A DNA stretch of 64,000 bases from Agitococcus sp. (GTDB taxonomy: Bacteria > Pseudomonadota > Gammaproteobacteria > Pseudomonadales > Moraxellaceae). The translations under genes and the position numbers were made by a program. Shown here one piece after another: positions 1-64,000 of this stretch. The stretch is from the NCBI GenBank assembly GCA_030646715.1, contig JAUSLJ010000046.1:62001-126000 (forward strand), given 5' to 3'. The notes beneath the pieces are model-generated. The model worked only from the letters and a program-made list of their open reading frames with translations, was not told where the DNA came from and did no database searches. How positions within the stretch are numbered: the stretch's first letter is position 1; each line of letters begins with the position of its first letter.

Positions 1-320
1 ACCCAAAACTCATGGCGGAGCTGCAATGGTTATTTCTGGCAATTTTAACGCCGTTTTTGCTGGTTTTTTGGCAATCGTCGCAATCGACATTAGGCAAAAT
101 GGTTTTCCATAGCAAAATCGTCGATGCGACGACAGGGGGAAAACCGACTATCAAGCAATTCTTGCTGCGTTTTGTCGGTTATATGGTCGTCAGTTTTACC
201 TTGGGTATTGGCTTTATTTGGATTCTGTTTGATGCGCGCAAACAAGGCTGGCACGACAAAATGGCCAATACGGTTGTTGTTAAAGTCGTACCAGATTCAT
301 CAAGATCAGCGTCAAATTAA
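1..320 (+). CDS. RDD family membrane protein, C-terminal part (5' end outside window)
   Basis: The frame is open to the left edge, so this is the C-terminal part of a gene that starts before the window; an ATG at 12 is probably internal. Two hydrophobic segments are visible (near MAELQWLFLAILTPFLLVFW and VGYMVVSFTLGIGFIWILF). Between them lies the LGKMVFHSKIVDA stretch, and the DARKQGWHDKMANTVVV ending is characteristic of RDD proteins, which are small integral membrane proteins of mostly unknown function. The first helix carrying the Arg-Asp-Asp signature is not in the window. The gene converges on the DUF4105 gene, and the two stops share the palindrome TTAA. Family assignment is good; function is unknown. 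Confidence 0.8.
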   Translation, partial: PKLMAELQWLFLAILTPFLLVFWQSSQSTLGKMVFHSKIVDATTGGKPTIKQFLLRFVGYMVVSFTLGIGFIWILFDARKQGWHDKMANTVVVKVVPDSSRSASN

Positions 321-2218
321 AAGTATTTTACCCAGCCCAATTCGCCACTTTGCCAATGGCGTTGCTGTTGTTGTTCAAAATGCGTGTTAAGCCGTATGGC
401 GTTATTTGTGTTGATTTGCCATTGATAACCGAGTTTTGCCGTATGCAAAAGTTTGTTTGAATCTTGATGATATAAACTCTGCACATCCACTAAAAGCTGG
501 CCAATAGATGATTGCTGACGACAACCGACACGTGGCCCCAAACCAACACGCCAACCGTCATCTAAATGCTTTCCACCTTGTAGCTGACCTTGTAAAAAGC
601 CATAACACAACCAAGTATCGGTGTTAAGTTTACTGCTAATACCTGCGCCTCCGTCGATAAAAGCAACGCCATGTTGTTCGGTGGTACTAAATCTACCCTG
701 ATCATCAACGGCTGCTTGTTGGCTACCCAAAGCAAATGCCCATGATAACGGTTTTTGAAAGTCGTTACGGGGAGCGAGTGAGTCGATGCTGACAAAGGTA
801 AATCGTTGTAGTTTAAGTTGCTGACTTTCGCTGTAATAACGTAATTGCACACGTAAAAAATCTATCGCCGCACCACGACGATAACCATCATCATTATCTA
901 ATAAATCATGGTAGGCAGGGCGATAATCAACACTGGCAAAAGCTTCGTTATGGCCATAACCTGCACCCCAAATAAAACGACTGGTGTTATGGCTTTGTGC
1001 TGGGTCAATGTGTGGTCTAGGTGGGGCGGCACGTTCAGCCGCAGGATAACGACTGCGTTTCACTAATAAGTTTCGTAATTTAGGTGGAGTGCTGTTTTTA
1101 TCCACTTCATGCGCTAAAAATTGATAATACAAATAATCGTAAGCCATTTCATAGGCTTGTGCCTGCTCGGTGGTACTTAGTGCTGATACGCTAAACTCAG
1201 GATTGGCCGCTAATTGTTTGGCAGTTAGATTAATAGCAGGACTGTTTTCTTGAGCATGAAACGCTAATGCCGTGCCATTCGCAGGACGATAAACAATCTT
1301 TTTGAGGATGTTTTTTTCTTCTAAAACCCGCCGCAAGGTATCTGTGGGAATGGCATAAACGGGAAAATCTCGACGCATATAGGTATTGGGTCGGGCTGCT
1401 TCTAACAAACCTAACAATTGATAGGAGCAATTAGAGGATAAAAAATAATAAGGTAGATTTACGCCTTTCATTTCCCATAAATGTGCGAGACCTTGTTTAA
1501 TTTCAGCGGGTGTTAAATTTAATTGATATTCCCATAAGTCTCTATTTTCAAAATCATTGTATTCTTTGACTTTTTCGTAATAAGGTAAAACGGAAAACGC
1601 CCCCGCATAACCACCCGTTAGCCCTTTATAAGCAAATTCCAAACCATTGCTGGTATTGGTTTGCGCGGCATAATTTACGGCGTAGGCCAATAACCGTGTT
1701 TCTTCCGTTTGGTCGGGTGCATCAATACGTAATAGCGTATGTCCAAACATAGATGAGGGATTATTCACATAATCAGCAGCAAAAACTAAAGTCGCTTCAT
1801 GAGGGTTGATTCCCTTTAACCATGTACTAAAAGCAGGGCAGTTGGCAGCGGCTAGGTCACTCTCAGTTATGTTTAACTGTTGCCGTAACCATGCCACACG
1901 CGCAGGAAAGCGACAGGCAACAGCGTCATTGGCTTTAGCTGGTGGTGTGGCAACTAGACTTTCTAAGGTGGCGGTGAGCTCTGCTTCGGCATTAGTTCTA
2001 CCATCCGAGCTAACAAAAAAAGACGCTTGTTCTACTGAGCTAACCAGTGTATCGCCTTGTTTTTTCTCATAACGAAGTAGAATTTGCCAATAGGGATGAC
2101 TCGCCAAATGTTGCGCTTTGGCTTGTTGTCGCCAATTGTCGAGTGGTATAGCAAGGCTTAAGGAAGAATAAGTTAACAAGCCGATGGCACAAACTAAACG
2201 CGATAAATATAAAGTCAT
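317..2218 (-). CDS. DUF4105 domain envelope protein
   Basis: 633 residues with an N-terminal signal peptide (Leu/Ile-rich, cleavage probably after SLSLA). The central part carries the DUF4105 core: FAADYVNNPSSMFGHTLLRI, the LTGGYAGAFSVLPYYEKV region, and FLSSNCSYQLLGLLE with a conserved Cys. The last roughly 230 residues alternate polar and aromatic residues like an outer-membrane beta barrel and end in VKYF, which fits a C-terminal barrel signal. The family is common in Pseudomonas-type genomes, often next to DUF3015 genes as here. The molecular function is unknown; periplasmic or outer-membrane location is inferred. It starts 73 bp downstream of the last DUF3015 stop, beyond a strong terminator, so it probably has its own promoter. 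Confidence 0.85.
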   Translation of the reverse strand: MTLYLSRLVCAIGLLTYSSLSLAIPLDNWRQQAKAQHLASHPYWQILLRYEKKQGDTLVSSVEQASFFVSSDGRTNAEAELTATLESLVATPPAKANDAVACRFPARVAWLRQQLNITESDLAAANCPAFSTWLKGINPHEATLVFAADYVNNPSSMFGHTLLRIDAPDQTEETRLLAYAVNYAAQTNTSNGLEFAYKGLTGGYAGAFSVLPYYEKVKEYNDFENRDLWEYQLNLTPAEIKQGLAHLWEMKGVNLPYYFLSSNCSYQLLGLLEAARPNTYMRRDFPVYAIPTDTLRRVLEEKNILKKIVYRPANGTALAFHAQENSPAINLTAKQLAANPEFSVSALSTTEQAQAYEMAYDYLYYQFLAHEVDKNSTPPKLRNLLVKRSRYPAAERAAPPRPHIDPAQSHNTSRFIWGAGYGHNEAFASVDYRPAYHDLLDNDDGYRRGAAIDFLRVQLRYYSESQQLKLQRFTFVSIDSLAPRNDFQKPLSWAFALGSQQAAVDDQGRFSTTEQHGVAFIDGGAGISSKLNTDTWLCYGFLQGQLQGGKHLDDGWRVGLGPRVGCRQQSSIGQLLVDVQSLYHQDSNKLLHTAKLGYQWQINTNNAIRLNTHFEQQQQRHWQSGELGWVKYF

Positions 2219-2252
2219 TGTATTTTTAAGAAGATAATTAAGATAAATAAAA

Positions 2253-2273
2253 AGCCCCTCAAAACGAGGGGCT
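2253..2273 (-). terminator. Rho-independent terminator after the DUF3015 pair
   Basis: An 8-bp perfect stem (AGCCCCTC / GAGGGGCT) with a 5-nt loop. Read on the minus strand it is followed by a T-rich tail (TTTTTATTTA). It sits just after the stop of the downstream DUF3015 gene and before the DUF4105 start. Confidence 0.85.
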
Positions 2274-2291
2274 AGTTTAAACGATAACGAA

Positions 2292-2768
2292 TTAGCTGGC
2301 TTGGTAAGCAGATAATACGGAATCTTTCGCCATTACTTGCTGTAATGCAGCAAGTACTTGGCCAGCAGTTTGATTTTCTGGTGCGAAAATCTTACCAAAG
2401 TTTACTTTAGCAGCTTGGAAAAACGCGCCTTTGTCTTCAGTTTTGATGTTCATCAAATTAGCTAAAACGTCTAATGACTCCCCATGACCAGCCGACATAT
2501 CACGGGCTAAACGCTCAGAGTTAGTACCCATAAACATACTTAAGCGTGCGCGTGAGGTGACAACACCATCTGATTTACAGCCCATTGTGCCAGAGGTGAT
2601 ACCAAATGTTTGTGTCGCAAGACCGTTAGTCGTAGCACCAAGAATTTTAGGTACGAGGCCTGATTGACCAGCCCAAACCATTGTGCCTAAACCACAACCA
2701 ATATCTTCATCCGCCATCACAACAGATGAGCTTGTTACTAATAATGCAATAGCAATAATTTTTTTCAT
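2292..2768 (-). CDS. DUF3015 family periplasmic protein, copy 2
   Basis: 158 residues with a clear signal peptide (MKKIIAIALLVTSSSVVMA). The mature part has the DUF3015 signatures: GCGLGTMVW near the N-terminus, TFGITSGTMGC in the middle, then RLSMFMGTNSERLARDMSAG and a C-terminal segment ending VLAALQQVMAK. Two conserved Cys residues (in GCGLG and MGCKSDG) could form a disulfide. It is a close paralogue of the gene at 2797-3273, 28 bp away, so this is a tandem duplication, probably co-transcribed and closed by the hairpin at 2253-2273. The function of the family is not established. Confidence 0.88.
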   Translation of the reverse strand: MKKIIAIALLVTSSSVVMADEDIGCGLGTMVWAGQSGLVPKILGATTNGLATQTFGITSGTMGCKSDGVVTSRARLSMFMGTNSERLARDMSAGHGESLDVLANLMNIKTEDKGAFFQAAKVNFGKIFAPENQTAGQVLAALQQVMAKDSVLSAYQAS

Positions 2769-2796
2769 GTTTATCGTCCTTATACGTTTTGTTGGC

Positions 2797-3273
2797 TTAA
2801 ACAGCTGTGTAGAGGGCTAGTACGGCGTTTTTTGCCATCACTTGTTGTAGTGCATCAAGCACTTGACCTGTGGTCTGATTGTTAGCGGCAAAAATAGTGC
2901 TGAAATTTGCTTGAGCTGTTTTGAAAAACAAAGATTTATCTTGTTCTTTTACACCCATTAAGTCAGCCAATACGTTTAATGTTTCGCCATGACCTACGGA
3001 CATATCACGGGCTAAACGTTCAGAGTTAGCGCCCATAAACATACTTAAACGAGCGCGTGAACTAATCACTCCTTCTGTTTGGCAGCCTAGAGTACCCGAA
3101 GTGATCCCAAAAGTTTGGTTCCCGTATGAGCCATTAGTCGTAGCCGCTAAAACTTTAGGTGCTGTACCTGATTTACCTTCAAATAAAACAGAGCCTAAAC
3201 CACAACCCGCATCTTGGTCGGCCATTGCCAAAGAAGAGCTCGCCAATAACGCCACTGCAATAAGTTTTTTCAT
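2797..3273 (-). CDS. DUF3015 family periplasmic protein, copy 1
   Basis: 158 residues, the same length as the neighbouring paralogue and similar along its whole length. It has a signal peptide (MKKLIAVALLASSSLAMA), then GCGLGSVLF, TFGITSGTLGC, RLSMFMGANSERLARDMS and the C-terminal VLDALQQVMAK. It is the promoter-proximal member of the pair; a ribosome site (AGGAAAG) precedes the ATG. The duplication looks old enough for the middle regions to have diverged while the Cys residues and the SERLARDM helix are fixed. Exported small protein, role unknown. Confidence 0.88.
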   Translation of the reverse strand: MKKLIAVALLASSSLAMADQDAGCGLGSVLFEGKSGTAPKVLAATTNGSYGNQTFGITSGTLGCQTEGVISSRARLSMFMGANSERLARDMSVGHGETLNVLADLMGVKEQDKSLFFKTAQANFSTIFAANNQTTGQVLDALQQVMAKNAVLALYTAV

Positions 3274-3339
3274 GTACGCTTTCCTGTGTTTATTGTCTTT
3301 ATAAAAAAATCCGACAAGGTTGAGACTAACTGATAGTTT

Positions 3340-4422
3340 TTATTTCGCCAAGACCCCAACTCGTTTCTCTTGTTGATTTAATGCCCAAAAAATATGCTCT
3401 TGCACTAAATCAGTGCTTGAGTGGAGTTTGGCTTGTAAAGCCGCAACAATGTTTTCCGAATAAGGTGCATTACCCAAACCAATAGCCACATTACGCATAA
3501 ACCCTTCATAACCAATTCGTCGAATTGGTGAGCCTTCAGTTTTGGCCAAATAGGTTTTTTCTGTCCATGAAAATAACTCTAACAAGGAGGCATTATCTAG
3601 CCCATGTCGGGCTTTAAAGTCATCTTCGTGGCTTAATTGGGCGTATCGATTCCACGGGCAAATCAACTGACAATCATCACACCCAAAAATACGATTACCG
3701 ATTTTTGACCGTAAATGTTCAGGAATACTGCCTGTATATTCAATCGTTAAATAGGCAATACATAAACGTGCATCCAATTGATAAGGCGCAACAATGGCTT
3801 GTGTTGGGCAAATATCAATACAGGCTTGGCAACTGCCACAATGTGCGCTGGTTGGCGTATCGATAATGAGTGGTAAATCGGTAAATAACTCACCTAAAAA
3901 GAAAAAAGAACCTGCTTGGCGGTTGATGAGCATCGTGTTTTTGCCAATCCAGCCTAAACCTGCTTGTTCGGCAACCGCACGTTCTAAAATGGGTGCTGAA
4001 TCGACAAATGGTCGATAACTCATGTCGCCGACTTCGCTAATAATTTTTTCGCCAAATTTTTGTAGGCGTTTACGCAAGGTTTTGTGGTAATCACGCCCTA
4101 AAGCATAACGAGCAATTACGCCTTGTTGTGGATGTTCTGGAATGCTTCGCGCTTTGGGTTTATTAACCAAATAATCCATGCGTACACTAATCACGCGTTG
4201 AGCATAGGCTTCGAGCAAATCAGGACGGCCACGTTTTGCGCCGTGTGCGGCCATGTAATTCAAATCGCCATGAAAGCCTTTATCGAGCCAGTTTTGCAAA
4301 TGCTGCGGATGCTCGCCTAAGTCCACGCCACTAATGCCGACTTGCTGAAAACCAAGCTCCAGTCCCCATTGCTTAATTTGAGTGGTGAGTTGTGCCATAT
4401 CTTGTACGGGGATTTTTTGCAT
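3340..4422 (-). CDS. queG: Epoxyqueuosine reductase QueG
   Basis: About 360 residues. QueG is a cobalamin- and two-[4Fe-4S]-dependent enzyme that reduces epoxyqueuosine to queuosine in tRNA anticodons. Visible signatures are the N-terminal KQWGLELGFQQVGI, the substrate-pocket segment YRPFVDSAPILERA, a first ferredoxin motif CGSCQACIDICPTQAI, and a second CDDCQLICPWN. A C-terminal segment (IRRIGYEGFMRNVAIGLGN) matches the HEAT-like tail. I chose the ATG at 4422; a TTG two codons upstream and an ATG at 4398 are alternatives. In many gammaproteobacteria queG sits beside nnr; here nnr is 3.5 kb away, so that pair has been separated. Confidence 0.95.
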   Translation of the reverse strand: MQKIPVQDMAQLTTQIKQWGLELGFQQVGISGVDLGEHPQHLQNWLDKGFHGDLNYMAAHGAKRGRPDLLEAYAQRVISVRMDYLVNKPKARSIPEHPQQGVIARYALGRDYHKTLRKRLQKFGEKIISEVGDMSYRPFVDSAPILERAVAEQAGLGWIGKNTMLINRQAGSFFFLGELFTDLPLIIDTPTSAHCGSCQACIDICPTQAIVAPYQLDARLCIAYLTIEYTGSIPEHLRSKIGNRIFGCDDCQLICPWNRYAQLSHEDDFKARHGLDNASLLELFSWTEKTYLAKTEGSPIRRIGYEGFMRNVAIGLGNAPYSENIVAALQAKLHSSTDLVQEHIFWALNQQEKRVGVLAK

Positions 4423-4588
4423 AAACAAAGGGCTGTGTTTAAAAAAATTGGAGTATTGTTGAATATTAACATCATCGTTCAGATAACACGAAAATTAGCA
4501 TAATGCGGTTCTAATGCTTGTTAACGCACAGAGCAATCATGTCGTTTGGCGCACATTAAATGCCCCTAACTTAATTGAATAGATCATC

Positions 4589-5092
4589 ATGGACAAAATT
4601 AACGCGCTTTCTTATATCTTTAATACCCATACCGAAGCTGAAGATGCGATTCATTTATTAAGTCGAACAGGATTTGATTTGAAAAAGCTTTCATTAGTCG
4701 GTAAGGGGTCTCATAGTGAACAATATCCTGTGGGTTTTTATACCACAGAAGATCGCATGAAATCTTGGGGCGGAAAAGGTGCCTTTTGGGGTGGTATTTG
4801 GGGGTTATTGTTTGCGCCTGCCGTGTTTATTTTTCCAGGCATAGGGCTGTTAGCATTTGCTGGGCCAGTCACGACAATGTTGATCGGTGCTCTTGAGGGA
4901 GCCGTAGTTGTAGGGGGTGTTTCGGCATTGGGTGCAGCATTAGCCCAAATAGGCGTTCCCGATGATGAAGTTATTAAATACGAAACGGCGTTAAAAGTGG
5001 ATAAATATGTGTTGATTGTTCATGGCAATGCCGTAGAACAGGAACAAGCGCGTTCGGTATTAGAAAGCACCAAGGCTATTATTAGCGAATAG
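4589..5092 (+). CDS. Glycine-zipper general stress protein (YflT/DUF1269-like)
   Basis: 167 residues. The N-terminal third (FNTHTEAEDAIHLLSRTGFDLKKLSLVGKG) resembles the YflT/DUF1269 fold, a small ferredoxin-like module. The centre is a long Gly/Ala-rich hydrophobic hairpin (WGGIWGLLFAPAVFIFPGIG, then a second one ending LGAALAQIGVP), as in glycine-zipper membrane-associated proteins. The C-terminal third (DEVIKYETALKVDKYVLIVHG, ARSVLESTKA) repeats the small alpha/beta element. Relatives are usually called stress-induced or permease-like proteins without a proven activity. It is monocistronic, ending at a perfect hairpin shared with the convergent operon. Confidence 0.65.
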   Translation: MDKINALSYIFNTHTEAEDAIHLLSRTGFDLKKLSLVGKGSHSEQYPVGFYTTEDRMKSWGGKGAFWGGIWGLLFAPAVFIFPGIGLLAFAGPVTTMLIGALEGAVVVGGVSALGAALAQIGVPDDEVIKYETALKVDKYVLIVHGNAVEQEQARSVLESTKAIISE

Positions 5093-5103
5093 ATGGGGAT
5101 GAA

Positions 5104-5136
5104 CTCACTGCTAAAGTAATGATGTTTAGCAGTGAG
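5104..5136. terminator. Bidirectional hairpin between convergent genes
   Basis: A perfect 12-bp inverted repeat (CTCACTGCTAAA / TTTAGCAGTGAG) with a 9-nt loop between two convergent stops. No strong T-tract on either side, so termination is inferred from symmetry and position. Confidence 0.6.
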
Positions 5137-5151
5137 AACGATATTTACGAA

Positions 5152-5622
5152 TCAAAGCCCCAAATCACTTAAGCTCGGATGATCATCAGGACGTCGACCT
5201 AAGGGCCAAAAAAATTTACGTTCTGACTCTTTAATGGGTAAGTCGTTGATACTGGCAAAACGACGCTGCATTTGACCATTGTCGGCAAATTCCCAGTTTT
5301 CATTACCATAAGAACGATACCAATTGCCTGCATCATCATGCCATTCATAGGCAAAACGGACAGCGATACGATTGCCATCAAATGCCCAAAGCTCTTTAAT
5401 TAAACGATAATCTAACTCTCGTGCCCATTTACGTTGCAGTAGGGCAATAATTTCTTCCCGTCCTACGGGAAATTCAACACGATTTCGCCATTGGCTATCG
5501 GGCGTATAAACCAATGAAACACGCTCAGGGTCACGGCTATTCCAGCCATCTTCAGCCATTCGAACTTTCTGGATGGCTGTTTCACGGGTAAACGGTGGAA
5601 CAGGTGGGCGAATATCAGTCAT
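5152..5622 (-). CDS. DUF1348 (NTF2-like, SnoaL-fold) protein
   Basis: 156 residues with the DUF1348 pattern: [67 protein letters not shown], and a C-terminal [15 protein letters not shown]. The fold is an NTF2-like cone and members are small cytosolic proteins of unknown substrate. Its start overlaps the stop of the upstream flavin-binding gene by 8 bp, so translation is coupled. Together with glutaredoxin and the divergent LysR regulator it looks like a small oxidative or electrophile response operon; that role is inference. Confidence 0.85.
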
Positions 5623-6235
5623 GATCTTTGTCCTGAAATTGGTGTAGTTGCGCTTTTAAAGCGGCAATTTCATCATGTAAAGGTTGAATAGCAACATTAA
5701 TATCTGCTTGGGTAAAACGTTGAGTAATATGTTGTGGACAATTCCAATCCCAAGCTTCCACCTTAATAATCACTGCTCGTTCAACGCGTGCTCGATAAGC
5801 AGAATTTTCCAGTTTAGCGATTAATGCTGGATTTTCATTCTCATGAACTATCTGCACACGCCCCCAAATTTTTAACCTCCGACGATTGGCATAATCCATT
5901 AATATTAATGAGATTTTATCGTTGGCGGCCAAGTTTCCGACGCTAACATATTGTCTATTGCCGCGAAAATCAGCATAGCCGATAGTATTTGCATCAAGTA
6001 CCTGCAAAAAGCCTTTTAAACCGCCACGATGTTGTACATAAGGCCAGCCTGTTTCGGACACTGTCGCTTGATAAAAACTGTCGCGCTCGGCAATAAATTC
6101 GGCTTCGCGCTCTGTTAAATCGCTGCGTGCGTCTTCAACGTGTTCAAATCCCTGATTCGCTTCACGGCTACCATACAAGCTTTGTGCTTTTTTGACGCTG
6201 TCAGTAAAACAAATATCAGCAAATGCGCGTGCCAT
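5615..6235 (-). CDS. Pyridoxamine 5'-phosphate oxidase family (FMN-binding split barrel) protein
   Basis: About 206 residues from the ATG at 6235, preceded by GGGAG; a TTG at 6250 is in frame but overlaps that ribosome site. The sequence contains [55 protein letters not shown] and [19 protein letters not shown], the pattern of the general stress or flavin-nucleotide-binding branch of the PNPOx-like split barrel. A C-terminal helix ([15 protein letters not shown]) may be a short coiled coil. It likely binds FMN or F420-like flavins; the substrate is unknown. It is the middle gene of a grx - PNPOx-like - DUF1348 operon. Confidence 0.8.
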
Positions 6236-6259
6236 GTTGATATCTCCCAAACATTAAAT

Positions 6260-6520
6260 TTAGCTTGATGGGTTAAGTAAAGACGCTAATTGTCCATTTC
6301 GATCAAGTGTCGTCAAATTATCAAAGCCACCGACATAATGATCGTCAATAAAAATTTGTGGCACCGTGCGTTTGCCCGTTTTGGCAATCATGTTGTCAAA
6401 TTCGACTTCATTTTGGTCAATACGAATTTTATTCACCGTTAAACCTTTATGTTTAAGTAGGTTTTCTGCTTGTGCACAGTAAGGGCAAGTGCCTGTGCTA
6501 TACATAGTGATTATCGGCAT
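6260..6520 (-). CDS. grxC: Glutaredoxin 3 (GrxC)
   Basis: 86 residues, the usual length of class I dithiol glutaredoxins. The active site CPYC lies in TGTCPYCAQAENLL (around residues 12-15), the TVPQIFI cis-Pro loop is present, and GGFDNLTTLD binds glutathione. It reduces protein disulfides and glutathione mixed disulfides in the cytosol using GSH. It is the first gene of the operon with the flavin-binding and DUF1348 genes, transcribed divergently from the LysR regulator across a 124-bp gap. Confidence 0.92.
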   Translation of the reverse strand: MPIITMYSTGTCPYCAQAENLLKHKGLTVNKIRIDQNEVEFDNMIAKTGKRTVPQIFIDDHYVGGFDNLTTLDRNGQLASLLNPSS

Positions 6521-6598
6521 GGTGTGTACCTTTGAAGTTGTCCATTGGCGGTATGCGTTTGGAATGAGTGCATTATGGTGAATTGTGTTTAATCAAAG

Positions 6599-6625
6599 AA
6601 TATCTATAATAGTTAAAAGATAATT
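6599..6625. promoter_or_regulatory. LysR-type dyad in the grxC / LysR divergent region
   Basis: TATCT (6601-6605), N12, AGATA (6618-6622) forms an interrupted dyad in AT-rich DNA about 20 bp upstream of the LysR ATG. Spacing and shape resemble a T-N11-A LysR box. Visible symmetry only; the assignment to this regulator is by position. Confidence 0.4.
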
Positions 6626-6644
6626 GCCAAAAATGGAATAATAA

Positions 6645-7541
6645 ATGGATAAACTACATTTGATGACGGTATTTGTTGCTGTCGCCGAAGAAGAAAGTTT
6701 TGCTGGCGGTTCACGACGATTAGCCATGTCACCGCCAGCAGTCACACGCTGTATTGCCGCGTTAGAATCCCGTTTAGGGGTAAAGCTCTTAGATAGAACG
6801 ACACGATATGTAAGGGTGACAGAAGCGGGTGAACGTTATTTAGATGATGCTCGACGAATTATTGCTGAAGTTGATGAAGCGGATGATGCTGTCGTTGGCA
6901 TTAACGCTACACCCAAAGGTCATTTAACGGTGACTGCACCAGTATTATTTGGCCGAATGTATGTCACACCTTTAATGGTTGATTATCTGAATCTTTATCC
7001 AGAAATGGACATCAGTGCTTTATATCTTGATCGTGTTGTTAATATGATGGAAGAAGGCGTGGATGTTGGTATTCGGATAGGTGAATTGCCTGACTCCACT
7101 ATGAAGGCTTTAAAAGTGGGCTACGTTCGTCGCGTGTTATGTGCTGCGCCAGACTATGTGCAACGACAGGGTTTACCGCAGTCCCCAGATCAGCTTATGC
7201 AGCATACGATTATTTCTGCCAGTAGCATTAGTCCCTCGGTAGAGTGGAAATTTAAACAAAATAGCGAAATAACGACTATCCGTATTAAGCCACGCTTAGT
7301 GGTAACAACCAATGATGCTGCCATTGAAGCTGCAAGCACAGGTTTTGGCATTACCCGCTTAATGTCTTATCAAATTGCGCCACAGTTAGCGAATAACACC
7401 TTGCAAATTATTTTATCCGAATACGAATTAGCCCCTTTACCTGTGCATGTCATTCATCGTGAGGGGCGGCATAAATCCGCGCGGGTACGCAGTTTTGTTG
7501 ATTTAATGGTGGAAGGGCTGAGAACAGGGTTAACTTGTTAA
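6645..7541 (+). CDS. LysR family transcriptional regulator
   Basis: 298 residues, typical LTTR length. The N-terminal winged helix-turn-helix covers residues 1-60 (MTVFVAVAEEESFAGGSRRL, SPPAVTRCIAALESRLGVKL, RTTRYVRVTEAG). The effector-binding domain follows from about residue 90 (PKGHLTVTAPVLFGRMYVTP). It is divergent from the grxC operon, which makes it the likely local regulator by the usual LTTR arrangement. The effector is unknown. Its stop overlaps that of the convergent zinc-ribbon gene in a TTAA palindrome. Confidence 0.9.
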   Translation: MDKLHLMTVFVAVAEEESFAGGSRRLAMSPPAVTRCIAALESRLGVKLLDRTTRYVRVTEAGERYLDDARRIIAEVDEADDAVVGINATPKGHLTVTAPVLFGRMYVTPLMVDYLNLYPEMDISALYLDRVVNMMEEGVDVGIRIGELPDSTMKALKVGYVRRVLCAAPDYVQRQGLPQSPDQLMQHTIISASSISPSVEWKFKQNSEITTIRIKPRLVVTTNDAAIEAASTGFGITRLMSYQIAPQLANNTLQIILSEYELAPLPVHVIHREGRHKSARVRSFVDLMVEGLRTGLTC

Positions 7542-7828
7542 AAGTCTAGCGCAGGCTCTTCTTTTTTTTCCACAGTCGGAGCGGTTTTAATTTTTGCTTG
7601 GGCGGTTGGCTCAGGTTTTAAATACTTATCCCAAGCACCGTATGCGAGTAATCCCCACAGTAAAGCTAAAACAACCAGTTCAATCAATGTTTTTGGCTCT
7701 TTCTCTTTAATTGCTTGTTTCGTGCTTTTGTGTGTCGTTTTAATGTTGAATGAGTCACAAGCGGGACATTTCCCCTGTGCAAATTTCTTCGTCGATTGAT
7801 TACCACAATCATTACAAATAAAGGCCAT
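7538..7828 (-). CDS. Membrane-anchored zinc-ribbon protein
   Basis: 96 residues. The N-terminus is a four-Cys zinc ribbon (CNDCGNQSTKKFAQGKCPACD, that is CxxC-x13-CxxC). A Lys-rich linker is followed by one transmembrane helix (LIELVVLALLWGLLAYGAW) and a charged tail. The ribbon resembles the N-terminal ribbon of RadA-type proteins but nothing else of RadA is present. I do not recognise a named family. A single-pass protein with the ribbon facing the cytosol is the simplest topology by the positive-inside rule. Real gene by its clean structure and start. Confidence 0.7.
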   Translation of the reverse strand: MAFICNDCGNQSTKKFAQGKCPACDSFNIKTTHKSTKQAIKEKEPKTLIELVVLALLWGLLAYGAWDKYLKPEPTAQAKIKTAPTVEKKEEPALDF

Positions 7829-7943
7829 TGCTTTCTAGTCCGTGTTTGTGGGGCGAGCGAGTCCTTAAAAGATATAATTTTTTCGGCAGAAGTGCAAAAT
7901 TTCTCGGGTTATACTCGAAACAATAAAAAACAATATTGAGAGC

Positions 7944-9410
7944 ATGATGGATAACCATATTTACAGCAGTGAGCAAGTGCGCCAAATAGAAAAAAAAGTA
8001 TTTGCCAAAAATATTGTCAATAGCAATGACTTGATGAGTCGAGCAGGACAGGCATCGTTTGACGTATTGCAACAGCAATGGCCGAATGCCAAACGTCTAG
8101 TGGTGATGTGTGGCAGTGGTAATAATGGTGGCGATGGTTACGTTATTGCTTATTTAGCTCAACAAGCAAATTATCAGGTGCAGGTTTTTTGTAGTGCGCC
8201 GCCAAAAACAGTTGATGCACAATTCATGTATCAACAAGCCAAGTCTGCTGGCGTTGCTATTGAGGCGTGGCAAGGGCAGGAGTTATTAGAGGCGGATGTC
8301 ATTGTCGATGCCCTGTTAGGTATTGGTTTGAATGCGCCTGTGACGGGCGTGCTGGCCGAAATGATGACGACTATTAACGCCCATGATATCCCTGTGATGG
8401 CGATAGATATGCCTTCAGGCGTTGCCGCTGATACGGGCGCAGTGTGTGGTGTTGCCGTAAATGCGGAATTAACGGTATGTTTTATTGCCTACAAATTAGG
8501 TTTATTTACAGGTGAGGGAAAGTCTTATGCAGGTCAAGTGCTGTTAAAACATTTGTTGCAATTAACCCCCGATTTTTATCCTAAATGTCCGATGGCTTAT
8601 CGTTTGGATAAAGCAGAACTACGCTTGCCAAAACGCGCTCGCCATAGTCATAAAGGCGATTTTGGTCATGTATTAGTCATCGGTGGCGATGAGGGCATGG
8701 GCGGCGCGGTGATGATGGCAGCGGAGGCGGCATTACGTTCGGGTGCAGGTAAAGTGACGGTAGCGACGCATCCTCATCATATCGGTGCATTGTTGGCGCG
8801 TTGTCCTGAAGTGATGGTGCGTGGTATTCAACACGCCGAGCAATTACAACCGTTAATAGAATTAGCGACAGTGATTGTCATTGGTATGGGTTTAGGTCGG
8901 CAAGCATGGGGACAGCGTTTATGGTTAGCCATTCAAGATATTGATAAACCGATGATTGTTGATGCCGATGCTTTATATTGGTTAGCTCAACAACCTGTAC
9001 GGAGAAATAATTGGATATTAACGCCTCATAGTGGCGAAGCAGGACGATTATTGGCGTGTGACTATTCGCAAATAGATAACAATCGTTTTCAAGCAGTACA
9101 GCAGTTAGCTGAAAAGTATGGTGGTGTAGCTTTGCTGAAAGGCGCAGGCTCATTAATTGCTGATGACTACGCAGTCAATTTATGTCCTTACGGTAATGCA
9201 GGCATGGCGACAGCGGGTATGGGTGATACCTTGGCAGGTATTATCGCGGGTTTAGTGTCACAATTTGGCTTAAATTTAGGTGTGGTTTCACAAGCAGTCA
9301 CGATTCATGCTTTAGCGGGCGATAAAGCGGCAGAGGCAGGTGAACGTGGGTTAATCGCTACCGATTTATTAGTGCCGTTGCGGGCTTTGTTGAATCAACC
9401 CTCTCTCTAA
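7944..9410 (+). CDS. nnr: Bifunctional NAD(P)HX epimerase / ADP-dependent NAD(P)HX dehydratase
   Basis: 488 residues. The N-terminal half (about 1-215) is the YjeF_N epimerase with GSGNNGGDGYVIAY, DALLGIGLNAPV and AIDMPSGVAADTG. The C-terminal half (about 225-485) is the ribokinase-like dehydratase with HKGDFGHVLVIGGDEGMGGA, SGAGKVTVATHP, ILTPHSGEAGRLL and the ATP-site motif GNAGMATAGMGDTLAGII. The enzyme repairs hydrated NADH and NADPH. Two adjacent ATG codons (7944, 7947) are equally possible starts. In many relatives tsaE follows; here a DUF2797 gene follows after 12 bp. Confidence 0.96.
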   Translation: MMDNHIYSSEQVRQIEKKVFAKNIVNSNDLMSRAGQASFDVLQQQWPNAKRLVVMCGSGNNGGDGYVIAYLAQQANYQVQVFCSAPPKTVDAQFMYQQAKSAGVAIEAWQGQELLEADVIVDALLGIGLNAPVTGVLAEMMTTINAHDIPVMAIDMPSGVAADTGAVCGVAVNAELTVCFIAYKLGLFTGEGKSYAGQVLLKHLLQLTPDFYPKCPMAYRLDKAELRLPKRARHSHKGDFGHVLVIGGDEGMGGAVMMAAEAALRSGAGKVTVATHPHHIGALLARCPEVMVRGIQHAEQLQPLIELATVIVIGMGLGRQAWGQRLWLAIQDIDKPMIVDADALYWLAQQPVRRNNWILTPHSGEAGRLLACDYSQIDNNRFQAVQQLAEKYGGVALLKGAGSLIADDYAVNLCPYGNAGMATAGMGDTLAGIIAGLVSQFGLNLGVVSQAVTIHALAGDKAAEAGERGLIATDLLVPLRALLNQPSL

Positions 9411-9422
9411 TATAAGGTTTTA

Positions 9423-10274
9423 ATGACGATGTTTTATCAAGGTGTTTTACGAAAAATGCGCACTCAGGTTGTTGAGCAAAGCAATCAAGGTGGCGCGCCT
9501 GTCTATTATGAATTACCGATTGGTTCATTAACATTGCCCATCAATAATTATTTGGGTCAAGATATTCGCCTACACTATACAGGCCGTATTTTTTGTTTAA
9601 ATTGCGGCAAAAAAACCACTAAATCGTTTAGTCAGGGTTATTGTTATAACTGTTTTCGCAGTTCTGCTTCTGCCGATATGTGCATTATGAAGCCTGAAAC
9701 TTGCCATTATCATTTAGGCACTTGTCGTGAACCTGAGTGGGGTGAAGAACATTGTTTTCGGCCACATATTATTTATTTAGCCAATTCATCGGGCGTAAAA
9801 GTTGGCATTACTCGTCAAACACAAATTCCTACCCGTTGGTTAGACCAAGGTGCGCGCCAAGCTTTGCCTATTTTTGAAGTTGCTAGCCGTTATTTGTCAG
9901 GTTTAATCGAAGTCACCTTAGCGCAACATATTGCGGATAAAACCCAATGGCAACGCTTATTAAAATCGGATGCCGAGTCGCAAGATCTTGCTTTTATTCG
10001 TGATGAATTATTAACCTTATGCGCTAAAGAGTTAGCAGTGTTGGCTGAAAAATTCCCTCAAGAAATGAAAGTTTTAAAAGGTGAGGTTTGGGAATTTAAT
10101 TTTCCTGTACAGCAATATCCCAGCAAAATAAAAGCCTTGAATTTTGATACTGCTCCTGTCGTCACAGGTAAATTAATCGGTATAAAAGGTCAGTATTTGA
10201 TTTTAGATACAGGTGTGTTAAATATTCGTAAATTCGGTGGTTATGAAATTACTTTCGGAGAGCAAAATGTCTAA
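9423..10274 (+). CDS. DUF2797 zinc-binding protein
   Basis: 283 residues. The N-terminal half has a Cys cluster typical of DUF2797: CLNCGKKTTKSFSQGYCYNC (CxxC-x13-CxxC), followed by CIMKPETCHYHLGTCREPEW and an EEHCFRPH element. The second half starts with HIIYLANSSGVKVGITRQTQ, which resembles a GIY-YIG-like start, and TRWLDQGARQALPI. The family is widespread, with no experimental role known to me. Its stop lies inside the start region of pepN (8-bp overlap), a pairing also seen in Pseudomonas relatives, so the two are translationally coupled. Confidence 0.85.
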   Translation: MTMFYQGVLRKMRTQVVEQSNQGGAPVYYELPIGSLTLPINNYLGQDIRLHYTGRIFCLNCGKKTTKSFSQGYCYNCFRSSASADMCIMKPETCHYHLGTCREPEWGEEHCFRPHIIYLANSSGVKVGITRQTQIPTRWLDQGARQALPIFEVASRYLSGLIEVTLAQHIADKTQWQRLLKSDAESQDLAFIRDELLTLCAKELAVLAEKFPQEMKVLKGEVWEFNFPVQQYPSKIKALNFDTAPVVTGKLIGIKGQYLILDTGVLNIRKFGGYEITFGEQNV

Positions 10275-12906
10275 TCCTAAAACTATTTATTTAAACGATT
10301 ATCAAGCCCCTTTATTTGTTATTCAACACGTTGCCTTAAATGTTGATATTTTTAGCGATTATACTTTGGTGAGTTCAGCATTAAGGATTCAGCCTCAAAG
10401 TCAAGGTGAAGCCTTAGTATTACACGGCGTTGATTTAGTACTTGTTGAGTTGACTATTAATGGCGTGGCTTTGCAAGCAGCGGAATATCAAGTCAACGGT
10501 GAAGAATTAACAATTGCCACAGTGCCTAGCGATAATTTTGTTTTGAATAGTGTCGTCAAAATATATCCGCATAAAAACTTTGCTTTAGAAGGCTTATATT
10601 TATCGAAAGGTATGTATTGCACGCAATGCGAACCTGAAGGTTTTAGAAAAATTACTTATTATTTAGACCGTCCCGATGTTTTATCGTTATTTACCACCAC
10701 GATTACTGCCGATAAACAGCAATATCCGACTTTATTAGCTAACGGTAATTTAATTGCTCAAGGCAATGCGGGTGAAGGCCGTCATTTTGCGACTTGGGAA
10801 GACCCATTCAAAAAACCGAGTTATTTATTTGCCATGGTAGCAGGCGGTTTGGCGTGTTTGGCAGATACCTTTACCACGATGTCAGGCCGTGAAGTGGCAT
10901 TAAAAATTTATGTCGAAGAGCATGATTTACGCCAATGTCGCCATGCGATGGAGTCCTTAAAAGCGTCAATGCGTTGGGATGAGAAAAAATATGGCCGCGA
11001 ATATGATTTAGATATTTTTATGATTGTCGCCGTTAGCCATTTCAATATGGGCGCGATGGAAAACAAAGGTTTAAATATTTTTAATACCTCTTGTGTGTTA
11101 GCGCATCCCGAAACGACAACAGATTTAGGTTTTCAGCGGGTGGAGTCGGTGGTTGCCCATGAGTATTTCCATAATTGGAGCGGTAATCGTGTTACTTGCC
11201 GTGATTGGTTTCAATTAAGTCTAAAAGAAGGTTTTACAGTTTTTCGTGACCAACAGTTTTCGGCAGACCAATTATCTGCCAGCGTCCAGCGTATTGAAGA
11301 TGTCACTATGCTGCGTAATGCTCAATTCGCCGAAGATGCAGGGCCTTTAGCGCATCCCGTTCGTCCCGAGTCGTTTATTGAAATCAATAATTTTTATAAC
11401 GCCACCGTCTATGAAAAAGGCGCGGAAATCGTCGGTATGTTGCATACGGTTTTAGGTGAAGATGGTTTTAGGAAAGGCACAGATTTATATTTTAGCCGTT
11501 TTGATGGTCAAGCCGTAACAGTAGAAGATTTTGTCCAGTCTTTAGCCGAAGCCAATAACACCGATTTAACGCCCTTTATGCAATGGTATCGCCAACCGTG
11601 TACGCCTGTATTAACGGTGACGGGGGAATATCATCCCGAATTACAACATTATGTGTTAACGGTCAGCCAACACACGCCCACAAAGCAAGGCTATCCCGAA
11701 CCGCAAACCTTGCCCATTCCCGTTAAATTAGCGTTGTTTGATGAGCAAGGGCAGGCTGTCGCTTTGCAATTATTAGGTGAGAAGATTGAAAATCCAATCA
11801 CTGAACGTGTATTTATTGCTGATGCCATACAACAAACATGGACATTTACGGGCATTAATAGCTCGGTGATTCCGTCATTGTTGCGCGATTTTTCTGCCCC
11901 TGTGATTTTGAATTATCAAACTACCGACCAAGAACTATTGTTTTTAATGCAGCATGATAACAATGGTTTTAACCGCTGGTTGTCGGCACAAACTTTGTTT
12001 GAGCGGATGTTATTAGCGATGATAAATAACTCGAATAAAATGCTAGAAGTAATTGATTTTCAAGGTTTATTAATGGCATTGCAAGGATTTTTACCGCAAT
12101 TAGCCAAACAAGATCCTGCATTGGCGGCTAAGTTATTAAGCTTACCGAGTGAAAATTATCTCGCCGAAAAAACGCCAGTCATTAACCCTAGTGTTATTCA
12201 TCAAGCAAGATTGACCTTACAACAAGCCATTGCTCAAGCGTTAAATGGCTTTTTTGCCGAGCAATACGCCCACAATCAAAGCGATAGCGGTGACTATGTT
12301 TATAACAGTGCCGCCATTGCTGCCCGTGCGTGGCGTGAGCTGTGTTTACATTATTTATTGGTGGCGGTGGACAATCAGACCGCGCAAGCATTGGCTGCAC
12401 AACAGTATCAATCCGCGCAACACATGACCGATAGATTAGTGGCGTTACGCGGTTTAGTGTCTAGTGGCGCAGAACAAGCAACAGCTTGCCTTGCTGATTT
12501 CTACCGACGTTTTACTCAAGAGGCTTTAGTGATTGATAGCTGGTTTGCCGTGCAAGCGACGAACTCAAAAGCAACAATCGACGATATTCTTGCGTTGACG
12601 CAACATGAAGCATTTACCTTAACCAATCCGAATCGCTTACGTTCGGTATTAGCGCAGTTTGCGAATGCCAATCCCGTGCAGTTTCATGGTGCTGATGGCT
12701 CAGGTTATCGCTTTGTGGCCGAAAAAATTGCCGAGTTAGATGCCATCAATCCACAAATTGCTTCCCGTTTATTAGGTGCATTTAGCAAGTGGAAACGGCT
12801 AGAAAGTGGTAGGCAACAGCAAGCGTTGGCAGCTTTGCAACAATTAAGCGCGCAAAAGTTATCAAATGATACTTACGAAACCTTAAATCGCTTATTGACG
12901 AGTTGA
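10267..12906 (+). CDS. pepN: Aminopeptidase N (M1 family)
   Basis: About 879 residues from ATG 10267, which has a good ribosome site (TCGGAGAG) and begins MSNPKTIYLNDYQAP as in gammaproteobacterial PepN. An upstream in-frame start at 10237 lies inside the DUF2797 gene and is less likely. The exopeptidase motif GAMENKG and the zinc motif HEYFHNWSGNRVTCRDWFQL with a downstream Glu (LKEGFTVFRD) are intact. It is a cytosolic zinc aminopeptidase that trims peptides. The last 40 bp, including the stop codon, are repeated exactly at 13651-13690, after a toxin-antitoxin module. Confidence 0.97.
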   Translation: MSNPKTIYLNDYQAPLFVIQHVALNVDIFSDYTLVSSALRIQPQSQGEALVLHGVDLVLVELTINGVALQAAEYQVNGEELTIATVPSDNFVLNSVVKIYPHKNFALEGLYLSKGMYCTQCEPEGFRKITYYLDRPDVLSLFTTTITADKQQYPTLLANGNLIAQGNAGEGRHFATWEDPFKKPSYLFAMVAGGLACLADTFTTMSGREVALKIYVEEHDLRQCRHAMESLKASMRWDEKKYGREYDLDIFMIVAVSHFNMGAMENKGLNIFNTSCVLAHPETTTDLGFQRVESVVAHEYFHNWSGNRVTCRDWFQLSLKEGFTVFRDQQFSADQLSASVQRIEDVTMLRNAQFAEDAGPLAHPVRPESFIEINNFYNATVYEKGAEIVGMLHTVLGEDGFRKGTDLYFSRFDGQAVTVEDFVQSLAEANNTDLTPFMQWYRQPCTPVLTVTGEYHPELQHYVLTVSQHTPTKQGYPEPQTLPIPVKLALFDEQGQAVALQLLGEKIENPITERVFIADAIQQTWTFTGINSSVIPSLLRDFSAPVILNYQTTDQELLFLMQHDNNGFNRWLSAQTLFERMLLAMINNSNKMLEVIDFQGLLMALQGFLPQLAKQDPALAAKLLSLPSENYLAEKTPVINPSVIHQARLTLQQAIAQALNGFFAEQYAHNQSDSGDYVYNSAAIAARAWRELCLHYLLVAVDNQTAQALAAQQYQSAQHMTDRLVALRGLVSSGAEQATACLADFYRRFTQEALVIDSWFAVQATNSKATIDDILALTQHEAFTLTNPNRLRSVLAQFANANPVQFHGADGSGYRFVAEKIAELDAINPQIASRLLGAFSKWKRLESGRQQQALAALQQLSAQKLSNDTYETLNRLLTS
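12867..12906 (+). repeat. 40-bp direct repeat, copy 1 (pepN 3' end)
   Basis: Starts TGATACTTACGAAACC and ends TTGACGAGTTGA. It encodes the last 12 residues and stop of PepN. Identical over 40 bp to 13651-13690; flanking bases differ at both sides. Confidence 0.95.
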
Positions 12907-12927
12907 GAGAATAAAGGAGTGGCACAC

Positions 12928-13173
12928 ATGAGTATTACACAAACTCTTCAAGCACATATTCAGGCATTACCTGCGGTTTTTCAATCTGAGGTGCTTGATT
13001 TTGTTGAGTATTTAGAAAAAAAGTATGGTATAGGATTGGCTGAAAAAAAAGCAGATAATGCACAAACGGATGCGTTTATTGCCCGTATGGCGCACAGTTT
13101 GGGTGATGATTTTCCTGATGATGTTAACGATTTGGATTTAGGGGAAGATAGCGCAAAGGATGCCATAGAATGA
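12928..13173 (+). CDS. VapB-like antitoxin (DUF2281 type)
   Basis: About 81 residues from the ATG at 12928, which follows AAGGAG with 8-nt spacing; a GTG at 12919 is in frame but lies inside that ribosome site. The N-terminal helix pair (LQAHIQALPAVFQSEVLDFVEYLEKKYG) is the DUF2281 pattern of antitoxins paired with PIN toxins. The C-terminal tail is very acidic (DDFPDDVNDLDLGED), as expected for a flexible toxin-neutralising arm. The stop overlaps the toxin ATG by ATGA. The gene lies between the 40-bp repeats of the pepN end, so it was probably acquired. Confidence 0.8.
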   Translation: MSITQTLQAHIQALPAVFQSEVLDFVEYLEKKYGIGLAEKKADNAQTDAFIARMAHSLGDDFPDDVNDLDLGEDSAKDAIE

Positions 13174-13572
13174 GTGGCTATTTGCTAGATACAAATGCTT
13201 GCATTGCGATATTAAAAGGCAATTCGACCATGTTGGCTAATTTGCGTCGTGTAGGAGTGCGTCAGTTATATTTATGTGCGCCTGTTTAAGGCTGAACTAT
13301 GGTTTGGGGCGTGTAAAAGTGCCAAAATCGTTGAAAATAAAGAAAAATTAGACGTGTTTTTTGATGGATTGCCTAGTTTGTCTTTAGACGATAAGGTGAT
13401 TAAAACATTGGGCGAATTGCGTATGAGTTTGTTTGCTAAAGGAACGCCAATTGGCCCGTATGATATGCAAATTGCGGCAATTGCGTTGAGTTATGGTTTG
13501 ACGGTGGTGACGCATAATGTCCGCGAGTTTGAGCGTGTGCCTGATTTGGTGGTAGAGGATTGGCTGGTTTGA
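13170..13572 (+). pseudogene. VapC-like PIN-domain toxin, frameshifted
   Basis: The 5' part (from ATG 13170) reads MSGYLLDTNACIAILKGN, with the first PIN Asp in LDTN, and stops at 13287-13289 right after LCAPV. The rest of the PIN domain continues one base on (KAELWFGACKSAK, GTPIGPYDMQIAAIAL, TVVTHNVREFERVPDL, EDWLV) to a stop at 13572. Removing one T from the TTT at 13285-13287 restores a single frame of about 133 residues with the acidic residues in place. So this is a VapC ribonuclease homologue broken by a one-base insertion, or a sequencing error. As written it would not make active toxin. A GTG at 13276 could open the second part, but without the first catalytic Asp. Confidence 0.85.
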
Positions 13573-13614
13573 TAAGGGTGGATTAATCTGTCCACTATCA
13601 AATGTGCCACAAAA

Positions 13615-13642
13615 ATTATCATAAGCAATTTCGTGTGATAAT
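13615..13642. terminator. Possible terminator hairpin after the vapBC module
   Basis: ATTATCA (13615-13621) pairs with TGATAAT (13636-13642) across a 14-nt loop, after the VapC-like stop and before the repeat copy. Short stem without a T-tract; tentative. Confidence 0.3.
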
Positions 13643-13650
13643 CTCAGGGT

Positions 13651-13690
13651 TGATACTTACGAAACCTTAAATCGCTTATTGACGAGTTGA
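13651..13690 (+). repeat. 40-bp direct repeat, copy 2 (pepN 3'-end duplicate)
   Basis: Exact copy of 12867-12906 with no open pepN frame around it. It marks the right border of the vapBC-like insert. The next 130 bp up to the gdhB ribosome site hold no gene that I can see and probably represent the original pepN downstream sequence. Confidence 0.95.
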
Positions 13691-13822
13691 TGTAATTTGC
13701 ACAGTATCAGCAAGGGCAGATTGAAGAATTTGTCCCTTAGTGCTAAATGCAGCTACGCGATAAAACGACAACACAAAAAATACTCAAAATCCTAAAATAA
13801 TAGACAGCACAAGGAGTTAACA

Positions 13823-16800
13823 ATGTTATCAGCGACTGAAACATGGTCTCAACAAACCCGACAAAATTGTTTGGACGTTTGTGCTGCTCACGATAATCCT
13901 ATTTTTAATAATTTTTCTGAGCGTGCCTTAAAAGCTCTGATGGCTGATGAGTTGCGTCGATACACACCGCATTCTTTGGCGGCCTGTTTATGGGATTTTT
14001 GGCAATTTGTGGTTGATAGTCGGCAAGAAGTTAACTTGCGAATTATTAATCCCGAACCTGCAAAATCAGGTTGGCGTGCTGAAGGCACGGTGATTGAGTT
14101 ATATAGCGGTGAATTACCGTTTTTGCTCAATACCTTGCGTATTGCCTTGCAGCGTGGCGGTTACGATATTCAAGTATTAATGGATTTGAATATTCCCTTG
14201 CGGCGCAATCGTTATTTTCAAATTATTGCGTTGCCCACGACGGCTCATGCCAATGTCGAGGAATATCGAACGCTAGTACATATTGAATTGTCAGACTTTT
14301 ATCAAGGTGAAGAATTACAAGCCTTAGAAACCTGTATTTATGATGCCATAGGTATGTTAAAGCAGGTGGTGACTGTTTTTCCGCGTATGCAAACTTTAGT
14401 GCGTGAAGCGGCACAAACCCTGATTGAAAAAATGCCTAAAGAAGGGGATGCCGCTGTTGTCAGAATGGAAGGTCATGCTTTTTTACAATGGTTAATGCGG
14501 GGGCACTTCACCTTTTTATCGGTGATGCACCGTAATTTAAAAGGTGAAACGGAAGTGTCAGGCTTAGGTGCTTGGCCAAATGTCCATGTCGATTGGTTGG
14601 ATGATATTAGCTTTGAAGCTAACGATTGCCGCTTACAATTTGGCAAGTCCTTAACGCGTTCACCGATTCATCACGACCGTTATGCCGATGTCATTATTGT
14701 CCCTATGCCTGATGGCAAAAGTGAATACCGCTTTTTGGGCTTATATACCAGTCGTGTTAATCAACATGATCCGATGACCATGCCTGTGTTACGGCATAAA
14801 ATTACCACCGTCGATATTTTTTCGGGCTTACGCAAAATAAGTCATGACGGCCGTAACTTTGACCGTATGCTAAGAACCCATCCCCGTGATGAATTATTAT
14901 TAGCCACCGACCAAGATTTATTGTCGGCATTTTTGCCGATGGTCAAACAAAAGTATGGCAATGAATTGCGCTTTGTTTGGCGCGTTGACCCGTGGCAACG
15001 TTTTGTCTCCGTCTTTATTTATATGCCGAAGCCTTTGTATAACGAGACATTCGTCAGTCGTACAGGTGAGTTTTTACAAGCCCGTTTTAATGCCAGCGAT
15101 GTTGTGATGACGGCTTTCGTTTCTGAGCATCGTTGGATTCGTTTACACGGCTTATTGGTGTTTGAAGAAAAAAATCCCCCGCGTATCAATATTGAAGAAA
15201 CGGAGTCCGTACTCAAGCGTTTGGCGCGGACATGGGAAGATGAGTTGTTGGCGTTGCTAATGACCAAATATCAAGCGGTGCTGGCGAATCAGTTATATCG
15301 TCGTTATCAGCATGTTTTCCCCAGTACCTATAAAGATAATTATCGTCCGCAAGATGCTGTCAGCGACATTTCTTTATTAGAAACGCTACGTCAAGATGCC
15401 CCTTTAGCGGTTGAAGTGTTACCCACCGAAGGCCGTTCGGCACGCTTTAAATTGTTGCAGTGGAATCAGCAGTTATCATTGTCACGCGTGATGCCGATTC
15501 TCGAAAGTTTTGGCTTAAAAGTCTTGCAAGAACAAGCTTTTGCCTTGTTACATGAAGATAATTGTTTATGGCTACACGACTTCCGTACCGAGTTACCTGA
15601 TGGCTTGGCAAAAGAAACGTTTGCTCAATCATTAGCTTATGTTCGTGAAGGGATGCAGGTATTGTGGCAGGGCGGTATTGAAGCGGATGTCTTTAATCGT
15701 TTAGTCACGATTTTGCCCTGTCGGTGGCGCGAGGCGCATATTTTTAGGGTGTTGTCGGCGTATTTAAAGCAAGCTTCTTTTCCCTTATCACCAATTGCGC
15801 AAGCAGAAGCATTAACCCACAACCCAACGATAGGCCGTAGTTTATTAGAGTTATTCCAAGCGCGTTTTGACCCGAGTGTCACGACTGACCGCCAAGAGCG
15901 CCAATCATCCATTTTAAAACGCCTTGAAATCGCACTTGATAAAGTACAGTCGATGGCTGATGAGCGCGTTTTACGCGAATTTATGACCTTGATTTTGGCC
16001 ATTGTTCGTACCAATTTTTATATGCCCACAGCAATTGCTGCCCAACGTGTGGCCTTTAAATTTGATTCTGGCGCATTAAGAATTTTGCCAGACCCTAAAC
16101 CGTGGCGTGAAATTTTTGTCTATAGTCCTGATGTCATGGGGCTACATTTACGTTTTGGGCAAGTTGCAAGAGGCGGCATTCGTTGGTCTGATCGCCCAGA
16201 AGACTTTAGAACGGAAGTGTTAGGTTTGGTGAAATCTCAGCAAGTCAAAAATGCCGTTATTGTCCCTGTGGGTGCCAAAGGCGCATTTATTGTGCGAACT
16301 GTTTATGGCGATAAACATGAAATAGGGATTAACGCCTATCAAGAGTTTTTACGCGGCTTATTAGATGTCACCGATAATCGGCAAAAAGATAAAATCATTG
16401 CCCCTAAACAAGTCGTTTGCCACGACCAAGAAGACTCTTATCTCGTCGTTGCCGCCGATAAAGGCACGGCCAGTTTTTCGGATACGGCAAATGCTGTTGC
16501 CGCTGAATATCAATTTTGGTTAGGGGATGCTTTTGCTTCAGGCGGCAGCAATGGTTATGACCACAAAAAAATGGGCATTACCGCGCGTGGGGCTTTTGTC
16601 TCTTTAGTCCATTTGGCGCGTGAGTGTGGTTTTAACCCCAACACCACGCCGTTTACGATGGTCGGTATTGGTGATATGTCGGGCGATGTTTTTGGTAATG
16701 GGTTGTTGCAAAGCCACCACACCAAACTGGTCGCTGCTTTTAACCACAGTCATATTTTTATCGACCCTACACCTCATGCCGCCCTTAGTTTTAATGAACG

Positions 16801-18553
16801 GCAGCGTTTATTTGCTTTGCCAAAAAGTAATTGGTCAGATTACAACCGTAAATTAATTTCTGAAGGTGGCGGTGTTTTTGCCCGTAGTCCGAAAAAAATC
16901 TCGCTCAGTATTGAAATGAAAGCAGTATTAGCGACAGAAGTCGATACCATGACTTCTGACGAGTTAATCAGTGCCATCTTACAAATGCCCGTTGATGTCT
17001 TATGGAACGGCGGTATTGGCACGTATGTAAAATCTAGCGAAGAAAATCATCATGATGTCGGTGATCGTACTAATGACGCAGTACGTGTTAACGGTAATCA
17101 ATTACGGGCGCGAATTGTTTGTGAAGGCGGCAATTTAGGTTTAACGCAACGTGCCCGTATTGAATATCAATTAAATGGTGGTTTATGCCATGCCGATTTT
17201 ATTGATAATTCTGGTGGCGTAGATTGTTCTGACCACGAAGTGAATATCAAAATTTTCTTACAACGTGAACAACAGTCACGGCGTTTATCACAAGGTGATT
17301 ACAAACGGTTATTAGCCGAATGGCAAGATGAAGTGGCGCAATCCGTTTTAGCCGATAATTATTCACAAACACAGTTTTTAGCGATAGCCAATAACCAAGC
17401 TTTATTGCGTCACCGTGAATATGCCACTTTGGCCGATTTTTTAGAAACACACGCCGATTTAGATCGTCAATTAGAAGCCTTGCCTGATGTACGGACATGG
17501 GACTCACGCGGACGCACCCAACAGCCATTAACGCGCGCTGAATTGGCTATTTTATTAGCCTATAGCAAAAATTGGCTCAAGCTAGCGTTAGCGACACCCG
17601 AATTGGCTGAAGATAAATACTTATTAGCTGAATTAAAAAGCTCATTTCCCGCAGCGATTCGTCAAAACTATGGCTCTACTTTACAAAAGCATCCCTTAGC
17701 CATTCCGTTAGCGGCAACTCGCTTAGCAAGTTTGATTACCGAACGTTTGGGCATGGGTGCATTGCCGCGTTTATTACGACACGAAGGCAGTAATCCACTT
17801 AAAGTCGCGCGCGCTTTTATGATTGCTCGTTCATTATTAGCTTTAGATAGCCTCTGGCAACAGCTAGATGATTGTGCGGATACCGTGCCCGATAAAGTAC
17901 TGTTGCCACAATACGCCGCTTTGCAGCGTTATGCCCGTCGTGCCTGTGGTTGGTTTTTGCCTTACACCGACAAGCCAACGCAAGAAGTTATTTCTGGTTT
18001 TGATATGTTATTGCCGTTGTTAACGCATTTACCCGATCACTTAAACAATAAACGCTTAGAAGTGTGGAGAAATGCTAGAAATAGTCTAGTGGTACAAGGT
18101 TTGCCTGAGCAATTAGCTATTCGCATGGCTTCTTTAGATCAAGTATTACCGATGTTGGATATTTGTCGTTTGGCGCAAGAAACGGGTGTTTCTGTTGACC
18201 ATGCCGCTTATTTTTATGAAATGGTTGAGGAGACTTTGGGTTTAACTGATGTTCAACGCGCGTTACAAGATTTAAGCGTTGCCAATAGTTGGGAGGCTGC
18301 TGCTCGTGACCAATTACGCGCAGGTTTATTACGTGATATGGCAACTTTAACGCAATATGTGGTTAAACAATGGCATAACTCTCAGCAAGAACAAAAAGCA
18401 TGGTTAGCACTATGGCTAGAGCAGCAACAGCAAGTCTTTAGTGACTGGCGGCAATTCCGTTGTCGTTTAAGTCCAACAGATTTAACGAGTTACGCCCCGT
18501 ATGTAGTATTGACTTCTCAATTAAATAAATTATTACAGCAATTAATGGTGTAG
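13823..18553 (+). CDS. gdhB: NAD-specific glutamate dehydrogenase, large (180-kDa) class
   Basis: 1576 residues, in the range of the 1600-residue NAD-GDH family of Pseudomonas. The N-terminal half holds the regulatory ACT-like regions, and the catalytic core is near residues 770-1150. Visible core motifs are [27 protein letters not shown] cut by the family-typical [19 protein letters not shown], then [45 protein letters not shown] and [12 protein letters not shown]. It oxidatively deaminates glutamate to 2-oxoglutarate with NAD, mainly a catabolic role. AAGGAG precedes the ATG by 7 nt. It stands alone, ending at a hairpin near 18602. Confidence 0.96.
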   Translation: [1576 protein letters not shown]

Positions 18554-18601
18554 AATTGCTTCCCGAAAATGGGTTTTTGTCGGTATTGCCAGCTTTTATC
18601 T

Positions 18602-18630
18602 GTAGAAATGGTCTTTGATGACCTTTCTAC
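18602..18630 (+). terminator. Hairpin downstream of gdhB
   Basis: GTAGAAA-T-GGTC (18602-18613) pairs with GACC-TTTCTAC (18620-18630), 11 bp with one bulged T and a 6-nt loop, followed by CCGTTTTGTT. Probable terminator of gdhB. The remaining gap to 18800 is AT-rich and holds no gene that I can see. Confidence 0.55.
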
Positions 18631-18800
18631 CCGTTTTGTTCTACACAAAAGTCAGTAAGGTATTTTGCATTTATTACAATATTAGACTTAAAGCCCGCAG
18701 ATAGCCTATTCCCTTTTCTATGTGTTCAAACGAGATTTTTTTCTGATACATACTACTAAGATAGATTAAATTTAATTCAGGATGAATTAGGAGATTAATT

Positions 18801-20576
18801 ATGCCGTTGGCTGGTTATTATCGTAATGAATTAGAGCGAGTCGATAAAAATTCAAAGCGATTACGTGAAGTTATGGACGTACTCAGTCCTGCTTTTTTTG
18901 TAGGTATGCTTACGATTGAGGGTGTAATGACTTACACCAATCGCACTTCATTAGAGGCTATTGGTTTAGAGTTAAAAGACGTGATTGGTCGGCGTTTTGA
19001 AGATACGCCGTGGTGGTCGTATTCAGAGTTATATCGCCAACAATTACGCGAAGCAATTGCGCGTGCGGCTAAAGGTGAAGCTTCTCGTTTTGACTTAATA
19101 AGTTACGGTTTAGATGGTCGGTTGTTAACGCTTGATTTTTCGCTAAATCCTATCTTTGATGTCAAAAAAAAAGTCTCCTACCTTGTGCCATCGGCACACG
19201 ATGTTACCAAACGTAGAGCCGCAGAACGTGCATTAAAAATGCTGAGTATGTGTAATAAATTATTACTTCATGCCCAAGATGAAATCATCCTGCTTCATGA
19301 TGTTTGTCAGTTAATGGTTAATATAGGTCACTATCAATTAGCATGGATAGGCTATGCCTTACAAGACGACGCAAAAACAATCAAGCCAATGGCTAAGGCT
19401 GGTAACGATAATAGAATGTTAGAAAATTTGCTGTTGAGTTGGGCTGAAGATGATCCTAGAGGGCAAGGGGCAAGCGGTCGAGCAATTCGTACTGGAAAAT
19501 TTGTTCATTGTGAAGATGTTCAAATAGAAACATCGTCGACGTATATCCAAAAAGTATCTCAGGAAAAAGGTTTTCGTGGTGGTATAGCTTTGCCATTACG
19601 CGAAGGAAATCAAACATTTGGTTCACTAACAATCGCATCTAGTGCAGTATTTAAAATAGAAAATGACGAGATTTTACTTTTACAAGAGTTAGCGGATAAT
19701 CTTGCTTATGGCATTGTGACCATTAGAGCGAGACATGAAAGTCAACGTATTTTAACGGTAGTAGATCAAATTGCTAATAGTGTTGCATTAACTACTGGTT
19801 CAGCGTTTTTTGAAAAGTTAATTCTTAATATGACTGAGGCAGTAGGAGCGCAAATTGGCATTATTACCCGTTCACAGACAGGAGAACCTCCGCATTCGCG
19901 AACTGTAGTAGCTGTGATTGATGGCAAGATAGTCAGTAATTTTGATATTCCTATGAGTGGTACGCCCTGTGAAAACCTCAGTGGCGATGTTTCGAGTTGG
20001 ATCGTTCATTCTCGCGTTATTGAACAATATCCTCGAGCCGAAGGGTTGGCGGCATTTGGCGCAGAGGCATATGTAGGTAGGCGGATTGAAGACTCAATGG
20101 GACAGTCAATGGGACAAATTTTTGTGCTATTCCGTCAGCCTTTAGTTCATACGGATTTTGTAGCCTCCGTATTGAAAATTTTTACATCGCGTGTTGCCGC
20201 AGAGCTAGAGCGACAAGAAAAACAAGCACTTATTAATGAGCAAGCCTCTTGGCTCAATGAAGCGCGCCATGTGGTGATTGTTCGCGGCTTAGATCATCGC
20301 ATTATGTTTTGGAATCAAAGCGCTGAAAAATTGTATGGTTGGTCAAAAGAAGAGGCATTGGGTCGTTCTGTGGCTGATTTACTATATAGCGATCCTGCGC
20401 CGTATTATGCAGCAACGAATTCGACATTAGAGACGGGTGAGTGGCGCGGTGAAATTTCACAACGCCATAAAGATGGTAGTGCATTGAGAGTTAATGCACA
20501 TTGCAGTCTTATATTTGACGAGCAAGGTCAGCCAAAATCTATTTTTGCCATTAACCAAGATATGACAAATTATTAG
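18801..20576 (+). CDS. PAS-GAF-GAF-PAS sensor protein without an output domain
   Basis: 591 residues, soluble. A PAS domain is near residues 20-135 (LSPAFFVGMLTIEGVMTYTN, then a PAC-like SYLVPSAHDVTKRRAAERAL). A GAF domain is near 145-315 (GQGASGRAIRTGKFVHCED, FRGGIALPLREGNQTFGSL). A second GAF-like region is near 320-475, and a final PAS at about 480-591 (ARHVVIVRGLDHRIMFWNQS, YGWSKEEALG, ending AINQDMTNY). Histidine kinase, GGDEF or EAL signatures are absent, and the stop comes where a PAC tail would normally lead into an output domain. A palindromic repeat begins 20 bp after the stop. It may be a truncated sensor or an adaptor that partners another protein. Confidence 0.75.
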   Translation: MPLAGYYRNELERVDKNSKRLREVMDVLSPAFFVGMLTIEGVMTYTNRTSLEAIGLELKDVIGRRFEDTPWWSYSELYRQQLREAIARAAKGEASRFDLISYGLDGRLLTLDFSLNPIFDVKKKVSYLVPSAHDVTKRRAAERALKMLSMCNKLLLHAQDEIILLHDVCQLMVNIGHYQLAWIGYALQDDAKTIKPMAKAGNDNRMLENLLLSWAEDDPRGQGASGRAIRTGKFVHCEDVQIETSSTYIQKVSQEKGFRGGIALPLREGNQTFGSLTIASSAVFKIENDEILLLQELADNLAYGIVTIRARHESQRILTVVDQIANSVALTTGSAFFEKLILNMTEAVGAQIGIITRSQTGEPPHSRTVVAVIDGKIVSNFDIPMSGTPCENLSGDVSSWIVHSRVIEQYPRAEGLAAFGAEAYVGRRIEDSMGQSMGQIFVLFRQPLVHTDFVASVLKIFTSRVAAELERQEKQALINEQASWLNEARHVVIVRGLDHRIMFWNQSAEKLYGWSKEEALGRSVADLLYSDPAPYYAATNSTLETGEWRGEISQRHKDGSALRVNAHCSLIFDEQGQPKSIFAINQDMTNY

Positions 20577-20596
20577 GGGGTATTGAATAATCTTTT

Positions 20597-20650
20597 GGCT
20601 TCGACTCCACTCAACCAACGCATAAACGCTCCCTGAGCGGAGTCGAAGGG
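20597..20650. repeat. Palindromic intergenic repeat, family A copy 1
   Basis: 54 bp. The left arm CTTCGACTCCACTCAA pairs imperfectly with CTGAGCGGAGTCGAAG across a short spacer. It is 47/54 identical to the copy at 58723-58776, which has a perfect 16-bp stem. REP-like element. Confidence 0.85.
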
Positions 20651-20681
20651 TAATTATTAACAACCGCACATACAACAAATA

Positions 20682-21221
20682 TCACACTCGAATCTCACGC
20701 CACTCGCCCATTTCTAAACCGTCAACTGACCAATCGCCAATTTGCATACGTACTAAACGTAATGTCGGAAAGCCTACTGCGGCAGTCATTCGTCGTACTT
20801 GTCGATTTCTGCCTTCACTAATGACTAACTCCACCCAACTGGTAGGAATACTGGCGCGATAACGAATCGGTGGCGTACGAGGCCATAAATCGGGATCGTG
20901 TAACTTACGGGCGTGGGCAGGGCGTGTCATACCATCATTCAGCAGCACGCCACGCTGTAATTGTTGAATAGCATCTTCCGAAATATCGTTATCAACTTGA
21001 GCCCAATAGGTTTTAGCTAACTTGAATTTTGGCTCAGTAATGCGTGAGTTGAGCTTGCCATCATCCGTTAATAACAGTAAACCTTCGGAGTCATGGTCGA
21101 GTCGGCCACAAGGATGGATAGTGGGGTCGGTAAAAAAGTCTGCCAGTGTTGGTTTGTCATCGGTGCGCCGAAATTGACATAACACGCCATAGGGTTTATT
21201 GAATAAAATCAAACGACTCAT
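20682..21221 (-). CDS. rluE: 23S rRNA pseudouridine synthase RluE (RsuA/RluE family)
   Basis: About 179 residues from the ATG at 21221 (MSRLILFNKPYGVLCQF); a GTG at 21245 is in frame. The catalytic Asp lies in GRLDHDSEGLLLLTDDG, and the family motifs NKPYGVL and ISEGRNRQVRRMTAAVG are intact. There is no N-terminal S4 domain, as in RluE rather than RsuA or RluB. It isomerises one uridine in domain V of 23S rRNA (position 2457 in E. coli numbering). It is divergent from icd, the same arrangement as in E. coli. Confidence 0.92.
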   Translation of the reverse strand: MSRLILFNKPYGVLCQFRRTDDKPTLADFFTDPTIHPCGRLDHDSEGLLLLTDDGKLNSRITEPKFKLAKTYWAQVDNDISEDAIQQLQRGVLLNDGMTRPAHARKLHDPDLWPRTPPIRYRASIPTSWVELVISEGRNRQVRRMTAAVGFPTLRLVRMQIGDWSVDGLEMGEWREIRV

Positions 21222-21239
21222 AGACTTAGGCTCAATTAG

Positions 21240-21262
21240 TATCACTAATATTTATGGTGATA
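21240..21262. promoter_or_regulatory. Inverted repeat in the rluE / icd divergent region
   Basis: TATCAC (21240-21245) and GTGATA (21257-21262) form a dyad with an 11-bp spacer just upstream of rluE, in AT-rich DNA. Could be an operator; the protein is unknown. Confidence 0.3.
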
Positions 21263-21429
21263 TTTATTATAAAAATGATTTTGGCAGTTAATTTTTCGCT
21301 AATAACGATTACCATTACAGCATGGCTTGAACGCTACCGCGTACTGGGCAAGTGACTGAACACAGCAACCTGTGTTCTTTTTCAATATATATATTAATCA
21401 TTTACACACGACAAGGGAGTACCTTCACA

Positions 21430-22692
21430 ATGGGTTACCAGAAGATTGTGGTTCCAGCCGATGGCGACAAAATTACCGTAAACGCTGACCTGTCACTGAA
21501 CGTTCCCAACTATCCTATCGTCGCCTATATTGAAGGTGACGGTATTGGTGTTGATATTACACCCGTAATGTTAAAAGTAGTTGATGCTGCCGTTAGCAAA
21601 GCGTATGGCACTAAACGTGCTATCTCGTGGATGGAAGTTTACTGTGGCGAAAAAGCATCACGTTTATACCCTAATAACAATTATATGCCAGAAGAGTCCT
21701 TAGAGGCACTACGCGAATTTGTCGTGAGTATTAAAGGTCCATTGACGACACCAGTGGGTGGCGGTATGCGTTCGTTGAACGTAGCCTTACGTCAAGAATT
21801 AGATTTATACGTCTGTGTGCGTCCAGTGCGTTGGTTTAAAGGTGTCCCTAGCCCTGTGAGCCATCCTGAACTTACAGATATGACGATCTATCGTGAAAAC
21901 TCCGAAGATATTTATGCAGGTATTGAGTGGAAAGCAGATAGTCCTGAAGGCTTAAAGGTCATCAAGTTTTTACGCGAAGAAATGGGCGTCACTAAAATCC
22001 GTTTCCCTGAAACCTGTGGTATTGGTATTAAGCCTGTTTCTAAAGAAGGTACGCAGCGTTTGGTGCGTAAAGCGATTCAGTTTGCTATTGATAACGACAA
22101 GCCGTCAGTTACTTTAGTGCATAAAGGCAACATCATGAAATACACCGAAGGTGCATTTCGTGATTGGGGTTATGAATTAGCGGCTGAGCGTTTTGGTGCA
22201 GAGTTAATCGACGGTGGCCCGTGGATGAGCTTCAAAAATCCACGCACAGGCAATACGATTGTGATTAAAGACGTGATTGCTGATGCGTTCTTGCAACAAA
22301 TTTTGATGCGTCCAGCTGATTATTCCGTTATTGCTACCCTTAACCTAAACGGCGACTATATTTCTGATGCTTTAGCGGCAGAAGTCGGTGGTATTGGTAT
22401 TGCACCAGGTGCAAACTTAGGCGGTTCTATTGCGATGTTTGAAGCAACTCACGGTACTGCGCCTAAATATGCGGGTCAAGATAAAGTGAACCCAGGTTCA
22501 ATTATTTTGTCAGCCGAAATGATGTTGCGTCACATGGGTTGGTTAGAAGCGGCTGATATGATTATCAATGGTGTGCAAGGTGCTATTAACGCGAAAACGG
22601 TCACTTATGACTTCGAGCGTTTAATGCCTGAAGCGACATTGTTGCGTTGTTCTGAGTTTGGCGACGCGGTGATTGAACACATGGGTGATTGA
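21430..22692 (+). CDS. icd: NADP-dependent isocitrate dehydrogenase
   Basis: 420 residues from the ATG at 21430, preceded by AAGGGAG; the longer in-frame opening from 21352 is untypical. It is very similar to the E. coli-type homodimer: [13 protein letters not shown], the substrate Ser in [32 protein letters not shown] and [19 protein letters not shown]. The Lys-Tyr in APKYAGQD is the pair that selects NADP over NAD. It catalyses isocitrate to 2-oxoglutarate in the TCA cycle. The Ser in GMRSLNV is the site phosphorylated by AceK where that enzyme exists; aceK is not in this window. A strong terminator follows. Confidence 0.98.
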
Positions 22693-22711
22693 TTTCAATC
22701 AATCATGAATG

Positions 22712-22740
22712 AAATAAGGCGCACCTAGTGCGCCTTATTT
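22712..22740. terminator. Terminator after icd (bidirectional)
   Basis: 12-bp perfect stem AAATAAGGCGCA / TGCGCCTTATTT with a 5-nt loop and T-runs on both strands. It serves icd and the convergent DUF481 gene, whose true 3' end is 8 bp away. Confidence 0.9.
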
Positions 22741-22747
22741 TTGTCGA

Positions 22748-23455
22748 TTAAAACTGATAATTCAAACCAACACTCATTAAACCTTCGCGGGTATTTACAG
22801 CACCATTGTCGTGTTTGTAGTCGTGTGAAACAGCCATTGCAATAACTTTGGTTATATTTTGTTTAAACTAGTTATTAATTCGAGTGACGACATTGCTGTC
22901 GCCAGATTCTATTGTGCCTTTATGGGTGAACTTCGTATTTGCACTTATTTTCCAGTCATAATCCCAGCTAAACAAGCCAATAGTTTCACTATTAGCCGCC
23001 ACTAAACGTAATTCATTGTGACGATTACCGATACCTGTTTCGATTTTTAAATGATGATGATCCGTTTTCAGTAGCTCTCTACCTAAACCCAGTGACGTTA
23101 TAATTTGATATTCAGAAGTGCTTAATAAGTCTTTTTCCCATTGGGCACGTAAAGTAAAAAAATTCCGTTCAGCAAAAAAATGGCGAGCTTTGTAACTTGC
23201 TAAGTAACGTTCGCTGTCGTTGGTGGTCGGTATTTCATCGCGAACACCAATGCCTTCAAGCGAAAAAATATGAGTCCAATAATCACCTGTTTGCGTTGCT
23301 ATGAACTTTCCTCTAAAGGTATCTTTGCTTCCGCTAGTTGTGCCCATGCTACTGAGATAACCCATATCAATGTTACCGCGCCAATCTTGCTTAATGGCAT
23401 CATCTGCCCATGTATTAAGAGAGATGACGAATCCGAACAGTAATAATCGTTGCAC
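22748..23455 (-). pseudogene. DUF481 outer-membrane protein interrupted by an in-frame amber codon
   Basis: The open part (23455 to 22871) encodes 195 residues: a signal peptide (LLLFGFVISLNTWA) and DUF481-type beta strands (NIDMGYLSSMGTTSGSKDTF, KARHFFAERNFFTLRAQWEKD, ITSLGLGRELLK). A TAG at 22868-22870 stops it. The same frame then continues for 39 more codons to a TAA at 22748, encoding FKQNITKVIAMAVSHDYKHD and ending GLMSVGLNYQF. That ending is the terminal strand and aromatic last residue expected of a full barrel of about 235 residues. So one nonsense change, for example from CAG or TCG, cut off the last strands. The C-terminal strand is needed for Bam-dependent assembly, so the short product is unlikely to fold. 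Confidence 0.85.
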
Positions 23456-23556
23456 TTGTTGCTATCCTCATCATTTAGGTCTTACATATTGAGGCTCGTA
23501 AGTCTTACATAAGCGTAAAGCACAATGATGAGTGATAGTTGTAAAGGCTGCAATGA

Positions 23557-25014
23557 TTAATCATTATCCGCCCGACCAATCGGCAACTCTTTCAGTTGTT
23601 GAAACTGACTAATGGTAAAAGCACAAGCGGCTTTATGGTCAATCATCGGTAGAGGATAATCTAACCATAAAAGCTGTTGTTTATCATGAGGTTGGTGAAT
23701 GCTTTTATTGTCTAAATGCGCTAATTCAGGCACATAACGACGAATAAAATCACCTGTAGGGTCAAATTTTTGACTTTGCAATAACGGGTTAAAAATCCGA
23801 AAGTAGGGCGCAGAGTCGTTTCCTGTTGACGCACTCCATTGCCAGCCGCCATTGTTGGCCGCTAAATCACCATCCAGCAACTTCTCCATAAAATATTGTT
23901 CGCCCCAACGCCAATCAATAAACAAATCTTTGGTTAAAAACATCGAAACCACCATCCGTAGGCGATTGTGCATCCAGCCAATCGTATTTAATTGGCGCAT
24001 TGCCGCATCAACGAGGGGAAAGCCTGTTTTCCCTTCGCACCAACGTTGAAAAGCCACTTCGTCATGCTTCCATACTAAGTCTTTAGTATCGGTACGAAAC
24101 GGTTGGTGTTTACAAACACGCGGAAAGCCAACCATGATGTGTTTATAAAATTCGCGCCAACCTAATTCACTTATCCATTGGTCTATACCTGCGCTTTGAC
24201 CATAAGCCTGTTGTTCATTAATAGCGGCTTGATAACATTGACGCGGTGAAATTGCACCAATGGCTAAATAAGGTGATAAACGGCTGGTGCTGTCGTCTAA
24301 ATTGGGGAAGTCACGTTTGTCTTTATAGTTGCGAATGTGTACATCACAAAAACGAGCTAATTTATCTAGTGCAGCTTCTTCACCCGCTGGCCATAGCGAG
24401 TGCGCTATTTCTTCGGTGATATGAGATTCAAACCCTGTAACGTGTTTGGGAACATCCGATGGCGTTAGCCATAAACGCTGACGTTTATCAGGTGCAGCTA
24501 GAGTGTTGACACCTTGTTGATAAATACGCTGTAACCATGTTTTTTTAAAGGGCGTAAATACCGAATAAAAACGACCTTCACCTGTTAATACTTTATAAGG
24601 GGCAACAAGGCATTGGTCATCAAAATCAAAGGTATCAATTTGCTGTTGTGCTAATAGTTGATGTACTGATTCGTCTCTAGCCAATTCATTGATTTCATAT
24701 TGTTTATTAAAATAAACAGCAGAGAACAGATGTTGTTGACACAAGTCTAGTAGTGCCTGTACTTGGCTTTGAAAATTGACTGTTTCGACGATTAATAAAG
24801 GGATATTAAGCGCGGCAAGTTGCTTGCTGAGTTGTTGTAGCGTGCGTAATTCAAAATCAACTCGACACCCCGCGACATGATGCTTTTGCCATTGTTCAGG
24901 CGTAATAAAATAGACGGCTGCAATGTCGGCTTCTGGGTCGGCACAGGCCGTAGAAAGAGCAGTATTATCAATGCTACGTAAATCGGCACGAAGCCAGACT
25001 AGATGTTTTTTCAT
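23557..25014 (-). CDS. phrB: Deoxyribodipyrimidine photolyase (class I, CPD)
   Basis: About 485 residues from ATG 25014 (MKKHLVWLRADLRSIDNTAL); a longer frame to 25050 would run through a hairpin and is less likely. The N-terminal antenna-binding alpha/beta domain is followed by the FAD domain with LGWREFYKHIM, FPLVDAAMRQLNTIGWMHNR, LRMVVSMFLTKDL and the signature WQWSASTGNDSAPYFRIFNP. It repairs cyclobutane pyrimidine dimers with blue light. It lies directly downstream of the B12-type MerR regulator on the same strand, the usual partnership in LitR/CarH light regulons. Confidence 0.95.
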   Translation of the reverse strand: MKKHLVWLRADLRSIDNTALSTACADPEADIAAVYFITPEQWQKHHVAGCRVDFELRTLQQLSKQLAALNIPLLIVETVNFQSQVQALLDLCQQHLFSAVYFNKQYEINELARDESVHQLLAQQQIDTFDFDDQCLVAPYKVLTGEGRFYSVFTPFKKTWLQRIYQQGVNTLAAPDKRQRLWLTPSDVPKHVTGFESHITEEIAHSLWPAGEEAALDKLARFCDVHIRNYKDKRDFPNLDDSTSRLSPYLAIGAISPRQCYQAAINEQQAYGQSAGIDQWISELGWREFYKHIMVGFPRVCKHQPFRTDTKDLVWKHDEVAFQRWCEGKTGFPLVDAAMRQLNTIGWMHNRLRMVVSMFLTKDLFIDWRWGEQYFMEKLLDGDLAANNGGWQWSASTGNDSAPYFRIFNPLLQSQKFDPTGDFIRRYVPELAHLDNKSIHQPHDKQQLLWLDYPLPMIDHKAACAFTISQFQQLKELPIGRADND

Positions 25015-25032
25015 TTTTTGAGTCTTAAAGCA

Positions 25033-25060
25033 AGCCCTTTCTTGGAACAAAGAAAGGGCT
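25033..25060 (-). terminator. Hairpin between the MerR-family gene and phrB
   Basis: Perfect 10-bp stem (AGCCCTTTCT / AGAAAGGGCT) with an 8-nt loop. On the minus strand it follows the MerR stop and precedes the phrB ATG by about 20 nt. The T-tail is weak, so it may attenuate rather than end transcription, or act in the phrB leader. Confidence 0.5.
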
Positions 25061-25111
25061 CACTATTGCATGAGTGAACGAGCAGCAGCAACGCACGGAG
25101 CGGTTGCCGAG

Positions 25112-26068
25112 TTAAGCGGCCTTTACGCCTTTAACACGTCGCCATTGGGTGACGGACTGATGCAGGCCTTGCAAGTTACTCATAATTTGGACTTCTTCAA
25201 TTTGCCGACGGCTACTACGCAAACCACCACCACCAGCCCAGATTTGGATATTCAGGGGAAGTCTAAAGCGCAGCTCTTCTAAAAACTCAATCGCCCTATT
25301 CGCAGGAAAAGCTGCACTAAACGATAAAACTACAATGTCCATTTTGTGTTTTTGCGCTGCTTGGACAATATCACGAATCGGCATTTGTGCGCCAAAAGAC
25401 ACGGCATCGACTTGATCTAGGCGCAATAAAGCTTCGACCATTAATAAGCCAAGGGTATGTGTTTCTTCGGGAGCGGTAGCCAGCATAATACGCGGCGAAG
25501 CACTTGCAGGTTGTAAATTGCCAATATTTTGTTTCACCAAGGTTTGTAGTTCTTCGGTATATAAATGCTCTTCGTAAATTTCAATTTTTCCTGACATCCA
25601 AGCATCACCAACAATGGTATTGGCATATTGAACTAAGTCTAAAATAAATGACTGCAAGCCCATACGAATCATATGATGATTGAGATATTGGCGAACACGG
25701 TAGGGGTCATGACTTTTTAAGATCTCAAGCAGTTCTGTTTCCAAATGCTCAGGCAAGGTCGAACTAGGATTGCCATGACTAGAAGAAACTAATTCTTCGA
25801 GCGCAGGCATATCAAGCGCAATAATTTTACCCGGCCTAAAACCTGCATCTAATAAGCGGCGAATAATGCGCAATTTGTTAATTTGATCCGCAGGATAGAC
25901 ACGATCGCCTTGTCCATCCCGTTCAGGATTCGGAAAGTGATAACGACGTTCCCACATCCGCAATAATTCTTTGGAGATTCCTGTCTCGCGTTCTACCGCA
26001 TTAATCGGTAGTAATGTTAGTCCTTTGCTGTCTGAGGCGGGCAATATAGATGCGATAACAGTACTCAT
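25112..26068 (-). CDS. MerR-family B12-dependent photoreceptor regulator (LitR/CarH class)
   Basis: About 318 residues from ATG 26068, preceded by TTGGAG. Residues 20-90 are a MerR winged helix (INAVERETGISKELLRMWERRYHFPNPERD, GDRVYPADQINKLRIIRRLLDAG). A four-helix module and a Rossmann-like B12-binding domain follow. The cobalamin fingerprint is complete: Trp157 then Glu167-His168 (W-x9-EH), and His204 in EETHTLG (ExHxxG), 36 residues after His168, close to the CarH spacing. In this class, AdoCbl-bound tetramers repress in the dark and light photolysis releases DNA. Function is assigned by motifs and context (photolyase next door, lipid operon upstream). Confidence 0.9.
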   Translation of the reverse strand: MSTVIASILPASDSKGLTLLPINAVERETGISKELLRMWERRYHFPNPERDGQGDRVYPADQINKLRIIRRLLDAGFRPGKIIALDMPALEELVSSSHGNPSSTLPEHLETELLEILKSHDPYRVRQYLNHHMIRMGLQSFILDLVQYANTIVGDAWMSGKIEIYEEHLYTEELQTLVKQNIGNLQPASASPRIMLATAPEETHTLGLLMVEALLRLDQVDAVSFGAQMPIRDIVQAAQKHKMDIVVLSFSAAFPANRAIEFLEELRFRLPLNIQIWAGGGGLRSSRRQIEEVQIMSNLQGLHQSVTQWRRVKGVKAA

Positions 26069-26085
26069 AACTATCTCCAAACGCT

Positions 26086-26101
26086 GTGACTATTGAGTCA
26101 C
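26086..26101. promoter_or_regulatory. Inverted repeat upstream of the MerR-family gene
   Basis: GTGACT (26086-26091), ATTG, AGTCAC (26096-26101): a perfect 6-bp dyad 18 bp upstream of the start codon. A candidate operator, possibly for autoregulation. Confidence 0.35.
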
Positions 26102-26110
26102 TCAAAATTT

Positions 26111-26185
26111 TAAGTGTCTAGGCAAAAGTTTCACCGTAAATGGTGAGCTTGTCGAACCATCAGCAACACTTCGACAAGCGCAGTG
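26111..26185. repeat. Intergenic repeat, family B copy 1
   Basis: Begins TAAGTGTCTAGGCAAAAG, then a core with TTTCACCGTAAATGGTGAGC and CTTCGACAAGC. It shares order and motifs with copies at 41513 and 45951. It separates the MerR gene from the six-gene operon. Confidence 0.7.
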
Positions 26186-26194
26186 CAATCACCC

Positions 26195-26608
26195 CTACGC
26201 ATGACTTAACTTTTTCAGTTGTTTCATCACAAAGCCAATAACAGGCAGTTTCTCGTAAAGCTCTTCAGCTGCATCCCAATAGTCGCGATGAAAAGTCACT
26301 AAACCCTGTTCATCAAATTTGACGTGCGAGCTACCATTTATCTGTACATTTCGCTGTCGTAATACAAAATGAAACTGCCAAACAATAAAAGTGCTTTGGC
26401 CTTCACTTAGCGTTTCATTAATAACAAAACGCGGTTTTTCTAGCTTCACAAACATATCCGCAAACAGCTTTTCTAATGATTTGCGCTCATAAAACTCATT
26501 AAACGGGTCTTTGAAATAACATTGCGGATGATAAAGCTCGGTTATTTGCCCTAAATTTTGAGGACTTAATTGTTCAAACCATGATAACAGGCGAGGTAAA
26601 TGGCTCAT
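26195..26608 (-). CDS. NTF2-like (SnoaL-fold) protein of the light-associated lipid operon
   Basis: 137 residues. The pattern LSPQNLGQITELYHPQCYFKDPFN, FVINETLSEGQSTFIVWQFHF and ISSHVKF-like strands (INGSSHVKFDEQGLV) followed by HRDYWDAAEELYEKLP is a single NTF2-like cone, as in SnoaL proteins. The YWDAAE motif recurs in proteins next to SDR and LitR genes. Its ATG overlaps the SDR stop (ATGA), so it is the last gene of the coupled operon. Substrate unknown; it could bind a lipid or act as an isomerase or hydratase. Confidence 0.8.
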   Translation of the reverse strand: MSHLPRLLSWFEQLSPQNLGQITELYHPQCYFKDPFNEFYERKSLEKLFADMFVKLEKPRFVINETLSEGQSTFIVWQFHFVLRQRNVQINGSSHVKFDEQGLVTFHRDYWDAAEELYEKLPVIGFVMKQLKKLSHA

Positions 26609-27387
26609 GATTTTTCCTCAATTTGCGCTAATAACGTCATTTTTAAGCGATAAGGTAAGCGTTTAATCAGTTTCATCCATGTGGTAAAACGTTTAGGAAA
26701 GTCAATTTCAAAATCACCTGCACTTAGGCCGTCAACAATGGCTTGTGCTGCTTGTTGAGGAGAAATAATGGCAGGCATTTTAAAGTCATTTTGTGCTGTT
26801 AACGGTGTTTCGACAAAACCCGGATTAATCACGCTGACACTCAAGCCTTTAGGATGTAAATCTAAATACAAACTTTCGCATAAGTTAATTAATGCCGCTT
26901 TGGTTGGGCCATAACTTAAAGATTTAGGTAAACCCATATAGCCTGCAACACTGGCGGTCATGGCTAAACCACCTTTGCCGTGGGCGAGCATGTCGGGCAA
27001 CACCGTTTCTATGCCGATTAATGCACCACCGTAATTGGTGGCCATCATTTGTGACATTCGACTAGCCGATAGCTCCCAAGCGCGCATCGGTTGATAATCA
27101 GCGGCACAAACAATCAGCCAATCCAGTGTTTGCCATTGGTTTTTTAGCGTTTGATAACTGTTCTGCCATTGTTCCGCGTGATTCACATCTAATGGCAACG
27201 CTAAACAGTGCGGATATTGTTGGCAAAACTCTGCTAATGGCTGTTGTTTACGTGCACTCACCGCGACTAATGCGCCTAAATCTGCCATTTTTTGTGCTAA
27301 AGCCAAGCCAATGCCTGAGCTTGCGCCGACAATCCAAACTCGTTGTCCGTGCCAATCTTTAACTTGAGGATTCATGCTCATGATCAT
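26605..27387 (-). CDS. Short-chain dehydrogenase/reductase
   Basis: 260 residues, classical SDR length. The cofactor motif GASSGIG is in VWIVGASSGIGLALAQKM, followed by VSARKQQPL (an Arg at the end of strand 2 suggests NADP). The catalytic Ser, Tyr and Lys appear as MTASVAGYMGLPKSLSYGPTKAALINL. The IINPGFVET-like segment (VSVINPGFVETPLT) completes the fold. It is coupled at both ends by 4-bp overlaps. A cytosolic oxidoreductase acting on a hydroxyl or keto group, probably on a lipid judging from its neighbours. Confidence 0.92.
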   Translation of the reverse strand: MIMSMNPQVKDWHGQRVWIVGASSGIGLALAQKMADLGALVAVSARKQQPLAEFCQQYPHCLALPLDVNHAEQWQNSYQTLKNQWQTLDWLIVCAADYQPMRAWELSASRMSQMMATNYGGALIGIETVLPDMLAHGKGGLAMTASVAGYMGLPKSLSYGPTKAALINLCESLYLDLHPKGLSVSVINPGFVETPLTAQNDFKMPAIISPQQAAQAIVDGLSAGDFEIDFPKRFTTWMKLIKRLPYRLKMTLLAQIEEKS

Positions 27388-27905
27388 TTCTTCTTAAAAA
27401 ACAAGGTGACTTCACCGAGTTTAAAACCAAATTTAGACATAGCGGCTCGATTAACCATTGTTTGGCTATCGTGTAAATACATCCAATCATCAAACTGCAC
27501 ATGATAAGTTTTACCATTGACGGGCAGAGCCATGGTGTAATGCCAGTTTAAGACCGAGCCAGCGATTTGACCTTGCGCCACACCCACCACATCATCGGCA
27601 CGACCTTCGTATCGGCCATTACCTTTGTCAGTTAAATGCCAAATACGTTGTTGCTTTGTGCCATCGTCATAAACAAAATTTTCGACCAACTCACCCTTGT
27701 TACCTTGCCATGTGCCTGTCATATCCACATGAAAACGTTTGACCAATGCGCCTGAGCGGTCTTGAAATTGTCCCCATGCTTCTAAGTCACCGTTCAAAAA
27801 CTGCTTTAAGTCTAAAGCGGGAGTCAGTTGCCGATATTGCTCTATAGGGCTAGAGGAACAAGCACTTAACGTCGTTAACAGCATCAAAGCACAGAGCTTT
27901 TTCAT
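27384..27905 (-). CDS. DUF3833 lipoprotein
   Basis: About 173 residues from ATG 27905. The N-terminus KKLCALMLLTTLSAC is a lipoprotein signal with lipobox LSAC. The mature part has the DUF3833 pattern: LDLKQFLNGDLEAWGQFQDR, RFHVDMTGTWQGNKGELVENF, IWHLTDKGNGRYEGRADDVV and FDDWMYLHDSQTMVNRAAMS. It probably adopts a lipocalin-like barrel anchored to a membrane, a plausible carrier or chaperone for the modified lipid. The family regularly accompanies Cfa-like and DUF1365 genes. An earlier in-frame start at 27956 lies inside the upstream gene. Confidence 0.88.
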   Translation of the reverse strand: MKKLCALMLLTTLSACSSSPIEQYRQLTPALDLKQFLNGDLEAWGQFQDRSGALVKRFHVDMTGTWQGNKGELVENFVYDDGTKQQRIWHLTDKGNGRYEGRADDVVGVAQGQIAGSVLNWHYTMALPVNGKTYHVQFDDWMYLHDSQTMVNRAAMSKFGFKLGEVTLFFKKK

Positions 27906-27924
27906 GACTTGATCTCGTTGTAAC

Positions 27925-29133
27925 TTAATCACGTTGTAAAAGCAGTTGGCAAACATCGGTACGTTGCGTTAAGAATCCCGCTTCGCAATACCAATAATAA
28001 AAACGCCAAATGCGAATAAAGGCTTCATCAAATCCTTGAGCGCGAATTTCGGGCTGTTTGTCGTCAAAACTGTGTCGCCATTGTTTTAGGGTTTCTGCGT
28101 AATCAAGACCAAAACTCAAATAGTTGTTGATAGTTAAATGAGCATTGCTGGTTTCTTGATATAAGCGTTGTGGTGACGGCAACATGCCACCCGGAAAAAT
28201 ATATTGCTGAATAAAATCAGTATTTGAGCGATAGTCATCAAAACGCTCAGTAGCAATGGTAATGGTTTGAATGGCTGCTTTTCCGCCTTTGCGAAGGCAA
28301 CTGGCAACTTTATGGAAGTAAGTTGGCCACCATTCTTCACCCACGGCTTCTAACATTTCTACCGAGACAATCGCGTCATAAGTGCCTGATAAGTCGCGAT
28401 AATCTTTGAATTGAAAATTAACTTTTGCATTCGCTGGCGTGTCTTTAATGCGGGCGTTGGCATAAGCTAATTGTTCTTTAGACAAAGAAATACCCGTGAC
28501 AAAGCAACCATAATGGTTGGCGGCATATTCAGCAAATGCGCCCCAACCACAACCGATTTCTAAAATATGGTCGCCTGCTTTCACTTCTAATTGTTTCAAT
28601 AGACGGTCATATTTTGCGTATTGAGCATCTACTAAACTTTGATGTGGCTCAGTAAAAAGGGCAGATGAATAAGTCATAGATTCATCAAGCCATAAACGAT
28701 AAAAACTATTGCCAATATCGTAATGGGCGTGAATATTCTTTTTACTGTTGCTACGCGTATTACGATTTAAGAAATGTCGTAAACGATAAAATAATGTGCC
28801 AAAAAAATTACCATGAACGGCATTATTCAAGGCTTGTTCATTTTTTAATGCCAGTAACAACACATCCAACATATTTGGGCTATCTAGCCAACCATCGCGA
28901 TAGGCTTCGGCCATGCCGATATCACCACTTTGCATGATTTTGCCAATGGCAGACCAATTTTTAATGTCTAATGCGGCATCAATTCCCGACTTTTTTCCTT
29001 TAAAAACGTATTCTTCCCCATTTGGCAGGTTTAAGCGCATGGAGCCAGAGTCTAGTTTTTCTAACATTTTAATCAGGAGAGAGGCTCTTAGCGGTAAGCC
29101 ACTGCTAGAAGTTGCCGAGTAATGTGTGGTCAT
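27925..29133 (-). CDS. Cyclopropane-fatty-acid-synthase-like SAM methyltransferase
   Basis: 402 residues. The typical Cfa core is present: HYDIGNSFYRLWLDESMTYS, the SAM loop LEIGCGWGAFAEYAA, VSVEMLEAVGEEWW, FIQQYIFPGGMLPS and the C-terminal WRFYYWYCEAGF. At the place where E. coli Cfa has MTYSC (Cys139) this protein reads MTYSSALF, so the catalytic-loop Cys is Ser. That is typical of the Cfa-like paralogues found in DUF1365 operons, and the product may be a methylated rather than a cyclopropanated acyl chain. It acts on membrane phospholipid acyl chains by family. Its start overlaps the DUF1365 stop by 4 bp. Confidence 0.9.
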   Translation of the reverse strand: MTTHYSATSSSGLPLRASLLIKMLEKLDSGSMRLNLPNGEEYVFKGKKSGIDAALDIKNWSAIGKIMQSGDIGMAEAYRDGWLDSPNMLDVLLLALKNEQALNNAVHGNFFGTLFYRLRHFLNRNTRSNSKKNIHAHYDIGNSFYRLWLDESMTYSSALFTEPHQSLVDAQYAKYDRLLKQLEVKAGDHILEIGCGWGAFAEYAANHYGCFVTGISLSKEQLAYANARIKDTPANAKVNFQFKDYRDLSGTYDAIVSVEMLEAVGEEWWPTYFHKVASCLRKGGKAAIQTITIATERFDDYRSNTDFIQQYIFPGGMLPSPQRLYQETSNAHLTINNYLSFGLDYAETLKQWRHSFDDKQPEIRAQGFDEAFIRIWRFYYWYCEAGFLTQRTDVCQLLLQRD

Positions 29134-29894
29134 AAGCTAGTCTCCAAATGCGGGGGTGTCGGTTTACGATAAAAAGTTGCGCCCTTGCGCCAAAGTTTGA
29201 GGGCTTGCCAATGAATACGAAGCACAACTAACACGGTTGCCCAACCCAATTGAGCGACTGTTTTGAGAATATTGGTGGCGGTCAGTGGCATAGCTGTGCC
29301 AGTAACAACCGTTTTTAGTTGCAGTTGCTGTTCCAGCCAATAATTAATAGCGACAGTGCGTTTATCTTGATGTTGATAAAAGCGAAAATGGTATTCACCT
29401 TCAACGGCAAAAAAAGGTGAGACATGAAAAATCTTTTGGCACTGTAAATCCGTTTGGCTATCAATCACGCCATGCTCTTGAGCAGTCAGCAAATAACAAT
29501 GACGCTCACCGAAGGTATTATTCACTTCGCATAACACCGCACGTAATTGTTGTTGGCTGTCGTGGCAATACCAAAAACTGACAGGATTAAAGGCATAGCC
29601 AAAAATACGGGGTTGGGTATGAAGCCAAACTTCACCATCACAAATTGCACTGAGTTGATGGTCAACCAGTAAATTGCGAATCCAAGTATTCGCATCTACG
29701 CCATTGCCATAATCTCGGTCATAAAAACTAAAAACATTAAAACGGTTATATCCAAACAACGGATTGGCTAGTTTCATGCGTGCCGATAACGGGAAACATA
29801 AAAACAGAGCGGGGTAGTTAAAGGCATGAGTGACTTTGCCTACTCGTTTGTGAGCAACCGTGCCTGTATATAACCAGTTGTTTGTCATCGTCAT
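29130..29894 (-). CDS. DUF1365 family protein
   Basis: About 254 residues from ATG 29894, preceded by TTGAGG and sitting 4 bp after the upstream stop. An earlier in-frame codon at 29933 lies inside the FAD gene. It has the DUF1365 signatures: WLYTGTVAHKRVGKVTHAFN, ALFLCFPLSA, FYDRDYGNGVDANTWIRN, VWLHTQPRIFGYAFNPVSFW and CEVNNTFGERHCYLL. Biochemistry is unproven, but it is almost always found with an NAD/FAD-binding protein and a Cfa-like enzyme, as here. The C-terminal part has hydrophobic stretches that suggest peripheral membrane association. Confidence 0.93.
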   Translation of the reverse strand: MTMTNNWLYTGTVAHKRVGKVTHAFNYPALFLCFPLSARMKLANPLFGYNRFNVFSFYDRDYGNGVDANTWIRNLLVDHQLSAICDGEVWLHTQPRIFGYAFNPVSFWYCHDSQQQLRAVLCEVNNTFGERHCYLLTAQEHGVIDSQTDLQCQKIFHVSPFFAVEGEYHFRFYQHQDKRTVAINYWLEQQLQLKTVVTGTAMPLTATNILKTVAQLGWATVLVVLRIHWQALKLWRKGATFYRKPTPPHLETSL

Positions 29895-29898
29895 ATCC

Positions 29899-31167
29899 TC
29901 AATCCAACACCGCAGGCCAAGGAATAGGTGCATTCAACAATTTGGCCACACGAATACCAGCTTTTAGGCCATCTTCGTGAAAGCCATAACCCGCCCAAGC
30001 ACCACAAAAATAGACACGGTTTAGCCCTTGAATAGAAGCCAGTTTTTTTTGTGCCTGATAAGCCTCATCATCCAATTGCGGATGAGCGTAATCAAACTCC
30101 GCCAAAATCTCCGATTGTTTGATAGGTTCAGGCGGATTAAGGGTGACAAATAACGGTGTAGTAAACGGCAAAGGTTGCAATTTATTAAGCCAATAAGTGA
30201 CAGCCACAGGACGATGCGGATCGGCAGTGGTGGCGGTGTAATAATTCCATGCTGCCCATGCTTGCGAGTTTTTGGGCATGAGACTGGCATCGGTATGTAA
30301 ATAGGCTTTGTTAGGCGCGTAACGAATGGCAGCTAAAACCTCACGCTCTTGATGACTTGCATCGCTTAACAAGGTAAGACTTTGGTCGCTGTGAGTCGCC
30401 ATAACGACGGCATCATACTTTTCTGTACCCTGTTGATGACGAACTAATACACCATCATGTTGGCGACTAATCTCTAAAATGGGTGTGTTGAGACGAACAT
30501 CGCCAATCCCTGCACACAGTTTTTTCACATATTCCCGTGAACTGCCTTTTACAGTCATCCATTGTGGGCGATTGTTAACTTGTAATAAGCCATGATTCAA
30601 ACAAAACTGTAAAAATGACTCGGCAGGAAAGTCTTCCATTCCCGCAGGCGACATTGACCAAATAGCTGCACCCATTGGTAATAAATACCAATCACTAAAG
30701 GCTTGAGAATATTTTCCTTGTTGAAGCAATTGACCAAGAGTCAGTTTTTCGGCACGAGCTTTTAATAATAGGGCAGGAGCTTCTTTATTAAAACGTAAAA
30801 TATCGGCAATCATTTGCCAAAATTTAGGCCGAAAGATATTTCTTTTTTGCGCGAATAAGCTACGTAATGTACTTCCTGCCCATTCAATATTTTCATAAGG
30901 CAAACGCACACTAAAGCCCATATCGGTATTGGCTGTTTCGACATTTAATAAGGCAAAAAGCTGAATCAGGTTAGGATACGTTTTTTCGTTGTAAACCAAA
31001 AAGCCCGTGTCCACAGGATAGTTGATGCCATCTAAGCTGACATCAACAGCATTACTATGGCCGCCAGCATAATTATTGGCTTCAAACACGGTCACTTGAT
31101 GTTGACGTGCTAACAACCATGCACTGCTTAAACCTGCGATACCTGAACCAATGACTGCGATTTTCAT
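29899..31167 (-). CDS. FAD-dependent oxidoreductase / desaturase (amine-oxidase superfamily)
   Basis: 422 residues. The N-terminal dinucleotide fold is IAVIGSGIAGLSSAWLLARQ (GxGxxG), followed by the acidic end of strand 2 (VTVFEANNYAGGHSN). The sequence also has FPVD-type INYPVDTGFLVYNEKTYP, and the C-terminal FAD loop YFCGAWAGYGFHEDGLKAGI. It belongs to the flavin amine-oxidase or phytoene-desaturase-like group. In DUF1365/Cfa-like operons the cognate protein is proposed to desaturate a methylated acyl chain. It is the first gene of the six-gene operon; the promoter candidate lies just upstream. Confidence 0.88.
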   Translation of the reverse strand: MKIAVIGSGIAGLSSAWLLARQHQVTVFEANNYAGGHSNAVDVSLDGINYPVDTGFLVYNEKTYPNLIQLFALLNVETANTDMGFSVRLPYENIEWAGSTLRSLFAQKRNIFRPKFWQMIADILRFNKEAPALLLKARAEKLTLGQLLQQGKYSQAFSDWYLLPMGAAIWSMSPAGMEDFPAESFLQFCLNHGLLQVNNRPQWMTVKGSSREYVKKLCAGIGDVRLNTPILEISRQHDGVLVRHQQGTEKYDAVVMATHSDQSLTLLSDASHQEREVLAAIRYAPNKAYLHTDASLMPKNSQAWAAWNYYTATTADPHRPVAVTYWLNKLQPLPFTTPLFVTLNPPEPIKQSEILAEFDYAHPQLDDEAYQAQKKLASIQGLNRVYFCGAWAGYGFHEDGLKAGIRVAKLLNAPIPWPAVLD

Positions 31168-31201
31168 ATTTTGTACTGCACAAAAATGGCTTGTAAAACT
31201 A

Positions 31202-31230
31202 TGTATAGTCCTAAATTACTCGTTAATCAA
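31202..31230 (-). promoter_or_regulatory. Sigma70-like promoter of the six-gene lipid operon
   Basis: Reading the minus strand, -35 TTGATT (31230-31225), a 17-bp spacer, and -10 TATACA (31207-31202), about 35 bp upstream of the start codon. Each hexamer matches consensus at 4 of 6 bases, with optimal spacing. Confidence 0.5.
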
Positions 31231-31235
31231 TTAAG

Positions 31236-31248
31236 TTGTACTATACAA
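31236..31248. promoter_or_regulatory. Palindromic operator candidate at the lipid-operon promoter
   Basis: TTGTA-CTA-TACAA is a perfect 5-bp dyad just upstream of the -35 box. In addition, ACTATACA (31240-31247) is repeated inverted as TGTATAGT at 31202-31209. TGTA/TACA half-sites are what I expect for MerR-type LitR/CarH regulators, but binding is inferred. The rest of the 284-bp divergent region, up to the histidine-phosphatase gene at 31452, holds no gene that I can see. Confidence 0.45.
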
Positions 31249-31451
31249 ACTGAATTTAGTAGACCATATAAGCATCTAATATGCAACAAACATTAGACGA
31301 AAATTTATTTGTCTAAGTGTTTGTGTCATACGAGTTCGTTTCTGGCTTTGGTAAATACGCATGGATTGCTTTTTTGGATGCAAAAATGTTTTTTTGTTGC
31401 AGCTAAGTCGGCTAAGCTATCTCTAAAATCACTACAACCATTGATAAGCTT

Positions 31452-32114
31452 ATGTTGCATCCCAATCTAGAACCTAGCTTGGCGTTATTGCCAGCCGAAA
31501 AGCCCGTTATTTTGCTGACACGTCATTCTTTGCGTGAGTTAGCACCTAACAACGGTGTGCCCAGTTATGACTTGCCATTAACGCCAGAGGGTGTGGTGTT
31601 GGCTGAGCAATGGGGCAGGCGTTTAGATCGACCGATTAGTGCGTTTTATTCCAGCCCAGTCGGACGTTGTATTGACACGGCAAAAGCCATGAATTTGGGC
31701 GCAGGGTTGGTATTACCGATTACTCAAACCACCGTCTTAGTTGAACCAGGTTGTTTTGTGCATAGCATTCGCCATGTCGGGCCACTATTTTTGCAAATGG
31801 GGCCGATTGCTTTTGCTAACCATCATTTTCGTCACACGCTGGAAGGGATTTTGTCACCGAAAGAAGGAGCAAGCAAAATCATTCAGCATTTGTATCAGAG
31901 TCAACAACAGCAAGAAGCAGGTACACTGAGTATTCATGTCACTCATGACACGATTTTGGCCGCATTTATTTATCATTTACTGCAACAACCCACCATTGAA
32001 GAACACGATTGGCCATGGATGATGGAAGGTGCATGGTTGTGGTTTGATGACTCGACTCTTTATTGGCTGTGGCGTGGTCAATTGGGGCAAGTTGAGTTGG
32101 CGGATTACCTGTAA
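31452..32114 (+). CDS. Histidine phosphatase family protein
   Basis: 220 residues. The catalytic His-containing start is VILLTRHSLRE (RH motif), followed by LPLTPEGVVLAEQWGRRL and the phosphoglycerate-mutase-like SSPVGRCIDTAKAM. The second catalytic His lies in IHVTHDTILAAFIYHLL. It removes phosphate from an unknown small molecule or protein; the RHG Gly is replaced by Ser, which is seen in divergent members. It is divergent from the light-associated operon and upstream of the ABC exporter. Relation to either is unclear. Confidence 0.82.
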   Translation: MLHPNLEPSLALLPAEKPVILLTRHSLRELAPNNGVPSYDLPLTPEGVVLAEQWGRRLDRPISAFYSSPVGRCIDTAKAMNLGAGLVLPITQTTVLVEPGCFVHSIRHVGPLFLQMGPIAFANHHFRHTLEGILSPKEGASKIIQHLYQSQQQQEAGTLSIHVTHDTILAAFIYHLLQQPTIEEHDWPWMMEGAWLWFDDSTLYWLWRGQLGQVELADYL

Positions 32115-32198
32115 TTGATCTAGTAATGAGATTCGTATGGGCGGTTTATCAACCGTCAATTCTGTTGGCGAGTACATTCGCCTTTACAAGAGAGTACT

Positions 32199-33134
32199 AT
32201 GACTACCGCGTTAGTAATTCGTGATTTAACAAAAACCTATAACAACGGTTTTCAAGCGTTAAAAGGAATCAATTTAACCGTACAACAGGGCGATTTTTAC
32301 GCATTGTTAGGGCCAAACGGAGCTGGAAAATCAACCACAATTGGCATTATTAGTTCCCTCGTAAAAAAAACGACAGGTTCAGTACAAATTTTTGAATATA
32401 ACTTGGATACGGATTTATCTTCTGCCAAACAGCAAATAGGTGTCGTGCCGCAAGAATTTAATTTTGGCATGTTTGAAAAAGTCTTTGATATTGTTGCTAC
32501 GCAAGCGGGTTATTACGGCATTGATAAAAAAACAGCCAAAGAACGTACCGAAAAATACCTGAAAAAATTAGGCATTTGGGATAAACGTGATCAACAAGCG
32601 CGAATGTTGTCGGGGGGAATGAAACGCCGTTTAATGATCGCACGGGCTATGGTGCATGAACCAAAAATGTTGATTTTAGATGAGCCAACCGCAGGCGTTG
32701 ACATTGAGTTACGCCGTTCTATGTGGGAGTTTTTAACTGAGTTAAATCAACAAGGGACAACGATTATTCTCACAACCCATTATTTAGAAGAAGCAGAAAC
32801 CTTATGCCGAAATATTGCCATTATTGATAAAGGCCGTATTGTTGAAGATACGGATATGAAGTCGTTATTAGCCAAACTCGATGTTGAGCATTTCTTACTG
32901 GATTTGCGTCATCCCATTAGTGATGCGCCAGTAATAGACAATATTCCTGTCAAGTTGATTGATGAGCGTACGCTTGAAATAGCAGTGCCCAAAAGTCAAA
33001 CCATTAATCAAGTCTTTACCGCGTTAAATGCTCAGCAGATTGAAGTATTAAGTTTGCGTAACAAAACCAATCGTTTGGAAGAGTTGTTTGTCACGATGGT
33101 CGAAAAAAACTTAGCCCAACCTGCACAGGCATAA
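32199..33134 (+). CDS. ABC-2 type exporter, ATP-binding subunit
   Basis: 311 residues. Walker A is GPNGAGKSTT (about 40-49), the Q-loop region is GVVPQEF, the signature is LSGGMKRR, Walker B is MLILDEPTAGVD, and the switch His is in ILTTHYLEEAE. A C-terminal extension of about 90 residues follows the ATPase core, as in CcmA/NatA/YadG-type subunits. Together with the permease 13 bp downstream it forms an ABC-2 exporter of the YadG/YadH kind. The substrate is unknown. A queF gene follows in the same operon. Confidence 0.93.
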   Translation: MTTALVIRDLTKTYNNGFQALKGINLTVQQGDFYALLGPNGAGKSTTIGIISSLVKKTTGSVQIFEYNLDTDLSSAKQQIGVVPQEFNFGMFEKVFDIVATQAGYYGIDKKTAKERTEKYLKKLGIWDKRDQQARMLSGGMKRRLMIARAMVHEPKMLILDEPTAGVDIELRRSMWEFLTELNQQGTTIILTTHYLEEAETLCRNIAIIDKGRIVEDTDMKSLLAKLDVEHFLLDLRHPISDAPVIDNIPVKLIDERTLEIAVPKSQTINQVFTALNAQQIEVLSLRNKTNRLEELFVTMVEKNLAQPAQA

Positions 33135-33147
33135 CGGAATCCTTTTT

Positions 33148-33921
33148 ATGAATAGTCAGCAAACCTACATTGCTTTAGAAACCATTGTCACCAAAGAAAT
33201 TCGTCGTTTTACTCGAATTTGGGTACAAACATTATTACCTCCCGCCATAACCATGTGCTTATATTTCGTTATTTTTGGCAATATAGTCGGTAGTCGTGTC
33301 GGTAAAATGGGCGGTTTCGATTATATGCAATATATCGTACCAGGTTTAATTATGATGTCTGTGATTACCAACTCTTATTCCAACGTGGTATCCAGTTTTT
33401 ATAGTGCTAAGTTCCAACGTAGTATTGAGGAGTTAATCGTTTCACCTGTGCCGTACCATATTATTCTTACAGGTTTTATTATTGGTGGAATTGTTCGTGG
33501 TTTACTGGTCGGCATTACAGTAACTATTTTATCTTTGTTTTTTACTGATCTGCATGTTCATCATTTATTTATCATTATGTATTCGGTATTCATGACTTCG
33601 GCATTATTTTCATTAGGTGGATTTATTAATGCCGTCTTTGCTAAATCCTTTGATGATATATCCATTGTCCCGACCTTTATTTTAACGCCATTAACCTATT
33701 TGGGTGGTGTTTTTTATTCGATTGATAATTTGTCACCATTTTTTCAATCTATTTCGTATTTAAATCCAATTGTTTATATGGTTAACGCCTTTAGATATGG
33801 CATTTTAGGTGTGAGTGATGTCCCAATCGGCTTTTCTTTAGCGATGATCACGGTGGTTACTGTTGGTTTATATGTTTATGCCTTGAAGTTGCTACAAAGT
33901 GGCAAAGGCATGAAGGAGTAA
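33148..33921 (+). CDS. ABC-2 type exporter, permease subunit
   Basis: 257 residues with about six transmembrane segments. The first is LLPPAITMCLYFVIFGNIVG and the last is ITVVTVGLYVYALKLL. The ABC-2 signature region is GGVFYSIDNLSPFFQSISYLNP followed by YMVNAFRYGILG. The length matches YadH-like permeases. It is the partner of the preceding ATPase, in the inner membrane, and exports an unknown compound. The stop is 4 bp before queF. Confidence 0.93.
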   Translation: MNSQQTYIALETIVTKEIRRFTRIWVQTLLPPAITMCLYFVIFGNIVGSRVGKMGGFDYMQYIVPGLIMMSVITNSYSNVVSSFYSAKFQRSIEELIVSPVPYHIILTGFIIGGIVRGLLVGITVTILSLFFTDLHVHHLFIIMYSVFMTSALFSLGGFINAVFAKSFDDISIVPTFILTPLTYLGGVFYSIDNLSPFFQSISYLNPIVYMVNAFRYGILGVSDVPIGFSLAMITVVTVGLYVYALKLLQSGKGMKE

Positions 33922-33925
33922 ACAG

Positions 33926-34747
33926 ATGTCTTGGTATGAAAAAACAGGCCTTGGCAAAGAAACAGATTATCACAACGACTACAATCCAACCTTGTTGTGT
34001 CCATTATTGCGTGCCGAAGGCCGCCAACAATTAGGCTTAGATAGTGCAAATTTGCCTTTTCAAGGTGTTGATATTTGGCATAACTATGAAGCTTCTTGGA
34101 TTAATGGCAAAGGTAAGCCACAAGTAGCGATTGTGCAGCTATATTTTCCTGCACAATCACCTTTTTTAATTGAATCTAAGTCTTTAAAACTCTACTTCAA
34201 CTCACTGAATTTTAAAAGATTTGATGGTGAGGATGATGTTGTTAAACTGCTTGAGACGGATTTGTCTCAAGCTTCAGGCGCACAGGTTAAAGTGGTATTA
34301 ATTCCCGTTAATACAGCGAGTCAAACACAGCAATTAAACGGCATTTGTTTGGATGATTTAGATATTGAGATCACTGATTTTGCGCTAACTCCACAAGTAC
34401 TAAAAAACAATACGGACACGGATATTATTAGCGAAACGTTGTTTTCACATTTGTTACGCAGTAATTGCCCTGTCACTAATCAACCCGATTGGGGAAGTGT
34501 CAGTATCAGTTATATCGGGCGTGCCATTAATCACGAGAGCGTTTTACGTTATTTAATTTCTTTTAGACAACATAACGACTTTCATGAGCAATGTGTAGAA
34601 CGTATTTTTAGTGATATTTCACGCTATTGTCAGCCCGAAAAACTGACTGTACAAGCGTATTACACTCGTCGTGGTGGTTTAGATATCAACCCATTCCGTT
34701 CTAATGTTGATTTCTCGCCACAATTTCAGCGACTTGTCAGGCAGTAA
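33926..34747 (+). CDS. queF: NADPH-dependent 7-cyano-7-deazaguanine reductase QueF
   Basis: 273 residues, the length of the two-domain (YqcD, type II) form found in gammaproteobacteria. The catalytic Cys is in LLRSNCPVTNQPDWGSVSIS, followed by the substrate-binding RQHNDFHEQCVERI and the C-terminal YTRRGGLDINPFRSN. It reduces preQ0 to preQ1 in queuosine synthesis. It works in the same pathway as QueG at 3340-4422, though the two genes are 30 kb apart. It overlaps no neighbour but is 4 bp from the permease stop, so it is co-transcribed. Confidence 0.97.
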   Translation: MSWYEKTGLGKETDYHNDYNPTLLCPLLRAEGRQQLGLDSANLPFQGVDIWHNYEASWINGKGKPQVAIVQLYFPAQSPFLIESKSLKLYFNSLNFKRFDGEDDVVKLLETDLSQASGAQVKVVLIPVNTASQTQQLNGICLDDLDIEITDFALTPQVLKNNTDTDIISETLFSHLLRSNCPVTNQPDWGSVSISYIGRAINHESVLRYLISFRQHNDFHEQCVERIFSDISRYCQPEKLTVQAYYTRRGGLDINPFRSNVDFSPQFQRLVRQ

Positions 34748-34860
34748 TGCTTGCCAAGTATTTCGACAATCGCCACAATCAGCTAGCTTGACTTCAGGCT
34801 TACTCCGTTAAAAATAATTTGGGTAAGCCATGACCTACAAAAATGTTTAGGGAGTTTTTT

Positions 34861-35535
34861 ATGACCGCTTATTTCGGTTTTGAGCCTAGTGAAGGCTTGA
34901 AAAATGATATTCAAACTATCTTGGCTAATTTGGCCAAAAAAGCACCAGAGCCGCAGTATCATTTGTCTAGTGAAATTTCCAAAGTATTCACCGATGAAGT
35001 CATTGATAATTTATTATTAAACCTCGTCGGTGTCATGCAGCATCACGGTGATGGCGAAGGCGGTGGTTTATTAAAATTCTTAGGTGGTTTTTTAAAGACT
35101 GTCATGCACGGTGCCTTAAAAGTCATGCTCGGCAAATGTGATAATGCTGAAGTCAATAAACGCTCCGAGTTTTTGCGTATGCGTTTATTACAATTACCTA
35201 ATGATAAAACACGTTTAGGTTTTGTAATTCCACAAGATGTTTATAATCATTTTCAGCATTGTTTTAATGAAGTTGATGCAGGTAATGGTAAACAAATTAC
35301 CGATGAATTGATCAAAACCATGTTAGCTTTTACTGATTTGTCATTAGTCCACTTCTTTGATGATTTTATTAATGGCTTAAACCTAGGCATGATTAACCGT
35401 AAAATGGCGAGTGTCACGCGTTCTGGTATTCATAAAGAAAGCCATAGCACCATTAAAAAGTTAATTCCTTCATTAAATGATGCCCAACTTAAAGATTTCT
35501 CCGCGTATTTTAAAGCGATGTTGGTTGAGCGTTAA
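34861..35535 (+). CDS. Uncharacterised protein, paralogue 1 of a tandem pair
   Basis: About 224 residues from ATG 34861, preceded by GGGAG with good spacing; an ATG at 34843 lies upstream of that site. There is no signal peptide; the sequence is mostly helical with a Gly-rich insert (HGDGEGGGLLKFLGGF). Shared with the next gene are the N-terminal GLKND-type start, the MLAFTDLSLVHFF segment with LGMINRKMAS, and the C-terminal IKKLIPSLNDAQLKDFSAYF. I do not recognise the family. The pair sits between queF and hrpA and is preceded by a hairpin (GGCTTAC / GTAAGCC, 34797-34829). Confidence 0.7.
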   Translation: MTAYFGFEPSEGLKNDIQTILANLAKKAPEPQYHLSSEISKVFTDEVIDNLLLNLVGVMQHHGDGEGGGLLKFLGGFLKTVMHGALKVMLGKCDNAEVNKRSEFLRMRLLQLPNDKTRLGFVIPQDVYNHFQHCFNEVDAGNGKQITDELIKTMLAFTDLSLVHFFDDFINGLNLGMINRKMASVTRSGIHKESHSTIKKLIPSLNDAQLKDFSAYFKAMLVER

Positions 35536-35540
35536 TTTAT

Positions 35541-36206
35541 ATGGCTACTTATTATGCCATTCCTTGTCCAGATGGATTAAGGGAAAATTTTGCTAAACTT
35601 ATTCATAATTTTGAAAATGGTGTCAGCGCCCCTCAAAATCAGTTATTGATTGCAGTGGCCAACGAATATACCGACAAAATTATCGAAGTCATGATTCTTG
35701 GCAATAGCCAATTATTAGATGCCGACACGTTTGCAGCAAAAGTGCTTAATAATGTAGCCAGTGTGGTCAAAGCAACGGCGCATACCTTAATTAAACAAGT
35801 CTTGCATAAGATGAAAAATCAAGAGATGGCGCCGTTAACCGCGCAAATTCGTGCACGTAAATTGGTCATTGATGAGCAAGAATATATTAGTTTCCCCATT
35901 CCCACGGAACTCGCTCAGCGTTACCGCCAATGTTTTGTTGCGATTAGAAACGGTGATATCAGCGCAAGAACACCTTTAATGGAGTCTATGTTAGCGTTTT
36001 CACAATTAGCCAATCATTATTTTTATACAGAATCCATTCGACCATTAAAGTTAGGTTTAATTACCCGTAAAATTTCTGACTTGGGTGGTGTGACCATTAA
36101 TAAGGCATCACAAGCAGCCATTAAAAAGCTTATTCCCCAATTAAATATCGAAGAGTTACAAGGCTTCGTTGATTATTTAGAACCATTTTTTGTTGATGTC
36201 GATTAA
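35541..36206 (+). CDS. Uncharacterised protein, paralogue 2 of a tandem pair
   Basis: 221 residues, 5 bp after its paralogue and clearly homologous to it: PDGLRENFAKLIHNF, MLAFSQLANHYFY with LGLITRKISD, and IKKLIPQLNIEELQGFVDYL. It lacks the Gly-rich insert and has a basic stretch (QIRARKLVIDEQ) instead. Cytosolic and helical. The two may form a heterodimer, given the strict tandem order; that is inference. No catalytic motif is visible. Confidence 0.7.
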   Translation: MATYYAIPCPDGLRENFAKLIHNFENGVSAPQNQLLIAVANEYTDKIIEVMILGNSQLLDADTFAAKVLNNVASVVKATAHTLIKQVLHKMKNQEMAPLTAQIRARKLVIDEQEYISFPIPTELAQRYRQCFVAIRNGDISARTPLMESMLAFSQLANHYFYTESIRPLKLGLITRKISDLGGVTINKASQAAIKKLIPQLNIEELQGFVDYLEPFFVDVD

Positions 36207-36281
36207 ATCCAAATCCCTCCAAACTAAAAATCCCCATCCCTAAGCAAAATCCGTTAAAATCGCGGTTTTTAGTCAATTCTT

Positions 36282-39200
36282 ATGCTCAAAGCCGATTTTT
36301 TTTCTGCCTTAAATCAATGTCTTACTATTGATCGTCCACGTTTTATTGGGCGTTGGCAACGATTGCGGCAGCTAGAAAATGAAAAGTTGGCAACGGCTAG
36401 TCAGCAATTACAGGCACAACTTCAACAGTCACAACATCACGCGCAACGTCGTCAACAGGCAATGCCTGCTTTACCCTTGAATGACGATTTACCCGTCAGT
36501 CAACGTGCCGAAGAAATTATTAACGCCATTAAAAGTCATCAAGTCATTGTGTTAGCAGGTGAAACAGGTTCAGGAAAAACGACTCAATTACCTAAATTAT
36601 GTTTAAAAGCAGGACGCGGGGTTTATGGTTTTATTGGTCATACCCAACCCCGACGTTTAGCGGCGCGAAGTGTGGCGGCACGAATTGCCGAAGAATTAAA
36701 TTCGCCTTTAGGTGAAATTGTCGGTTTTAAAGTGCGTTTTAGTGAGGCGTTTAATACGGATGGCTACGTCAAATTAATGACCGATGGCATTTTGCTCGCT
36801 GAACTCAGTAATGACCGTTATCTCAACGCGTATGACACTTTAATTATTGATGAAGCGCACGAACGTAGTTTAAATATTGATTTTCTCTTGGGTTATTTAC
36901 GCCAGCTATTGCCCAAGCGTCCCGATTTAAAAGTCATTATTACCTCCGCGACTTTAGATGTTGAACGTTTTAGCCGCCATTTTGCTGATGCGCCAATTAT
37001 TCAAGTGCAAGGCCGTACTTTTCCCGTCGAAGTGCTGTATCGTCCGATTATGAGCGATCAGGTCGTTTCTGATGAAGATGATGCTTTTGAAGATTTAGAA
37101 GAAGCCTTACCGCGAGCTGTGGTTAATGCGGTAGAAGAATGTGTCGAACATTCGCGTACTAAAGGTCGAGCAGGTCAGGGCGATATTTTAGTGTTTGCCA
37201 GTACTGAACGCGAAATTCGAGAATTAGCCGATACCTTACGAAAATTTGGCCCTCCTCACACCGAGATTTTGCCGCTATATGCCCGTTTATCCCTTAATGA
37301 ACAACAACGTATTTTTCATCCTACAGGCAAAGGTCGGCGTATTATTATTGCTACCAACGTCGCTGAAACCTCACTTACTGTCCCCAACATTCACTATGTC
37401 GTTGATTCAGGCTTTGCGCGGATTAGTCGTTATTCCTACCGCTCACGCGTGCAACGCTTGCCGATTGAAGCTGTTTCGCAAGCGGCGGCGAATCAGCGTA
37501 AAGGCCGTTGTGGCCGTATTGCGGCGGGTGTTTGTATTCGCTTATACAGTGAAGCCGATTTTTTAAGTCGTCCAGAATTTACTGAGCCTGAAATACGTCG
37601 AACCCATTTGGCGGCGGTTATTTTGCAAATGCAATCCTTGGGTTTGGGTGATATTAGCTCGTTTCCTTTTGTCGAGCCGCCCGATAGTCGTTTTGTTAAT
37701 GATGGTTTGCGAGTCTTAGAAGAGTTAGGTGCGTTTGATAGCGAGCAGAAAATTACTGCTTTGGGTCAGCAGTTAAGTCGTTTTCCTTTAGATCCCCGTT
37801 TGGCGCGGATTCTTATTGCAGGCGCACATTCAGGCTGTTTAGAAGAAATCCTGATTATTATTAGTGCTTTAAGTTCACAAGACCCACGCGAACGTCCTCC
37901 TGAGAAACAACAAGCGGCTGACCAAAAGCATTTATTGTTCAAAGACAAAGATTCGGACTTTTTATTTTTCGTCAAACTGTGGCAAAGTTTTGAAGACTGC
38001 CGTGGCGATTTAACCGAAAACCAACGTAAACAATGGCTAAAAACGCACTTTCTCTCGTATTTACGGATGCGTGAATGGCGCGAAACGCATCATCAATTAT
38101 TGATTGTGTGTAAAGAATTAAACTTACAACGCAACAGCGAACCTGCCAAATACGAAACCATCCATCGGGCGTTACTGACGGGCTTTTTATCATCTATTGC
38201 CCACAAAAATGATGAGAAAGAATATCTCGCAGCGCGTAATCAAAAAGCAAAAATCTTTCCTGCTTCGTCGTTATATAAAAAGCCAACACCGTGGTTAATG
38301 GCGGCAGAAATCGTCGAAACTAGCCAAGTCTATTTACGCACCAATGCCAAAGTTGAACCCGAATGGATTGAGCAAGAAGGCAAACATCTACTAAAAAGCC
38401 ATGTTTATGAGCCGCATTGGGAAAAAAGCCAAGGCAAAGTCGTGGCGTATGAACAGTTATCTTTATTTGGTTTGATTATCAATCCCAAACGTAAACTCAA
38501 TTATGAAATCATCAATCCGCAAGAAGCACATGAGATTTTTATTCGACGCGCCTTAGTCGAAGGGGAAGTCAACCTTAAAGCGCCGTTTTTTACCCATAAT
38601 AGGCAATTAGTGGATGATATTTCTGATGTTGAAGACCGATTACGGCGACGTGATTTATTGGTGGATGATGAAGTATTGTTTCAGTTTTATGCCAGCCGTA
38701 TTCCTGAAAGTATTGCCAATATTCGCAGTTTTGAAGGTTGGCGACGCGAAGAAGAACGTAAAAATCCTGAGATATTATTTTGTCATCCTGATGAATTAAT
38801 TACCGAAGAAGACTTACCTACGGTTGTGGACTATCCCGATGAAATTAACATCAATGGTTTGGCTTTACCCTTAAGTTATAAATTTGACCCTAGTGCCGCA
38901 GATGATGGTGTCACCATTCGTATTCCTCATGCGGTGTTAGCACAAATTTCCGAGGCAACGTTATCGTGGCTGATTCCTTCGTTACTGGCAGATAAAATTG
39001 AAGCCTTACTCAAAGGTTTGCCGAAAGTGTTTAGACGGCAATTAGTGCCTGTGCCAGATACGGTGAAAATGATTTTGGCGAATATGCCAGCAGTTTCACC
39101 GACAAACGAACCATTAACAAACACTTTGAGTCGATTGCTAGTGCCGCGTGGTTTGCGCTTAACCGCTAACGACTGGCAAGAAAGCGAAGCGAATCTACCT

Positions 39201-40172
39201 GCTTATTGTCTGTTTAATATTCAAGTGGTGGATGAAAAAGGCAAAACCTTAGCGACGGGGCGCAATTTAGCAGATTTAAAAATTAAGTTATCGAGTAAAC
39301 AAGCACCGACAATTCAAGTAGTAGCAACGGGTGCATTACTACAGGATTTTCCCGCAGAAATTAACCCAATTATTGAACGACAAGTTTCAGGCTTGCCGAT
39401 TCGTAGTTACGCTGCTTTAGTGGCTCAAGAGCAAGGCGTAAGCTTGCAGTATTTACAAACCGAAGCCTTAGCGCAACATCATCATCGACGCGGTACGATT
39501 GCTTTATGGCAGCAACAGTGTGCGACGGAAATTAAAGCACTGAAAAAACAGCTTACCCCAGCATTAGCTGTTGATTTTTCACCGTACGGCACAAAAGCAC
39601 AATTAGAAAGCCAGTTTGTACAAGCAGTTTTCAATAGCCTATTTACTGATAGGCTTATTTATACACTCCCTGAATTTAATAAAGAGCTGCAAGCCAAAAA
39701 AGGGCTGTTATTAGCAGAAGGGCAAAAGGTCATTACCCTCGCCAGTAACATTTTTAAAGCATGGCGTGAAGTTGAAAAACAACGAAAATTGTTAGTTCAG
39801 CCAATTTTTTCGACTTCGCAAGACGATATCATGACGCAATTACAGGCATTGCAAGCGAGTACCTTTTTAGGTGAAATTGCACCTTCGCGCTGGCGGGAGT
39901 ATCCTCGCTACTTAAAAGCCTTGCAACTTAGGTTAGAGCGACTGCCAAATAGTCTAAATCGTGATAGCCTTGCCACCAACGATTTACAACGCCGTTGGCG
40001 CGACTATTTGCAAAAATCGGCGGATTTAACCGCGCGTAGTTTGCCAACAGTACAATTAGACGAATATCGCTGGTTATTAGAAGAGTATCGTATCTCTTTG
40101 TTTGCTCAACCGATGAAAACGGCTGTACCTGTATCGGTAGAGCGTTTAAATCGCTTATGGGCGCAACTCTAA
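36282..40172 (+). CDS. hrpA: ATP-dependent RNA helicase HrpA (DEAH box)
   Basis: 1296 residues, full length for HrpA. Motif I GETGSGKTTQLPK, motif II DEAH in LIIDEAHERSLNIDF, motif III TSATLD, and motif VI QRKGRCGR are all present. The helicase-associated and OB-fold (DUF3418) regions follow, with IHRALLTGFLSSIAHK and HPAS-like FPASSLYKKPTPWLMA. HrpA unwinds RNA and resolves stalled or collided ribosomes. Its start is 75 bp after the paralogue pair, with its own likely promoter (TTAAAATC as -10). Confidence 0.97.
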   Translation: MLKADFFSALNQCLTIDRPRFIGRWQRLRQLENEKLATASQQLQAQLQQSQHHAQRRQQAMPALPLNDDLPVSQRAEEIINAIKSHQVIVLAGETGSGKTTQLPKLCLKAGRGVYGFIGHTQPRRLAARSVAARIAEELNSPLGEIVGFKVRFSEAFNTDGYVKLMTDGILLAELSNDRYLNAYDTLIIDEAHERSLNIDFLLGYLRQLLPKRPDLKVIITSATLDVERFSRHFADAPIIQVQGRTFPVEVLYRPIMSDQVVSDEDDAFEDLEEALPRAVVNAVEECVEHSRTKGRAGQGDILVFASTEREIRELADTLRKFGPPHTEILPLYARLSLNEQQRIFHPTGKGRRIIIATNVAETSLTVPNIHYVVDSGFARISRYSYRSRVQRLPIEAVSQAAANQRKGRCGRIAAGVCIRLYSEADFLSRPEFTEPEIRRTHLAAVILQMQSLGLGDISSFPFVEPPDSRFVNDGLRVLEELGAFDSEQKITALGQQLSRFPLDPRLARILIAGAHSGCLEEILIIISALSSQDPRERPPEKQQAADQKHLLFKDKDSDFLFFVKLWQSFEDCRGDLTENQRKQWLKTHFLSYLRMREWRETHHQLLIVCKELNLQRNSEPAKYETIHRALLTGFLSSIAHKNDEKEYLAARNQKAKIFPASSLYKKPTPWLMAAEIVETSQVYLRTNAKVEPEWIEQEGKHLLKSHVYEPHWEKSQGKVVAYEQLSLFGLIINPKRKLNYEIINPQEAHEIFIRRALVEGEVNLKAPFFTHNRQLVDDISDVEDRLRRRDLLVDDEVLFQFYASRIPESIANIRSFEGWRREEERKNPEILFCHPDELITEEDLPTVVDYPDEININGLALPLSYKFDPSAADDGVTIRIPHAVLAQISEATLSWLIPSLLADKIEALLKGLPKVFRRQLVPVPDTVKMILANMPAVSPTNEPLTNTLSRLLVPRGLRLTANDWQESEANLPAYCLFNIQVVDEKGKTLATGRNLADLKIKLSSKQAPTIQVVATGALLQDFPAEINPIIERQVSGLPIRSYAALVAQEQGVSLQYLQTEALAQHHHRRGTIALWQQQCATEIKALKKQLTPALAVDFSPYGTKAQLESQFVQAVFNSLFTDRLIYTLPEFNKELQAKKGLLLAEGQKVITLASNIFKAWREVEKQRKLLVQPIFSTSQDDIMTQLQALQASTFLGEIAPSRWREYPRYLKALQLRLERLPNSLNRDSLATNDLQRRWRDYLQKSADLTARSLPTVQLDEYRWLLEEYRISLFAQPMKTAVPVSVERLNRLWAQL

Positions 40173-40259
40173 AACCTTGAGCGTGTATTTAGATTAAGTG
40201 ATTTAGATTTTTTAGTATTTATCTTGGGTTTTAAATTGACCCATCTACGGGAGTCTTAC

Positions 40260-41381
40260 ATGAAAAAAGTATTAATCAGTGGTACAGGTTTATTCACTCC
40301 TGAAGAAAGTATTACCAATGAAGAGTTAATAGATTCTTTTAATGCCTACGTGGAATTATTTAATCAACAAAATGCAGATGCAATTGAACGTGGTGAAGTG
40401 ACGGGGCTAAAAACGTCTTTTCCTGAGTTTATTGAAAAAGCATCTGGTATAAAATCGCGTTATGTTATTAATAAATCGGGGATTTTAGATCCTCACCGTA
40501 TGTATCCGATTATTGCTGACCGTAGTGACGATGAACAATCCTTACAATGTGAAATGGCAGTAAAAGCAGTGCAAGAAGCATTAACAAAAGCAGGCAAAAC
40601 GGGCGCAGACATTGATGCCGTGATTGTTGCTTGTTCTAATATGCAACGTGCTTATCCTGCGATGTCGATTGAAATTCAAAATGCCATTGGTGCCAAAGGT
40701 TTTGCTTTTGATATGAATGTTGCTTGTTCATCGGCAACTTTTGGTTTGCAAACGGCGGCGGATATGATTCGTAGCGGTTCGGCTAAATGCGTTTTAATGG
40801 TTAACCCTGAAATTTGTTCGGGACATTTAGAGTGGCGTGACCGTGATTGTCATTTTATTTTTGGTGATGTCTGTACGACAGTAATTTTAGAAGCTGAAGA
40901 TACCTGTACTAATCCGCAAGCGTGGGAAATTGTGGGTACTAAACTACAAACGCAATTCTCTAATAACATTCGTAACAACTTTGGTTTTTTAAATCGTTGT
41001 GATGAAGAAGGCGTAGGCGCGCGCGATAAATTGTTCCGTCAAGAAGGGCGCAAAGTCTTTAAAGAAGTGTGTCCGATGGTGGCAGAACAAATTACTCAGC
41101 ATTTAGGTGAATTGTCTTTAGTGGCAACGGACTTAAAACGGATGTGGTTGCATCAAGCGAATAGCAATATGAATGCTTTGATTGCCCGTAAAGTGCTAGA
41201 CCGTGACCCAACACCCGAAGAATCACCGACTATTTTAGATACTTACGCTAATACAAGTTCCGCAGGTTCGATTATTGCTTTCCATATGCATAATCAAGAC
41301 TTAAACACAGGTGATGTCGGTGTTATTTGTTCATTTGGTGCGGGATATTCGATTGGTAGTGTGATTGTTAAAAAACGCTAA
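40260..41381 (+). CDS. Beta-ketoacyl-ACP synthase III (FabH-like, long form)
   Basis: 373 residues from ATG 40260, preceded by CGGGAG; an earlier start at 40224 is unlikely. The catalytic triad is visible: Cys in [20 protein letters not shown], His in [10 protein letters not shown] and Asn in [14 protein letters not shown] 60-residue N-terminal insert ([20 protein letters not shown]) makes it longer than standard FabH, as in the Pseudomonas and Acinetobacter KAS III paralogues that condense medium-chain acyl-CoA with malonyl-ACP. It likely feeds fatty-acid synthesis from exogenous or degraded acyl groups. Monocistronic, ending before an 11-bp hairpin. Confidence 0.92.
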
Positions 41382-41430
41382 TGGTGAGCCCGCATAACAC
41401 GAATAATCCACCGTGTTTGTGTGGGTGCCG

Positions 41431-41461
41431 ATGGACATTTTCCTTCAAGTAAAATGTCCAT
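41431..41461 (+). terminator. Hairpin after the KAS III gene
   Basis: Perfect 11-bp stem (ATGGACATTTT / AAAATGTCCAT) with a 9-nt loop, 50 bp after the stop. There is no T-tract beyond it; probable terminator or processing hairpin. Confidence 0.5.
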
Positions 41462-41512
41462 CTGTGTTCAGCCGTTAAACATTTTACCTTGTTGAGGCCA
41501 TTGATTGTTGTG

Positions 41513-41588
41513 ATAAGTACCTAAGCAAAAGTTTCACCGTTCATGGTCAGCCTGACGAAGCACGACAAGCTCAGTGTGAACGGAGTAT
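41513..41588. repeat. Intergenic repeat, family B copy 2
   Basis: Begins TAAGTACCTAAGCAAAAG, then GTTTCACCGTTCATGGTCAGC and ACGACAAGCTCAGTG. Related to copies at 26111 and 45951. Lies between the convergent KAS III and hflD genes. Confidence 0.75.
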
Positions 41589-41597
41589 ATAAAAAAA

Positions 41598-42242
41598 CTA
41601 AGAGCGTTGTTGCGCTTCTTTAATCAGTATCCGTAATTCTGCAAGGATTTGCCCTCGCGTAAACAACAAATGCCAACGTCGTCCACCTAAGCGTTGCCAT
41701 AACCAAGCCGCTCGAACTCCTGCCAACAAATTAGCGCGAATTTGTTCGGCCATACCTGCGGTTTTTAGCCGTTGTTCATTGCCTTTGACTTGAATACGAA
41801 ATTTTAACATACCAATGGTGTCAACATACGCACCTGCCAAATTATTAATCATACCTTGAGCATTAACATCATTATCAAAATGCGGTAGTTGGCGTTGTGC
41901 TTGCTCTAATCGTTGACGTAATAGGGTTAACAAGCGCGGCGATTTATTCAATTGCCCTTCAATGTGAATTAGACCGAGCGCGTAACGCAGTTTATCGGCT
42001 TGTCTGCTATCTGTTCCTGCATCAACCAAACAAGCTTCCAGTGTTTTTAAGCCTAACTCTAAGGCTTTGGCGTTACCATAAATGGCTTCAGGATTGTCGG
42101 TGTCAAAAATAAGGGTGCTATCAAGCAGGGTTTTGATTGCATCTTTGTCGGCAATGCCTTTCCATGCCAAATTGTCGGCAATGGCGGCGGCTTGGAAAAC
42201 AGCAGCCAATGCTAAGGTTTTTTGTCTATTGATATCGTTCAT
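41598..42242 (-). CDS. hflD: HflD, high-frequency-lysogenisation protein homologue
   Basis: 214 residues, all-helical, with the HflD pattern: [51 protein letters not shown] and [18 protein letters not shown] near the C-terminus. In E. coli it is membrane-associated and binds phage lambda CII; its general role is unclear. Its ATG overlaps the mnmA stop (4 bp). The order nudJ-mnmA-hflD is conserved in gammaproteobacteria, but purB, which often follows, is absent here. Confidence 0.93.
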
Positions 42243-43348
42243 ATAATGCCAACCATGCTTTCAATAACTCCACCACCTAAACAGACATCATCAATATAAA
42301 ACACGACCGATTGGCCTGGTGTGACAGCGCGTTGCGGTTGATCAAAACTCACCCTTAATCCATCACCTTCAACCGACACTAAACAGGCTTGGTCAGGTTG
42401 GCGATAACGCGTTTTGGCGGTGCAACGGAATGGTGTTTCTAGCGCATGACCCGCCACCCAGTCGATTTTTTGGGTAAAGAGACTACGGCTCATCAGTAAT
42501 GGGTGTTCATGACCTTGACCAATGATTAAGCGTTTGCTCGCTAAATCTTTGGCAACAACAAACCACGGTGCTTCGGCACTGTTTTTCACACCGCCAATAC
42601 CAATGCCTTGCCGTTGGCCGAGCGTGTAATACATCAAACCTAAATGCTCACCAATGACTTTGCCTTCGTCGGTGACAATTTCGCCTGCTTGGGCAGGTAA
42701 GTATTGACTTAAAAAGTCGCGGAAACGACGCTCGCCAATAAAACAAATTCCAGTGGAGTCTTTTTTAGCGTGATTAATAAAACCTTGTTCGGCAGCAATA
42801 CGTCGAACTTCAGGTTTTGGTAATTCACCGACAGGGAATAAGGTTCTGGCAATTTGTTTGCCACTGACCGCGTGTAAAAAATAGCTTTGGTCTTTGTTGC
42901 TGTCTAAACCACGAAGCAGTTGTGAGCAGTCATTATCAGCACTGCGGCGCGTATAATGACCTGTAGCAATAAAGTCAGCTCCTAACACGACGGCATAATC
43001 TAAGAATGCTTTAAATTTGATTTCTTTATTGCACAAAATATCAGGATTAGGTGTGCGACCTGCTTGATATTCCGCTAAAAAATGCTCAAAAACACGATCC
43101 CAATATTCGCTGGCAAAGTTAGCGGTATGAAGTTTAATACCGAGTTTATCGCAGACAGCTTGGGCATCGGCTAAGTCTTCTTTGGCAGTGCAATAGTCGG
43201 TGCCGTCATCTTCTTCCCAGTTTTTCATAAACAAGCCTTCAACCTGATAGCCTTGTTGTAGAAGAAGATAAGCAGAGACTGACGAATCGACACCGCCAGA
43301 CATACCGACGATGACTTTTAAGGTAGAGGTAGGAGCTTGGTGATTCAT
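42239..43348 (-). CDS. mnmA: tRNA 2-thiouridylase MnmA
   Basis: 369 residues. The PP-loop ATP motif [15 protein letters not shown] is at the N-terminus. The catalytic nucleophile Cys is in [13 protein letters not shown], and the second Cys is in [13 protein letters not shown]. The [11 protein letters not shown] segment and a C-terminal beta-barrel complete the family. It thiolates U34 of Lys, Glu and Gln tRNAs using sulfur from the Tus relay. It overlaps the NUDIX gene and hflD by 4 bp each, so the three are translated together. Confidence 0.97.
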
Positions 43349-43803
43349 TTAGACGTAGGGTGCTCGTAAATAGCCGAAAGAGGAAAAGATTGCCCCGCAA
43401 GATAATCTTTAATGCACTGAATCACTAAAGGGCTTCGGGCGCGTTGAGAAGCTTCTAGTTCTTCAAGGGTAATCCAGATGGCGCGTATGATACCTTCATC
43501 TAGTGGGCGTTCGTAGTGGTGAATGGCTTTAGCAATAAAACAAACGCGATAATAAGTGCTATCTGGCGTGTGTTCAGGGGTATAGGTATATAAACCCAGT
43601 AAAGACGTAGGCTCTACATCCCAACCTGTTTCCTCTAGGGCTTCACGTTTGGCCGCTGCAATTAAGGTTTCGCCCTGTTCAACATGACCCGCAGGTTGGT
43701 TATAGACATCGACATGAGAGGAGATGGTTTCTTCTTCGACTAATAAAAAAGTACCTTCACGTTCGACGATTACTGCCACTGTTAGATGGGGTTGCCAAGT
43801 CAT
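43345..43803 (-). CDS. nudJ: NUDIX hydrolase NudJ
   Basis: About 152 residues from ATG 43803, preceded by AAAGGAGCG; a start at 43839 lies upstream of that site. The NUDIX box is intact: [20 protein letters not shown] followed by TGW. The sequence begins [16 protein letters not shown], typical of NudJ (YmfB), a phosphatase acting on nucleoside diphosphates and HMP-pyrophosphate. First gene of the nudJ-mnmA-hflD operon. Confidence 0.93.
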
Positions 43804-43924
43804 ATTCTCGCTCCTTTGCGATGGTAAAACGCATATCAAGAACGCTATTTACGGGTAAACTACCGTTTAACAGCTAAAAGAGGGCATAATCGTGCCCGAA
43901 TCGTTTAATTATAGCGAGAAAAAA

Positions 43925-44392
43925 ATGGTTTTAACGCATTTAGATGAAACAGGTGCGGCGCGAATGGTAGATGTCAGTGAAAAGGCACAGACATTTCGTG
44001 TCGCCATTGCCGAAGCGCGCGTCAAAATGAAGCCTGAAACTTTGGCAATGATTGTTGAGGGTCGTCATGCTAAAGGAGATGTCTTTGCGGTGGCGAGAAT
44101 TGCAGGGATTCAAGCGGCGAAACGAACTTGGGAATTGATTCCCTTGTGTCATCCCTTAATGCTGTCATCGGCAAAAGTGGAATTACAAGCGGAAGGAACA
44201 GAAGCGGTGCTTATTACTGCAACTTGTAAACTAACTGGCCAAACGGGTGTGGAAATGGAGGCTTTAACAGCCGCTTCTATTGCCGCTTTAACTATTTATG
44301 ATATGTGTAAAGCCGTTGATAAAGGCATGGTGATAGAAGCCGTGCGTTTATGTCATAAATCGGGTGGCAAGTCGGGGGAGTGGAACGTATGA
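43925..44392 (+). CDS. moaC: Molybdenum cofactor synthesis protein MoaC
   Basis: About 155 residues from ATG 43925, where similarity to MoaC begins ([18 protein letters not shown]). A GTG at 43892 with a better ribosome site (AGAGGG) would add 11 residues and cannot be excluded. Family motifs are [21 protein letters not shown] and [20 protein letters not shown] followed by CKAVDKGM. MoaC converts the MoaA product into cyclic pyranopterin monophosphate. It forms an operon with moaD and moaE; moaA and moaB are not in this window. Confidence 0.96.
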
Positions 44393-44643
44393 CCATTAAA
44401 TTATGCTTTTTTGCGCGTTTTCGCGAAAAACTAGCGATGGGTGAAGAGACGTATATGTTGGCCGCATCTTGCTCTGTAAGTGAGCTATTAAAGCAATTGG
44501 CAGCACGGGGTGAAGTTTGGTCGTCGTTATTTGATGGTTCACAAAATGTGTTGGTGGCGATCAATCAAGAAATGGCGACTTTGGCCTCTGTAGTTACTGA
44601 TGGAGATGAAGTAGCATTTTTTCCGCCTGTGACAGGTGGTTAG
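44389..44643 (+). CDS. moaD: Molybdopterin synthase small subunit MoaD
   Basis: 84 residues from ATG 44389, overlapping the moaC stop by ATGA. Ubiquitin-like fold with [13 protein letters not shown] at the N-terminus and the obligatory C-terminal Gly-Gly in [10 protein letters not shown], which is thiocarboxylated to donate sulfur. Partner of MoaE. Confidence 0.95.
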
Positions 44644-44644
44644 T

Positions 44645-45085
44645 ATGATTTCCATTCAAACTCAAGACTTTAATATTGAAGACGAAATTCGCGCGTTACA
44701 AGCTCCCAATATCGGCGCAATCGTTAGTTTTATTGGCTTAGTTCGGGAAACAGCCAGTCATGGTCGAGTGACTGCCATAGAGTTAGAGCATTATCCTGCA
44801 ATGACACAAAGGTCACTTGAAGATATTGTTGCCCAAGCGAATGCCCGCTGGCCGTTAATGGGTGTGCGTGTGATTCATCGGATTGGCTATTTAGCCGCTA
44901 GTGAGCAAATTGTTTTAGTGCTGGTGGCGAGTCAACATCGAGCGGCAGCATTTGAGTCTGCTGCGTTTATTATGGACTATCTGAAAACCCAAGCCCCTTT
45001 TTGGAAAAAGGAATACGTTGATGGCGTAGGGCATTGGGTTGAGGCAAAAACAACAGATAGTTCGGCTATTGATCGGTGGCGGTGA
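44645..45085 (+). CDS. moaE: Molybdopterin synthase large subunit MoaE
   Basis: 146 residues from ATG 44645, one base after the moaD stop. Motifs: GAIVSFIGLVRETASHGRV, ELEHYPAMTQRSLEDI, VLVLVASQHRAAAFESAAFI and the catalytic Lys region APFWKKEYVDGVGHWVEA. It adds the dithiolene sulfurs to precursor Z with MoaD. The stop is 12 bp from the convergent FabR-like gene. The presence of this operon near two molybdopterin enzymes suggests local supply of cofactor. Confidence 0.95.
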   Translation: MISIQTQDFNIEDEIRALQAPNIGAIVSFIGLVRETASHGRVTAIELEHYPAMTQRSLEDIVAQANARWPLMGVRVIHRIGYLAASEQIVLVLVASQHRAAAFESAAFIMDYLKTQAPFWKKEYVDGVGHWVEAKTTDSSAIDRWR

Positions 45086-45097
45086 CTGTTTTTGGTC

Positions 45098-45778
45098 TTA
45101 CTGTAACGAGGGATCAACCGCCATTTTTTCCGCGCCCGTCAAAATCATGCGCAGCATGATTACCGTGGGTTCAATAATTTCAGCGTGACGTTCGTGCGGC
45201 AAGTCGAGTGCCGTTGCGCCCATAGCAAACACTAAACGAGTCATGCCTTTCGCGACTAAAGCGGGTTCGTATAAGGGTGCATTTTTGATTTGCCCTAAAC
45301 GAATTAAGTCCGCGCACAATTCTTCTTCAAAAAAACTCAATTCACGCTCAACAGCGCGTTTAAACGCTAAAGAGCCGACAGTCCCTTCACGTAATAAGAT
45401 ATGTAATAACGCTTCATTGGTATTTAATTGCTCCATAAAGCTTTCTACTGACGTGCGAATAACGCTGCGCTCAATACTGGCACGTTGTCGTGCAGCACCA
45501 ATAATTAATCGCAATGAACGTCCTGCTTGGTCAATTAAAGCAATGGCGAGTTCATCCATATCTTTAAAGTGTCGATAAAAGCTATTAGGCGCAATGCCTG
45601 CTTCACGCGCCACTTCTCGAAGACTCAGTGTGGAAATGCTGCGATGAGGGCCGACAAGTTTTAAGGCGGCGGTAATTAAATCTTCCCGTGAAATGGTTGC
45701 CCGACGGCCTTGTGAACTTTGAGGATGATTTTCTTGTTCTTGGTTTTTAGTATCAAAATGCGTCATAAATTCGGCCAT
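45098..45778 (-). CDS. TetR-family repressor of fatty-acid genes (FabR/DesT type)
   Basis: 226 residues. The helix-turn-helix LSLREVAREAGIAPNSFYRHFKDMDELAIAL is nearly the FabR/DesT sequence, and the following SVIRTSVESFMEQL and LLREGTVGSLAFKRAVEREL match FabR beyond the DNA-binding part. An N-terminal extension of about 30 polar residues precedes it. FabR and DesT sense acyl-CoA or acyl-ACP saturation and repress unsaturated-fatty-acid genes. The desB/desC-like pair 9 kb downstream is a plausible target; this is inference. Confidence 0.9.
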   Translation of the reverse strand: MAEFMTHFDTKNQEQENHPQSSQGRRATISREDLITAALKLVGPHRSISTLSLREVAREAGIAPNSFYRHFKDMDELAIALIDQAGRSLRLIIGAARQRASIERSVIRTSVESFMEQLNTNEALLHILLREGTVGSLAFKRAVERELSFFEEELCADLIRLGQIKNAPLYEPALVAKGMTRLVFAMGATALDLPHERHAEIIEPTVIMLRMILTGAEKMAVDPSLQ

Positions 45779-45950
45779 AAATATAAATTAACAAAGAGCA
45801 TCTAAGCGGCCATTTTAGCCTATGACCACCGCAATAAGAACCCGCAGATTATTTAATATTTTATACACTCCCTGTAAAAGATGCTTAACTTTCCCTTAAA
45901 CATCTAGCTCTGATATTTAACGTATAAAAAATGTTATTAAAGTGAAAAGA

Positions 45951-46053
45951 TAAGTGTCTAAACGAAAGTTGGTTTGTATCCTCAGTTCGCCATGAGCTCG
46001 TCGAAGGGTGCTTCGATTTTTCGACAAGCTCTCCATGAACGTGTAGATACTTA
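45951..46053. repeat. Intergenic repeat, family B copy 3 (with terminal inverted repeats)
   Basis: 103 bp bounded by TAAGTGTCTA and TAGATACTTA, inverted with 9 of 10 bases matching. The interior has AACGAAAGTT, CGCCATGAGCTCGTCGAAGG and TTCGACAAGCTCTCCATGAACG, a hairpin pair. It looks like a complete MITE-like unit of which the other two copies are shortened. The gap from 45779 to here is AT-rich with no gene that I can see. Confidence 0.75.
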
Positions 46054-46061
46054 TATTGTTC

Positions 46062-46631
46062 TTATTCTAAATTTAGAGAGAGCTGCTCAACCGCATCAAG
46101 TGCAAATTTAGTGCTGGCGGCTAAAAACTCTTGTTGTAATTCTGGCGTTTTCAACGCTCTGGCTAAACTAATAGTGCCAACACTCAACGCTAAAATAGCC
46201 CAAGCGGATGAGTCACTGCCTGTATGTTTGGCAATAGTCGCGTGAATATTTTTAAGGCCATTCTCAAACACTTCTTTAACTTTATCGTCTGAGCGCGCAA
46301 TTTCGTTGGTCAATGAGGGGAGAGCACAGCCAAACTCAGGAAACTTCAGATGAAGTGGGCTTAAATAGGTACTAAGAACTTGCTCAATATTAATTTCGGA
46401 AGTTTGGCCACTAATAAAAGTATCCGAGACCTTTAATTCTCTAGTAATAATTTCAACTAATAGCTCAGTTTTTGATTCAAAGTGACTATAAAAAGCACCA
46501 CCCGTTAGGCCAACCGATGCCATTAGGCCATCCACACCCGTTGTTGCAAAGCCGTCTTTTTTCGCCAGTGCACCTGCCTTTTCAATGAGCTTCTGGCGAG
46601 TTTCTGCTTTACGGTTTTGTGGGTATCTCAT
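46062..46631 (-). CDS. TetR/AcrR family regulator, divergent from the ferredoxin gene
   Basis: 189 residues. N-terminal HTH: ETRQKLIEKAGALAKKDGFA, then VDGLMASVGLTGGAFYSHFE followed by SKTELLVEII. The ligand-binding part has an internal Cys (FPEFGCALPSLTNEIARSD), which in some relatives (NemR group) acts as an electrophile sensor. It is separated by 228 bp from the ferredoxin gene, with repeated TTCGTTATCT-type motifs between. It is the likely controller of the 46.8-54.4 kb accessory block. Confidence 0.88.
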   Translation of the reverse strand: MRYPQNRKAETRQKLIEKAGALAKKDGFATTGVDGLMASVGLTGGAFYSHFESKTELLVEIITRELKVSDTFISGQTSEINIEQVLSTYLSPLHLKFPEFGCALPSLTNEIARSDDKVKEVFENGLKNIHATIAKHTGSDSSAWAILALSVGTISLARALKTPELQQEFLAASTKFALDAVEQLSLNLE

Positions 46632-46688
46632 CGTTATTTCTCTGTACTACATGACTAGCAATAATCGTATCATGTACCATTTAATCTT

Positions 46689-46703
46689 ACGATCGTTATC
46701 TTA
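46689..46703. promoter_or_regulatory. Operator-like motif near the TetR gene
   Basis: ACGATCGTTATCTTA matches ACGTTCGTTATCTAA at 46804-46818 at 13 of 15 positions. It contains the palindrome ACGATCGT. Candidate binding site of the adjacent TetR regulator. Confidence 0.45.
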
Positions 46704-46787
46704 TGTTCTAGCCTAATCAAGTCCAATGACAAATATGACGAAAGATAATGATTATTCGGCCAATTGACTTCAATACCCTAATGAAAT

Positions 46788-46818
46788 AACTTTCGTTTAC
46801 TAAACGTTCGTTATCTAA
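46788..46818. promoter_or_regulatory. Operator-like direct repeats upstream of the ferredoxin gene
   Basis: Two near-identical units in tandem, TTCGTTTACTAAA then TTCGTTATCTAAA, about 40 bp before the ferredoxin start. Similar to the motif at 46689 beside the TetR gene. Confidence 0.45.
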
Positions 46819-46859
46819 ATGATAGTGACAACAAATCTGTATGAGTAGGGAGTGGAAAA

Positions 46860-47198
46860 ATGGCCTTTGTCGTAATGGAAGAATGTATTCGTTGTAAACA
46901 CACAGACTGCGTTGAAGTGTGTCCTGTTGATTGCTTTTATGAAGGGCCTAATTTTTTAGCGATTGATCCCGATGAGTGTATTGATTACGCGTTATGCGAG
47001 CCTGAATGCCCTGTTGATGCGATTCGTGCCGAAGACGAAGTACCCGCCGATCAACACCTATTTATTGCGTTAAATGCTGAATTGGCAAAACATGAAAACT
47101 GGACACGAATCACTAAGCAAAAACCTGCTATGCCAGATCATGCCGAGTGGAAAGGGGTAACTGGCAAGTTAGCGCAGTTGGATCGTAACGGGGCTTAA
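46860..47198 (+). CDS. fdxA: 7Fe ferredoxin (FdxA type)
   Basis: 112 residues. The Cys pattern is that of the [3Fe-4S][4Fe-4S] seven-iron ferredoxins: [20 protein letters not shown], then [18 protein letters not shown]. The C-terminal extension ([19 protein letters not shown]) is typical of the Azotobacter-FdI/FdxA group. It is a soluble low-potential electron carrier. It is first in the block with the crotonase and the molybdopterin enzymes, so it may serve them, but FdxA is also common as a housekeeping protein. Confidence 0.93.
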
Positions 47199-47257
47199 CG
47201 TTAAATAACATTTTGTATTGGTGCTTAGTAGCACAGTATTTTTAGAGAGCCATCATC

Positions 47258-48223
47258 ATGTCCACGCAATTGTTAGTCACTTCCGAACAAGGCCGCGTAT
47301 TAACCATTAAGATTGATAATCCGCCTGCCAATTTTTTGACTTCCGCGATTATGGCGCAGCTTAATAGCCTGTTGATTGAGCTTGAAATACGCAATGATAT
47401 TGGCGCAGTGATCATCACGGGCGCAGTGCAAAATATCTTTTTAACCCATTTTGATGTTGATGACATTGAATCTGCCGTTAATTCCATCCCTTTTGCGATG
47501 CCGACTGCGTTGGTACAAATGCTTACCACGTCAGAAAATACCTTGGATTATGTGCCTTATGCCCGTCAATTGTTAAAACATACGCCAATGGCGGGCGTAT
47601 CGGATATGAATATTTTTCATGAGGTGACGGCACGGATGCGAGCGATGAATAAAGTATTTATTGCCGCGATAAATGGCCGAGCTATGGGCGGGGGCTTTGA
47701 ACTGGCCTTAGCGTGTGATATGCGCTTGATGGTCGAAGGTGAGGCTAGTGATGGCATTATGGTCGGTCAGCCTGAAATTTTAATTGGTTTGATTCCAGGT
47801 GGTGGTGGCACACAAATGTTGGCGCGTAGTTTAGGTGTCGCCAAAGCATTAGAACATTGTTTAGAAGGTCAACCGTTGAGTCCCGCGCAAGCCTTAGAGT
47901 TAGGCATGATTAACAAAGTAGTGCCTGCTACGCAATTGATGGCAGAAGCGCAAATATTGGCTCAACGGATGGCATTACGATCGCCACAAGCCATTAAATC
48001 TATTAAAAACGCCATCTATCAAGCCAGTTCAATGACGTGGGATGCAGGCATGGAAGTGGAGAAAAACGCCTTTTTATCGGCAGCTTCGCAAGCGAATACC
48101 CGTCGTGCCATGCACTATTATATCGCCAAAGTAAGAGCATTAATTGCGTCGGGCGAACCGATGACCATTGACGATTTTAGCGAATTATTAGCGGGCAAAG
48201 CAGTTGATATGACCATCTCGTAG
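47258..48223 (+). CDS. Enoyl-CoA hydratase/isomerase family (crotonase) protein
   Basis: 321 residues, longer than simple hydratases by about 60. The oxyanion and catalytic regions are intact: AINGRAMGGGFELALACDMR has the first catalytic Glu, and VGQPEILIGLIPGGGGTQML has the second. An insert (FAMPTALVQMLTTSENTLDY, followed by VPYARQLLKHTP) sits between strand and active site and may shape a large-substrate pocket. It probably hydrates an enoyl-CoA. It lies between the ferredoxin and the first molybdopterin enzyme. Substrate unknown. Confidence 0.88.
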   Translation: MSTQLLVTSEQGRVLTIKIDNPPANFLTSAIMAQLNSLLIELEIRNDIGAVIITGAVQNIFLTHFDVDDIESAVNSIPFAMPTALVQMLTTSENTLDYVPYARQLLKHTPMAGVSDMNIFHEVTARMRAMNKVFIAAINGRAMGGGFELALACDMRLMVEGEASDGIMVGQPEILIGLIPGGGGTQMLARSLGVAKALEHCLEGQPLSPAQALELGMINKVVPATQLMAEAQILAQRMALRSPQAIKSIKNAIYQASSMTWDAGMEVEKNAFLSAASQANTRRAMHYYIAKVRALIASGEPMTIDDFSELLAGKAVDMTIS

Positions 48224-48224
48224 G

Positions 48225-48240
48225 GGCGAATTTATTCGCC
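48225..48240. repeat. Short palindrome, family C copy 1
   Basis: GGCGAAT-TT-ATTCGCC, preceded by TAGG. The 16 nt TAGGGGCGAATTTATT recur inverted at 58805-58820. A widespread type of REP-like hairpin; it may end the crotonase transcript. Confidence 0.65.
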
Positions 48241-48277
48241 AAATCAACTGTATTATTCATTTTAAGGTGAGGCCATA

Positions 48278-50650
48278 ATGCAAACAGAACAACAACCCGA
48301 ATGGAAAAAAACAGCATGTATTTTATGTGCAATTAACTGTGGCTTAGAAGTGCAAACAGGCGGTGATGATGGCCGACAAATCCTCAAAATTCGCGGTGAC
48401 GACGATCATCCCTTATCCAAAGGTTATGTTTGTGAAAAGTCACAACGCATGAATTACTACCAGCAAGGTGCTGACCGTTTAACTTCGCCGATGCGTCGCC
48501 GAGCCGATGGCACGTATGAGGCCGTTGATTGGGATACTGCCATTCGGGAAGTGGCTCAAAACCTAAAAGCGATTAAGCAAAAATACGGCGGCGAAAGCTT
48601 TTTGTATTATGGCGGAGGCGCTCAAGGCAATCATTTAGGCGGCGGTTATGGTGATGCCACGCTCAAAGCCTTAGGAGTGAAATATCGCTCCAATGCTTTA
48701 GCACAAGAAAAAACGGGCGAGTTTTGGGTACAAGGGAAAATGTTTGGCACGGGCGCGCATGGTGATTTTCATCATTGTGAAGTGGCTATATTTTTGGGTA
48801 AAAATCCGTGGCAATCACATGGTTTTGCCCAAACACGCGTCTTATTAAAAGAGATTCAAAAAGACCCTCAACGCGCCATGATTGTCATTGATCCACGTGT
48901 CAGTGAAACTGCAGCAATGGCCGAATATCATTTACAAGTCAAACCTGCCACCGACGCATGGTGTTTGGCGGCACTGATTGCCATTATTGTGCAAAATAAC
49001 TGGCATAAAGCGGATTGGTTAGCGCAACACACCACCAGCTTTGCCAAAATTGCCCCGTTATTTGCCGATATCAATATCGCTGACTATGCCAAAATATGTG
49101 GTGTTGAACTCAGTTTATTGCAGGCAGCCGCACAACGGATTGCCCAAGCTAAAAGTGTGTCGATTTTTGAAGACCTCGGCACGCAAATGAATCAACATTC
49201 CACCTTAAATAGCTATTTACAACGTCTATTAGCGACGGTGACAGGCAATTACGGCAAAGAGGGTGCAGCCAATGCGTATGTGCCATTTTTTTCGTTAGCC
49301 AAAGCCAGTAAAGGCGAGACAGGTGGCAGTAGCAAAAAAGCCAGTCCAACACCTGCCAATAAAGGCCGTTTTAGCCCTGTTACCCAATCAAAAATTATTA
49401 TTGGTTTAATTCCGTGTAATGTCATTCCTGATGAAATTTTAACCGATCATCCTAAACGTTTTCGCGCGATGATTATTGAAAGTGGCAATCCTGCGCATTC
49501 CTTAGCGGATAGCCAACGGATGCGTGAAGCGATTCGTGCGCTAGAATTTAGTCTAGTGATTGATGTCGCCATGACCGAAACGGCGCGTCAGGCTAGTTAT
49601 GTGTTGCCTGCATCCAGTCAGTTTGAAAAAGCCGAAGCGACATTTTTTAACATGGAATTTCCCAAAAATGCCTTTCATGTTCGCCAACCCTTATTTGAGC
49701 CATTAGCAGGCACATTGCCCGAAGCAGAAATTCATGCCCGTTTACTGGAAGCGATGGGGGAGTTATCGGAAAGAGATTATCAGCCCTTACGTTTAGCCCT
49801 CAAGCTTGACCAAATTAAGCTCGGCCAACGTAAATTAGGTGATATTCACATTTTCAAAGAATCGTTAGCGCGTAAGGCGTTTGCCGCTGCTTTTGTCACA
49901 CAAGCCGCGTTATCTAAAAAAGTTGTGCCGTACGCGCCAATCATTTTATATCGCACATTAGGCCAAACCTTACCTAAAGGCATGGAAGCGGCAGCATTGG
50001 TGTGGGCGTTATCGTTGTTTCATGTCATGGATAATCCAAAAACGGCTGCTCGCGCAGGATTTACAGGACTTGCACCCTTAGCTGGTGACCGTTTATTTCA
50101 AGCCATTCTCGATAATCCATCGGGTGTGGTCTATGCCGACCGTAATTATCAAGAAAGCTGGCAAGCTATTAAACTGCCAGAGCATCGTATTGAATTGTAT
50201 ATTGCTGAGTTAGTGGGCGAAATTGAAAAACTCGCCACCAGCCAACCTGAGTTAACAGACCCCAATTATCCCTTCGTCTTGTCCGCAGGCGAGCGGCGTA
50301 ATGACACAGCAAATACTGCCGTTCGTGACTCCAGTTGGTACAAACGTGGACGTTTTGGCACGTTGCGTATTCATGCCCAAGATGCGGCAGATTTAGGTTG
50401 TATTGATGGTGATGTCGTGCAATTAACCACGCCTCGCGGCTCGGTACAAGTGCCATTAGAAATATCAAAAATGATGCAACGTGGCCATATTTCTTTGCCG
50501 AACGGACAAGGCTTGCAATATCCCAATGCCAATGGTGAGCTGATTCAACAAGGTATTGCGCCTAATGAATTAACAGATACCAGTCGGCGTGATTTTTTTG
50601 CGGGTACGCCTTGGCATAAATGTGTGCCTGCTCAGTTAGCCAAAGTGTAG
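48278..50650 (+). CDS. Molybdopterin-dependent oxidoreductase (DMSO-reductase superfamily), paralogue 1
   Basis: 790 residues. An N-terminal [4Fe-4S] site is formed by Cys14, Cys17, Cys21 and Cys52 (CILCAINC, KGYVCEKS). The MGD domains follow with FLGKNPWQSHG, MIVIDPRVSETAAMAEYHLQ and the C-terminal dinucleotide-binding domain (ERRNDTANTAVRDSSWYKRG, LTTPRGSVQVPLEIS). There is no Tat signal, so it is cytosolic. Where formate dehydrogenase or nitrate reductase carry a Cys/Sec ligand, this protein reads ALAQEKT (140-146), identical in the second paralogue. Substrate unknown. The centre (KASKGETGGSSKKASPTP) holds a Ser/Lys-rich loop absent from its paralogue. Confidence 0.88.
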   Translation: MQTEQQPEWKKTACILCAINCGLEVQTGGDDGRQILKIRGDDDHPLSKGYVCEKSQRMNYYQQGADRLTSPMRRRADGTYEAVDWDTAIREVAQNLKAIKQKYGGESFLYYGGGAQGNHLGGGYGDATLKALGVKYRSNALAQEKTGEFWVQGKMFGTGAHGDFHHCEVAIFLGKNPWQSHGFAQTRVLLKEIQKDPQRAMIVIDPRVSETAAMAEYHLQVKPATDAWCLAALIAIIVQNNWHKADWLAQHTTSFAKIAPLFADINIADYAKICGVELSLLQAAAQRIAQAKSVSIFEDLGTQMNQHSTLNSYLQRLLATVTGNYGKEGAANAYVPFFSLAKASKGETGGSSKKASPTPANKGRFSPVTQSKIIIGLIPCNVIPDEILTDHPKRFRAMIIESGNPAHSLADSQRMREAIRALEFSLVIDVAMTETARQASYVLPASSQFEKAEATFFNMEFPKNAFHVRQPLFEPLAGTLPEAEIHARLLEAMGELSERDYQPLRLALKLDQIKLGQRKLGDIHIFKESLARKAFAAAFVTQAALSKKVVPYAPIILYRTLGQTLPKGMEAAALVWALSLFHVMDNPKTAARAGFTGLAPLAGDRLFQAILDNPSGVVYADRNYQESWQAIKLPEHRIELYIAELVGEIEKLATSQPELTDPNYPFVLSAGERRNDTANTAVRDSSWYKRGRFGTLRIHAQDAADLGCIDGDVVQLTTPRGSVQVPLEISKMMQRGHISLPNGQGLQYPNANGELIQQGIAPNELTDTSRRDFFAGTPWHKCVPAQLAKV

Positions 50651-50786
50651 CTTGTAGAGCTTTTTAGCGTGTTATGACTAAGGCGAGTGATTACGCCTTG
50701 AATGATGCGTGCCATGTAAAGTTAATGTTTACGGTGTAAACTTTTAGTGATATTGTTTGATTTCTATCCATTCACAGAGAAAAACC

Positions 50787-51218
50787 ATGACCATTCAGCA
50801 TCTACAGCCCGTTGTTGCGACTTCTTTAGCGCAATGGCACAAAATGATTGATACCAAAGACACCACCATTTTGATTGAGTTATTACATCCCGAGGTCGTG
50901 TTTCGTTCGCCAATGGCACATCGTCCTTATGCGGGAGCGTTTGCAGTGGCGTTGATTTTGCAAACCGTGATTACTATTTTTGAAAATTTTACCTATCACC
51001 GTTCTTTTGCCAGTGATGACGGTTTAGAAATTGTTTTAGAGTTTAGCGCGTTGGTTGATGGCAAATCGCTGAAAGGCATCGACATGATTCGTTTTAACCA
51101 AGACGGAAAAATTGTTGATTTTGAAGTGATGATTCGACCCTTTAATGCCTTAGCTGCTTTAGGTAAAGCAATGGGCGAGCGCGTAGCGGGTAAAGTAGAA
51201 AGTCACAAAGTTGGCTAA
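50787..51218 (+). CDS. NTF2-like (SnoaL-fold) protein between the molybdopterin enzymes
   Basis: About 143 residues from ATG 50787; an earlier TTG-initiated frame is unlikely. Pattern: TSLAQWHKMIDTKDTTILIE, LHPEVVFRSPMAHRPYAG, VLEFSALVDGKSLKGIDMIR and FNQDGKIVDFEVMIRPFNAL, a classic SnoaL-like cone. Related in fold, but not closely in sequence, to the NTF2 genes at 5152 and 26195. It could be a dehydratase, isomerase or small-molecule binder for the block's substrate. Confidence 0.82.
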   Translation: MTIQHLQPVVATSLAQWHKMIDTKDTTILIELLHPEVVFRSPMAHRPYAGAFAVALILQTVITIFENFTYHRSFASDDGLEIVLEFSALVDGKSLKGIDMIRFNQDGKIVDFEVMIRPFNALAALGKAMGERVAGKVESHKVG

Positions 51219-51255
51219 TTTTTAGGTCAACAACGATTCTTGAGGAAAAATAGTT

Positions 51256-52050
51256 ATGAGCCAAACACAGCAGCCGTTATCCGTTTATATCGAGGGTCAG
51301 GGTGAACAAACAATTCTCATGATTCATGGTTGGCCTGATACCTACAGAGTATGGGATGAGCAAGTGGCGGCCTTGTCGCCTCATTATCGTTGTTTGCGTG
51401 TGACCTTGCCAAATTTTGATCAACAAGGTGCGCGTCATGCCTATCGTTTTGGTGATGTCGTGGCGATGATTAACCAAGTAGTTGATGAGTTTTCACCGAA
51501 TAAGCCTGTGATTTTATTGATTCACGATTGGGGTTGTGTTTTTGGCTATCAGTTTTATCGCCAATATCCGCAGAAGGTGAGCCATTTAATTAGCATCGAC
51601 ATCGGTGATGCGTTATCTAAAGACTATTTAAAGTCACTTAAAGCGTATCAAGCGTTAATGATTGTCAGCTATCAACTTAATTTAGCGGCGGCATGGTTTT
51701 TACCTGAAGCCATTGGCACACCGCTGACAAAATTAGTGGCCAAAGCCTTACAACAGCCAACGCCCGCCGAGCCTGTTCATCGAGCAATGAATTATCCGTA
51801 TTTTCAAACATGGTTTAAGCCCATTAGTGACCCTGTAAAACCGTTTAGTATCGTGCCTGATTGTCCCATGCTGTATGTTTATGCCAAACATAAACCTGTC
51901 ATGTTTCAATCAAAACAATGGTTAGCACGAGTGGCGGCACAGCAGGGTAATCAAGTGGTTGCGATGGAAGCAGGTCATTGGTTAATGCGTGAACAAGCCC
52001 CCGCTTTTAATAGCTTGGTTTTAAATTGGCTACAATCATCACAACGCTAA
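51256..52050 (+). CDS. Alpha/beta hydrolase, epoxide-hydrolase/dehalogenase-like
   Basis: 264 residues. The oxyanion motif HGWPDT is at about 24-29, the nucleophile elbow is LLIHDWGCVFGYQF with Asp91 in the HDWG context of epoxide hydrolases and haloalkane dehalogenases, and a C-terminal His is in MEAGHWLMREQAP (about 241). An Asp nucleophile argues against an ordinary esterase. The cap region contains AAAWFLPEAIG. It is 12 bp upstream of the second molybdopterin enzyme, so it is clearly in that operon. An epoxide or haloalkyl substrate is the inference. Confidence 0.85.
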   Translation: MSQTQQPLSVYIEGQGEQTILMIHGWPDTYRVWDEQVAALSPHYRCLRVTLPNFDQQGARHAYRFGDVVAMINQVVDEFSPNKPVILLIHDWGCVFGYQFYRQYPQKVSHLISIDIGDALSKDYLKSLKAYQALMIVSYQLNLAAAWFLPEAIGTPLTKLVAKALQQPTPAEPVHRAMNYPYFQTWFKPISDPVKPFSIVPDCPMLYVYAKHKPVMFQSKQWLARVAAQQGNQVVAMEAGHWLMREQAPAFNSLVLNWLQSSQR

Positions 52051-52062
52051 AAGGAAAATACC

Positions 52063-54426
52063 ATGACCGCCATGCCTTATGTTTTTAATGGTGCAGTGAA
52101 TGTTCCCAACACCGCCACCAATTTGCCGACAGCGTGTTCCTTGTGTTCACACAATTGCGGTTTGCGTGTCGATGTCGAAAATAACAAAATCGTCGCGGTG
52201 CGTGCAGATGAGGCACATCCGTCAACCAAAGGCTATTCCTGCAATAAAGCCTATGCCATTGCTAACTATGTCAATCATGCCCAGCGTGTTCAATATCCCT
52301 TAAAAAAGCGTCCTGATGGCACATTCGAGCGCATTAGTTGGGACAACGCGATTACTGAAATCGCCGCCAAACTCAATCATATTCGTCAAAATCATGCCCC
52401 GCGAGCCATTGCCTTTGCAGGATTGGGCGGGCAGGGTAACCATTCGGCAGGCTTTGGTGCTATTCCGTTAATGTATGGCATTGGCACGCCGATGGTGTTT
52501 ACTGCCTTAGCGCAAGAAAAAACCCAGCATTGGCTCAACGACCGCCGTATGATTCGTGGCACTCATGACATTTATCTTGTTCCCGATAAGCATAATGCCA
52601 AATTTATGTTGTTGATTGGCACAAATCCGCACATTAGCAATCAAGGTAGTAATCCTAAAGAAGCTCTTAAAGATATCTTTCGTGATGAGCAACGGCGCAT
52701 GATTGCCGTTGATCCTCGTATCACCGAAACCACGCGTTTAGCGGATAGACATTTACGCATTAAACCCGCCAAAGATTTGTACTTTTTATTGGCCTTAGCA
52801 GGCATTTTAGTGCAAGAGAATTTAGTTGATAGCCATTTTATCAACACCAAAACCGAAGGTTATGAAAAACTAGCAACTATTTTTGAGCGCATTAATATTG
52901 CTGAAATGGCCGAGCGTTGTGGCTTGAGCGAAGAAGATATTCGTGCCACTGCGCGTGAATTTGGTCAAACCAAACCTGCCACCATTGCCTTTGATTTAGG
53001 CATAGAACATTCGTCATTTAACACGCTGACCTCTTATATGGTTCGCGTGTTATTAATTATGACAGGAAATTATGGACGAAAAGGGGGCAACTTTTTTGTT
53101 CAGCTTTTTGGCCCTAAAATGCCGTATTTCAAAGAAATGACCAAAGCACTTGAGTCTTCTATTGAAGGCATTCCTGCGGTGTTGCCTATTCCACAATTTC
53201 CACCTGCAATTATTCCCGAAGAAATTCTATCATCACATCCTGACCGTATACGGGCATTGATTTGTGATGGTACGAATCCCTTAGCGAGTTACCCTGATAC
53301 TGGTCGTTTTAGAGCGGCATTTGCCAAGCTAGATTTGCTAGTGGTGATTGACCCTGCCATGAGCGAAACCGCACAAGTCGCTGATTATGTATTACCTGCG
53401 CCCGCAGGATATGAAAAGTGGGAGTTTTCAATTTTTCCTAAAGATATTATCGCGCCACAGGTTCGTCCACCTGTGGTTAATCCTTTGGGTGAAGCCTTGC
53501 CCGAAGTGGAGATATATTATCGTTTAGCACGAGCAATGGGTATTGTCGGTGCTGCGCCGAAAGCCTTACATAAACTGGCTAAAAGTGCGCGGACAACATG
53601 GGGCGCACCTGCCTATTTAGCTGCCGTTAATAGTTACGCTTTAGCGAGTAGTAAGCTAGAAAGTGTCGGTTCAGTGATCGCACGTTCGGCGTATTTAACC
53701 TATGAAACACTGGGCGCAACACTGCCAAATCCTATGCTGACTTATATATGGTTAAGTGCTTTAGGTTATGCCACCACACGCCGCGATCAAATTGAACGTG
53801 CATTACCTGAAACGAAAAAAATCCGTAACCCATTTGCGTTAACGGAATTTGTCTTCAAAAAGTTACTCGATCATCCCGAGGGGGTGTTGTTGGGGCATTA
53901 TGAGATGGAGAAAAACTTTGAAGCGAACTGTGGCAACAAGAATGGCAAAGTAAAAATGTATTTTGACGATTTTGCCCAAGATATTAGTCGATTATTGTTA
54001 AAAGACAGTGAGCCACACGATCCACAATATCCCTTTATTTTGAATGGTGGCTTACGCACAGGTTTTACCGCCAATACCATTATGCGTGACCCCAGTTGGC
54101 GTAAAGGTCGCGCGATTCATGCTTCGTTGTATATGTCCGAAGCTGATGCTGCTGCTTTGGAAGCTAAAGAGGGCGAGTTAATGCGAATTACCTCTAAACG
54201 CGCCTCCATTACAGCACCATTAAAAATCGACAAAAATACGCTCGCGGGGCATTTGCATTTGCCAAATATTTTGGGGCAAAACTATCCTGATCCTGTTACG
54301 GGGGAATTAAAGCCAACGGGTGTGTCGATTAATGAATTGGTCGATGCGATGGACAGAGATCCTTATACCGCGTGTCCACATACCAAGAGGATTCGCTGTA
54401 AAGTGGAGCGAGTAGAAGTGGTATAA
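52063..54426 (+). CDS. Molybdopterin-dependent oxidoreductase (DMSO-reductase superfamily), paralogue 2
   Basis: 787 residues, with an iron-sulfur site Cys25, Cys28, Cys32 and Cys60 (CSLCSHNC, KGYSCNKA). It shares GGQGNHSAGFG, ALAQEKT (148-154), LLIGTNPHISNQG and MIAVDPRITETTRLADRHL with paralogue 1, and the C-terminal domain has LNGGLRTGFTANTIMRDPSW. No Tat signal. As in paralogue 1, no Cys/Sec/Ser is seen where a metal ligand would be expected. It ends the block before a 128-bp gap with a large palindrome. The two enzymes probably act on related substrates or as a pair. Confidence 0.88.
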   Translation: MTAMPYVFNGAVNVPNTATNLPTACSLCSHNCGLRVDVENNKIVAVRADEAHPSTKGYSCNKAYAIANYVNHAQRVQYPLKKRPDGTFERISWDNAITEIAAKLNHIRQNHAPRAIAFAGLGGQGNHSAGFGAIPLMYGIGTPMVFTALAQEKTQHWLNDRRMIRGTHDIYLVPDKHNAKFMLLIGTNPHISNQGSNPKEALKDIFRDEQRRMIAVDPRITETTRLADRHLRIKPAKDLYFLLALAGILVQENLVDSHFINTKTEGYEKLATIFERINIAEMAERCGLSEEDIRATAREFGQTKPATIAFDLGIEHSSFNTLTSYMVRVLLIMTGNYGRKGGNFFVQLFGPKMPYFKEMTKALESSIEGIPAVLPIPQFPPAIIPEEILSSHPDRIRALICDGTNPLASYPDTGRFRAAFAKLDLLVVIDPAMSETAQVADYVLPAPAGYEKWEFSIFPKDIIAPQVRPPVVNPLGEALPEVEIYYRLARAMGIVGAAPKALHKLAKSARTTWGAPAYLAAVNSYALASSKLESVGSVIARSAYLTYETLGATLPNPMLTYIWLSALGYATTRRDQIERALPETKKIRNPFALTEFVFKKLLDHPEGVLLGHYEMEKNFEANCGNKNGKVKMYFDDFAQDISRLLLKDSEPHDPQYPFILNGGLRTGFTANTIMRDPSWRKGRAIHASLYMSEADAAALEAKEGELMRITSKRASITAPLKIDKNTLAGHLHLPNILGQNYPDPVTGELKPTGVSINELVDAMDRDPYTACPHTKRIRCKVERVEVV

Positions 54427-54481
54427 CGACTTAAATGTTTCTTAAGCCTTCTTCGTGAGGGCTTGTTTTTGCATCTTTAAT

Positions 54482-54530
54482 AATTAATATACAAACGTAT
54501 AGACAAGTGTATATTAATTGATATACTTGC
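54482..54530. promoter_or_regulatory. Large palindromic operator upstream of the desaturase pair
   Basis: AATTAATATACA (54482-54493) and TGTATATTAATT (54508-54519) form a perfect 12-bp dyad with a 14-bp spacer. An overlapping dyad GTATAT-TAATTG-ATATAC follows (54509-54526), and CAAGTGTATA is mirrored by TATACTTG. The array ends about 25 bp before the gene start. Likely regulator site, for example of a TetR/DesT-type protein. Confidence 0.6.
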
Positions 54531-54554
54531 TCAAAACCCACCTAGAGCCAGTAT

Positions 54555-55646
54555 ATGTTTGCCAAACCGCTTAACCTTCGTGAATTTTTTAGTCCCATCA
54601 TTGCCGCTGACGTGTTTGATTTTTGGGCAGGAGAGTGCCGTTCGTTATTAACATGGCAGCGACCTCTGGCTCGGATTGTTGAGCGTCGGGTAGAAGCTAA
54701 AAACACCGTGACTTTAGTGTTAAAGCCAAATAAACACTTTTTGGGATTTAACGCAGGTCAGCATATTAATGTCACAGTTGAAGTCAATGGCATACGCTTA
54801 ACGCGTAGTTATAGCTTGACCAATATTCCCAATAAAAAAAGCTTGCTCGCGATTACCGTCAAAGCAGTAGAAAATGGCAAAGTCAGTTCCTATTTATGTC
54901 AAAAAGCGCAAGTCGGTGAGATTGTAGAAATCGGCCAATCGTTTGGCGAAATGACTCTAACGACAGCACCTTCCAAACCTTCCGTATTTCTCGCCGCAGG
55001 TAGTGGTATTACGCCATTAATGAGTTTGATTCGCCACTTAACAGCGGAGCAACTAACTCAGCCAATCACTTTAATTTATTGGGCGAAAACGCGCGCAGAA
55101 TTATGTTTTTTTCCCGAGTTACGTCAACTGGAAGCCAATCATACAAATTTCAATGTCACTTTTGCTTTAACAAACGAGACTCATCTTTTAGCAGGTGAGT
55201 TGAATCGTCGTCCTGATGCTGAGTTGTTAACGCAGATTATTCCTAATATTGACAATAGCCAAGTTTTTGCCTGTGGCAACGCAGGTTTTGTTGATTCAAT
55301 ACGCCAGTTAATCGGACAAAAATGTTTGTCATTTCATGCTGAATCTTTTACGCCACCTGTTTTTTCCAATCTGGTATCTCCTGCACTCGGTACTGTGCGT
55401 GTGCAACTTCAAGCCAGTCAAAAAACATTGGAGTTAAGCGCAGGGCAGCCACTTCTAAACGCATTAGAAGCGCAAGGTATTGAAGTGGCATCGGGTTGTC
55501 GCATGGGAATTTGTAATACCTGTGCATGTACGAAATTATCAGGCACAACGCAAGATTTAACTACAGGGGAGCTAACTAGCGAACCACAAAGCGCGTTAAG
55601 GCTGTGTGTCGCTCGTGCTAATTCTGACTTAATTTTAGATTTGTAA
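54555..55646 (+). CDS. Ferredoxin reductase with C-terminal 2Fe-2S domain (DesC-like)
   Basis: 363 residues. The FAD domain (FNAGQHINVTVEVNGIRLTRS, RSYSLTNIP) and NAD domain (SVFLAAGSGITPLMSLIRHL) are followed by a plant-type ferredoxin domain with Cys in GCRMGICNTCACTKL and RLCVARA. It moves electrons from NAD(P)H through FAD to the 2Fe-2S centre and on to a partner oxygenase. It is 14 bp upstream of a membrane desaturase; this pairing matches the DesC-DesB acyl-CoA desaturase system of Pseudomonas. Confidence 0.9.
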   Translation: MFAKPLNLREFFSPIIAADVFDFWAGECRSLLTWQRPLARIVERRVEAKNTVTLVLKPNKHFLGFNAGQHINVTVEVNGIRLTRSYSLTNIPNKKSLLAITVKAVENGKVSSYLCQKAQVGEIVEIGQSFGEMTLTTAPSKPSVFLAAGSGITPLMSLIRHLTAEQLTQPITLIYWAKTRAELCFFPELRQLEANHTNFNVTFALTNETHLLAGELNRRPDAELLTQIIPNIDNSQVFACGNAGFVDSIRQLIGQKCLSFHAESFTPPVFSNLVSPALGTVRVQLQASQKTLELSAGQPLLNALEAQGIEVASGCRMGICNTCACTKLSGTTQDLTTGELTSEPQSALRLCVARANSDLILDL

Positions 55647-55660
55647 TAGGAGCAATATCA

Positions 55661-56764
55661 ATGCACAACACTATTCACAATCGCACATTATCAGCTGAAG
55701 AATTAGCACAATTTGGTGCGGAATTAGATGCTTTACGTGCACGGACAATGGCCGATGTCGGTGAGCTCGATGCGCGCTATATTCGTAATATTGTTAAGGC
55801 GGTACGCTATAGCGAAGTCGCAGGTCGTGGTCTGTTATATGCCAGTATTTTTCCGCCTGCTTGGGTTGCGGGTACATCTTTACTGGCATTATCAAAAATT
55901 TTAGAAAATATGGAACTTGGTCATAATGTCATGCACGGCCAATATGACTGGATGCGTGACCCGCATTTAAACGGTAAAACCTATGAATGGGATATTGTTG
56001 GCACCAGTGATAATTGGCGAAAAACACATAATTTTAAGCATCATACTTATACCAACATTCGTGGTATGGATGATGACATTGGCTATGGCTTATTACGTTT
56101 ATTTCCTGAACAACGCTGGAAGCCTTTTTATTTAGGTCAGCCGATTTATGCGGTTATTTTCGCCTTGTTGTTTCAATGGGGCGTTGCTATTCAAGACCTA
56201 GAATTAGGCAAAGTATTTAGCGGCAAAAAAACTAAAGAACAATTCAAAGAAGAATTAAAACCCGTTACGCACAAAATAAAACGCCAGCTATTGAAAGACT
56301 ATCTGTTTTTTCCTTTGTTAGCTGGGCCTTTCTTTTTACCTGTATTACTTGGCAATATGGCCGCGAATGTTCTACGTAGTTTGTGGACGTTTATGATTAT
56401 TTTTTGTGGACACTTTACCGCTGATGCGGAAGTTTTTCCTAAAAGTGTCTTAGAAAATGAAACACGCGGTAGTTGGTATTTAAGACAATTACGCGGCTCT
56501 TCGAATTTAACAGGTAGTAAAGCCTTTCATATTTTATCGGGTAATTTGAGTCATCAAATAGAACATCATTTATTTCCTGATGTGCCTGCGCGACGTTATG
56601 CCGCAATGTCTATTGAAGTACAAGCGATTTGCCAGCGTTATGGTCAGCACTATAATACAGGCTCGTTAGTGAAGCAGTTTGGTCAAGTTTGTGGTCGAAT
56701 TTTACGTTATTCGTTGCCATCAAAAGCTAAACGTGTAGAAGTGGTTGACGCAATAGCGGTATAA
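55661..56764 (+). CDS. Membrane fatty-acid desaturase (DesB-like)
   Basis: 367 residues. Three His boxes are present: HNVMH (88-92), HNFKHH (123-128) and HQIEHH (near 290), the di-iron ligands of acyl desaturases with the front-end-type HQIEHHLFP motif. Hydrophobic segments are near 55-80, 155-180 and 210-245. It inserts a double bond into an acyl-CoA or phospholipid chain in the inner membrane, drawing electrons from the preceding reductase. The pair is likely repressed by a TetR/DesT-type protein and ends at a strong terminator. Confidence 0.92.
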   Translation: MHNTIHNRTLSAEELAQFGAELDALRARTMADVGELDARYIRNIVKAVRYSEVAGRGLLYASIFPPAWVAGTSLLALSKILENMELGHNVMHGQYDWMRDPHLNGKTYEWDIVGTSDNWRKTHNFKHHTYTNIRGMDDDIGYGLLRLFPEQRWKPFYLGQPIYAVIFALLFQWGVAIQDLELGKVFSGKKTKEQFKEELKPVTHKIKRQLLKDYLFFPLLAGPFFLPVLLGNMAANVLRSLWTFMIIFCGHFTADAEVFPKSVLENETRGSWYLRQLRGSSNLTGSKAFHILSGNLSHQIEHHLFPDVPARRYAAMSIEVQAICQRYGQHYNTGSLVKQFGQVCGRILRYSLPSKAKRVEVVDAIAV

Positions 56765-56769
56765 AAAAG

Positions 56770-56797
56770 AAAAGGGCGAATAAACTTTCGCCCTTTT
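56770..56797. terminator. Bidirectional terminator between the desaturase and fpr genes
   Basis: Perfect 11-bp stem AAAAGGGCGAA / TTCGCCCTTTT with a 6-nt loop, with T-runs on both strands. It lies between convergent stops. Confidence 0.92.
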
Positions 56798-56813
56798 TTG
56801 CACTCAGAAATGA

Positions 56814-57587
56814 TTACTTCTCAACAAACGCCCGTTCAATCACATAATGCGCGGGTTGACCGTGACGTGATTCTTGAAAGCCTTTGGCATCTAAAATGCG
56901 GCAGAAGTCTTTTAACATGCTGGGACTACCGCACATCATCACACGGTCAGTTTCAATATTTAACGGCGGCAAACCAATGTCGCTAAACAATTTACCGCTT
57001 TCCATTAGATCAGTTAAACGGCCTTGATTGCGGAACGGTTCGCGCGTTACGGTTGGGTAGTAAATCAATTTCTTTTTGATTTCTTCGCCAAAAAACTCAT
57101 TGTGTGGCAATTCATTGGTAATGTAATCGGCATAAGCCAACTCATTCACATTACGAACCCCATGAGTGAGAATGACATGGTCAAAACGCTCATACACTTC
57201 AGGGTCTTTAATAATACTCATAAATGGCGCTAAGCCTGTTCCCGTACTGATTAAATATAAGTTTTTACCTGGCAATAAACTTGATTGAACTAAAGTGCCC
57301 GTTGGTTTACGGCTCACTAATAAGGTGTCACCCGGTTTTAAATGTTGCAGGCGTGATGTCAGTGGGCCATCTTGCACTTTAATACTAAAAAACTCTAAAT
57401 TTTCTTCGTAGTTGGCACTGACAATACTGTAAGCGCGCATCAATGGCTTGCCATTCACTTCTAAGCCAATCATAACAAAATGACCATTATGGAAGCGTAA
57501 GCTAGTGTCACGGGTAGTGGTGAAACTAAATAAAGTATCGTTCCAGTGACGGACGGTTAATACGGTTTCAGAAGCAAAAGCAGACAT
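56814..57587 (-). CDS. fpr: Ferredoxin-NADP reductase (Fpr, bacterial subclass I)
   Basis: 257 residues, nearly the length of the Pseudomonas enzyme and ending in the same AFVEK. FAD motif RAYSIVSANYEENLEFFS, NADP motif STGTGLAPFMSII, and CGSPSML near the end. It transfers electrons between NADPH and ferredoxin or flavodoxin, with a role in oxidative stress. Convergent with the desaturase gene; the terminator is shared. Confidence 0.96.
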   Translation of the reverse strand: MSAFASETVLTVRHWNDTLFSFTTTRDTSLRFHNGHFVMIGLEVNGKPLMRAYSIVSANYEENLEFFSIKVQDGPLTSRLQHLKPGDTLLVSRKPTGTLVQSSLLPGKNLYLISTGTGLAPFMSIIKDPEVYERFDHVILTHGVRNVNELAYADYITNELPHNEFFGEEIKKKLIYYPTVTREPFRNQGRLTDLMESGKLFSDIGLPPLNIETDRVMMCGSPSMLKDFCRILDAKGFQESRHGQPAHYVIERAFVEK

Positions 57588-57740
57588 AGTGGCTCTTTCT
57601 CAATCTAGGTGAACATGCTGATATTGTCCCATAAAATAGATTATCAGCTCAAGTGGTGTATTTTTATTTAATCTATAAGTAAAAATGATATATCTATATA
57701 ACTAAATGTATCGCCACCAAATGTTCTCTTTTATAATGAA

Positions 57741-58709
57741 TTACTTGCAGGAGATTGATTGTGGCGTATCTTTAACAACTGCTTGATAATGTTCAGAATA
57801 GTTTTTATTAATTGCTTGTGTATCTTTAACACCCGCATAAGTGCCAATGATATAGGTTTGACTTTTTGCTATACCACTATCCGCATAAGCGGCTATATCG
57901 GTTAAAGCATTACCGTAAACACGAACAATATCTAAACCAACCGTATGGCGTAAATAATTTAGATAGTTTGTTTTATGCGTTTGAATAGCGGGTATTTTGC
58001 TGTTGGCATCATATAAACGACTACGATAATGCCATTCGGGTAGCCCCATTTTTGTAAACCACTGCCGCGAGTCTTTGGTGTCCCATGCGGGACGGGCAGT
58101 TAGATAAATAATTTGATAGCCTTTTTCTTGATAAGCACGCACGACCTTTACAGCATCAACATAAGGTCGTGCGGTTTTCATACCAATATAATCGGCATAG
58201 GCTTCAAAATCGTTGATAGTTAATGTGCCATCAACATCAAAAACAATGGCTTGACGGCCTTGTTCAACCACAGAAATAAAACCATCAACCGTTGATAAAT
58301 CACCTTCAACGACAAAACGAATACGGTATTCGCCAATAGGAAGGTTTTCTTGGTGAATACTGACACGACCATCTTCATCTGTTTTATAACGGCCTAGACT
58401 TTTCCAATCTCTTAATCCAGTGCCTGTTAAATAAACATCAACATATTCATCTTCTAAGTCTTTGTGCACCGCTGCGCCATAATCAAATTTAGCGGTGATA
58501 ACGGCAGTTTGACCTTGTTGAATAATGACATCACCAACCATGTGCCAAGCGGTTTGTGATTTTGCTAATATTTGACTTTTACGATGTTGAAACTTAGTTT
58601 GTTGTTGAGCGACAAACGTCGGCGTATTGATGACCGAGGCATAATCAGGACATTGTGCAAAGGCTGAAAGAGGGTATAGTAGAAGCAGAAAGCGGCAGAA
58701 TTTCAACAC
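57741..58709 (-). CDS. Secreted LNS2/HAD-like phosphatase
   Basis: 322 residues with a signal peptide (FLLLLYPLSAFAQ). Residues about 50-150 form a beta-rich domain (GDVIIQQGQTAVITAKFDYG, IGEYRIRFVVEGD). Residues 155-300 are an LNS2-type HAD domain with the nucleophile motif DVDGTLT (158-164), the TAR motif in IIYLTARPAWDTKDS, and YGNALTDIAAYADSG with the metal-binding Asp. The group resembles lipin and Smp2 phosphatidate phosphatases, so a lipid-phosphate substrate in the periplasm is plausible, by inference. A family-A repeat lies just upstream of its start. Confidence 0.82.
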   Translation of the reverse strand: MLKFCRFLLLLYPLSAFAQCPDYASVINTPTFVAQQQTKFQHRKSQILAKSQTAWHMVGDVIIQQGQTAVITAKFDYGAAVHKDLEDEYVDVYLTGTGLRDWKSLGRYKTDEDGRVSIHQENLPIGEYRIRFVVEGDLSTVDGFISVVEQGRQAIVFDVDGTLTINDFEAYADYIGMKTARPYVDAVKVVRAYQEKGYQIIYLTARPAWDTKDSRQWFTKMGLPEWHYRSRLYDANSKIPAIQTHKTNYLNYLRHTVGLDIVRVYGNALTDIAAYADSGIAKSQTYIIGTYAGVKDTQAINKNYSEHYQAVVKDTPQSISCK

Positions 58710-58722
58710 AATAACTCCTTGA

Positions 58723-58776
58723 GGCTTCGACTCCGCTCAGCCAGCACAAATATGCTCCCTGAGCGGAGTCGAAGGG
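58723..58776. repeat. Palindromic intergenic repeat, family A copy 2
   Basis: 54 bp with a perfect 16-bp inverted arm, CTTCGACTCCGCTCAG / CTGAGCGGAGTCGAAG. 47/54 identical to 20597-20650. It lies between the metG stop and the LNS2 gene start. Confidence 0.9.
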
Positions 58777-58804
58777 ATAAAATTAGTAACCGTCGACAGT
58801 CCCT

Positions 58805-58820
58805 AATAAATTCGCCCCTA
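58805..58820. repeat. Short repeat, family C copy 2 (inverted)
   Basis: AATAAATTCGCCCCTA is the exact reverse complement of 16 nt at 48221-48236. Located 5 bp beyond the metG stop. Confidence 0.65.
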
Positions 58821-58825
58821 CAGGT

Positions 58826-60865
58826 TTATTTAACTTTCATCCCCGCCGTTGAACCATCATCGGGCGATAACAGGAAGATTTCTTTTCCGCCTGCACCAGC
58901 CGCTAAAACCATTCCTTCAGACACGCCAAACTTCATTTGACGGGGAGCTAAATTAGCCACCATTACTGTTAAACGACCAATTAAGTCTTCAGGCTTATAA
59001 GCGGATTTAATACCTGCAAATACCGTCCGCTGTTCATTACCTAAGTCTAAAGTCAGCTTTAATAACTTAGCCGCTTCAGGAATATGTTCTGCATTAACGA
59101 TTTTCGCCACCCGTAAATCGACTTTAGCAAAGTCATCAATGTTAATGGTCGGGGCGATAGCTTCAATTTCAGCCGCTTTGACAACGGCAGGTGTAGCGAT
59201 CACTTTACTGGTCGGCTCTAAGTTTTCCTTAGAGGCTTCTACCATTGCTGCAACTTTGTCTTTTTCCACACGGGTCATTAACGGTGTAAAGGCATTAATC
59301 GTATGGGCAACTAACAATTGTTGACGAGAGTTCCACGCTAAAGAGTCGATATTTAAGAAAGCACGACTGGCTTCGGCAGTGACAGGCAAAATTGGCGCAA
59401 GATACACAATCAATTGACGGAACATATTCAAACCAACACTGCATACTGCTTGAACTTGCTCACGATTAGCAGGGTCTTTAGCCAACGCCCATGGCTTTTT
59501 CTCATCAATATATTGATTCGCTTTGTCGGCTAAGGCCATGATTTCACGCACAGCACGGCCAAAATCACGACGTTCAAAATGTTCAGCAATGCTCACGCCT
59601 GCATCAACAAATTGCGCTAATAATTCAGGTTCAGCACAGCTATCGGCTAATTTCCCTTCAAACTGTTTATTGATAAAACCTGCACAACGACTGGCAATAT
59701 TGACAACTTTTCCCACTAAATCGCTATTTACACGGAAGGTAAAATCTTCTAAGTTCAAGTCAATATCTTCAACCGAACCCGATAATTTCGCAGCAAAGTA
59801 ATAACGCAAGTACTCAGGATTCAAATTATCCAAATAACTCCGCGCTTTAATAAACGTGCCACGTGACTTTGACATTTTTTGACCATTCACCGTCAAAAAG
59901 CCATGCGCAAAAATGCCTGTCGGTTTACGAAAACCTGCACCATCTAACATCGCTGGCCAAAATAAGGCATGAAAATAGACAATATCTTTACCAATAAAAT
60001 GATAAATCTCGGTTTTACCTTCGGCATCGGCTGCCCAATAATCATCAAAGTTGAGGTTTTTCTTGGCGCATAAGTTTTCAAAACTGGCCATATAACCAAT
60101 AGGCGCATCTAACCACACATAAAAATATTTATTTGGTGCATCGGGAATGGCAAAACCAAAGTAGGGCGCGTCGCGGGAGATATCCCAATCGTGCAAACCT
60201 GATTCAAACCATTCGTCTAATTTATTGGATACTTCTGATTGCAAATGACCTGAACGTGTCCACTCTTTTAACATGCCATCAAAATCGGGGAGTTTAAAAA
60301 AGTAATGTTCGGATTCTTTTTCAATCGGTGTTGCGCCAGAAATCGTTGAATAGGGATTTTTTAATTCTGTTGGCGCATAAGTAGCCGCGCAAACTTCACA
60401 CGAGTCACCGTATTGGTCTTTTGCGCCACACTTCGGGCATTCACCTTTAATAAAACGGTCAGCCAAAAACAATTGTTTTTCTGGGTCGAACAATTGACGT
60501 ACAGGACGGGTGGTAATATGGCCGCCATCGCGATTTTTAAGATAAATAAACTCGGACATTTTTTTATTTTCAGGCGAGTGAGTCGAGTGATAATTATCAA
60601 ATTCGATATGAAAACCTGAAAAATCCGCTTCGTGGTCGGCTTTTACAGTGGCAATTTGTGCTTCAGGCGTTACGCCATTTTGTTCGGCTTTGAGCATAAT
60701 CGCCGTGCCGTGAGCATCGTCAGCGCAAACATAAATACAATCATTTCCGCGTGATTTTTGAAAACGCACCCAAATATCCGTTTGAATATATTCAACTAAA
60801 TGTCCCAAGTGAATAGGGCCATTGGCATAAGGTAAAGCACTGGTGACTAATAAACGGCGAGTCAT
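58826..60865 (-). CDS. metG: Methionyl-tRNA synthetase
   Basis: 679 residues from ATG 60865 ([16 protein letters not shown]). The longer frame to 61015 would run into the mrp region and is not used. Class I signatures are HLGH in [15 protein letters not shown] and KMSKS in [13 protein letters not shown]. The Zn knuckle is [17 protein letters not shown]. The C-terminal tRNA-binding OB domain ([20 protein letters not shown]) allows dimerisation, as in E. coli MetG. It charges tRNA(Met). Divergent from mrp with a 102-bp gap. Confidence 0.98.
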
Positions 60866-60967
60866 GGCGACACTCAAAAGACTAAAAATAAAGGCGTGTA
60901 CTATAACGCATATTGAAAATACGTTAGCATTAGCTTCCAAAAAATTTTGCTGTCCCCAGAGGATGTT

Positions 60968-62047
60968 ATGTCTATTTCCCGCGCAAAAGTCGAGTCTGCC
61001 CTCAAGCAGCATCAAGACCCGTACTTACACCGCGATTACGCACAGTTGATTCAATCCGTCGATCTTCAAGGTGATCACGTTAAAGTGGTACTCGCCATAC
61101 CGTATCCTCATGCCAGTTTAGCCAAAGATATTCAGCAAAAACTCAGCCAAGCAATCATTAAAGCAGGTGCAAAAACCGTTGATTGTCAATTGCTGCTGGA
61201 CGTACCACGCGCCAAACCACAACAAGGTTTAGAAGGTGTGCCGCCGATTAAAAATGTGATTGTGGTTGCATCAGGCAAAGGTGGGGTCGGTAAATCGACA
61301 ACAGCCGTCAACATTGCGTTAGCATTGTTACAAGAAGGCGCAAGAGTAGGCGTATTAGATGCCGATATTTACGGCCCTAGCCAACCAATGATGTTAGGTT
61401 TAAGCGGTCAAACGCCAAAAATTGAAGACAATGCCTTTGTGCCTTTAGAAACTAAAGAAGGCTTGCAAGTAATGTCCGTTGGTTTTTTAACAGGCGATGA
61501 CACTACGCCTATTGTTTGGCGCGGTCCTAAAGCAACGGGAATGTTGACGCAGTTGTTTAGTCAATCGGCTTGGCATGATTTAGACTACCTGATTGTGGAT
61601 ATGCCACCAGGAACAGGTGACATCCAACTAACTTTAGCGCAACGTGTTCCTGTGGTTGGCTCAGTAATTGTCACCACGCCGCAAGATATTGCTTTATTAG
61701 ATGCCAAAAAAGGCATTGAGATGTTCCGTAAAGTGAATATTCGTGTTTTGGGTGTGGTGGAAAATATGTCGCTGCACATTTGCTCGAATTGTGGCCATGC
61801 CGAAGAAATTTTTGGTGCTGGTGGTGGAGAGCGCATAGCCAAAGACTATCAAACAGAATTATTAGGTCAATTGCCTTTAGATAAAAGCATTCGAGAGCAA
61901 ACTGATAGCGGCAAACCAACCGTTTTAGCCGAGCCAAAAGGTAAGATTGCGGCGATTTATGTCGATATTGCCCGTAAAGTGGCAGCTAAATTAGCTTTAG
62001 AAGATAGTGTGCCTCGTAACCGTATTATGGCGTTTTTTGGGAAGTAA
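60968..62047 (+). CDS. mrp: Iron-sulfur cluster carrier ATPase Mrp/ApbC
   Basis: About 359 residues from ATG 60968, preceded by AGAGGAT. A short N-terminal MIP18-like (DUF59) domain is followed by the deviant P-loop [19 protein letters not shown], the switch [17 protein letters not shown], and the CxxC cluster-binding motif LHICSNCGH. It carries Fe-S clusters to apo-proteins; the pairing metG | mrp-dcd is a conserved Pseudomonadales order. Fe-S supply may matter to the ferredoxin and molybdopterin enzymes nearby. Confidence 0.96.
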
Positions 62048-62051
62048 GAAG

Positions 62052-62618
62052 ATGACAATTAAAGCAGACAAGTGGATTCGCCGCATGGCCGAGCAACACG
62101 GCATGATTAGCCCCTTTGAGCCGCAGCAAGTGCGTGCCGTCAATGGCGAAAAAATCATTTCTTATGGTGTATCCAGTTACGGTTATGACGTGCGTTGTGC
62201 GCGTGAGTTTAAAGTGTTTACCAATGTCTATTCCGCCACCGTTGACCCTAAAAACTTTGACGAAAAAAGCTTTGTCGATATTGTCGATGACGTTTGTATC
62301 ATTCCGCCTAATTCTTTTGCTTTAGCCAGAACAGTCGAGTTATTCAAAATTCCGCGTAATGTCTTGACCATTTGTTTGGGTAAATCGACTTATGCCCGTT
62401 GCGGCATTATCGTCAACGTTACGCCTTTAGAACCCGAGTGGGAAGGTCATGTCACTTTAGAGTTTTCGAATACCACGAATTTACCCGCAAAAATTTATGC
62501 CAATGAAGGCGTAGCACAAATGCTATTTTTTGAGTCGGATGAAGTTTGTGAAACATCTTATAAAGATCGCGGTGGTAAATACCAAGGGCAGTTAGGCGTA
62601 ACTTTACCTAAAGCATAA
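62052..62618 (+). CDS. dcd: dCTP deaminase
   Basis: 188 residues from ATG 62052, 4 bp after the mrp stop. The catalytic Ser/Arg in [19 protein letters not shown] and Glu in [13 protein letters not shown] are intact, and [14 protein letters not shown] is the subunit-contact start. It converts dCTP to dUTP in thymidylate synthesis. The C-terminal [19 protein letters not shown] closes the trimer site. It ends at a perfect terminator. Confidence 0.97.
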
Positions 62619-62632
62619 CAACTGCTTAAAAC

Positions 62633-62669
62633 AAAAAAGGCGACTATGTGCCAAATAGTCGCCTTTTTT
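62633..62669 (+). terminator. Rho-independent terminator after dcd
   Basis: 15-bp perfect stem (AAAAAAGGCGACTAT / ATAGTCGCCTTTTTT) with a 7-nt loop and T-run. Confidence 0.95.
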
Positions 62670-62826
62670 ATTGCTTAATATATTCTTTTATCGAATATCA
62701 AAATAATTTAATAGTATTTTTTATTTTATGAAAATTACTATAAATTGCATTTTGTTGGCGTTAGTCAACCACAAGTTAGTAAAAGAAGATGACAAATCGT
62801 GTGTCTTTGTTACTGGATTCATAAAA

Positions 62827-62859
62827 CTGTCACATAACAGACATGATTCTGTCATCTAA
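62827..62859 (+). promoter_or_regulatory. Pho-box-like array upstream of the porin gene
   Basis: CTGTCAC-ATAA-CAGACAT-GATT-CTGTCAT-CTAA: three 7-mers at 62827, 62838 and 62849 with exact 11-bp periodicity and AT-rich 4-bp linkers, the PhoB half-site layout. The outer units match CTGTCAY fully; the middle differs at two bases. A weak -10 (AATACT, 62866-62871) follows. The rest of the 317-bp gap between dcd and the porin holds the dcd terminator (62633-62669) and AT-rich DNA without a gene. Confidence 0.6.
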
Positions 62860-62882
62860 ATTTCAAATACTTGCGCCGAGGT

Positions 62883-62899
62883 TGTGACCCAACGTCACA
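62883..62899 (+). promoter_or_regulatory. Hairpin in the porin leader
   Basis: TGTGAC-CCAAC-GTCACA, a perfect 6-bp stem, lies about 35 nt before the porin ATG. It may stabilise the transcript or bind a regulator. Confidence 0.4.
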
Positions 62900-62935
62900 G
62901 CATTTTGAAACCAAAGGTCTGAGGAGACTCACCCC

Positions 62936-63934
62936 ATGAAACATAATCTTATTGCTTTAGCGGTTGCTGCTGCGCTTGTTGCTCCAATAGCTGCCAATGC
63001 TGCGCCAAAAGTATATGGTCAAATTAACTTATCTGCTGAGTCTTACCAAAAAGATGTAGATGGTTCTGTCGGCGATCAAGAATATACCCGCATGCAAAGC
63101 AATGCTTCACGTTTTGGTGTAAAAGGTGAGGATGAATTAACCGCAACTTTGAGTGCTATTTATGCTATTGAATGGCAAGTTAACAGCGATGGCGAAGGTG
63201 CTGATTTAGGTCAGCGTAATCGTTTCGTTGGTATCAAACATCAAGAGCTTGGTACGGTAAAAATGGGTAAATACGACACCTATTTAAAATTAGCTCAAGG
63301 CAAAATCGATTTGTTTAATGATTTTGCTGCGGATATGGAATTTACTATTGCTGGCGAAAATCGCGTCAACAATGTGCTTGGTTATGAATCGCCTAAATTT
63401 GCTAATACACAATTTAACGTGATGTCACAAACTCAAGATACTGCGGCCGCCGCTAAAAATGGATCTTCCATTTCTATTGTTCACCACAACGAAGAAATGG
63501 GCTTGTACTTAGCATTGGCGTCAGACATGAATATTGAAGGCAAAACATCTCTGTTTGGCACCACACGCGAAAGCGACACTATGCGTTTAGTAGTTTCTTA
63601 CAACGTTGCGGATTTAACCCTTAATTGCTTGTACAGTACTAGCGAAAACATCACAGGCAAGGATGCGGAAACAGCATACTTGTTAGGTGCGGCTTACAAA
63701 CTCAGTGATATTGTATTAAAAGCTCAATACAGCATAGCCGAAGCCGATGATACGGCTACTATTGGTGCAACTGGAAGTGTCGAAAAAGCACAAATGACTA
63801 TTGGTGCAGATTATAACTTCACCTCCAAAACAAGAGCATTCGCTTGGTACACAACCAAAGAAGACACCAAAAAAGCGGCTGTTAACAACATTGACGAAAC
63901 TATTTTGGCATTGGGTGTTGAACACAAGTTCTAA
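62936..63934 (+). CDS. General porin (Gram-negative outer-membrane porin)
   Basis: 332 residues with signal peptide (LIALAVAAALVAPIAANA, cleaved before APKVYGQ). The mature start APKVYGQINLSAESYQ, the SRFGVKGEDELTATLSAIYA and FVGIKHQELGTVKMGKYDT segments, and the C-terminal LALGVEHKF are classic of 16-stranded trimeric porins (porin_4 group). It lets small hydrophilic solutes cross the outer membrane. The loop 3 region (LAQGKIDLFNDFAAD) is acidic, hinting at no strong anion preference. Ribosome site GAGGAG. Upstream Pho-box-like repeats suggest phosphate-starvation control. Confidence 0.93.
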   Translation: MKHNLIALAVAAALVAPIAANAAPKVYGQINLSAESYQKDVDGSVGDQEYTRMQSNASRFGVKGEDELTATLSAIYAIEWQVNSDGEGADLGQRNRFVGIKHQELGTVKMGKYDTYLKLAQGKIDLFNDFAADMEFTIAGENRVNNVLGYESPKFANTQFNVMSQTQDTAAAAKNGSSISIVHHNEEMGLYLALASDMNIEGKTSLFGTTRESDTMRLVVSYNVADLTLNCLYSTSENITGKDAETAYLLGAAYKLSDIVLKAQYSIAEADDTATIGATGSVEKAQMTIGADYNFTSKTRAFAWYTTKEDTKKAAVNNIDETILALGVEHKF

Positions 63935-63960
63935 TCCTTACGCTGAAAAGATTTGCCTCG

Positions 63961-63976
63961 TAGTCAAGGATGACTA
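63961..63976 (+). terminator. Possible terminator after the porin gene
   Basis: TAGTCA-AGGA-TGACTA forms a 6-bp stem followed by TTTAATAA. Short and weak. Confidence 0.35.
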
Positions 63977-64000
63977 TTTAATAAGCAAGGATGCTGTCAC

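Follow-up and report, generated by a model that had tools for sequence, protein, structure and literature searches.

Sequence analysis points to an inserted TetR-linked cassette in Agitococcus encoding a ferredoxin and two molybdopterin enzymes with a Gln-Glu-Lys motif

The window, a stretch of 64,000 nucleotides from Agitococcus sp., contains six genes in the order fdxA-ech-MO1-snoaL-abh-MO2, all on the forward strand with gaps of 12–106 bp. They encode FdxA2, an MO-linked 7Fe-type ferredoxin (46860..47198); a member of the crotonase/enoyl-CoA hydratase family (47258..48223); MO1, a Mo/W enzyme of the DMSO reductase family (48278..50650); an NTF2-like protein resembling SnoaL and ketosteroid isomerases (50787..51218, starting at the ATG at 50787, whereas the listed reading frame begins at a TTG at 50757); an α/β-hydrolase with an Asp-type nucleophile elbow (51256..52050); and MO2, a DMSO-reductase-family sister of MO1 (52063..54426). 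A TetR-family gene (46062..46631, reverse strand, PF00440) diverges from the row, with a putative operator at 46786..46814. All genes named in the original prediction, including the divergent TetR gene, were recovered at the given positions as reading frames with Pfam or NCBIfam matches. The limits of the block held for these gene positions but required extension, as the TetR gene and putative operator also belong to the unit, whose right end lies just after MO2. A terminator-like hairpin followed by TTTTT (54443..54465, forward strand), a consensus match only, lies directly 3' of MO2; it adds little to the definition of this end because such matches are no commoner than in shuffled sequence (6 in the region versus 9.3 expected). 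As judged from its sequence, the block is a real unit together with the divergent TetR gene and the putative operator.

The fabR gene adjoins a reductase-desaturase pair without the block in all eight fetched relatives with both flanking genes visible (desaturase loci were fetched for 9 of the 44 matching genomes), and a genome of the same genus (G001) provides an empty site between fabR and the FNR-desaturase pair. The left flank of the block (45859..45873) is identical to the fabR-FNR spacer of G001 at 15/15 bases, and the right flank (54484..54517; 34 bases) is 85% identical to G001. This right flank, a palindromic box that precedes the reductase-desaturase pair, lies outside the cassette. 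The gene order in relatives and the empty site in G001 therefore indicate that the block is a cassette inserted between fabR and the FNR-desaturase pair. An operon reaching on into this pair, considered for its close 3' position, was ruled out by the empty site and the conserved box there. The cassette showed no foreign base composition (G+C of 0.40–0.45 inside versus 0.37–0.46 around it), and no repeat in the region could be named as a transposon end.

TetR proteins of the same cluster occur in 11 loci, the window included. A Gly-Cys motif (Cys102) is present in 10/10 full-length members, the eleventh (L072) being truncated. The putative operator, spotted by eye, has arms of 14 bases that match at 11 positions; the automatic palindrome finder returned nothing for its spacer length. 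Its core, CGTTTACTAAACG at 46794–46806, occurs exactly once in the window and twice when 2 mismatches are allowed, the latter no more than expected by chance (mean 1.8). The longer operator pattern with up to 2 mismatches was found at a single place in the 4.2-Mb genome, 46786–46814. G000 and G001 each have one operator-like site upstream of an MO-containing row. The putative operator lies in front of fdxA and probably serves the local TetR.

MO1 and MO2 exceeded the cut-offs of the DMSO reductase superfamily domains PF04879, PF00384 and PF01568 and are 34–35% identical to each other, in agreement with the proposal of two paralogous molybdopterin enzymes flanking the NTF2-like protein and the hydrolase. 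Their proposed cytosolic location fits on inspection by eye, with no visible signal peptide. Related proteins were found in Gammaproteobacteria, Bradyrhizobium, Streptomyces and Tsukamurella, where they are currently annotated only as 'molybdopterin-dependent oxidoreductase'. Genes shorter than 400 aa and identical copies were left out of the comparison. The family separated from NasA-type proteins with 100/100 support in a tree that used 5 of 16 NasA-type rows and left out 11. MO1 also has extra segments (496–529, 583–595 and 610–629) that are missing in at least 14 of the 16 NasA-type proteins. In a phylum survey, at least 4 of 398 genomes had a family member, the window's own included; this is a lower bound because two candidates were scored per genome. 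A scan of named genomes with MO2 gave three loci, all in Moraxellaceae bins, and no relative was confirmed in the viral contigs scanned for further family rows. MO2-bearing genomes had a second family member in 6/7 cases versus 21/112 (p = 0.0005), a difference confounded by kinship. The MO2 gene of one genome (G014; L056, L028) is absent from the identities, the motif count, the 46-locus comparison, the near/far counts and the tree. The gene picker had passed it over in favour of a long open reading frame on the opposite strand.

A Gln-Glu-Lys (QEK) motif is invariant in 41/41 subfamily members, a count without the truncated L044 and L049, the latter of which does show QEKT. Its glutamate, Glu144 in MO1 and Glu152 in MO2, falls in the metal-ligand column, which is occupied by Cys in 16/16 NasA-type proteins and by Asp in 2/2 sister proteins. 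The family Glu aligned to the Cys at the ligand position in both 7bkb and acetylene hydratase, and the MO2 Glu aligned to the Sec of FDH-H. Other alignments place QEK off the ligand, with shifts of 2 residues for 9vap, 4 for 2vpw and a few for both 7qv7 and 9t1s, and hhalign against NasA, in which the motif was shifted by 13 residues, did not confirm the column. An AlphaFold model of MO2 from a four-row alignment was unusable (mean pLDDT of 44). The sequences support the assignment of MO1 and MO2 to a subfamily of their own within the DMSO reductase family, made up of single-subunit enzymes that share the invariant QEK. Glu144 and Glu152 appear to hold the metal in place of the usual residues.

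FdxA2 scored 154.7 bits against NF045490 (cut-off 135), so '7Fe ferredoxin' was right for the family. However, the window copy passes the family score without the full conserved-cysteine set of FdxA 7Fe ferredoxins: the TAC codon at 46986 gives Tyr43, at a position taken by Cys in the 15 other FdxA proteins read. Lacking one conserved cysteine, the window copy may be impaired. Six MO-linked FdxA copies group together and separate from ten housekeeping copies (support 100/100), and the six copies closest to that of the window all have an MO gene no more than about 1.2 kb away. Phylogeny and gene position thus support the placement of FdxA2 in a ferredoxin clade that travels with MO-type enzymes. 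Outside the cassette, an Fpr-type ferredoxin-NADP+ reductase (56814..57587, reverse strand), with homologues beside MO genes elsewhere, is the probable electron source for FdxA2.

Two of the other three proteins, the crotonase and the hydrolase, retain the motifs of their families, and the neighbours fit the enoyl or epoxide chemistry suggested from the Asp nucleophile and the crotonase. The crotonase (PF00378, 3e-42) carries both glutamates of the enoyl-CoA hydratase motif, Glu148 in GGGFE and Glu173 in GQPE, and stayed below cut-off among the NCBIfam matches listed (25 of 72). The α/β-hydrolase has the HGxP, Asp elbow and GHW-type His of the epoxide hydrolase/haloalkane dehalogenase superfamily, namely HGWP, HDWG with Asp91 and GHW with His241. 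We take these four residues to be catalytic. The SnoaL-like protein (PF12680, SnoaL_2) matched 3mso, a 'steroid delta-isomerase' (1.6e-48).

A survey of whether the genes keep a conserved association in relatives, the condition named in the original prediction, gave a mixed answer. The full set was present in 0/46 other loci, some of them ended by contig ends, and the crotonase, SnoaL-like protein and hydrolase come and go. In contrast, TetR, FdxA, Fpr and the crotonase family recur within 3 kb of MO genes. Comparing near (within 3 kb) with far (beyond 4.5 kb) and excluding window matches, we counted 13 versus 0 for TetR, 6 versus 0 for FdxA, 3 versus 0 for Fpr, 5 versus 0 for the crotonase family (three of the five of fadB size), and 1 versus 0 each for SnoaL and the α/β-hydrolase; the loci include close relatives, so these counts are not independent. 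A link to β-oxidation through fadA was ruled out (4 near versus 4 far). The abh-MO2 pair is kept in G001, and snoaL stands upstream of MO2 in G003. Carotenoid-oxygenase-type genes lie near MO2 relatives in three loci (L054, L055 and L072); that of L054 scored 663.6 bits, just under the cut-off of 675 for the apocarotenoid 13,14-dioxygenase model. In L053, MO2 is followed after 20 bp by a hydrolase of the haloalkane dehalogenase type (411.1 bits, cut-off 265), and MO-SDR-ECH rows occur in L078, L119 and L120. Many MO genes stand amid unrelated surroundings, and the neighbour sets are loose. Across these loci, a core of the enzyme, TetR and an FdxA2-clade ferredoxin, sometimes with Fpr, recurs.

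We propose that an electrophilic or hydrophobic inducer would release TetR, and that electrons would pass from NADPH through Fpr and FdxA2 to the FeS cluster of MO1 and MO2. At a Mo (or W) bis-pterin centre held by Glu144 or Glu152, these enzymes would carry out a two-electron reduction, either removing oxygen or a hydroxyl group or saturating a bond. The substrate would be an unsaturated hydrophobic compound, such as an isoprenoid or apocarotenoid, a steroid-like compound or an acyl-CoA. Adjoining steps at C=C bonds, bond shifts and epoxide or ester cleavage may fall to the three helper proteins, namely the hydratase, the isomerase-like NTF2 protein and the Asp-type hydrolase, with MO1 and MO2 taking different steps of one pathway. 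Insertion, linkage and motif are read from sequence, whereas we infer the direction of electron flow and the substrate. The original prediction that the set hydrates, hydroxylates or reduces an unsaturated compound is thereby narrowed: a redox step, more likely a reduction, is favoured because of the dedicated ferredoxin and linked Fpr, and hydration and hydroxylation are less favoured. An inserted TetR cassette in which NADPH, Fpr and FdxA2 supply MO reductases, with helper enzymes, acting on such a substrate is our best explanation, held tentatively at somewhat below an even chance. It is doubtful that the more specific form holds, in which a Glu-ligated cytosolic Mo/W subfamily, with its own ferredoxin and a Cys-bearing TetR switch in some lineages, reduces unsaturated isoprenoids or lipids in successive MO1 and MO2 steps. 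If true, it would open a barely annotated enzyme group for which the electron donor, the regulator and the partner proteins can be put forward by name and examined by experiment.

MO1 and MO2 could instead be S-/N-oxide or oxyanion reductases for detoxification or assimilation, with the lipid-type neighbours incidental. In genus g15 (probably Acinetobacter), the MO relative lies in a molybdenum-cofactor gene row without lipid genes, beside moaA, moaE, moaC and moeA in 8/8 loci and nasA in 7/8, and a copy from the same genus as the window (L070) is also near nas genes. Asp ligands are described for NarGHI-type and related enzymes in the available text of PMC7759655. However, the g15 row may merely cluster users of the cofactor, the MO1 segments missing in NasA-type proteins argue against kinship of that kind, and the crotonase, SnoaL, hydrolase, SDR and carotenoid-oxygenase neighbours find no place in it, making this reading unlikely. 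The reverse direction, in which the enzymes act as water-dependent hydroxylases or dehydrogenases of a hydrocarbon or steroid-like substrate and pass electrons through FdxA2 to NADP+, is distinctly unlikely. To our knowledge, its two models, ethylbenzene dehydrogenase and steroid C-25 dehydrogenase, are multi-subunit, whereas no gene for an FeS or heme subunit could be identified next to MO1 or MO2, and on general chemical grounds a ferredoxin of low potential is ill suited to accept the electrons of C-H hydroxylation. In its favour, the Asp-ligated ethylbenzene dehydrogenase does such chemistry and steroid C-25 dehydrogenase works without O2, according to the accessible parts of PMC7759655 and PMC6016249, respectively.

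The row may also have come together by chance, with separate TetR-MO units and catabolic genes collected at one insertion site and no pathway in common, as the confinement of the full set to the window would allow. We consider this improbable given the close packing, the one operator-like site for the row, the persistence of abh-MO2 in G001 and the frequent company of MO2 with a second family member. Non-redox hydratases adding water to C=C, close to the original idea, are the least probable: acetylene hydratase belongs to the five profile matches with E values no higher than 1e-60, and the cysteine of its YMCIGN lies under the family Glu, but that cysteine is not kept, and both the ferredoxin clade dedicated to these enzymes and the linked Fpr point to a flow of electrons.

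Among known systems, the FdhF family is closest in sequence, 7qv7 (HDCR FdhF) being the best match of both MO1 and MO2, which share the Cys4-Lys N-terminal FeS motif (Cys 14/17/21/52 in MO1) and the pterin domains with this family, FDH-H (1aa6) included. They scored 209.5 and 232.5 bits against formate dehydrogenase TIGR01591, far below its cut-off of 666.25. FDH-H has Sec-His where MO1 and MO2 have Glu-Lys; the Sec/Cys-His of the FdhF type is replaced by Glu-Lys in 41/41 members, in a column disputed between methods, and no Cys was found in the motif region of MO1 or MO2. Acetylene hydratase (2e7z, profile match 1.4e-61) is a non-redox enzyme with a Cys ligand, to which the MO Glu is aligned. 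NasA and NasC share the superfamily and FeS motif and are described as cytosolic in the available text of PMC7331816, but they form a separate clade with Cys in 16/16 against Glu in 41/41. The nearest outside group in the tree consists of sister Mo-enzymes of the 'SVDQLPH' type (L005 from the same genome as the window and L071 from G002), with Asp in the Glu column; identity is 25–26%, and the tree output cautions that long branches meet at this point. A mycobacterial gene considered for comparison was dropped, as the accessible part of PMC10916221 gives it no function. Titles and abstract openings searched for this set of genes or for Glu as a ligand contained no such description, in line with the original statement that no pathway with this set is described. 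NarGHI and ethylbenzene dehydrogenase have a carboxylate (Asp) ligand, as MO1 and MO2 would if Glu binds (PMC7759655, available text), but they are multi-subunit and the match is weak (2ivf, 36.2 and 38 bits); no gene for FeS or heme partner subunits of this kind lies in the block, other loci being judged by eye. The superfamily ligands named in the consulted portions of PMC7331816, PMC9370002 and PMC7759655 are Ser, Cys, Sec, Asp, OH or none, without Glu. If Glu144 and Glu152 do bind the metal, they would represent a new kind of first-shell residue in a metalloenzyme family that is among the most thoroughly studied.

The genes of the original prediction, an uncharacterised block at 46860–54426, are all present on the forward strand (fdxA, crotonase, MO1, SnoaL, hydrolase, MO2), with the tetR gene divergent. 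Judged by its intergenic gaps (59, 54, 106, 37 and 12 bp), the cassette appears operon-like; the 106-bp MO1–SnoaL gap ends at the TTG with which the SnoaL reading frame is listed, although an ATG at 50787 is the likelier start. Gene order and spacer matches show that the block is a cassette inserted between fabR and the reductase-desaturase pair (FNR-desaturase). Desaturase relatives occurred in 44 genomes, and nine regions were taken for comparison. fabR adjoins the FNR-type reductase and desaturase genes in all eight regions showing both genes (L165–L172, including two near copies, G338 and G350), at 196 to about 330 bp from the reductase gene as judged by matches; the ninth, L164, begins within the reductase gene. 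G001, a genome of the same genus, has the order mnmA-nudix-moaC-moaE-fabR-FNR-desaturase, which is that of the window without the block. At the left junction, 45859–45873 equals the G001 spacer at 15/15 bases; at the right, 54484–54517 matches it at 85% over 34 bases. Between these matches lie 8,610 bp in the window versus 41 in G001. The matches are short, yet in order and close to both junctions. Because the right match is an AT-rich palindromic box preceding the reductase gene and conserved with G001, the reductase and desaturase form a separate module, and the right border had been placed correctly. This box is perhaps a putative operator for the product of the nearby fabR. The base composition of the cassette did not stand out from its surroundings. 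At its left edge, about 45980–46050, an inverted GAGCTCGTCGAA...TTCGACAAGCTC repeat looks REP-like by eye.

MO1 and MO2 both contain Fe4S4, molybdopterin and dinucleotide-binding domains and share 34–35% identity. Both scored under the cut-off of every NCBIfam model among the matches listed, and their closest solved structure is the formate-dehydrogenase-type 7qv7 (143.7 and 153 bits). The NTF2-like protein closely matches 3mso (1.6e-48), an entry named steroid delta-isomerase. MO1-type and MO2-type proteins fall into separate clades at 100/100 in a tree that carries a long-branch warning. As read from the table, an MO2-type gene occurs in 7 of 119 genomes (G000, G001, G003, G013, G014, G338 and G350). 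Another family member accompanies it in 6/7, versus 21/112 of the other genomes (Fisher p=0.0005, inflated by kinship), a co-occurrence that fits two steps of one route.

The neighbourhood survey covered 48 MO genes at 47 loci. Among these loci, several of which are ended by contig edges (e.g. L014, L070, L072 and L110), the complete gene set was seen in the window only. Genes within 3 kb of MO genes (260 kb in total) were compared with those beyond 4.5 kb (353 kb), window matches excluded; the counts include close relatives, so events are not independent. TetR (13), moaA (12), FdxA (6), the crotonase family (5, three of fadB size), Fpr (3), SnoaL (1) and the hydrolase (1) were found near MO genes and never far from them, whereas fadA was found four times in each zone. 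In genus g15, probably Acinetobacter since three A. baumannii records hold a relative, eight MO1 relatives (L069, L102, L103, L105, L106, L109, L112 and L113) lie in a molybdenum-cofactor gene row, with moaA, moaE, moaC and moeA alongside in 8/8 loci and nasA, mobA and moaD in 7/8; the copy in G367 (L112) is broken by a stop. TetR-MO-SDR-ECH rows occur in L078 (Bradyrhizobium) and L120, and an MO-SDR-ECH row in L119. Carotenoid-oxygenase-type genes lie 2.6 kb (L054) and 1.6 kb (L055) from MO2 on the opposite strand, and 253 bp 5' of MO2 on the same strand in L072. On two Moraxella osloensis plasmids (L076 and L080), MO relatives adjoin a glycyl-radical enzyme and its activator; that of L080 is reduced to its C-terminal part and adjoins a recombinase and a Tn3-family transposase.

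FdxA was searched in 11 genomes and found in 10, the exception being G350 (83% complete). Six copies are 75–100% identical to that of the window, and each of them has an MO gene no more than about 1.2 kb away, in most cases across a single intervening gene. The remaining ten, at 59–67% identity, represent the housekeeping form. When all 16 copies are placed in one tree, the MO-linked form (FdxA2) separates from the housekeeping one at 100/100, with the bootstrap not fully settled. Four of the 11 genomes bear a family MO gene and only the housekeeping FdxA (G002, G003, G028 and G401, two of them incomplete), and thus FdxA2 is not universal. The window's FdxA2 has Tyr43 (TAC, 46986–46988) where 15/15 other FdxA have Cys. 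The substitution could mean that a cluster ligand has been lost, that the assembly is wrong at this codon or that the cluster is altered, and it makes decay or mis-assembly of this copy more likely. Fpr homologues are linked to MO in L056, L059 and L105, with a further near match in L104; the window's fpr lies past the desaturase on the other strand.

In the tetR–fdxA spacer, CGTTTACTAAACG was spotted by eye at 46794–46806; an automatic palindrome search of this spacer reported nothing. The arms of the putative operator, 14 positions each, match at 11. The longer pattern CGTTTASTAAACGNWCGTT was searched in eight genomes at up to 2 mismatches. Its sole place in G000, the window's own genome, is this spacer. 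It occurs once in G001 (0 mismatches, 5' of fdxA-abh-MO2), twice in G002 (2 mismatches each, both between tetR and the MO1 gene) and three times in G003 (2 mismatches each, 5' of each of two tetR copies, which lie on separate contigs, and before MO2), and is absent from the other four. Reading the pattern backwards as a control still yielded 0 to 3 matches per genome, so two-mismatch matches alone mean little. TetR genes of the window's cluster occur at 11 loci, and 10/10 full-length members keep a Gly-Cys motif. NemR is an electrophile sensor, and the motif recalls such proteins.

The neighbouring genes suggest that NADPH would supply electrons to the metal by way of Fpr and FdxA2, and that the MO reaction would be reductive, acting on an unsaturated, hydrophobic substrate. 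MO1 and MO2 may instead carry out S- or N-oxide reduction, hydroxylation or hydration, or the cassette genes may merely be juxtaposed. Sequence is the basis for the insertion, the linkage to ferredoxin, the operator-like site and the Gln-Glu-Lys motif.

The cassette's individual pieces are of known kinds. Titles and abstract openings in the open-licence PMC literature yielded no description of the MO subfamily, its probable Glu site or the ferredoxin/TetR coupling, and the ligand lists for the Mo superfamily in passages from PMC7331816, PMC9370002 and PMC7759655 do not include Glu. The alignment set comprised 41 family members, two sister proteins and 16 proteins of NasA type, of which one is closer to formate dehydrogenase. 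Gln-Glu-Lys is invariant in 41/41 family members, and its Glu aligns gap-free with Cys in 16/16 NasA-type proteins and with Asp in both sister proteins. This sister Mo-enzyme group (L005, G000:C28; L071) has an SVDQLPH motif with Asp in the ligand column. Conflicting alignments offset the motif by 2 for 9vap, 4 for 2vpw and 13 in hhalign; with 7qv7 and 9t1s the offset is a few residues. We consider it quite likely that the family Glu belongs in the metal-ligand column, which would make it a candidate ligand. In profile alignments, this Glu meets a cysteine both in formate dehydrogenase 7bkb (within RICHGP) and in acetylene hydratase (within YMCIGN), and phmmer aligns MO2 Glu152 with the Sec of FDH-H; these Cys and Sec residues bind the metal in their respective enzymes.
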